A stretch of DNA of 32,913 nt from positions 1 through 32,913 of the forward strand of contig JACCZN010000023.1 of NCBI GenBank assembly GCA_013695915.1, read 5' to 3'. The notes below the pieces were generated by a model, which saw only the letters and a program-made list of their open reading frames with translations, was not told where the DNA came from and ran no database searches. The DNA is from Rubrobacter sp. GTDB taxonomy: Bacteria > Actinomycetota > Rubrobacteria > Rubrobacterales > Rubrobacteraceae. Positions 1-32,913 of this stretch are shown in pieces (within the stretch, counting starts at the first letter, position 1; each line of letters starts with the position of its first letter). A program made the translations under genes and the position numbers.

Positions 1-100
1 AGCCGATGCTTGCATGAGCTTTCGACACCACGAGAACGAGAGCGAGCAACACGGAGACAACGGCAAAAAGGAACAACCGCCTGACGACTATGACCTTCAC
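1..100 (-). CDS. N-terminus of a secreted protein (signal peptide VKVIVVRRLFLFAVVSVLLALVLVVSKAHASIG...), truncated by window edge
   Basis: Manual minus-strand translation from GTG at 100..98. RBS GGGAGG lies just upstream. Basic N-terminus, hydrophobic core and AHA-S cleavage-like site. Not in ORF track. Confidence 0.7.
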   Translation of the reverse strand, partial: MKVIVVRRLFLFAVVSVLLALVLVVSKAHASIG

Positions 101-307
101 ATTCCTCCCTTGCTGGACCTACACCCCCGGAAGCCAGACTCCCCGGCCTGTCTGCTGCGGTATCCGCCTCCGGCTCTCTGACGGATGCACCTCGATACCT
201 GCGAGGCTAGTAAGGTACCACACAGCGTGAGCTCCTGCACCCGGCCTACCAGAGCGGGCGGACGGTCTGACGGATCAAGCGCGGAATGGTCCCTGCGTAA
301 GCCCTGG

Positions 308-649
308 CTACTCCACCTCGAATCCACCGGGCATCTCCAGGGCCGCGAAGAGGTACGGGAACGTCTCCCGAGCCTCCCGCTCGGAGAAGAGGCCTATGTA
401 GCCCTCGTCCTCCACGACGGGCGCGAGCCACCGGGACCACCGGTCCTCCCCTTCCCACTCCTCCAGCCGGACCCTGTAACCCCCACGGAACCGGTAAAGG
501 GTCATGGACATACCCCGGTCATCCGAGCCCCTACCCACGGAGAGGTACGCGTAACCCTCCCCCTCCGGCTCCCGGAGGCGCGCCACGTTGCCGAGCGGCT
601 CGCCCTTCTCCGTCCAGGCTCCGAACTCTACCTCTCCACCGAATGACAT
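308..649 (-). CDS. Small hypothetical protein (MSFGGEVEFGAWTEKGEP...)
   Basis: Open frame. GGAGGG sits ~7 nt before ATG 649, better than the upstream ATG at 679. Confidence 0.6.
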   Translation of the reverse strand: MSFGGEVEFGAWTEKGEPLGNVARLREPEGEGYAYLSVGRGSDDRGMSMTLYRFRGGYRVRLEEWEGEDRWSRWLAPVVEDEGYIGLFSEREARETFPYLFAALEMPGGFEVE

Positions 650-800
650 CGGCCGCCCTCCACCATTCGCGGGCACCATCTCTCTCCGTCCCGAAGATAG
701 CCTCCGGAGTTCCCGTCCGCAACCGGGCGGACAACAGGGGCGTGCGACGGCACATAACTCTCTGTCTCGCCGGAGACTGCGGCCCGAGGTGGGTGCCCGC

Positions 801-1760
801 CTACGGGCCGTTGGCCGCCGGTACGCCGCCCAGCGGCTCTGCGGAGCGGACCGCGTCGAGGACGGCCTCCTGCATGGCGCGGGCTCCCCAGGCTCCGACG
901 ACGTCGGCGAAGGCCGTTACCTCGTCTCCTGCGGGTACGGAGGCCGCGAATACGGTGTCGCCGTCCACGGAGGTGTGCGCCGGGTAGACGGTCCGGGCGA
1001 GGCCGTCCTGGGCCATCCGGGAGATCCGGGTCACCCCGGGCTTGGTCAGGCGGGCGTTGGTCGCCACGAGCCCGAGGGTGGTGCTCTCTCCCCAACCGAA
1101 CCGGGCCATCGCGTCCATCATTAGCTCTAGGCTGTCTCCCGGCGTGCCGTCTTCGAGCCGGGGTCCGGCGAGTATCCTCCCGGTCTGCGGGTCGCGGACG
1201 TCCCCGAAGGCGTTGACGGCGGCGAGCGCCGCGACGACGGTGCCGCCCGGGAGCTGTACGGAGGCGCTCCCGAGACCGCCCTTCATGGCCCGCTCCATGC
1301 CCAATATCTTACCGACCGTCGCGCCGGTACCGACGCCGGCGGTGCCCCGGGGGAAGTCGTCGCTCTCGGCTGCGGCGGCGGCCCTGTAGCCCATGGCGGC
1401 GTCCGGGCGGGCGGCGGTAGAGCCGATGGCGAGGTCGTAGATGACAGCCGCCGGGACGAGCGGGATGCGGGCGGCGCGGGTGTCGTAGCCGACCCCGCGC
1501 TCTTCGAGGAGGTCGACGACCCCGCTCGCCGCTGCGAGCCCGAAGGCGCTCCCGCCGGTAAAGAGCAGGGCGTGGGTCTCCTCCACCCAGGCCACCGGGT
1601 CCAGGAGGTCCGTCTCCCGGGTGCCGGGCGCCGAGCCCCGCACGTCCACGCCCACGACGGCCGGGGAGTCGAAGAGGACGGCGGTGCAGCCCGTGATCCC
1701 CTCCCCGTCCGCCGCGTGTCCGACCCGCACCCCCGGCACGTCGCAGATGTTACCCGGCAT
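801..1760 (-). CDS. P1 family peptidase (S58, DmpA/aminopeptidase-like)
   Basis: Family-like segments: VPGVRVGHA, GGSAFGLAAASGV, GVGTGATVGK, LVATNARLTK, ARTVYPAHTSVDGDTVFA. Confidence 0.88.
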   Translation of the reverse strand: MPGNICDVPGVRVGHAADGEGITGCTAVLFDSPAVVGVDVRGSAPGTRETDLLDPVAWVEETHALLFTGGSAFGLAAASGVVDLLEERGVGYDTRAARIPLVPAAVIYDLAIGSTAARPDAAMGYRAAAAAESDDFPRGTAGVGTGATVGKILGMERAMKGGLGSASVQLPGGTVVAALAAVNAFGDVRDPQTGRILAGPRLEDGTPGDSLELMMDAMARFGWGESTTLGLVATNARLTKPGVTRISRMAQDGLARTVYPAHTSVDGDTVFAASVPAGDEVTAFADVVGAWGARAMQEAVLDAVRSAEPLGGVPAANGP

Positions 1761-1846
1761 CTCGCACAGCTCCCTCTATCAAGAGGACCTCCTCCCTCGC
1801 CGACCCGATGTAGTTTACGCCACCACCGTCCCGACGGCCCGGCCTC

Positions 1847-2998
1847 TCACGCGGGCCGCCGGGCGTGGTCCAGGGAGACGAGCACGAGGGCGGCGAGCAT
1901 CAGGGCTCCGGAGAGGAGAAAGGCCGCGGAGAACCCCATCCCTCCAACGACGAAGCCGAAGGCGAAGGCGCCGAGCCCGATGCCGCCGTCGAAGGCCACG
2001 TTCCACAGCGTGCTGCCGAGCCCGTACTCCCCCTTGGAGACCCGGGACATCACGAGGATCAGGGTCGCGCTCTGGAGCACGCCGAACCCGCCGCCGAAGA
2101 GCAGACCTCCCAGGAGCAGGTACGCCCCGCCGACCGAGAGAGCGGTCATACCCAGCGCCGCCGAGAGGAGGGCCGGTACCAGGAGCCGGTGCGGGCCGTT
2201 GCGGTCGCTGAACCGCCCCGCCCAGAACCGCCCCAGGGTGCTCGCCAACCCGTAGGAGAGGAGGGCCGTGGTGGCGGAGAACAGCCCCGAGCCGGGCTCC
2301 GCCAGCGGGAGGAACGTAACGAAGACCCCGGCCGCCAGCGTGCAGGAAGCGAAGATCAGGAAGACCCGCAGGAGCGGCCCGCGCCCGAGGCCGGAGAGGA
2401 AACCCCCGCTCCTCTCCTCCTGGCGGTCGGGTGCCGGGTCCCGGATGGCGAGCGCGAAGAGGAAGCCGAAGAGGGGCGCCGCGCCGCCGATAGCGAAGAC
2501 CGGCACGAAGCCCGCGCGCTCGACCATCCAGACCCCGAGGGCGCTGCCGAAGACCGCCGGGAGCGTCAGCGCCACCCCGAGCCACCCGAGCGCTTCGCCG
2601 CGCCGCTCCGGGGGAGCGAACTCCACGACCAGGGCCGCGAGCACCACGATGGCGACCCCGAACCCCGCCCCCCGGAAGAGCGTGACGGCCAGGATGGACG
2701 GCACCTCCGTAGCGAGCAGGTAGACGAAAGCCGGGAGCCCCAGGAAGAGCGTTCCGGCGGCCAGTATCGCCCGGTAGCCGAAGCGGACGAGCATCCGGGG
2801 CATCTGGACCTGCGCCAGCACCGTCGCGAGCATGAAGACCGCCGTAGCCAGCCCCGCGCCCGTGCTACCTCCCCCGGCCCGCTCCGTGTAGAGCGGCACC
2901 ACGGAGAGGAGGAGGTAGAAGCCGATCATGGTGAAGAACGCCGAGACGACGAGTAGCGAGATCTCGCGCCGCGGCAGAGCTTGCTCTTCGGGGTCCAC
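1847..2998 (-). CDS. MFS transporter
   Basis: Multiple hydrophobic segments in MFS arrangement. GTG start with GGAGGAGG upstream. Confidence 0.85.
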   Translation of the reverse strand: MDPEEQALPRREISLLVVSAFFTMIGFYLLLSVVPLYTERAGGGSTGAGLATAVFMLATVLAQVQMPRMLVRFGYRAILAAGTLFLGLPAFVYLLATEVPSILAVTLFRGAGFGVAIVVLAALVVEFAPPERRGEALGWLGVALTLPAVFGSALGVWMVERAGFVPVFAIGGAAPLFGFLFALAIRDPAPDRQEERSGGFLSGLGRGPLLRVFLIFASCTLAAGVFVTFLPLAEPGSGLFSATTALLSYGLASTLGRFWAGRFSDRNGPHRLLVPALLSAALGMTALSVGGAYLLLGGLLFGGGFGVLQSATLILVMSRVSKGEYGLGSTLWNVAFDGGIGLGAFAFGFVVGGMGFSAAFLLSGALMLAALVLVSLDHARRPA

Positions 2999-3052
2999 CG
3001 CTACCTCCTCCCAGGAGACCCTGCGTCTTACGGTCCCCGCAACTCTCCGGGC

Positions 3053-4141
3053 CTAGCCTCCCGAACGCCCCGAAACCACGGGGAGTATACGCCGCCGGGA
3101 CCGGGAGATCGCGCCCTCCAGCACCGCCTCCGGCGCGACGTTGTACGTCAGGGCCGCGCGAGCCTCACCCACCCCGCTTGCCGCCCCGGCCCAGTCGGCG
3201 CCCGGATAATCCGCCACCAGGCGCCGCATCCGGTCGAGCCGGTCCACGTTCGCCGCGAGCTCCGGCGCCCCCGCGGCGACGGCCGCGCAGTCCCGGTACA
3301 GGAGCGCCAGTAGCTCGAGCGCCTCCCGCACCGCACCGTCCCGGGCGGCCCGGTTGGCGCGTTTGGCCCCATCTTTCGCCCTCCGGTCGGGCTCCTCGAA
3401 GCCCTCCAGGTACTCCTTCTCCCGGGCGGCCCCGACGCTCTCCGCCCGCGCCACTACCTGCGAGACGGCCCCGTAGCGGTCCTCGAAGTCCCCGGAGAGC
3501 CCGAGCCCAGCCTCCAGCACCGCCTCCCGGAGGCCCCGCAGCTCCGCGTCCCCGGAGTAGCGCAGCGCCAGCCCCACGCTCCCCCGCCCGAGAGAGGCCG
3601 CGAGCCGGGCCTCCTCCTCCGGCACGCCGCGCCCCCGGAGGAAGGAGGCGACCTCCCCCTCCGGCACCGGGTTGAACCGCACCGTCCGGGACCGGGAGAC
3701 GACGGTCGGCAAGACGCCCTCTTCGGAGAGGGCGAGCAGCACGAAGACCGCCTCGCCCTCGGGTGACTCCAGGGTCTTGAGCAGGGCGTTCGCCGCCTGC
3801 ACGTTCAGGGTATCCGCCTCCAGGACAAACAAGCGGCGCGCGCCCTCGAACGGCCGCCCGGAGGCCAGCCGCACGAGTTCCCGCACCTGCCCGATGGTCG
3901 TGAACGCCCCTTCGGGCTCGATCTCCGAGAGGTCCGGGTGAAGCCCGCGGAGCGCCCGGTCCTCCGCGGCGGGGTCACCACCGGAGACCAGCACCGAACC
4001 GAACCTGCGGGCCACCGTCCTCTTGCCGAGCCCTGGCGGGCCGTGGAACAGGTAGGCGTGCGCCACCTCCCCGCGCTCGAGGTCCCTCTCCAGGGACCGC
4101 AGGACCGTCTCGTTGCCCAGTATGCCGCTAAAGGTATCCGT
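3053..4141 (-). CDS. holB: DNA polymerase III delta' subunit
   Basis: AHAYLFHGPPGLGKRTVA P-loop, NALLKTLESPEGEAVFVLLA, SRSRTVRFNP. The track starts at GTG 4066, but conserved N-terminus (FSGILGNETVLRSLERDLERGEVAHAYLF) extends to an ACG at 4141 with an SD. Confidence 0.88.
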   Translation of the reverse strand, partial: TDTFSGILGNETVLRSLERDLERGEVAHAYLFHGPPGLGKRTVARRFGSVLVSGGDPAAEDRALRGLHPDLSEIEPEGAFTTIGQVRELVRLASGRPFEGARRLFVLEADTLNVQAANALLKTLESPEGEAVFVLLALSEEGVLPTVVSRSRTVRFNPVPEGEVASFLRGRGVPEEEARLAASLGRGSVGLALRYSGDAELRGLREAVLEAGLGLSGDFEDRYGAVSQVVARAESVGAAREKEYLEGFEEPDRRAKDGAKRANRAARDGAVREALELLALLYRDCAAVAAGAPELAANVDRLDRMRRLVADYPGADWAGAASGVGEARAALTYNVAPEAVLEGAISRSRRRILPVVSGRSGG

Positions 4142-4176
4142 AGCTCTCCTCCGTCGTGTCTCTCTACGCCCGGAAA

Positions 4177-4893
4177 CTAAACGGTTCCGCCCGGAGCAGC
4201 CCGGTGAAGGGAGAGTATCTCCTGGCGCACCTCCTGAGCAAGCTCCTCCGGCGGGCGGCGGGCGTCGAGCGCCCGGATGCGGCCGGGCTCCCCCAGCACC
4301 AGCTCCTCGAATCCCTCCTCGACGCGGCGCGCGAAGTCGTCCCCCGCGCTCTCCAGGCGGTCGAGAGGCGTACCGGCTTCCCGGCCCCGGAGGGCCCGCT
4401 CCTCCGCACCGAGACGCAGGTAGAAGGTCCTGTCGGGTACGGCCCCTGCAGCGGCCCGCCCGTTCAGCGACCGTACCTCCTCCATGCCGAGCCCCCGGCC
4501 CGCCCCCTGGTAGGCGAGGCTGGAGTGCAGGTAGCGCTCGCAGAGCACGCTCTGCCCGGCCTCCAGGCGCGGCAGTATCTCCCGCCGCACGTGGTCCGCC
4601 CGGGCCGCCGCGTAGAGGTACGCCTCCGTCCAGGGCTCCATCTCGAGCCCCGGGTCGAGCAGCACCCCCCGGATGCGCTCCGCGGCCGGGGTGCCACCTG
4701 GCTCCCGCGTAAAGTACAGCCCCGGCAGACCGCTCTCGGGGCCGGCGAAGATGCTCTTCAGATGCCGCACCAGGGTACTCTTGCCGGAGAAGTCTACGCC
4801 CTCGACCGTAACGAAGACGCCCCTGCCGGGGCCCCCGATCGAGGTCTCCCCCCCCCGAGCCAGGGGACTAGGCCGCCATCCGGCGGCCGGCAT
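4177..4893 (-). CDS. tmk: Thymidylate kinase
   Basis: VFVTVEGVDFSGKSTL P-loop, TREPGGT, CERYLHSSLAYQG. Adjacent to holB. Confidence 0.92.
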   Translation of the reverse strand: MPAAGWRPSPLARGGETSIGGPGRGVFVTVEGVDFSGKSTLVRHLKSIFAGPESGLPGLYFTREPGGTPAAERIRGVLLDPGLEMEPWTEAYLYAAARADHVRREILPRLEAGQSVLCERYLHSSLAYQGAGRGLGMEEVRSLNGRAAAGAVPDRTFYLRLGAEERALRGREAGTPLDRLESAGDDFARRVEEGFEELVLGEPGRIRALDARRPPEELAQEVRQEILSLHRAAPGGTV

Positions 4894-5650
4894 GACGCTC
4901 GGCAGCGGCCACGTGGGCCTCGAAGAGGCTCCGGTGCGCCGCCCCGTCCCGCGCGGGGCCGCGCATGGCCTCCGCGTGCCACTGGACGCCGAGGAGCCAC
5001 CGCTCCGAGGAGAGCTCCCGGGCCTCTACCGCCTCGACGACGCCGTCCCCGGCCCGGGCGGTGGCCGTGAGGCCCGGGGCGAGGTCCTTTATGGCCTGGT
5101 GGTGGTAGGAGTTCACCTTTATACGGGCGTGGCCCGTGATCTCCCCGACCGTAGACCCCGGGACGAACTCTACCTCGTGCTTGGGGACCCACTTCGGCGT
5201 GGTCTGGCGGTGGTCCAGCAGCTCACCCTCGGCCTGCGAGGGCAGGTCCTGGTAGAGCGTCCCGCCGAGGGCCACGTTGATGAGCTGCAGCCCCCGGCAG
5301 ATACCGAAGACCGGCATCCCGCGGCGCAGGGCGTGCTCCAGCAGCACCGTCTCGAACGCGTCCCGCTCGGACAGGGTAGCGTCGAGCCCGGGCAGAGGCT
5401 CCTCCCCGTAGTAACCCGGGTGCAGGTCGCTCCCGCCGCTGAGCAGCAGGCCGTCCAGCCCAGACAGCATCGCGCCCGCCGCCGCCTCGGGATCTCCGGC
5501 TACGGGCGGCAGCACGACGGGTATACCGCCAGCCTGCTCCACCCCGCTCACGTAGTCGAGGTCCGCCCGCACGAATGTCCCCAGGGGCCGCGTGGCAGTG
5601 GACTCCGTATCCTCCTTGAGGGTGGCCGTTACGCCTATTACCGGGGCCAA
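4868..5650 (-). CDS. Class I glutamine amidotransferase-like, gamma-glutamyl-GABA hydrolase (PuuD) family
   Basis: IGVTATL start, LLLSGGSDLHPGYYGEEP, FGICRGLQLINVALGGTLYQDL, VNSYHHQAIKDLAPGL, GVQWHAE. Confidence 0.88.
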   Translation of the reverse strand: MAPVIGVTATLKEDTESTATRPLGTFVRADLDYVSGVEQAGGIPVVLPPVAGDPEAAAGAMLSGLDGLLLSGGSDLHPGYYGEEPLPGLDATLSERDAFETVLLEHALRRGMPVFGICRGLQLINVALGGTLYQDLPSQAEGELLDHRQTTPKWVPKHEVEFVPGSTVGEITGHARIKVNSYHHQAIKDLAPGLTATARAGDGVVEAVEARELSSERWLLGVQWHAEAMRGPARDGAAHRSLFEAHVAAAERHAGRRMAA

Positions 5651-5677
5651 AAAGATCTATCTCCTAGGTGCTTTCGG

Positions 5678-5706
5678 AACATAGTTACAGGGCGGCAGCG
5701 TAACAA
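5678..5706 (-). promoter_or_regulatory. Candidate sigma70-type promoter for the PuuD-like gene (TTGTTA-N17-TATGTT)
   Basis: Minus strand: TTGTTA (5706..5701), 17-nt spacer, TATGTT (5683..5678), upstream of start 5650. Confidence 0.4.
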
Positions 5707-5770
5707 ACAACCGCGACCGTTGCCAGGACCAGGAAATATCCGCTGGCCCGGACGGGCGGCGAGGTGCGGC

Positions 5771-5790
5771 GCCGCGGGTGCTCCCGCGGC
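5771..5790 (-). terminator. GC hairpin GCCGCGGG-TGCT-CCCGCGGC just after topA stop, candidate terminator
   Basis: Perfect 8-bp stem, 4-nt loop, 22 nt past topA stop. No U tract. Confidence 0.35.
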
Positions 5791-5812
5791 GGGGGGAGGC
5801 CCAGCCGGTCCT

Positions 5813-8011
5813 CTACGTGGTGGACCTCTCCAGCTTCTTCCCGGAGCCCTCCTCCGGCTGCTGCCCGTTCGGGCTCTCGCCGCCCGCGGTCCCGCCTCCG
5901 GCGGTCGTGGCCTCCGATGTCGCCTCTCCTTCCGCTGTCGAGCCGTCGGCCTCTTTGGCCTTTGCGGCCTTCTTCGCTTCGGCGGCCTCGCGTTCGGCCT
6001 GCTTCTTGGGGCAGCTCATATCGATGCAGGTGATCCAGGGCCGACGCCCGCCGACGACCTTTATCTCCGGCGCGCCGCAGCCCTCGCAGAGGGTGCCGAG
6101 CGGTATGATCTCACCCCGCGGCGGCAGCGAGTAGGTCTGGTCGCACTCGGGATATCCCTCGCAGCCCGCGAAGCGCTTGCCGCTCTTCTTGGCCCGCCGG
6201 ACGGTGAGGTTCTTTCCGCACTTCTTGCAGGGCCCGAGCACGGAGTCCTCCCGGATGCCCGCACGCACGATGTCGGCGAACTCGTCCTGGGAGTTCTCCA
6301 GGTGCTCGTAGACGCGCCGCAGCACGTCCCGCGACTCGTCGACCACGGACTCCTTGCCGACCTCGCCCTCGGAGATGGAGTCCATGCTGCTCTCCAGCTC
6401 CGCGGTCATCTCGTGGGTGGCTATCTCGGAGGCGAAGTCCCCGAGGGCCTGCGCGACCGCGATGCCGGTCTCCGTCGGGATGAGCGGGTCGCCGTGGACG
6501 TAGCCCCGGTCGTAGAGGTTCTGGATGATGCCGGGACGCGTGGCCTTGGTGCCGAGCCCGAGGTCCTCCATTATCTGTATCAGACGTCCCTGACCGTACC
6601 GGCCCGGCGGCTGGGTCTCCTTGCCGGTGACCCCGGTTTCAAGCACCCGGACCTCCTGCCCCTCCTCGAGGCGGGGCAGCTCCTCGTCGGAGCGGCGGCT
6701 GTAGGGGTAGACCCCGAGCCAGCCCTCCTCCGTGACGACCGTGCCGCCGGTCGTCAGCGTCTCGCCGCCGGAGCCGAAGCGCAGCGTGGTGCGCAGCGTC
6801 TTTGCCGGGTCCGACAGGGTGGCGAGGAAACGCCGCACGACGAGCTGGTAGACCTTCCACTGGTCGTCCCGGAGCGCCGACTTCGGGGCGTAGCCGGTTG
6901 GGTAGATCGGGGGGTGGTCCGTGGTCTCCTTCTTACCCCGCGTCGGCGAGAGCTTCTCCCGGCCGAGCAACTCCTGCGCGTACTCCCCCGCGCCCTCGAC
7001 CTTCGTCAGGTTCCCTATCGTCTCCCGCAGATCGAGAGATTTCGGGTAGACGGCGTTGTCCGTCCGGGGGTAGGAGATGTAGCCCTCGGTGTACAGGTCC
7101 TCGGCGATGCGGGCCGCCCTGGACGGGCTCAGGCCGAGGTTCGCAGCCGCCGAGAGAAAGACCGTGGTGGAGAACGGTGTGGGCGGCTGGCGCGTGGCGG
7201 ACTTCTGCCTGACCTCCGCAACCCGCGCGGTGTCGGCGAGGTTGCCGTGAGCCGTCCGCGCTGCGGCCTCGTCCCAGAAGCGCTCCGTCTCGTGGCGGAC
7301 GGGGAAGGGCCCGGAGCCGTTCTGCAGGGTGGCATCGAGCTCCCAGTAAGGCTCGGGCACAAAGGCCCGGCGCTCCCGTTCGCGCTCGGCTATAAGCGCG
7401 AGGGTCGGGGACTGCACCCGGCCAACCGAGAGGAAGGCGCTCCCGTAGCGTTTGGTAGCGCGGGAGACCCAGCGGGTAAGGGTCGCGCCCCAGATCAGGT
7501 CTATATCCTGCCGCGCCTCCCCGGCGGCGGCGAGCTCCCGGGAGACCTCGACGAGCTCGTTGAAGGCCCGCTCGACCTCCCCCTTAGTGAGGGCGGAGAA
7601 GCGGGAACGCTCCACGTGGTCCACGAGCGCCGGGTTGGCCTCGAAGACCACGTCGAGAGCCTCGACGCCTATGAGCTCTCCCTCGCGGTCGAAGTCCGTG
7701 GCGACGATGACCCGGTCGGCCTTCTTTGCCAGGGCGCGGATGGCCTCGGCGACGCCCTTCTCGGAGACGGTCTTCTGGATCTCGGCGTCTATCAGGGCAG
7801 AGGGCTCGACCTTCTGCCAGTTGGAGTACTCCTCCGGGTACTCCAGGTTCATCACGTGTCCCTTGAGCCCCAAGGAGATGCACTCCTCACCGTTCCAGGT
7901 AAAGGTGTGGTGCGGGATGCTCCGGTGCTTGCCGTCCTTTACCGGACCGTCGGCGAGGAACTGGGAGATCTTCTTTGCGGCATTCGCTTTTTCAGAGATT
8001 ATCAATCGCAT
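5813..8011 (-). CDS. topA: Type IA DNA topoisomerase, archaeal topA-like, two C-terminal CxxC zinc modules and low-complexity tail
   Basis: MRLIISEKANAAKKISQFL, ATDFDREGELIG, SVGRVQSPTLALI, EGYISYPRTDNAVYP (catalytic Tyr), CKKCGKNL...CEGYPEC, CEGCG...CIDMSCP. Confidence 0.93.
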   Translation of the reverse strand: MRLIISEKANAAKKISQFLADGPVKDGKHRSIPHHTFTWNGEECISLGLKGHVMNLEYPEEYSNWQKVEPSALIDAEIQKTVSEKGVAEAIRALAKKADRVIVATDFDREGELIGVEALDVVFEANPALVDHVERSRFSALTKGEVERAFNELVEVSRELAAAGEARQDIDLIWGATLTRWVSRATKRYGSAFLSVGRVQSPTLALIAERERERRAFVPEPYWELDATLQNGSGPFPVRHETERFWDEAAARTAHGNLADTARVAEVRQKSATRQPPTPFSTTVFLSAAANLGLSPSRAARIAEDLYTEGYISYPRTDNAVYPKSLDLRETIGNLTKVEGAGEYAQELLGREKLSPTRGKKETTDHPPIYPTGYAPKSALRDDQWKVYQLVVRRFLATLSDPAKTLRTTLRFGSGGETLTTGGTVVTEEGWLGVYPYSRRSDEELPRLEEGQEVRVLETGVTGKETQPPGRYGQGRLIQIMEDLGLGTKATRPGIIQNLYDRGYVHGDPLIPTETGIAVAQALGDFASEIATHEMTAELESSMDSISEGEVGKESVVDESRDVLRRVYEHLENSQDEFADIVRAGIREDSVLGPCKKCGKNLTVRRAKKSGKRFAGCEGYPECDQTYSLPPRGEIIPLGTLCEGCGAPEIKVVGGRRPWITCIDMSCPKKQAEREAAEAKKAAKAKEADGSTAEGEATSEATTAGGGTAGGESPNGQQPEEGSGKKLERSTT

Positions 8012-8089
8012 ATTATTTTCCGTTATAACACAGCCTCTATTGCTAAATCCTGCGGTGTGGAGATGGGTAGACGGTGAGACCCCATTATA

Positions 8090-9085
8090 CTATCCCTCCG
8101 GGTTGGGCGAGCCAACCGCCACCTCTGCTTCCTCCTCTGGGGCTGCGGGCTCTCCTATGAGCCGCCGTACCAGGAGGAGGCCACCGATGCCGAGCAGGGC
8201 CGCGAACCACAGGGTAGCAAGGCGAATCACCAGCGTCAGCGCCACCGCCGGACCGCCCGCGAGCCCGGCCAGGGTCCCGAACATGCCCGCGAGCCCGGCC
8301 TCCGCCACCCCGAGCCCTCCCGGCGTGAAGCTCAGGGCTCCCGCCAGAGAGCTTACCGCGAAGATAAACGTCGCCATCAGGAACGGGACCTCCGCCCCTA
8401 TCGCCAGCACACAGAGGTAGACCGCGACTATCTCGAGGCCCCAGCACACAAAGGAGAGCGAGGTCCCCACGGCGAGCGGCCGGACGGCCAGGAGCTCGTT
8501 CGAGGCCCCGTGAAAAGCGCCGAGGTGCGGTGCCAGCCGGTGGAGCACGGGCAGCCTGTAGAGGGCCCGCTCGGCGAGGAGCGAGAGCCTCTTGGAGCGC
8601 AGCACGGCGATACCGGCGACCAGCATCGCGAGGAAGAGCCCCAGCACCCCCAGGCCGAACCGGAAAGCAAGGGCCCCGATCAAGCCCCAGACGAGCATGC
8701 CGGTGCCGTCCGTGACGCGCTCGGCGAAGACCGCCGGGGCCGAGCGGGCGACCGGCGTACCGGAGACCTGCCGGACGAAGAGGCTCTTGAGGACCTCCCC
8801 GAGCTTGCCGGGCGAGATGGCCATGGAGAGGCCCGCGGTAAAGATAACGGCGTTCAGCCTCGCGGGCAGCGGGATGCGCAAGACCCGCAGGTAATACGTC
8901 CAGCGCACGTAGCGCCCGACGTAGGAGAGCCCGACGAGGCCCAGTATCGCGGGTACCAGCGACCACCGGAAGTCCCCGAGCGCCAGCCGGAGGTCGTCGA
9001 AGCCCGAGAGGACGGCGAGCACCAGGTAGACCGCCACACCGAGCCCGACGGCGAGCACCAGGTTCCTCTTCAGGCGGGCGAGCAC
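8090..9085 (-). CDS. Lysylphosphatidylglycerol synthase TM region / UPF0104 family membrane protein
   Basis: Polytopic membrane protein with YVGRYVRWTYYLR, ISPGKLGEVLKSLFV, FTPGGLGVAEAG. Confidence 0.85.
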   Translation of the reverse strand: MLARLKRNLVLAVGLGVAVYLVLAVLSGFDDLRLALGDFRWSLVPAILGLVGLSYVGRYVRWTYYLRVLRIPLPARLNAVIFTAGLSMAISPGKLGEVLKSLFVRQVSGTPVARSAPAVFAERVTDGTGMLVWGLIGALAFRFGLGVLGLFLAMLVAGIAVLRSKRLSLLAERALYRLPVLHRLAPHLGAFHGASNELLAVRPLAVGTSLSFVCWGLEIVAVYLCVLAIGAEVPFLMATFIFAVSSLAGALSFTPGGLGVAEAGLAGMFGTLAGLAGGPAVALTLVIRLATLWFAALLGIGGLLLVRRLIGEPAAPEEEAEVAVGSPNPEG

Positions 9086-9092
9086 TCCCGCC

Positions 9093-9971
9093 TCAGAAGA
9101 TGTAGATGACGGAGACGACGACCGAGAGCCAGAGGAGGAGCGTGATCTGGAGCGGCCTGTCCTGGAGGAGCAGGGTGTCCGGGTTGCCGCCGCCGTCGCG
9201 GTGGACCAGGATCATGTACCGGAAGACCCCGTAGATCACGAACGGTATGCTCGACATCATGATCTCGTTCTCGTAGACGGTGAACGTGTAGAGCGCGTAG
9301 GCGATTATGGTGGTGGCGAGCATGATGTTCATCATCTGGTCCAGCATCGGTACCGAGTAGTCCTTCAGGTTCTTCCGGTGTCCGGCGGCATCCTCGCCGA
9401 GCGTCGCGAGCTCGTGGCGGCGCTTGGAGAACCCGAGGAACAGCGTCAGGAGACCCGTGCAAACGATGAGCCACGGGGAGACCGGGCTGCCGACGGCCGC
9501 AACCCCGGCGAGAGCCCGGAGCACGAAGCCGGAGGAGATGCTCATCACGTCCAGGATAGCCCTGTGCTTCAGGAACGTCGTGTATACGGTCTGCAGGAAC
9601 AGGTAAGCGAGCCCCGTGAGCCCGACCCAGGGGCTCACGGCAAATCCCAGTAGGAGCCCTCCGGCCGCCAGGAGGCCCGAGTACGCCACGGCGACCCGCA
9701 CGGGTACCTCGCCGCTGGCTACGGGGCGGTCCTGCTTTATGGGGTGCTTGCGGTCCTCCTCCACGTCGAGCACGTCGTTCGCGGCGTAGACGGAGCCCGA
9801 GAGAGCGCAGAAAGCGGCGAAGGCCAGAAGGGCAGCCAGGATGGAGGGTCCCTGAAGCACCTCGCCAGAGAACACGAGCCCAGCGAGCACGAACCCGTTC
9901 TTGGTCCATTGCCTGGGCCTTACGAGACGTACCAGGGCCGCCGCCCCCCCTGTAGAACCACCCGCTTCCAT
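9093..9971 (-). CDS. UbiA prenyltransferase, decaprenyl-phosphate phosphoribosyltransferase-like
   Basis: VRPRQWTKNGFVLA, NDVLDVEEDRKHPIKQDRPVASGEV, multiple TMs. Start uncertain (ATG 9971 or GTG 10061). Confidence 0.85.
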   Translation of the reverse strand: MEAGGSTGGAAALVRLVRPRQWTKNGFVLAGLVFSGEVLQGPSILAALLAFAAFCALSGSVYAANDVLDVEEDRKHPIKQDRPVASGEVPVRVAVAYSGLLAAGGLLLGFAVSPWVGLTGLAYLFLQTVYTTFLKHRAILDVMSISSGFVLRALAGVAAVGSPVSPWLIVCTGLLTLFLGFSKRRHELATLGEDAAGHRKNLKDYSVPMLDQMMNIMLATTIIAYALYTFTVYENEIMMSSIPFVIYGVFRYMILVHRDGGGNPDTLLLQDRPLQITLLLWLSVVVSVIYIF

Positions 9972-10082
9972 GACAGCGGTTTCTACCACAAATGCCCCCC
10001 CCGCACACAGCGGTCCGGGAGCCACAAGCCCCGCCGCCACGGCAACCCCGCCTACAGTCACGAGACGGGGTCACGAAACGCG

Positions 10083-10117
10083 AGCACCCCGGGAGGCTTG
10101 AGACCTCCCGGGGTGCT
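10083..10117 (-). terminator. Strong hairpin between tatA and the UbiA gene
   Basis: Perfect 14-bp inverted repeat AGCACCCCGGGAGG-CTTGAGA-CCTCCCGGGGTGCT, followed on the minus strand by CGCGTTTCG. Confidence 0.6.
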
Positions 10118-10147
10118 GGAGCGGGGTTACCGCTGCCTGTTCGTGGC

Positions 10148-10423
10148 TTAGCTCTTCTGCTCGGAGCGCTCCGTCTGCTCTGCGCGGGGGGAGCTGTCCT
10201 CGTCCTCGTCCTTGCCGCCCCCGGCGGTCATCCCTTCTTCCTTGCCGTTGCTGCTCTCGCCGGAGATCTCTTCCTTATCGTCCGCGCCCGAGGTACCCTT
10301 GCGGAACTCCCGCATGCCGGTACCCAGGGACTTGGCGAGGCCCGGTATCCGCTTGGCGCCGAAGAGCAGCAGCACGATTACCAGGATTATTACCAGTTCC
10401 ATGCCACCGATGTTGGGGATCAT
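10148..10423 (-). CDS. tatA: Sec-independent translocase TatA-like protein
   Basis: Short [28 protein letters not shown], acidic tail. Confidence 0.9.
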
Positions 10424-10557
10424 CCGTCCTCCTCGCAGAAGTGGTTATGTTTCGGCTCTAGGGTCAATTGTATAACCTTTGCGCTCCGTAAGGGGTGTCT
10501 ACGGCACAAATCCCCTCCTGGATCAGAGCCCGGGCCTTCTACGGGCGCGGGGCCACG

Positions 10558-11253
10558 TTACTCGTCTCCCTGTCCGGCGTCCTCGGGTACCTCCTCCTCG
10601 GGGATTTCCTCCTCCTCTGCGCCCCCGCCTTCGAGGAGGGTCGAGATCTGCTCCCGCACCTGGTCTGCGGTCTCCCCTTCGGGCTCCAGCTCCAGGTAGC
10701 CGTTGTAGTACTGTATGGCCCGTCCGGTATCGCCGGCTTCCTCGTAGGCCGATCCGGCGCGCAGGAAGGCCTCCTCGTTCTCCGGGTCGTTCTCCGTGGC
10801 CTCGGCGAAGGCGTCACCGGCCTGCTGGTAGAGCTCCTGCCGCTCCCCCTCGTCCGAGGCAGCCTCTGCCTGCTGGGCGTAGGAGAGGCCGAGGAGGGTC
10901 GGTATCTCGGGGTCGTCCGGGGCGGCTTCCCGGCTCTCTTCGAGGGCCTCGACGGCCTGGCTCGGCTGGTCGTTCTGGATGTAGAGGGCGGCCAGTTGCC
11001 TTATGGCCTCCGGGTCCTCCGGGTTCTCCTCGTACTCCCGCTCGGCCTCCTCTATCTGGGCCGCGGGGTCCGGGCCGCCGGCCGGGTCCTCACCCTGCTG
11101 CTGTTCCTGCTGGGCGGGGCCGCTGAACACCTCGAGCAGGTTGTACGCGCCCGTGGCGGTAAACCCGATAAAGATCGAGGATATCACGAACATCGAGGCG
11201 AGAAAGATCGCGATGAACCTGGTCCAGAAGCTGAGCCGGGTACGGTCCATCAT
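10558..11253 (-). CDS. Membrane-anchored TPR protein
   Basis: N-terminal TM and several TPR-like helix pairs (PEDPEAIRQLAALYIQNDQPSQAVEAL, AGSAYEEAGDTGRAIQYYNGYLEL). Confidence 0.8.
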   Translation of the reverse strand: MMDRTRLSFWTRFIAIFLASMFVISSIFIGFTATGAYNLLEVFSGPAQQEQQQGEDPAGGPDPAAQIEEAEREYEENPEDPEAIRQLAALYIQNDQPSQAVEALEESREAAPDDPEIPTLLGLSYAQQAEAASDEGERQELYQQAGDAFAEATENDPENEEAFLRAGSAYEEAGDTGRAIQYYNGYLELEPEGETADQVREQISTLLEGGGAEEEEIPEEEVPEDAGQGDE

Positions 11254-11290
11254 GGCAGGCGGGCCCTCCTAAAAGGTTCGACGAATAGTA

Positions 11291-12595
11291 CTACTCTTCT
11301 ATCCGATTGTATATCAGCTCTCCGCCCACGACAGTGACGACCACGCCCCCACCGGCGGCGGCCTCCACGACCTCCATCTCCGGGTCCCCGGCTCCCGGAG
11401 ATGGCTCGACTATAGCCAGGTCCGCCCACTTGCCGGCCTCGAGGCTCCCCGTCTCCCCCTCTATGCCGAGCGCCCGCGCGCCCCGGACGGTAGCGAGCTT
11501 CAGGGCCAGCGCCCCGCCGAAGCCGTGCAGCTTCGCCGCCACGAGCGTCTCCGCGAAGAGGTTCAGGTCGTCGCTGCTCCAGAGGCCGTCGGTCCCCATG
11601 CCGACCCTGACGCCCTTCTCCAGCATCTGGGGTACCGGGGAGACGCCGCAGCCGAGGTTCCTGTTCGAGCGGGGACAGTGGGCCACGGCAGTATCCGTGT
11701 CCCGCAGGACGTCCACGTCCCCCTCCGAGACGCCGGTCGCCAGGTGGGCGGCTATCGTCTCCGGGCCGAGGAGCTCCGTCTTTTCGGCGTAGGCGACGGG
11801 AGATATACCCTGTCCGGCCCAGTCGGCGGAAGAGAATATCTCCTTTAACGGCCCCGTGCCGTCCCGCACGAACTCGACCTCTTCCGGGCTCTCGGAGAGG
11901 TGTATGGCGAGCCGCTCGCCGCGCTCGCGCGTGGACCGGGCCGCGAGCCGCGCCGCCGTGGCGTGCACGGTGTAGGGGGAATGGACGCTCACGTGGGCGC
12001 CGACCCTCTCCGGCAGGCCCCGGCGCAGCTCCCGCACCTTGCCCCCTATGAACTCGGCGGCCTCCTCCGGCGTGCCGATGTCCCCCGGAAAGAACTCGAC
12101 GTACGCCGTCCCCGCCATCCCCGACTCCGCGAGCTGCGGCAGGCACTCACCGTAGGGCGAGGACTCCGCCATGAACGTAGTCCCCGCCTCTATAGCCTCC
12201 CGGGCCGAGTCCCGGGCCGCCTCCGGGGTCCAGGACTCCTTCTCCGGCAGGCGCTCTATCAGGCCGGAGAGCCAGCTAGAGAAGGTCTTGCCCTCGGGCG
12301 CTCCCTCCCTGCGGAAACCGAGGTGGGCGTGGGTGTTGACCGCGCCGGGTATCAGGGCGCACTGCGGGAAGTAGCGCACCTCTACGCCCGGGTTCTCCCG
12401 GCCTATCTCCGCCAGCGTCCCGACGGCGGAGATCCTGCCGTCCCGCACGAGCACGGCCCCCTCCCTCACGGGCGCGGATGTTACGGGCAACACCAGGCCC
12501 GCCGCGAAGATCTCCGTACTTCTCTCAGCACTCGCCAATCGGATACCCTCCGGAGGTCGAATCAATCTCTCCAACCAAGCGCGAAAGCCTAGCAC
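11291..12595 (-). CDS. Amidohydrolase superfamily protein (TrzA/AtzA-type deaminase)
   Basis: NTHAHLGF, AIHLSESPEE, VAHCPRSNRNL, GTDGLWSSDDLNL, C-terminal GSLEAGKWADLAIV. Start uncertain. Confidence 0.87.
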   Translation of the reverse strand: MLGFRAWLERLIRPPEGIRLASAERSTEIFAAGLVLPVTSAPVREGAVLVRDGRISAVGTLAEIGRENPGVEVRYFPQCALIPGAVNTHAHLGFRREGAPEGKTFSSWLSGLIERLPEKESWTPEAARDSAREAIEAGTTFMAESSPYGECLPQLAESGMAGTAYVEFFPGDIGTPEEAAEFIGGKVRELRRGLPERVGAHVSVHSPYTVHATAARLAARSTRERGERLAIHLSESPEEVEFVRDGTGPLKEIFSSADWAGQGISPVAYAEKTELLGPETIAAHLATGVSEGDVDVLRDTDTAVAHCPRSNRNLGCGVSPVPQMLEKGVRVGMGTDGLWSSDDLNLFAETLVAAKLHGFGGALALKLATVRGARALGIEGETGSLEAGKWADLAIVEPSPGAGDPEMEVVEAAAGGGVVVTVVGGELIYNRIEE

Positions 12596-12619
12596 ACGAG
12601 GCGCTACGTGACCGGCGGG

Positions 12620-13669
12620 TCAGGAGTTCCTGCCGACCACCTCCGCGGCGACGTACTCCAGGATAGCGCGCTCCGGCCCGTCCGGCAGGAGCTTCAGGTC
12701 TTCGAGCGCCGTCTCGACCTCTCCCCGGGCCCAGGCCTCGGTCTTCTCTACGGCCCCGGTCGCCAGCACGGCGTCTATGCCGGACTCCAGGAGATCCGGC
12801 CCCGGCTCCGGCGTGGAGAGGACCCGGTTTATCAGCCCGGCGTCTCCCTCGTTGAGAGCGAAGATCACCGGCAGCGTCACCGTTCCCTCCGCGAGGTCGC
12901 TCCCGACCCCTTTGCCCGTGACGCCCGGCTCCCCCACGAGGTCCATCACGTCGTCGGACATCTGGAAGGCGATGCCGAGGGCCTGCCCGTAGTTGGCGAG
13001 CGCGTCTATCTGGCGCAGGGAGAGCCCGCCCAGGCTGCCGCCCGCGACGCACGCGGCCTTGAAGAGCCCCGCCGTCTTCATCCTGATGTGCTCCAGGTAG
13101 ACCTCCACGTCGACCTCGGCGCCCGCAGCCCGGTACTGCTCGAGCTCCCCGGCTGCCAGACCCTCGGAGGCCTCGGCGAAGGAGCGTATGAGGCGCGGGT
13201 CCCCGATCTCCGCGAGGTCCGCGAAGGCTTCGGCGAAGAGGTAGTCTCCCGTGGCAACAGCGACGTCCCGCCCGTAGGCGGCTACCGTGGTCGGCCTCCC
13301 GCGACGGCTCTCCGCCCGGTCCACGATGTCGTCGTGGATCAGGGTCGCCGTGTGGAGAACCTCTACGGCCGTCGAAGCCAGGAGCACGGCCTGTTCGTCC
13401 GGCTCGCCCATCCCGGAGGTCAGGAGCACGAGCAGCGGCCGGAGGCGCTTGCCGCCCGCCGTTACGGCCTCGAGCGCCGGCGCGACGAGCGTCTCCGGAG
13501 CCCGCCGGGCCACGCCGGCGAGCAGGTCCTCCACCTCGCGAGCCGCCTCCACGGTGTGCGGGGGCAGGGCGGACTGCAGGGTCTGCGCGCTCTGGTTAAC
13601 GCTTTGTCCCGCTATGGAGCGTGATGATGCCGCCTGCGAGCCTCTGCCACCGAACATGTCGTAGTCCAT
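12620..13669 (-). CDS. Polyprenyl diphosphate synthase
   Basis: GGKRLRPLLVLL, LIHDDIVD and FQMSDDVMDL aspartate-rich motifs. Confidence 0.93.
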   Translation of the reverse strand: MDYDMFGGRGSQAASSRSIAGQSVNQSAQTLQSALPPHTVEAAREVEDLLAGVARRAPETLVAPALEAVTAGGKRLRPLLVLLTSGMGEPDEQAVLLASTAVEVLHTATLIHDDIVDRAESRRGRPTTVAAYGRDVAVATGDYLFAEAFADLAEIGDPRLIRSFAEASEGLAAGELEQYRAAGAEVDVEVYLEHIRMKTAGLFKAACVAGGSLGGLSLRQIDALANYGQALGIAFQMSDDVMDLVGEPGVTGKGVGSDLAEGTVTLPVIFALNEGDAGLINRVLSTPEPGPDLLESGIDAVLATGAVEKTEAWARGEVETALEDLKLLPDGPERAILEYVAAEVVGRNS

Positions 13670-14348
13670 TACGCCTCATTATTTCAGACAACACCTCGGG
13701 TGCCACGAACTCTTTCACGGAGCACGGCAGGTAAGAGTACGCCCAGGCATCCCCCGATACGCGGGCCCCGATCCAGGGCACGACTCTATCAAACCACATT
13801 CCGTAGAAGAGCGCCGGTATCCGGCTCCCGGGGCGCGCTATCTCCAGGCAGACGACCCTGCCGCCGGGCACCACGGCCCGGGCCATCTCCCCGAACAACG
13901 CGTCGAGGTCGGGTATGTTCCTGGCCCCGTAGGCGATGGTCGCCGCCTCGAAGCTTCCCGACTCGACGCCCTCTAGCTCCGTGGCGTCCCCGAGACGGTA
14001 CTCCACGTTCGGCGCGGGACGCCGCTTTGCGGCCGCGAGCATCTCCCGGGAGAAATCCACGCCCAACACCCGCCCCCGCTCTCCGACCTTCCCGGCGAGG
14101 TCTCTGGTGAGGCTCCCCGTGCCGCAGGCCAGGTCGAGCGCCCTGTCGCCCGGCCGGAGCCCCGAGGCCCGGATGACCTTCCTGTTCCATATGCGGTTCA
14201 GGCCCGCGGTCATGATCTTGTTCAGCAGCTCGTAGCGCCCGGCGATGCGGTCGAACATCTCCCGGACGAGGCGTGCCCGCTCCGCGCCGGAGGGGAGACC
14301 TCCGTGCGACCCGCCGCTCTCCTGGTTCACGTTCGTTTCACCTCTCAC
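13596..14348 (-). CDS. ubiE: Demethylmenaquinone methyltransferase / UbiE family
   Basis: FDRIAGRYELLNKIMTAGLNRIWNRKVI, ALDLACGTGSLT, YGARNIPDLDALFGEMARAV. Confidence 0.93.
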   Translation of the reverse strand: MRGETNVNQESGGSHGGLPSGAERARLVREMFDRIAGRYELLNKIMTAGLNRIWNRKVIRASGLRPGDRALDLACGTGSLTRDLAGKVGERGRVLGVDFSREMLAAAKRRPAPNVEYRLGDATELEGVESGSFEAATIAYGARNIPDLDALFGEMARAVVPGGRVVCLEIARPGSRIPALFYGMWFDRVVPWIGARVSGDAWAYSYLPCSVKEFVAPEVLSEIMRRNGLRHVRWQRLAGGIITLHSGTKR

Positions 14349-14383
14349 TCCAGGGAGACCCGGTACCTCCAGGGTCTCCCGGC

Positions 14384-14812
14384 CTAACTTCGTGGGGACT
14401 CCAGGTCTCCGGTCGCGGCCCGTATCCGGACGGCGGACTTCCCGGCTTCCTCGCCGGAGATGATGCTCAGGAGACCGGCGAGGTGGGGGATCCAGACCTC
14501 GAGGTCCACGTCACCCTCCGCGGAGATACGGCCCGCGCCGTCCCGTATCAGGCGGCTCGCCACCGCGACGAAGGCGGGCTCGTCCAGGCGCGCGATGGTC
14601 TCTATGGCCCAGGCGTAGGAGCGGTCGCCGACCAGGATGTCCATGTCCTCCGGCCAACCCGTGTCGTAGTGGGAGTCGAAGCCTTTCTGGAGGTAGCCGA
14701 GCGACTCCGCGACGACCCCGCTCCGGCGAGCATCACCCGGTATTTCCTCGGAGGCCCGGAGGAACAACTCCTTTATGGGGACCTCCGGGGTCCTCCGGGC
14801 GGTCTGCTCCAC
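14384..14812 (-). CDS. Hypothetical protein directly after hemL
   Basis: 142-aa ORF. GTG start immediately follows hemL TAA. Protein-like composition; family not recognised. Confidence 0.75.
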   Translation of the reverse strand: MEQTARRTPEVPIKELFLRASEEIPGDARRSGVVAESLGYLQKGFDSHYDTGWPEDMDILVGDRSYAWAIETIARLDEPAFVAVASRLIRDGAGRISAEGDVDLEVWIPHLAGLLSIISGEEAGKSAVRIRAATGDLESPRS

Positions 14813-16162
14813 TTAGCGGGTCTCCGAGCGGCGGCTGCCGGAGAACCACTCCGCGGCGGCCTCGGCGGTCCGGTCGAGGTCCTCCTCCGAGTGCGCGACG
14901 GAGATGAACCCGGCCTCGAACTGGCTGGGCGCGAGGTATATCCCCCGCCGCAGGAGGTGCCAGAACAGGTCCTTGAAAGCCCCGGTGTCGGACGCGGCCG
15001 CGGACTCGAAGTCCGTGACCGGCCCGCCGGTGAAGAAGAGGCTGACCATGGAGCCGACCTGGTTTATGGAGAACGGCCTCTCGCCCTCCGAAGCGGCCTC
15101 CGCCATGCCGGTCCTCCACCGCTCGCCGAGGCTTTCGAGGCGCTCGTAGAAGCCTTCCTCTCCAGCGGCCCTCAGGGTGGCGAGCCCGGAGGCCATCGCC
15201 AACGGGTTCCCCGATAGCGTGCCGGCCTGGTAGACCGGCCCGGCCGGGGCCACCATCTCCATGATCTCGCGCGACCCGCCGTAGGCCCCGACCGGGAGGC
15301 CGCCGCCAATGATCTTACCGAGGCACGTCATGTCCGGCGTGACGCCGTAGCGCTCCTGAGCTCCGCCCGGGGCGAGCCGGAACCCGGTCATGACCTCGTC
15401 GAAGATCAGGACCGCCCCGTGCTCCCGCGTGACCTCCCGCAGACCCTCCAGGTACCCCTCTACCGGCGGGACGCAGCCCATGTTCCCGCCGACCGGCTCC
15501 ACGATAACGGCCGCTATCTCCCCGCCCACCTCCCGGAAGAGCGCCCGCACGGCCTCAAGGTCGTTGTAGGGCAGCACGGCGGTGTCCTTCGCCGCGCCCT
15601 CCGTGACCCCCGGGCTGTCGGGCAGGCCGAGCGTCGCGACCCCGGAGCCCGCGGACGCCAGCAGCGCGTCGCCGTGGCCGTGGTAGTTGCCGTCGAACTT
15701 CAGGATCTTCTCGCGGCCAGTGTACCCACGGGCCACCCGGATGGCGCTCATGGTGGCCTCGGTGCCGGAGTTGGTCATCCTAACCGTCTCCAGGGAGGGC
15801 ACCCGCTCGCAGACCAACTCGGCAAGCTCGACCTCGAGCTCCGTCGGGGCCCCGAAGGTCGTACCCTTGCGCAGGGTCCGCTCTATGGCCTCCACCACCC
15901 CCGGGTGGACGTGACCGAGCACGAGCGGCCCGTAGCTCATCACGTAGTCCACGTAGGAGTTGCCGTCGGCGTCCGAGATGCGCGAGCCCTCGCCCCGCTC
16001 CATGAAGAGCGGGCTGCCCCCCACGGAACGGAACGCCCGGACGGGGCTGTTCACCCCACCCGGGATGCGCGCCGAGGCCCGCTCCATGAGCCGGGCCGAC
16101 CGGTCCATCGCTAGTGCAGCTCTGGCGTCCGTGGTATCTGCGCTTCTGCTGTTACCGTGCAA
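14813..16162 (-). CDS. hemL: Glutamate-1-semialdehyde 2,1-aminomutase
   Basis: [73 protein letters not shown] start. Confidence 0.96.
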
Positions 16163-16267
16163 TGGCGTGCGTGTCCCTTCTAAGAATGCCTCTCTATTCT
16201 AATAACGGAGCGCCCAGGATACCGTAACAGTGCTTACTCACCGCCGCGAGCCCCCGCCGCAGAGGGG

Positions 16268-17260
16268 CTACTCCGAGAGCCAGCGGGCGACGTCCGGGGC
16301 GTGGTAGCTGATGATGATCTCCGCCCCCGCCCGCTTTACGCCGGTCAGCGCCTCCAGCACCGCGCCCCGCTCGTCCAGCCAGCCCTTCTCCGCGGCGGCC
16401 TTGATCATGGAGAACTCCCCGCTCACGTTGTAGGCCGCGACCGGCAGGTCCGTCTGCTCCCTGACCCTGCGAACGACGTCCAGGTACGGCAGCGCGGGCT
16501 TGACGATAACGATGTCTGCTCCCTCCTCGGCGTCGAGGCCGACCTCCCGGAGTGCCTCGCGGGCGTTGGCGGGGTCTATCTGGTAGTTGCGCCGGTCGCC
16601 GAACTGCGGGGTGCTCTCCGCGGCCTCGCGGAAGGGGCCGTAGAAGGCGGAGGCGTACTTTGCGGCGTAGGCCATGATAGGGGTGTTCTCGTAGCCCTCG
16701 CGGTCGAGCTCGCTCCTTATGGCCGCTACCCGGCCGTCCATCATGTCCGACGGGGCTACCAGGTCCGCGCCGGCCTCCGCGTGGGAGACAGCGGTCCGGG
16801 CCAGTAGCTCCAGGCTCACGTCGTTGAGCACCTCGCCGCGCTCCTTGTCCACGACACCGCAGTGGCCGTGGCTCATGTACTCGCACAGGCAGACGTCCGT
16901 GACGACCAGGAGCTCCGGTACGGCGTCCTTTATGGCCCGTGTCGCAAGCTGTACTACACCTTCAGGGTCGTAGGCTCCGGTGGCCGCCTCGTCCTTGTCC
17001 TCCGGGATGCCGAAGAGCAGGACGCCCGGTGTGCCGAGGGCGTGCGCGCGCTGCGCCTCCTTCACGGCGTGGTTTATGGAGAGCTGGAGGATGCCCGGCA
17101 TGGAGGGTATCTCGTTCCTTACGTCCTCTCCGGCGGCTACGAAGATCGGGTATATGAAGTCGCCCGGCGAGAGCTCCGTCTCGCGTACCAGCCCGCGCAG
17201 TCCCGCCGTGCGGCGGGTCCTGCGGAGCCTCTGCTCTGGAAATGCCATCTCCTCACCCAT
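16268..17260 (-). CDS. hemB: Porphobilinogen synthase (Zn-type)
   Basis: [50 protein letters not shown]. Start 17260 or 17248. Confidence 0.96.
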
Positions 17261-18791
17261 CTTTCTTTGCCGCGCCGGCCGCACCGGCGAACAGCTCTAC
17301 TACTGCCTGAACGAGGCCCCCGATGGTGTACTCCGCGGCCTCCACATCGACCCGCAACCCGTACCCGCGGGCCGTGTCGGCCGTGATCGGGCCTATACAC
17401 GCCACCGCGGCCCCCGAGAGGAGCTCCGCCGCCCGCTCCTCCCCGAACACCCGGACGAAGTTCTCGACCGTGGAGCTCGCGGTGAAGGTTATACAGGAGA
17501 CCTCCCCGGCCTCCAACCCGGCCGCTACCGCCTCCTTGCCCGTCTCGGAGGGCACGGACTCGTAGGCCGGTGGCACGGAGACCTCGGCCCCGGCCTCCCG
17601 GAGACGCTCCGGCAGCACCTCGCGCGCTACCTTCGCCCGGGGTATGAGGATCTTCTTCCCCACGAGCTCCCCGCCGGGCATCTCCTCCATCAGCGCCTCG
17701 GCGCGGTACTCCTCCGGCACCACATCCACCCGGAGCCCCAGGCTGCGGAGCCGGGCCGCGGTAGCGGGTCCGATGGCCGCCACCTTCGCCCGCCGCGGCA
17801 CGGCGCGGAGGTCCAGGCCGTGATGCCGGAGCCGCTGCACGAAGGACTCCACCCCGTTGACGCTGGTAAAGACCAGCCAGTCGTAACCATCAAGCTCTCG
17901 TATAGCTTTATCCAGAGGCTCGAAGTCCTCGGGAGGGCGTATCTCTATGGTCGGGAACTCCAGGACCCCGGCTCCCAGGGCCTCGAGCTCCTGCGAGAGC
18001 TCTCCGGCCTGGGCGCGGGCGCGGGTCACTACCACGCGCCGTCCGAAGAGCGGCCGCTGCTCGAACCAGCCGAGCTCGCCGCGGAGCGAGACTACCTCGC
18101 CGACCACCGTTACGGCGGGCGGCTTCAGCCCGGCCTCCCGGACTCGCTCGGCTATGTCCTCCAGGGTGCCGGTTACCGTCCGCTGCTCCGGCAACGTGCC
18201 CCACCGGACGCAGGCTACCGGGGTATCGGGGCTCCTGCCGGCGGCGATGAGCCCCTCGGAGATCTCGCGCAGACGCCCGAGGCCCATGTAGAGGACCAGG
18301 GTGTCCGCGCCGCCTGCGACCCGGTCCCAGTCCACGTCGGAGTGTCCCTTGGTGGGGTCCTCGTGGCCCGTTACGAAGGCGACGCTCGTGGAGACGTTGC
18401 GGTGGGTCACGGGGATGCCCGCGTAGGCCGGGGCCGCGACGCCACTGGTGATGCCGGGGACCGTCTCGAAGGGGAGACCGGCCTCCGCCAGCTCCAGGGC
18501 CTCCTCGCCGCCCCGGCCGAAGATGTACGGGTCCCCGCCCTTCAGGCGCACGACGGTCTTCCCGGAGCGTCCGAGCTCTACGAGTAGAGCGTTGATCTCC
18601 TCCTGGGCCATAGAAGGCTCGCCGGGCTTCTTGCCGACGTAGATCCTCTCGGCGTCCGGGCGGGCGTGGCGGAGCAGGCTCTCGGGGGCGAGCCGGTCGT
18701 AGACGACCGCGTCGGCCTCCCCGAGGCAGCGCAGGCCCTTGAGCGTGAAGAGTCCCGGGTCTCCCGGGCCGGAGCCTACCAGGTAGATCAC
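17253..18791 (-). CDS. cobA/hemD: Fused uroporphyrinogen-III C-methyltransferase + uroporphyrinogen-III synthase
   Basis: N-terminal SUMT motifs ([52 protein letters not shown]) followed by HemD-like domain ([34 protein letters not shown]). GTG overlaps hemC stop. Confidence 0.93.
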
Positions 18792-19732
18792 GACGCCCGG
18801 GCCGCCCGGATCTCCTGCAGGATCACCTCCGCGCCCTGGGAGATGAGGTCCCCGGCGAGCCGGTGCCCCACCTCCTCCGGGTCCTCCCCGGCGGCCTCTC
18901 CCCGGTACGTCAGCGCGCCGTCCGTGGAGGCCACGACGCCCCGGAGCCGGACCTCGTTCCCCTCTACCACGGTCCAGGCCCCGATCGGGACCCGACAGCC
19001 GCCTTCGAGAGCCCACAGCATGGAGCGCTCCGCCCGGACGGCCCTCTCGCTGGGCCCGTGGTTCAGGATCTCCCCGAAGCGTTCCCGCAGCGGGTGGTCC
19101 CCGGCGCACGCGGCGGCGAGGGCTCCCTGACCGACCGCGGGCAACACGACCTCCGGCGGCAACACGGTGTGCGGCGCCTCCTCGCCGAGCCGGAGGAGCC
19201 CCGCGCGGGCGAGCACCACGGCGTCCGCCTGCCCCTCGCGCATCTTGCGGATCCTGGTGCCCACGTTGCCCCGGATGTCTACGATCGTAAGGTCCGGGCG
19301 GTAGTGCAGTAGCTGGGCCCGACGGCGGAGGCTGGAGGTGGCGACCACGGCCCCCTGCGGCAACTCGTCCACGGTCAGGCCCCCGTCCGAGACCAGCGCG
19401 TCCCGGGGGTCGTGGCGCTCGGTAACCGCCGCGAGGACTATACCCTCCGGCACCTCCGTCGGTACGTCCTTCAGGGAGTGGACGGCGAGGTCTATCTCCC
19501 CGGCGAGCAGGGCCGAATCGAGCTGCCGGGTGAACACGTCCCGCTGGTCTATTACGGAGAGCGGCACCTCGGGCAGGTGTTCGCTGGTCGTCTTGATAAT
19601 GCGGACCTCTACCTCGAACCCCGCCGCCCGCAGCCTCTGCGCGCAGGCCTCCGACTGGGCCAGGGCGAGCTTCGACCCCCGGGTACCGAGGACCACCGCG
19701 TTCCGGGAGGCGCCGGCCTCCAACCCGCTCAC
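18788..19732 (-). CDS. hemC: Hydroxymethylbilane synthase
   Basis: LGTRGSKLALAQSE, DLAVHSLKDVPTEVPEG, RRRAQLLHYRPDL, DIRGNVGTRIRK, LEGGCRVPIGAW. GTGA overlap with hemA. Confidence 0.96.
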   Translation of the reverse strand: MSGLEAGASRNAVVLGTRGSKLALAQSEACAQRLRAAGFEVEVRIIKTTSEHLPEVPLSVIDQRDVFTRQLDSALLAGEIDLAVHSLKDVPTEVPEGIVLAAVTERHDPRDALVSDGGLTVDELPQGAVVATSSLRRRAQLLHYRPDLTIVDIRGNVGTRIRKMREGQADAVVLARAGLLRLGEEAPHTVLPPEVVLPAVGQGALAAACAGDHPLRERFGEILNHGPSERAVRAERSMLWALEGGCRVPIGAWTVVEGNEVRLRGVVASTDGALTYRGEAAGEDPEEVGHRLAGDLISQGAEVILQEIRAARAS

Positions 19733-21030
19733 CCCTTCTCGGGGCTGGGCTCGGAGCGGTGCAGCTTTACCTCGACCCCGTCCCGGCCCATAAGGTGCCG
19801 GCGCACCTCCACACTCTCCGAGGGATGAGAGGCTTCGGCCCGCGTCTTCAGCTCCGAGATGGGACCGTGCAGGAGCTTGTTGACGAGCGAGTGGCTCAGA
19901 CGCTCCACCGACGCCGCCTCTTCGGGCGAGAGGTCCATCCTCTTCAGGGTGCGCGAGAGTTCGTGGTGGCGCACCTTCTCGGCCTCGTCCCGCAGCTCCT
20001 TTATGAGGGGGACCACGTGGAGCGTCGAGAGCCAGCCCATGTACTCGAAGACCGCGGGCTCTATGATGCTCTCGCCCTCCCGGGCCGCCGCCTCCCGGTC
20101 GCCCGCGTTCCGCTCGACCACGGCCTGCAGGTCGTCTATGTCGTAGACGTAGGCCCGTTCCAGGGTCTGGACCACCGGGTCCACGTCCCTGGGCACCGCT
20201 ATATCCACGAAGAAGAGAGAGCCCTCCCGGCGGGAGAGCGCCTCGGCCACGGCCTCGCTGCCGACGACCCACTCTCCGGAGCCCGTGGAGCTCACGACCA
20301 CGTCCACCCCGGTAAGCTCCCTCTCCAGAGCGCCGAACTCCACCGCGGTCCCCCCGACCCGCCCGGCGAGCTCTTCGGCCCGGGCGGGGGTGCGGTTGGC
20401 GATGCGGACCTCCTCTATGCCGTGGTCCTTGAGGTGCTCGATCACGAGCTCGCTCATCTCGCCCGCGCCCAGCACCAACGCCCGCCGCCCGGCGAGCGTG
20501 CCGAAGACGTCCTCGGCGAGCTTCACGGCGACGCGGGGCACGGAGAGCGAGCTGTCCCCGATGCCCGTGTTGGACCTGACGGTCTTCCCGACCCGGAGCG
20601 ACTCGTGGAACAACCGGTGGAGTATCGTGCCCGCGCACCGCTCCTCGGTGGACGCCCGGTACGCCTCCCGGACCTGGCCCAGGATCTGGGCCTCCCCCAA
20701 GACCATGGAGTCCAGCGAGCTCGCCACGCGGTAGAGGTGCGCCACGGCATCAGCATCCGTAAGCCAGTAGGCGTCCTTCTCCAGAGACCCGAGGTCCACC
20801 CCCCGGTCCTTCGCGACGAGCTCGAAGAGCCTGCCGCGGGCGCTCTCGTCTTCGAGCACCGCGTAGACCTCGGTCCGGTTGCACGTGGAGAGCAGGACCG
20901 CCTCGGAGACGACGCCCTCCTCCTTGAGCCGCCGCACAAAGGCGCGCCCCGCGCACGGCGGAAACGCGACCCGCTCGCGCACTTCTATCGGCGCCGAGCG
21001 ATGGCTCATCCCCGCAACTGCGACAAGCAT
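19729..21030 (-). CDS. hemA: Glutamyl-tRNA reductase
   Basis: LSTCNRTEVYAV, SLDSMVLGEAQILGQVREAY, VLGAGEMSELV, FVDIAVPRDVDP. Confidence 0.96.
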   Translation of the reverse strand: MLVAVAGMSHRSAPIEVRERVAFPPCAGRAFVRRLKEEGVVSEAVLLSTCNRTEVYAVLEDESARGRLFELVAKDRGVDLGSLEKDAYWLTDADAVAHLYRVASSLDSMVLGEAQILGQVREAYRASTEERCAGTILHRLFHESLRVGKTVRSNTGIGDSSLSVPRVAVKLAEDVFGTLAGRRALVLGAGEMSELVIEHLKDHGIEEVRIANRTPARAEELAGRVGGTAVEFGALERELTGVDVVVSSTGSGEWVVGSEAVAEALSRREGSLFFVDIAVPRDVDPVVQTLERAYVYDIDDLQAVVERNAGDREAAAREGESIIEPAVFEYMGWLSTLHVVPLIKELRDEAEKVRHHELSRTLKRMDLSPEEAASVERLSHSLVNKLLHGPISELKTRAEASHPSESVEVRRHLMGRDGVEVKLHRSEPSPEKG

Positions 21031-21536
21031 CTACGCACCTTCCCCTCTAGCCTCTCATCTGCACCGCGGCCACCTTTCCGGGCCGCGTAGAGCTCTTCCA
21101 CCAGCCCGCTCCACCCGGGGGCGAACAGCCCTTCGAGCTCGTCGCGGACCCGGCGCGCCAGGCCCGGCGAGGCCCCGCCGGTCGAGACCGCCACCTGCAG
21201 CCTCCCGCGCCTCAGGGTCGAGGGCAGCGCGAAGTCTCCCTCCTCCGGCAGGTCCGCCACGTTCACCGGCACGCCGAGCTCCCGCGCCTCGCGCGAGACC
21301 GCCGCGTTGACCTCCCGGACGTCCGTGGCGGCAAAGGCGAGGGCCGCGCCCCGCAGGTCCCCGAGCTCGTAGGGCCGCCGCAGGACCTCGGCCGCGATGC
21401 TCTCCAGAGCAGGGCCCACCTCCGGCGAGACGACCTTTACCCGGGCCCTGGATTGCAACAGCTTGCGGGCCTTCCGGCCGGCGACCTCGCCGCCACCGAC
21501 GACCACGCAGCGCTTGCCCTCGAGCTCCATGAACAT
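21006..21536 (-). CDS. Precorrin-2 dehydrogenase / sirohydrochlorin ferrochelatase (SirC/CysG-N)
   Basis: CVVVGGGEVAGRKARKLL, AFAATDVREVNAAVSREAR, GVPVNVADLPEEGDFALPSTLRRGRLQVAVSTGGASPGLAR. Confidence 0.92.
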   Translation of the reverse strand: MFMELEGKRCVVVGGGEVAGRKARKLLQSRARVKVVSPEVGPALESIAAEVLRRPYELGDLRGAALAFAATDVREVNAAVSREARELGVPVNVADLPEEGDFALPSTLRRGRLQVAVSTGGASPGLARRVRDELEGLFAPGWSGLVEELYAARKGGRGADERLEGKVRRCLSQLRG

Positions 21537-21644
21537 GGGATACAGGGTAGCGTTCTCGTCCTCTATCTCCGTCTCCTCGTAAGATCCGAACGGACCGAAT
21601 GCTGGAGGCAGTCTAGCATAGCTGGTCCCCGGTTAACATTCTCC

Positions 21645-21658
21645 TGCAAAGTGTTGCA
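21645..21658. promoter_or_regulatory. Inverted repeat TGCAA-AGTG-TTGCA, candidate operator upstream of the heme operon
   Basis: Perfect 5+5 dyad in the intergenic gap between moaC stop (21702) and sirC start (21536). Confidence 0.4.
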
Positions 21659-21701
21659 TACTCCGTTCAGCCGTAGCGTGTGCGGCTTCACCGGCCCGCG
21701 G

Positions 21702-22154
21702 CTACAGCGTCTCCTTGGTCTTCTCCAGGAGCTTTACCCCGGAGATCTCCATGCCCTTGTCTACGGCCTTGCACATGTCGTACAGGGTCAGCGCCGCGAC
21801 GCTCACCGCGGTTAGGGCCTCCATCTCGACACCGGTCCGGTCGCTGGCCCGGGCGGTCGCGGTAACGCTGATGCCGCCGTCCCCGACGGAGAAGTCCACG
21901 TCTATCGAGGTCAGGTTCAGCCCGTGGCAGAGGGGTATGAGGTCCGGCGTCCTCTTGGCTGCCAGGACCCCGGCTATCCTGGCCGTGTTGAGCGCGTCGC
22001 CTTTGGGCAGGGCCCGGTCCCTCAGGAGGCTTATGGTCTCGGGCGACATACTTATCTCCCCGGCCGCCACCGCGGTGCGCCGGACCACTGCCTTCTCCCC
22101 CACGTCGACCATCCGCGCGGAGCCTTCCTGGTCGAGGTGCGAGAACTCTCCCAT
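21702..22154 (-). CDS. moaC: Cyclic pyranopterin monophosphate synthase
   Basis: [84 protein letters not shown]. Confidence 0.95.
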
Positions 22155-22196
22155 ATCTGTACCTCCGTCCTTTCCCGGCTCGGGGGCGTCGTGCTG

Positions 22197-22285
22197 CGGA
22201 ATGCGGGGGAATCGAACCGCCACGGCCGCACAACGGCCGCAAACCGGTTTTGAAGACCGGCCGGGCCACCAGGCCCACGCATTCC
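22197..22285 (-). tRNA. selC: tRNA-Sec (anticodon TCA)
   Basis: Hand fold: GGAATGCG/CGCATTCC acceptor, tight D-arm (TGGT loop), anticodon loop CTTCAAA, long variable stem CGGCCG/CGGCCG, T-loop TTCGATT, discriminator G. CCA not encoded. Adjacent selB and selA. Confidence 0.93.
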
Positions 22286-22320
22286 AGGGTCGGGGCACAT
22301 TCTATACGGCAGCGGGGGCT

Positions 22321-24183
22321 TTATCCGTTAGCGGTGCGGTAGCGGCGGGTGAGGACCCGGGTGTCGCCCAGGCGGCGGGTCACACCGGCGGCGTCGGCGT
22401 ACTCGAGCCAGGCCTGAGCGTACTTCCGGCTGGTACCGAGGCGGTCGCGCAGTCCGGCCAGCGAGATCTCACCTTCCGCCCGGCAGACGGACTTTACCTT
22501 CTCGAGCACCTCCTCAGCGGCCTCCCCGGCCCCGAACATCGCCTCCGAGAGCTGCACGGCCTCCCCGCGCCGGACGAGCAGCCGGGCGGCCGGGGAGGTC
22601 TCGATGGGTGGCGGCTCGGCTCCCGCGTCCCGCAGCCGGTCGAGGAGCGCCGCCGCCTCCCTCTCGAGCTCCGGCGGCACCTCGTCGGCGTCGGGAAGGC
22701 TGATGCCGGAGCCCGTTGCCCGGAGGCCGGTGCCGGGGGCCGCGAGCAGGGCGTCGGCCAGCCGCGGCTCCAGACCCGTGGCCGTCCGGGCCTCGGCCAC
22801 GGTCAGCTCCGGGCTCTCCGGCCGCTCCTCCGCGCGCCGACGGAGCGCCGCCCGCAGCCGCTCTCCGGCCGCCGCAGCCACCTCTTCCGGGAGGTAGAGC
22901 TCGCCCAGCACCGCGATGCCCGGCGCCTCTCCCGCCGCCGCGGCCACCGCTTCGGGGGTGGCGGAGACGGCGAGGGAGAGCTCTGCGGCGGTCATGCCCC
23001 GCCCGGTCTCCCGGGAGAGCGCGAGCGGCAGTATCCTGCGGAGGTCTCCTCCCTCCAGGGCCGCGAGCCACTCCGGGTCCGGCCTGCGGCCCCTCGGCGC
23101 GGCGTCGAGGACCGTGCCGCCCCCGATGGTGACCTGCGGGCTCAGGGAGCGCAGCACCACCCGGTCGCCGGCCAGCACCACCAGCGGGTCCCCGAGCACG
23201 AGCCGGGCGGCGGCGTCCGCGCCGGGCTGTATCTCCTTCTGCTCCAGCAGGCGGAGGCGGGCGTTGGTCGAGCTCGTGCCGTGGTAGAGCCGTACCCGCG
23301 ATCCGTGGGGCAGCGGCGCGGCACCCTCCAGGAGCCGGATGCGGGCGTCGAGAGCCTTTGTCGCGGGCACGGGACGGGAGAGCAGGACCTCGCCCGCCGC
23401 GAGATCGGAGGCCTCTATGCCGGTCAGGTCCAGGGCAGTCCGGGCCCCGGCGCGCGCGGCCTCGGCCGGTCGGCCGTGGTTCTGTACGCCGCGCACCCGC
23501 ATCCGGTGCCCCGAGGCGGTGTGGAGCGTGTCGCCGGGCCGTATCTCCCCGGACCACAGGGTGCCCGTGGCGACGAGCCCTATCCCCTTGAGCACGAACG
23601 CCCGGTCCACCGGGAGCCGGGCTACGGAGCCGCCGCCATGCACCTCCGGGCCCTCGGCCGCGAGCCCGTCGAGCGCCCGGAGCAGTTCCTCGACCCCCTC
23701 GCCCGTGGCGCCGCTCACCCGGAGCACGGGGGCGGAGACGCCCGAGGCCTCGAGAAGCTCCTCCACGTCCAGCTCGGCCAGGGCCACCGTCTCCTCGTCC
23801 ACGGTGTCCACCTTGGTCAGCGCCACGATGCCCTTCTCCACACCGAGCACCCGCAGGACGTCCAGGTGCTCGCGGGTCTGGGGCATGACCCCGTCGTCGG
23901 CGGCCACCACGAGCAGGAAGGCGTCCACCCCCGTGGAGCCGGCGACCATGTTCTTTACGAAGCGCTCGTGGCCCGGAACGTCCACGAGGCTCACCCGGCG
24001 GCCGCCGGGCAGGGTGAGCTCCGCGTAGCCCGGGACGATGGAGATGCCCCGCCGGTGCTCCTCTTCCAGGCGGTCGGTGTCCGTGCCGGTCATGTACCGG
24101 ACCAGCGTGGTCTTGCCGTGGTCCACGTGTCCCGCCGTCCCGATAGTGAGCGAGATGGGGCTCTCCGAGACCCTTTCAGCCAC
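22321..24183 (-). CDS. selB: Selenocysteine-specific elongation factor
   Basis: [30 protein letters not shown]-terminal winged-helix-like region, next to selA and tRNA-Sec. GTG start. Confidence 0.95.
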
Positions 24184-25549
24184 CGTAGGCCCCCGCGACG
24201 GCCGCCACGACCGCCGCTTCGTCGCCCGGCAGCAGCGTCCGCGCGTCGAGCCACAGCCCGCCCTCCGAGACGCGGCCGACCACCGGCGGGCCCGCCTCTC
24301 GAAGCCGGTCGGCGAGCCACCCGGCGTCGCCGCCGAGCCGGACGGCGCGGGACGGTATCTCGTAGGTCGGCAGCGTCCCGCCCCCGCTCCGCGCGACCGA
24401 GGGGACCACGTCCACCGCGAGGTCCGGCACCGCGTCCCCGATCTCCGCGGCGAGCCTCCGGGCCCGCTCCTCGATCTCCTCCGCCGGGGCGTGGAGCATC
24501 TTCAGGGTCGGGAGCTCGTCCGGGGCGGTGCCTTCGAGGTACGAGCGGAGGGTCTCTTCGAGGGCCGCGAGGCAGAGCTTGTCGGCCCGGACCGCCCGCG
24601 CCAGGGGGTGGCGGCGCATCGCCTCGACCCAGCGCGCCGCGCCCACGGAGATACCCGCCTGTGGCCCCCCGAGGAGCTTGTCTCCGGAGAAGATCACGAG
24701 CGACGCCCCGTCCCGCACGGCGCCCCCGACCCGCGGCTCGTCGCTCAGGGGCAGCAGCGCGCCGCTCCCCACATCGGCCACGACCGGCAGCCCCAGTGGG
24801 GCCAGATCCGCCACGCCGACGGACTCCGTAAAGCCCACGGTCTCGAAGTTGCTCGGGTGGACCCACAGGATGGCGCGGGTGTTCTCGTTGACCGCCCGCT
24901 CGTAGTCGGCGAGGCGGGTGCGGTTCGTGGTGCCGACCTCCCGGAGGCGGGCGCCGGAGAGCTCCAGGACCTCCGGGATGCGGAAGCCGCCCCCGATCTC
25001 GATGAGCTGCCCGCGGGAGACGATGACCTCCGGCTCGCCGCCGTCTCCGGCCGCCCCCCCGACCACCGCCGAGAGAGCGAGGAGGGTCGCCGCCGCGCAG
25101 TTGTTTACCACCAGCGCGTCTTCGGCGCCCGTGATCTCCCGGAGCAGCGGCGCCGAGTGGGCGTACCGCGAACCCCGGCTCCCGGAGAGGAGATCGTACT
25201 CCAGGTTTGTGTAGTGGGTAGCCGCGGCCGTGACCGCTTTGACGGCCCGCTCTGAGAGCACCGAGCGCCCAAGGTTCGTGTGGAGCACGACCCCGGTAGC
25301 GTTCACCACGCGCCGCAGGCCCCGTCCCTCCAGGAGCCGCGCCGCCGCAACGGCCACACCTTCCCCGGTAACCTGCGGCCCGTCACCGGTCAGGATCTCC
25401 CCCCGCAGCCTCCCGAGCGTCTCCCGGACGGCGGCGGCCACGGCGGCGCGGCCGTGGCGCTCGGCGAGGGAGCCAGCCACCGGCTCCCTCAAGACGGCGT
25501 CCACCGCCGGAAGACCGCGGAGCAACTCCCTTTTATCCGTCTCCATCAT
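24176..25549 (-). CDS. selA: L-seryl-tRNA(Sec) selenium transferase
   Basis: RVVNATGVVLHTNLGRSVLSE, NNCAAATLLALSA, SRGQLIEIGGGFRIPEVLE, FSGDKLLGGPQAGI (PLP Lys). Internal start MMETDKRELLRGLPAVD preferred. Confidence 0.95.
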   Translation of the reverse strand: MMETDKRELLRGLPAVDAVLREPVAGSLAERHGRAAVAAAVRETLGRLRGEILTGDGPQVTGEGVAVAAARLLEGRGLRRVVNATGVVLHTNLGRSVLSERAVKAVTAAATHYTNLEYDLLSGSRGSRYAHSAPLLREITGAEDALVVNNCAAATLLALSAVVGGAAGDGGEPEVIVSRGQLIEIGGGFRIPEVLELSGARLREVGTTNRTRLADYERAVNENTRAILWVHPSNFETVGFTESVGVADLAPLGLPVVADVGSGALLPLSDEPRVGGAVRDGASLVIFSGDKLLGGPQAGISVGAARWVEAMRRHPLARAVRADKLCLAALEETLRSYLEGTAPDELPTLKMLHAPAEEIEERARRLAAEIGDAVPDLAVDVVPSVARSGGGTLPTYEIPSRAVRLGGDAGWLADRLREAGPPVVGRVSEGGLWLDARTLLPGDEAAVVAAVAGAYGG

Positions 25550-25646
25550 GCCCCGCAGTATACCGCGCAGGCCCTGGGAACCCCGGATAAACGCTATGCT
25601 ACACTCTGCCCGTCGGGGTCCGGAGCGGCGAGGAGGATGCTTTACT

Positions 25647-25991
25647 TTGGGCAAGGTTTCCACACGGATTCTGGCCGGGGCCGCTCTCGGCGCGGGCTTC
25701 TTCGGCGGCTTCGCCACCGGGATCTTCATTGCTACCCCGGCGGCCCGTTCGGCAGGTCAGTCGGTACTCGGCGGCCTCGGAACCTCCGTCCGCTACGCGG
25801 GCCGGGGAGCCGTCCGGGCGGTAGACGGGTTGGGGTCGTTCCTGGAGTCCGGCTACACCCGCATACGGGGCCGCGAGGCGTACCTCGAGCGCGAGATAGA
25901 GACGCTGAGGGACCAGATCACGCGCCTCGAGCAGCGCGTCCCGCAAGATCCGGCCCAGAGAGATACCACCCGCCAGCCGCCGGCCGGCTAG
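25647..25991 (+). CDS. Small Gly/Ala-rich membrane protein with C-terminal coiled-coil-like segment
   Basis: TTG start with GGAGGA upstream. Hydrophobic N-terminus then YLEREIETLRDQITRLEQRV. Confidence 0.65.
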   Translation: MGKVSTRILAGAALGAGFFGGFATGIFIATPAARSAGQSVLGGLGTSVRYAGRGAVRAVDGLGSFLESGYTRIRGREAYLEREIETLRDQITRLEQRVPQDPAQRDTTRQPPAG

Positions 25992-26326
25992 TAGCGCCGC
26001 CCGAAGAACCTCTTCAGCCACTCGGGCATCCCCTCGGTACGGCCCTCCGTGGCCTGCTTGTAGTCTTCCAGGTCCTCGGGATGTACCGGGCTCCCGGACT
26101 CACCGAGGATCGCGCGGGCGTCCCGGACCCTCGACTCCTCGATATCCTTCTGGAAGGTCGCCTCTACCAGGTAGTTGCCGTTCCAGCGTACCCGGTAGAC
26201 CCTGAGACCCAGCAGCTCGCCGCCCGTAAAGCGCCGGTCCAGCTCGCGGGCGGAGTCCGTGGCCGTTTCCTCTCGCTCGAACTCGTAGCCGACGACGGGC
26301 TTCTCACCCGTCTGGCGGTACTCCAT
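25988..26326 (-). CDS. Small hypothetical protein
   Basis: ATG one nt after the stop of the upstream zincin gene. Protein-like composition. Confidence 0.75.
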   Translation of the reverse strand: MEYRQTGEKPVVGYEFEREETATDSARELDRRFTGGELLGLRVYRVRWNGNYLVEATFQKDIEESRVRDARAILGESGSPVHPEDLEDYKQATEGRTEGMPEWLKRFFGRRY

Positions 26327-26327
26327 G

Positions 26328-27359
26328 TTAGCTCGCCTCCATCCTCGTCATCCACAGCCCCGGGTCCTTGACCTCCTCCAGGGAAGGCAGGTTCTCCGGC
26401 CGCTCCCAGACCCGGTTCAGGCCCCGCATACCCTGCCGCCGGGCCACGGCCGCGGCGAACTGCTCCCCGAGGCGGTACTGCTCGAGCTTGGCGTCGAGGC
26501 CGGTCAGGCGAAAGATGGCAGTCTCCAGCGGCGGGCGGTGCTCCCGGCTCTGGGCCATGCGCTTGCTCAGGTGGTCGTAGTTCGGCACCAGCCCCCGGCC
26601 AACGTGGTGCATCACGTAGTCGGAGTAACCCTCGATCACGGACATCGCCGCCTGCATCCGGTCAAAGGACTCCCGCTGGTGGCCGCTCATCACGAGCTCC
26701 ACCGAACGGCCGCCCTCCCGGACGTTCCGGAGCAGCCGGCGCGCGACCTCGAACGTCCCCGCGCGCTCGGAGAGGGGGCCTATCAGGTGCTCCAACAGAC
26801 CGCCGAGGTGTCCCCGGAGCCAGGGGTGGCCCTCGAACTGCAGGGCGTGGGTCATCTCGTGCAGCACGATCCAGAGCCGCAGCCCGTCCACCGGCACCCC
26901 GAGACGCTTCGCCGCCGACACGATGTTCCCGTCGAGAAAGAAGACCTTCCCCGGCCGCCCCCCGTTGCGCTCCTCGTCCCCGACGAGCAGCGGTCCCGTG
27001 TCGTACTGCCCGAGTACCCGGGAGGAGAGGAAGCCGAGCAGCAGCCCGAGCTGGGCCGTGAGCGTCGCCGAGCCGAAGGCCCAGCTCGGGCCGCTCGTGC
27101 CCTCTGCGGCGCGCTTCAGGATAGGCTCCAGCAGCTTCCCGAAGGTCTCGACGTTGAAGTCTATCCACTCCGCCCGGTCGGTGACCCGCAGTCGGCGCTC
27201 CGGCGTCTCGGCGGGGAGCTCTATGCCGGTAAACTCCGAGAGCGGGCCGAGGGTGCTCTCTACCGCGCCGGGATAGTCGAAGGTGGCGTCCGTTCCCCTG
27301 CGCTCCGTACGGGCGGCCAGCGTCACGGCTATCCTCCGGGCTGCGTCCCAGGCTATCAT
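26328..27359 (-). CDS. Zinc-dependent metalloprotease, DUF2342 / coenzyme F420 biosynthesis-associated family
   Basis: HEMTHALQFEGHPWL zincin motif (HExxH) and MIAWDAARRIA...FTGIELP-type N-terminus. Confidence 0.82.
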   Translation of the reverse strand: MIAWDAARRIAVTLAARTERRGTDATFDYPGAVESTLGPLSEFTGIELPAETPERRLRVTDRAEWIDFNVETFGKLLEPILKRAAEGTSGPSWAFGSATLTAQLGLLLGFLSSRVLGQYDTGPLLVGDEERNGGRPGKVFFLDGNIVSAAKRLGVPVDGLRLWIVLHEMTHALQFEGHPWLRGHLGGLLEHLIGPLSERAGTFEVARRLLRNVREGGRSVELVMSGHQRESFDRMQAAMSVIEGYSDYVMHHVGRGLVPNYDHLSKRMAQSREHRPPLETAIFRLTGLDAKLEQYRLGEQFAAAVARRQGMRGLNRVWERPENLPSLEEVKDPGLWMTRMEAS

Positions 27360-27454
27360 CGGTCCCTCTCTGCGCACGCTTCCATGCCCGGAGTATATAC
27401 GTTGTTCCATCAGACTCGTTGTAAGTCTTTCCTCCGGGAGTTAATATCTAGGTC

Positions 27455-27736
27455 GTGTTCGGGCTCGGCGCACAAGAGATGGTAATAATAGCGGTGGTGT
27501 TCCTGATCGTCTTCGGGCCTAACAAGCTCCCCCAGATGGCCCGGGACGTCGGCAAGTTCATGGCCCAGGCGCGCGGGGCGATCGACGACTTCAAGTCGGA
27601 GCTCACCCTCGAAGAGTCCGAGGAGAAAGAGAAGCGCCGCTCCTCCGCCAGAAAGAAGCGCGAGAAGCAGGACGAAGAGCTGGAGCCCTCCGAAGACGCG
27701 GAGAGGTCCAGCGATAAGATAGAGCACGACCTGTAG
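27455..27736 (+). CDS. TatA/TatB-family translocase subunit
   Basis: MFGLGAQEMVIIAVVFLIVFGPNKLPQMARDVGKFMAQAR, charged C-terminus. GTG start. Confidence 0.88.
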   Translation: MFGLGAQEMVIIAVVFLIVFGPNKLPQMARDVGKFMAQARGAIDDFKSELTLEESEEKEKRRSSARKKREKQDEELEPSEDAERSSDKIEHDL

Positions 27737-27743
27737 CTCTCCT

Positions 27744-27759
27744 CCGCAGCGGCCTGCGG
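27744..27759 (+). terminator. Small hairpin CCGCAG-CGGC-CTGCGG after the tat gene
   Basis: Perfect 6-bp stem 8 nt after stop. No U tract. Confidence 0.25.
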
Positions 27760-27924
27760 CACGGAACGAAACCTTCCCGATTCCCCGAGAACGCTACAGA
27801 GTTACCGAAGTCTTTCATATCTCCCGTCTGACTACTCATCGGCTGCGACGGACCGTCGAAAGTCGCCTACCTGTTCTGTCGCGCCGTGTGGTACGGGCCA
27901 CGGCCGGACGCGGCCCCCGCTATC

Positions 27925-28905
27925 CTACTCTTCCACCTCGCTGTCCGGGGGCAGGTAGAGCGCCCGGCCGAGCGGGTTGTCGTGGTGGCTCCAGCCGTCG
28001 GGGCTCACGTTGCTCATGGTCTCGAGGAACATGGCCGTGCGGGCGTCGAGGTTGTCTATGAAGTGGACCAGGAGTGCCTCGAGCGTCTTCGGCTGCTCGG
28101 GGGAACCGTACTCGACCTCCCCGTGGTGGGAGAGCATTATGTGCGAGACTTGCAGGGCGAGGCCCTCGGGGAAGTCCGGCAGGCGGCTTATATACGAGGC
28201 CATCATCCGGTCCCCGAGGACCACGTGCCCCTGGAGGCGGCCCGGCGTGGTGTAGGAGAAGCCGCCCCGGCCCCAGGAGAGCTCCTGTAGCTTGCCGATG
28301 TCATGGAAGATAACGCCGAAGACGAGCAGGTCCCGGTCTACCGGGTAGATGTCGGCGAGCGACCGCGCGATCCTGCAGCAGTGGACCGCGTGCTCCAGGA
28401 GCCCCCCGATACGGGCGTGGTGCATGGTCTTTGCCGCCGGGGCCTGGCAGAAAGCCTCCCAGAACTCCGCGTCGGAGACCATGGACTGGAAGAGACCCGC
28501 CAGGTGCTCATTCTCCAAGTCCGCCCCGGCGAGCTCTATCTCGGCGGCGAGCAGCTCGCGGTCCTTCTCCGTGGCCGGTACGTAGTCCTCCTCCGAGACG
28601 TCGGACTTCGAGAGGGTCTGCATCCGCTCCACCTTGACCTGCAGCATCCCGCGGTACTCGTGGGCGCTCCCCTCGACGCGGACGTACTCCGGGCCCGAGA
28701 GGCCGTTGGCGAGCTCGCCCGGCAGCCGCCACATCCGCGCGTCCACGGACCCCGTGCGGTCCCCGAGCTTGAGCGAGAGGTAGGAGGCCCCGCGGCTGTC
28801 GGTGCGTACCGTACAGTCGGTGGCGAGGAACGTGGAGCTCACGCTCATTCCCGGTTCGAGGTCCCGGACCCAGTGCTTCTCTTTGTTCAGAGCGCAACCT
28901 TTCAA
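27925..28905 (-). CDS. YhaM-like 3'-5' exoribonuclease (OB fold + HD domain)
   Basis: VRDLEPGMSVSSTFLATDC OB-type N-terminus, MHHARIGGLLEHAVHCCRIA and FHDIGKLQEL HD motifs, LSHHGEVEYGSPEQPKTLEA. TTG start uncertain. Confidence 0.88.
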   Translation of the reverse strand: MKGCALNKEKHWVRDLEPGMSVSSTFLATDCTVRTDSRGASYLSLKLGDRTGSVDARMWRLPGELANGLSGPEYVRVEGSAHEYRGMLQVKVERMQTLSKSDVSEEDYVPATEKDRELLAAEIELAGADLENEHLAGLFQSMVSDAEFWEAFCQAPAAKTMHHARIGGLLEHAVHCCRIARSLADIYPVDRDLLVFGVIFHDIGKLQELSWGRGGFSYTTPGRLQGHVVLGDRMMASYISRLPDFPEGLALQVSHIMLSHHGEVEYGSPEQPKTLEALLVHFIDNLDARTAMFLETMSNVSPDGWSHHDNPLGRALYLPPDSEVEE

Positions 28906-29002
28906 GACTACTGCCGCCCCGGTGCCGCTACTATCCCCGGGCCCCGTAGTCTAGCTCAAAAGCCGGGTCCCAAGATAGCCGCTGCGGGACGCGTACGAAG
29001 GG

Positions 29003-30220
29003 CTAACGCTCCCGCAACCCGTGCTCGCGCTTGACCTCCAGTATCCGCTCGACGGAGGCCTCTACCTGCTCGCGGGGTATCTCCCCGCTCTCGACCGCCT
29101 GTACTACGGCCTCGTGGGCTGCGGCCTGCTCCGCCGCGGAGCCGGAGACGATCATCATGTCCGCACCGGCGGCGACCGCTGCGACCGCCGCCCGGGCCGT
29201 GGAGCCGCCCTGCAGGGCCCCCTCCATGCTGAGGTCGTCGGTAATTATGACGCCCCCGAAGCCGAGGTCCTCCCGCAGCAGGCGCAGGGCCTCCGGGGAG
29301 AGGCTCGTGGGCCGGTCGGGGTCTATCGCCGGGTAGATCAGATGCCCCACCATCACCATCGGCACCCCGGCCTCTACCGCCCGCCGGAACGGGGGCAGGT
29401 CCACGGTCCTCACGGTCTGCATGTCGTGGTCTACGACGGGCTGGCCGACGTGGGAGTCGGCCCTCGCCGGGCCGTGGTTCGGGAAGTGCTTGGCCGCGGA
29501 GACGATGCCGGCTGCCTCGTAACCTTCCACGGCCGCCGCGCCCATCCGGCCCACGAGCTCCGGGTCGGAACCGAACGACCGGCTCCCGATAGCCGCCCCG
29601 TCACCGGCGTCCACCACGGGCGCGAAGTTAGTGTTCACGCCCGCCCGCAGGAGCGACCGTCCTATCCGCTCGCTCGCCGCGCGGGCCTCCTCCGGGTCGC
29701 CTCGCCCCCCGATCTCCGCCGCGGACGGCTCCGGGGCTACCCAGGGCGCGTGAGCTACCTCTCCCCCCTCGTGGTCGGCAGCTATAAGGAGCGGCACCGG
29801 GGGGCCCTTCTCCGTCGAAAGCCCCTGTAGCTCCTCCGTGAGGGACCGGGTCTGCTGCTCACCTTGCATGTTGTAGCCGAAGAACAAAATGCCACCGATG
29901 TTGCGGTCCCGGATCATGCCTTCCACGTAACCGTCCGGCTCCGTGCCGGTCATCCCGACGACGAACATCTGCCCTACCGCGTCCCGGATCTCCATCCGCT
30001 CTACCTCCCCGGCTACTCGCTCTTCCGATGTCGTCTCTTCTCCGCCGCCGGTGCGAGCGGCGGTCTCTCCGGCGGTAGTCTCTCTATCGATCGTCCCACC
30101 GGCACCCTCACTACCGGTACCCGAGCAGCCGGCGAGCACCATAGCGAACACCGTCAGCAGGAAGACTCGCAGGCAGGAGTTCGCCGCCGGAGGGGGGTGA
30201 GATCCGATTCTCTCGCGCAT
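29003..30220 (-). CDS. Glycoside hydrolase family 3 lipoprotein, beta-N-acetylhexosaminidase (NagZ-like)
   Basis: Lipobox VLAGC, LIAADHEGGEVAH, KHFPNHGPARADSH, GVIITDDLSMEGAL. Confidence 0.88.
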   Translation of the reverse strand: MRERIGSHPPPAANSCLRVFLLTVFAMVLAGCSGTGSEGAGGTIDRETTAGETAARTGGGEETTSEERVAGEVERMEIRDAVGQMFVVGMTGTEPDGYVEGMIRDRNIGGILFFGYNMQGEQQTRSLTEELQGLSTEKGPPVPLLIAADHEGGEVAHAPWVAPEPSAAEIGGRGDPEEARAASERIGRSLLRAGVNTNFAPVVDAGDGAAIGSRSFGSDPELVGRMGAAAVEGYEAAGIVSAAKHFPNHGPARADSHVGQPVVDHDMQTVRTVDLPPFRRAVEAGVPMVMVGHLIYPAIDPDRPTSLSPEALRLLREDLGFGGVIITDDLSMEGALQGGSTARAAVAAVAAGADMMIVSGSAAEQAAAHEAVVQAVESGEIPREQVEASVERILEVKREHGLRER

Positions 30221-30319
30221 CTGGACCTCCTATCGGACACCCGCACCGAGACTCCCCTTCATACCGGGAACAGTTTAACCGCTGAGAGGCGGGGCTTTCT
30301 CGGGTATTCTTCGGGTGGC

Positions 30320-31687
30320 GTGATCGAGCTTCACTACGAGTCTGGCACCCTCCTGGCCTCCGGGGCTTCTCCGGAGGAACTTCCTGCGGCCTTCGTGAGA
30401 GACGACCGCACCGGGCAGTGGCGAGCCCCCGCGAGCGCCTACCGCGCGGCGGTGCTCGGCCTGCGCGAGGCCGGTCTCCCGTACAAGGACGGAGCCGCCC
30501 GCTTCGAGAAGCTCTCCCTGGAGTCCCGCATCGCGATGGAGCCCCGGCCGTACCAGAGGGAAGCGCTGGCCGCCTGGCGCGGCGGCGAACCGGAGCTGCG
30601 CGGCGTCGTGGTCCTCCCGACCGGTGCCGGAAAGACCGCCGTCGCCGTGACCGCCATAGAGCGCGTCGGGCGGAGCACCCTGGTCGTCGTACCGACCCTC
30701 GCCCTTATGAAGCAGTGGTACTCGGTGCTCTCCGACGCCTTCGGCGGCTCCGTGACGGTCGGCCTCCTGGGCGGCGGCTACCACGAGATAACGCCGCTCA
30801 CGGTCACGACCTACGACTCGGCCTACATCCACGCCGAGCGCTACGGCGACCGGTTCGCCCTCGCGGTCTTCGACGAGGTCCACCACCTGCCCGCCCCGAA
30901 GAACGCCATCATCCCGAAGATGATGGTCGCGCCGTACTCCCTGGGGCTGACCGCCACCCCCGAGCGCCCCGACGGCGGCCACGAGGAGCTCCCGGACCTC
31001 GTGGGCCCCGTCTGCTACCGGCGTTCGGCGGAGGACTTCGCCGGGACCTACCTGGCCTCCTACGAGCAGATCCGCATCCCCATAGAGCTCACGGCCCACG
31101 AGCGGTACGAGTACGCCCAGGCCGATGCCCTCTACCGGGACTTTCTCCACAAGCACCGGCTCTCCATGCGCTCGCCCGAGGACTGGCAGCACTTTATCAT
31201 GGTCGCCTCGACCAGCCACTCCGGCGGGAGGGAGGCGCTCCTTGCAGCCCGGCGTCGGCGGGAGATACAGGCGGGCGCAATGCGTAAGGGCACGACCCTG
31301 GAGGCCCTCCTCAAGCAGCACTGGGAGGACCGGAGCATAATCTTCACCAAGAGCGTCGACGAAGTCTACAATCTCTCGGAGCGGTTCCTGATCCCCGGCA
31401 TAACCTACGAGACCCCGGCCCGCGAGCGGAAGGAGGTCCTGGACCGCTTCCGGGAGGGCCGGTACCGGGCCATTATCGCCTCGGACGTGCTGAACGAGGG
31501 CGTGGACGTCCCGGACGCCAACGTCGCCATCATCCTGGCCGGCAGCGCCTCCCATCGCGAGTACGTCCAGCGCCTCGGTCGCATCCTGCGCCCCAAAGAC
31601 GGCAAGAGGGCCCTGCTCTACGAGCTGGTGACCTCAGAGACCGGCGAGGAGTTCACGGCCCACCGGCGCCGGGAGGTGGCCCGCTAG
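30320..31687 (+). CDS. XPB-like superfamily 2 helicase
   Basis: VVLPTGAGKT, VVVPTLALMKQWYSVL, FDEVHHLPA, LGLTATPERPDG, SIIFTKSVDEVYNL, ASDVLNEGVDVPDANVAI, YVQRLGRILRP. GTG start. Confidence 0.9.
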   Translation: MIELHYESGTLLASGASPEELPAAFVRDDRTGQWRAPASAYRAAVLGLREAGLPYKDGAARFEKLSLESRIAMEPRPYQREALAAWRGGEPELRGVVVLPTGAGKTAVAVTAIERVGRSTLVVVPTLALMKQWYSVLSDAFGGSVTVGLLGGGYHEITPLTVTTYDSAYIHAERYGDRFALAVFDEVHHLPAPKNAIIPKMMVAPYSLGLTATPERPDGGHEELPDLVGPVCYRRSAEDFAGTYLASYEQIRIPIELTAHERYEYAQADALYRDFLHKHRLSMRSPEDWQHFIMVASTSHSGGREALLAARRRREIQAGAMRKGTTLEALLKQHWEDRSIIFTKSVDEVYNLSERFLIPGITYETPARERKEVLDRFREGRYRAIIASDVLNEGVDVPDANVAIILAGSASHREYVQRLGRILRPKDGKRALLYELVTSETGEEFTAHRRREVAR

Positions 31688-32913
31688 TGCTCCGCGGCGA
31701 GCACGTGATGGCCCGCCTGCAGAAAGGTCATCTCATCCCCCACCGGCTCTCGCCGGAGAACGGGCGCGTCCGGGAGGTCGCCGGCGCGCTGTGCAGCCTC
31801 TACGCCGCTCACGAGGGAGCCCCCCGGCGGCGGCTCGAAGAGGGGCTTGCGGCGGCCGAGGAGGAGCTGGGGCCGCGGCTGGACCCCCGCCGGGGCTTCA
31901 AGGTGGTCCGGGCGCTCGCCAAGCTCCTGGAGGAGCGCGCCGCGTGGGTCTCCCCGACGGAGTCCGACCCGTACACGCTCCGGACCCGCCTCTTCGAGCT
32001 CGCCGCCGCCCTGCCGGAGCCCCCGGCCTCCGAGCCCGGCCTGCTCGGCTCCCCGACCCGCGAGGAGCTTCTCTCCCGCCTCGCGGAGGAGACGGGGCAG
32101 GGCGACCCCGCGGCCCTCATGTACGCCGACCGCCAGGGCGCGCAGCTCCTCGGCGAGTTCGACGAGCCCTCGCCGGAGGAGCTCGTAGACCGCTACAACA
32201 CGGCCCAGGTACAGGCCGTCCTGTACTCCGCCCGCGAGATGACCGTGGAGCTCGGGCAGGGAGCCGACGCCCGGCTCGTCTTCCGGTACGTCAAGCTCCT
32301 GGGTCTGATCTTCGAGCTCGAGGAGACCGCCTCTGGATACCGTCTCCGCCTCGACGGCCCGCTCTCCCTTTTCGGGAGCACCCGCAAGTACGGCCTGCGC
32401 CTCGCCAAGTTCCTCCCCGGCCTCCTGCTCACCGCCCCCTGGAAGCTCCGGGCGAGCGTGGAGTGGAAGGGCCGGGAGGCCGAGCTCCGGCTGGACTCCG
32501 AGTCCTGCGGCCTCGGGAGCCACTACAGGGGCGGCGGAGACGCAGGAGACGAGGACGGAGTCCGGGAGGCCTTCGTAAAAGCCTGGGCCCGCGCCCGGGA
32601 GACCGGCGGCTGGGAGCTGGAGGAGGGAGCCGGCATACTGCCCTTCCCGGAGAAGCGGACCGCCCTGGTCCCGGACTTCACCCTCCGCCGGGACGACACC
32701 GGAGAGCGGGCGCACCTCGAGATCCTGGGCTTCTGGTCCGAGCGGCAGCTCGTGGAGCGCGTAGCCCTGCTCCGGGAGTCCCGCAGAAGGGGAGACCGCG
32801 TCCTGATCGCCGCCTCAGAGAACCTCGGCCCTTCCAACGAGACCCTTTCGGAGGCCGCCGGGGGCGAGGTCATCTCCTTCAAGAACCGCCTGGACCCAAA
32901 GGCCGTCCTCGCC
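31687..32913 (+). CDS. Bax1/DUF790-family PD-(D/E)xK nuclease, truncated by window edge
   Basis: Manual translation from GTG 31687 (shares G with XPB stop TAG), open to the end. LVDRYNTAQVQAVLYSAREM and LVPDFTLRRDDTGERAHLEILGFWSERQLVERV match DUF790/Bax1. Not in ORF track. Confidence 0.87.
   Translation, partial: MLRGEHVMARLQKGHLIPHRLSPENGRVREVAGALCSLYAAHEGAPRRRLEEGLAAAEEELGPRLDPRRGFKVVRALAKLLEERAAWVSPTESDPYTLRTRLFELAAALPEPPASEPGLLGSPTREELLSRLAEETGQGDPAALMYADRQGAQLLGEFDEPSPEELVDRYNTAQVQAVLYSAREMTVELGQGADARLVFRYVKLLGLIFELEETASGYRLRLDGPLSLFGSTRKYGLRLAKFLPGLLLTAPWKLRASVEWKGREAELRLDSESCGLGSHYRGGGDAGDEDGVREAFVKAWARARETGGWELEEGAGILPFPEKRTALVPDFTLRRDDTGERAHLEILGFWSERQLVERVALLRESRRRGDRVLIAASENLGPSNETLSEAAGGEVISFKNRLDPKAVLA

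Follow-up and report, generated by a model that had tools for sequence, protein, structure and literature searches.

A Rubrobacter genome encodes, in the 32,913 nucleotides of DNA that were analysed here (the window), a topA gene product of archaeal type that belongs to the topoisomerase III class. With a probability of about 0.78, this gene is the native topA of the Rubrobacteraceae, and owes its presence to one acquisition from archaea before the radiation of the Actinomycetota, followed by vertical inheritance and by replacement with bacterial TopA on the Actinomycetes side. An archaeal gene related to the TopA of Halobacteriota would have reached the actinobacterial lineage in a single event that preceded the diversification of the phylum, and taken up its place upstream of tmk and holB (Table 1). 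Vertical inheritance would then have kept it in Rubrobacteraceae, in Coriobacteriia and in many uncultured classes, and in the ancestor of the Actinomycetes-side clade a bacterial TopA would have replaced it in the same slot.

The topA gene of the window and its product

The gene is an intact open reading frame with an ATG start and no internal stops. Its 732-residue product passes NF005555/PRK07220 (1023.9 bits, cut-off 635) and TIGR01057 topA_arch (481.3 bits, cut-off 458), and falls under the cut-offs of TIGR01051 topA_bact (269.9 bits, cut-off 456.4), TIGR01056 topB (256.9 bits, cut-off 515.75), the bacterial topoisomerase III/TopB model NF005829 (295.2, cut-off 597) and the reverse gyrase model TIGR01054 (176.6, cut-off 471.7; the helicase domain is absent); the scores with the archaeal and bacterial models are far above chance. 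Pfam domains found in the protein are Toprim, Topoisom_bac and a C-terminal Zn_ribbon_Top1. The segments LIISEKANAAKKISQFL, NLEYPEEYSNWQKVEPSALIDAEI and DFDREGELIG that the initial annotation had quoted are all present as written, and its claim of an archaeal-type enzyme rather than a bacterial TopA is borne out by the family scores, the gene tree and the hallmark residues.

Table 1. Features of the topA locus in the window
Feature	Position	Strand	Basis
Archaeal-type (PRK07220/topA_arch) type IA DNA topoisomerase, 732 aa	5813..8011	-	NF005555, TIGR01057 over cut-off; Pfam domains
Toprim domain, aa 1-135, with E7-K8	7607..8011	-	Pfam PF01751 aa 3-135
Acidic DFDREGE motif of Toprim, aa 106-112	7676..7696	-	D106, D108, R109, E110, G111, E112 invariant in alignment
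Predicted catalytic Tyr Y314 in ISYPRTDN, then P315	7070..7072	-	Invariant in alignment A2
First C4 zinc ribbon, C595/C598/C617/C623	6143..6229	-	Pfam PF01396 aa 595-631; Cys invariant
Second, degenerate C4 zinc ribbon, C642/C645/C662/C667	6011..6088	-	Cys conservation and AlphaFold2 strands at 634-662
Peptidase C26 / gamma-glutamyl-GABA hydrolase-like gene, between topA and tmk	4868..5650	-	PF07722 227 bits
tmk (dTMP kinase), downstream of topA	4177..4893	-	TIGR00041 138.5 bits, cut-off 83
holB (DNA polymerase III delta'-like), downstream of topA	3053..4066	-	PF13177 passed; synteny
Lysylphosphatidylglycerol synthase TM-region (flippase-like) protein, upstream of topA	8090..9085	-	PF03706 135.5 bits

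Topoisomerase III is marked by a lysine after the Toprim glutamate and a proline after the catalytic tyrosine (PMC10969213), and bacterial TopA by the lack of both; the window enzyme has E7-K8, invariant across 22 aligned relatives, and Y314-P315. The Tyr-Pro pair is found in 91/91 actinobacterial archaeal-type sequences and the lysine in all 87 of those in which the motif search located the site, whereas the canonical actinobacterial TopA of the Streptomyces/Mycobacterium type (TIGR01051), which has the same chromosomal slot and type IA fold and mostly lacks zinc ribbons, has Tyr-Met (21/21) and serine after the Toprim glutamate (19/19 with the site located). All four cysteines of the second zinc ribbon are invariant in the 15 actinobacterial sequences of alignment A1, and C642 and C667 also in alignment A2, archaea included. 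AlphaFold2 predicts a type IA toroid with confidence (mean pLDDT 86.9), together with two zinc-ribbon-like C-terminal modules and a disordered tail; for this model, human TOP3B, human TOP3A and Sulfolobus topoisomerase III are better fold matches than E. coli TopA. These are the nearest solved structures by sequence as well as by predicted fold and share the E-K and Y-P pairs, but they are just 27-29% identical to the window enzyme in the fold alignment. By hallmark residues and nearest predicted fold, the enzyme is topoisomerase III-like in the broad sense that takes in archaeal and eukaryotic members, which leaves the bacteria that carry this type without a canonical Topo I.

The closest counterparts are the archaeal TopA proteins of Methanosarcinales, Methanocellales and haloarchaea (43-49% identity over almost the full length, with the same domains); unlike these, the window gene occupies a bacterial locus upstream of tmk-holB and falls in a separate actinobacterial clade. 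Among named bacteria, Collinsella aerofaciens has an archaeal-type DNA topoisomerase I (WP_320677935.1, 863 aa, 41% identical to the window protein) in the order topA, tmk, DNA polymerase III subunit, ricT. Archaeal-type TopA proteins of Coriobacteriia (L045, L049, L057, L059) are longer (819-922 aa) and have extra C-terminal zinc-ribbon repeats.

A 1134-residue open frame on the opposite strand of the window (4673-8077, +), antisense to topA and its neighbours, is probably a by-product of high G+C, with nothing that points to a gene.

Distribution and chromosomal context of the two topA kinds

The source genome (2.77 Mb in 345 contigs, of which the window is contig 218; rated 100% complete) has three places that match PF01131: the window gene and two pieces at the ends of contigs C148 and C256, whose translations overlap and which make up a single TopB-like topoisomerase III, divided between the two contigs. 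These two places therefore conceal no second topA. No protein of the genome exceeds the TIGR01051 cut-off (best E-value 2.7e-80), and gyrB is present (940 bits, cut-off 882). Thus the second, bacterial-type topA for which the initial annotation had advised a search is absent, and the only other type IA enzyme is the TopB. In the family of the source genome (f1, with records named Rubrobacteraceae), nearly every genome combines an archaeal-type TopA with a TopB. One 98%-complete member (G028) has only the TopB, either through an assembly gap or through true loss of the archaeal-type TopA.

Among 297 evenly sampled Actinomycetota genomes, most of them metagenome-assembled (MAGs), archaeal-type TopA exceeds its cut-off in 135 and bacterial TopA in a disjoint 135; none of the 297 exceeds both cut-offs. 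Fragments and incomplete genomes account for some of the other 27, and so do three families in which TopB is the only type IA enzyme. These families (f14, f39 and f57; L261, L262, L263) yielded neither kind of TopA, only a TopB-like topoisomerase III, and they include two single-contig genomes (G109 and G148). In many deep actinobacterial families, the vertically inherited archaeal type is the standard topA.

The initial annotation had placed the gene beside tmk-holB, in which it was right as to proximity but not as to contact with tmk: the peptidase C26 gene intervenes, as it does in other family members. The holB assignment is based on PF13177 and on synteny; the best NCBIfam matches of this protein are delta' models, every one under its cut-off (TIGR00678 holB, 133 bits, cut-off 180.6), and both tmk and holB are downstream neighbours of topA kept across the phylum. 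The flippase-like gene has the same place upstream of topA in other family members. Further upstream lies a UbiA-family protein gene (9093-10061, -), whose product passes the decaprenyl-phosphate phosphoribosyltransferase model NF008978 (245 bits, cut-off 207).

Across the phylum, tmk and holB lie downstream of the archaeal-type topA on the same strand in nearly all families with enough flanking sequence, and they lie likewise downstream of the bacterial topA in f2, f8, f10, f11, f16, f19, f26, f30, f31, f34, f44 and f61. At the archaeal loci examined, neither gene is beside topA, and in Bacillus, Vescimonas, Legionella and Sinorhizobium topA adjoins or is near dprA, so that proximity to tmk-holB looks like an actinobacterial trait. 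Within Actinomycetota, two dissimilar kinds of topA thus share one gene context, which is the mark of in situ xenologous displacement, and they look to have swapped places inside it.

Bacterial TopA in Actinomycetota falls into two kinds or more, according to a bacterial TopA tree with thin outgroup sampling: the main kind, that of the Actinomycetes, and one in f8, f10, f11 and f44 (L209, L222, L223, L224), which falls elsewhere in the tree and has the same topA-tmk-holB slot. The TopA of f43 (L210, L225) branches from within the Actinomycetes kind (98/97), and its gene is not adjoined by tmk-holB; it thus looks like a secondary transfer.

Origin of the archaeal-type topA

In the rpoB-rpoC tree, the families with bacterial TopA form one clade of 29, plus the single outlier f43, and this clade is next to the archaeal-type families f15, f22, f32, f40, f46 and f48 (support 99). 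A last common ancestor that had bacterial TopA at topA-tmk-holB, with a single later replacement by the archaeal type in the shared ancestor of every lineage not on the Actinomycetes side, is an unlikely starting point, even though bacterial TopA is the usual enzyme of bacteria and the root position needed, with the bacterial-TopA lineages as sister to all others, is not rejected by rpoBC alone (AU p 0.18). These two proteins were too weak to arbitrate polarity and were dropped in that role, ribosomal proteins being added. The resulting species tree of 21 proteins (rpoBC and 19 proteins of the ribosomal-protein region; 5413 columns, 46 taxa, with Firmicutes and Fusobacterium as the outgroup), made like the rpoB-rpoC tree under LG+G4 with no mixture model and with several rows of unusual amino-acid composition, places the bacterial-TopA clade within a clade of 33 rows (94/99), archaeal-type lineages among them, and further archaeal-type lineages fall outside it. 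A tree that forces all other actinobacteria into one clade was rejected by these 21 proteins (dlnL 84, AU p 0.0025). The bacterial-TopA lineages are nested among archaeal-type lineages, and under parsimony the ancestor of the phylum therefore had the archaeal type.

Gene order also speaks against an ancestral bacterial TopA at this locus. Apart from the association of topA with dprA in the other bacteria checked, an H+-pyrophosphatase gene (PF03030) is found directly upstream of the archaeal-type topA in f15, f22, f32, f40 and f46, the families nearest the bacterial-TopA clade in the rpoBC tree, as if the arrangement had been undisturbed, and is also found upstream, on the same strand, of the bacterial topA in f2, f16, f19, f30 and f56. 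A STAS-domain gene has a similar pattern in fewer families.

Of the two origins that the initial annotation had offered, the ancestral version suits the phylum as a whole, whereas a replacement of the native bacterial enzyme in its own locus finds no support for the Rubrobacteraceae lineage, the evidence pointing instead to a takeover of the slot by bacterial TopA on the Actinomycetes side. A displacement of bacterial topA may have occurred earlier, before the last common ancestor of the phylum. There are about even odds on a broader proposal, that this ancestor had gyrase, no bacterial Topo I and an archaeal TOP3-like relaxation activity, as much of the phylum would still have, and that unrelated TopAs of bacterial type have since overwritten the slot on more than one occasion, which would make an immigrant of the enzyme found in Streptomyces and Mycobacterium.

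In a tree of 122 TopA proteins, the actinobacterial archaeal-type sequences form a single clade beside Halobacteriota (SH-aLRT 96). A second tree, rooted with the main Nanoarchaeota type, has the window protein in the actinobacterial clade (99), beside Halobacteriota (100) and a second archaeal phylum (96), with the mutual order of the three not settled; because of this, we infer the direction of transfer from parsimony. Transfer the other way, with an early actinobacterium as donor and the ancestor of Halobacteriota and their archaeal relatives as recipient, would accord with an actinobacterial clade that is a sister branch and not within an archaeal order, but is quite improbable given that the subfamily occurs in at least two archaeal phyla, with an outlying branch in a Nanoarchaeia MAG, versus one bacterial phylum seen so far (the scan of named genomes covered the best 80 loci). 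The nearest archaeal protein is 49% identical to the window protein, and the actinobacterial sequences are an old branch rather than a recent import. In one MAG labelled Slackia heliotrinireducens (L075), topA clusters with f62 and not with Coriobacteriia; the label is probably wrong.

For 20 genomes the topA tree was compared with the species tree, two rows (f18 and Coriobacteriia) being represented by a topA from another member of the family or clade. The two trees share 13 of 17 splits, compared with a mean of 0.3 and a maximum of 4 in 2000 relabellings. That several actinobacterial lineages took the archaeal-type topA separately, from archaea or from one another, is thus very improbable and largely refuted by the single clade (support 96-99), the shared splits and the common slot in nearly all families with enough flank, against which stand some unsettled deep forks in the gene tree and the four of 17 splits that differ from the species tree.

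Recent transfer into the source genome or its family, or an extra plasmid-borne or topoisomerase III-like copy beside a missed topA, is scarcely credible: the assembly is fragmented and type IA enzymes do occur on plasmids, but nearly all the relatives sampled, among them the single-contig genomes G008 and G019, have the gene next to the same neighbours, none of the sampled relatives exceeds the TIGR01051 cut-off, and the gene content of these relatives together with the gene tree rules out recent transfer into the source genome. Mobile sources were likewise rejected. Among the best plasmid matches, this type is found only on a Collinsella replicon that carries rpoBC and ribosomal genes and on a haloarchaeal replicon, and the phage collection yielded only weakly similar enzymes (best 28.5% among the matches listed). 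The viral contigs yielded one relative, an archaeal-type TopA 39% identical to the window protein and encoded on a contig of 243 kb (IMG/VR IMGVR_UViG_3300033153_015063, L227).

The preferred reading, one archaeal acquisition followed by vertical inheritance and replacement on the Actinomycetes side, goes beyond parsimony in the order of its events, which we infer.

Putative function and significance

By analogy with its family, the enzyme likely follows ordinary type IA chemistry, in which Y314 would cut one DNA strand, Mg2+ would be held by the acidic Toprim residues, and another strand would be passed through the toroid, with single-stranded DNA probably held by the two zinc ribbons at the C-terminus. 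As the sole enzyme of the topA slot in a genome with gyrase, it may do the job of Topo I and remove excess negative supercoils. Against this proposed role stands a review (PMC10969213) according to which none of the known archaeal type IA enzymes relaxes DNA robustly in the manner of Topo I.

The family is already known, being catalogued as PRK07220/NF005555, and the Collinsella copy is annotated just as DNA topoisomerase I. No earlier report of archaeal-type topA in Actinomycetota was found in the open-access literature searched, with few subscription papers covered, and the pattern of archaeal-type and bacterial topA across the phylum seems unreported. Lysine repeats have been described for the canonical actinobacterial TopA in a paper stating that all actinobacteria contain this characteristic enzyme (PMC7398561); nearly half of the sampled Actinomycetota genomes contradict that statement, their topA slot being held by an archaeal-type enzyme of the topoisomerase III class. 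Another paper (PMC8185306) does not mention Actinobacteria.

The finding raises the question of how gyrase-bearing bacteria without a canonical Topo I control negative supercoiling. It also calls for caution with drugs directed against bacterial TopA, because Coriobacteriia of the gut, Collinsella among them, have the archaeal type. The topA slot would be a natural example of a core gene exchanged in place, and the archaeal-type topA an ancient marker that ties early Actinomycetota to archaea.
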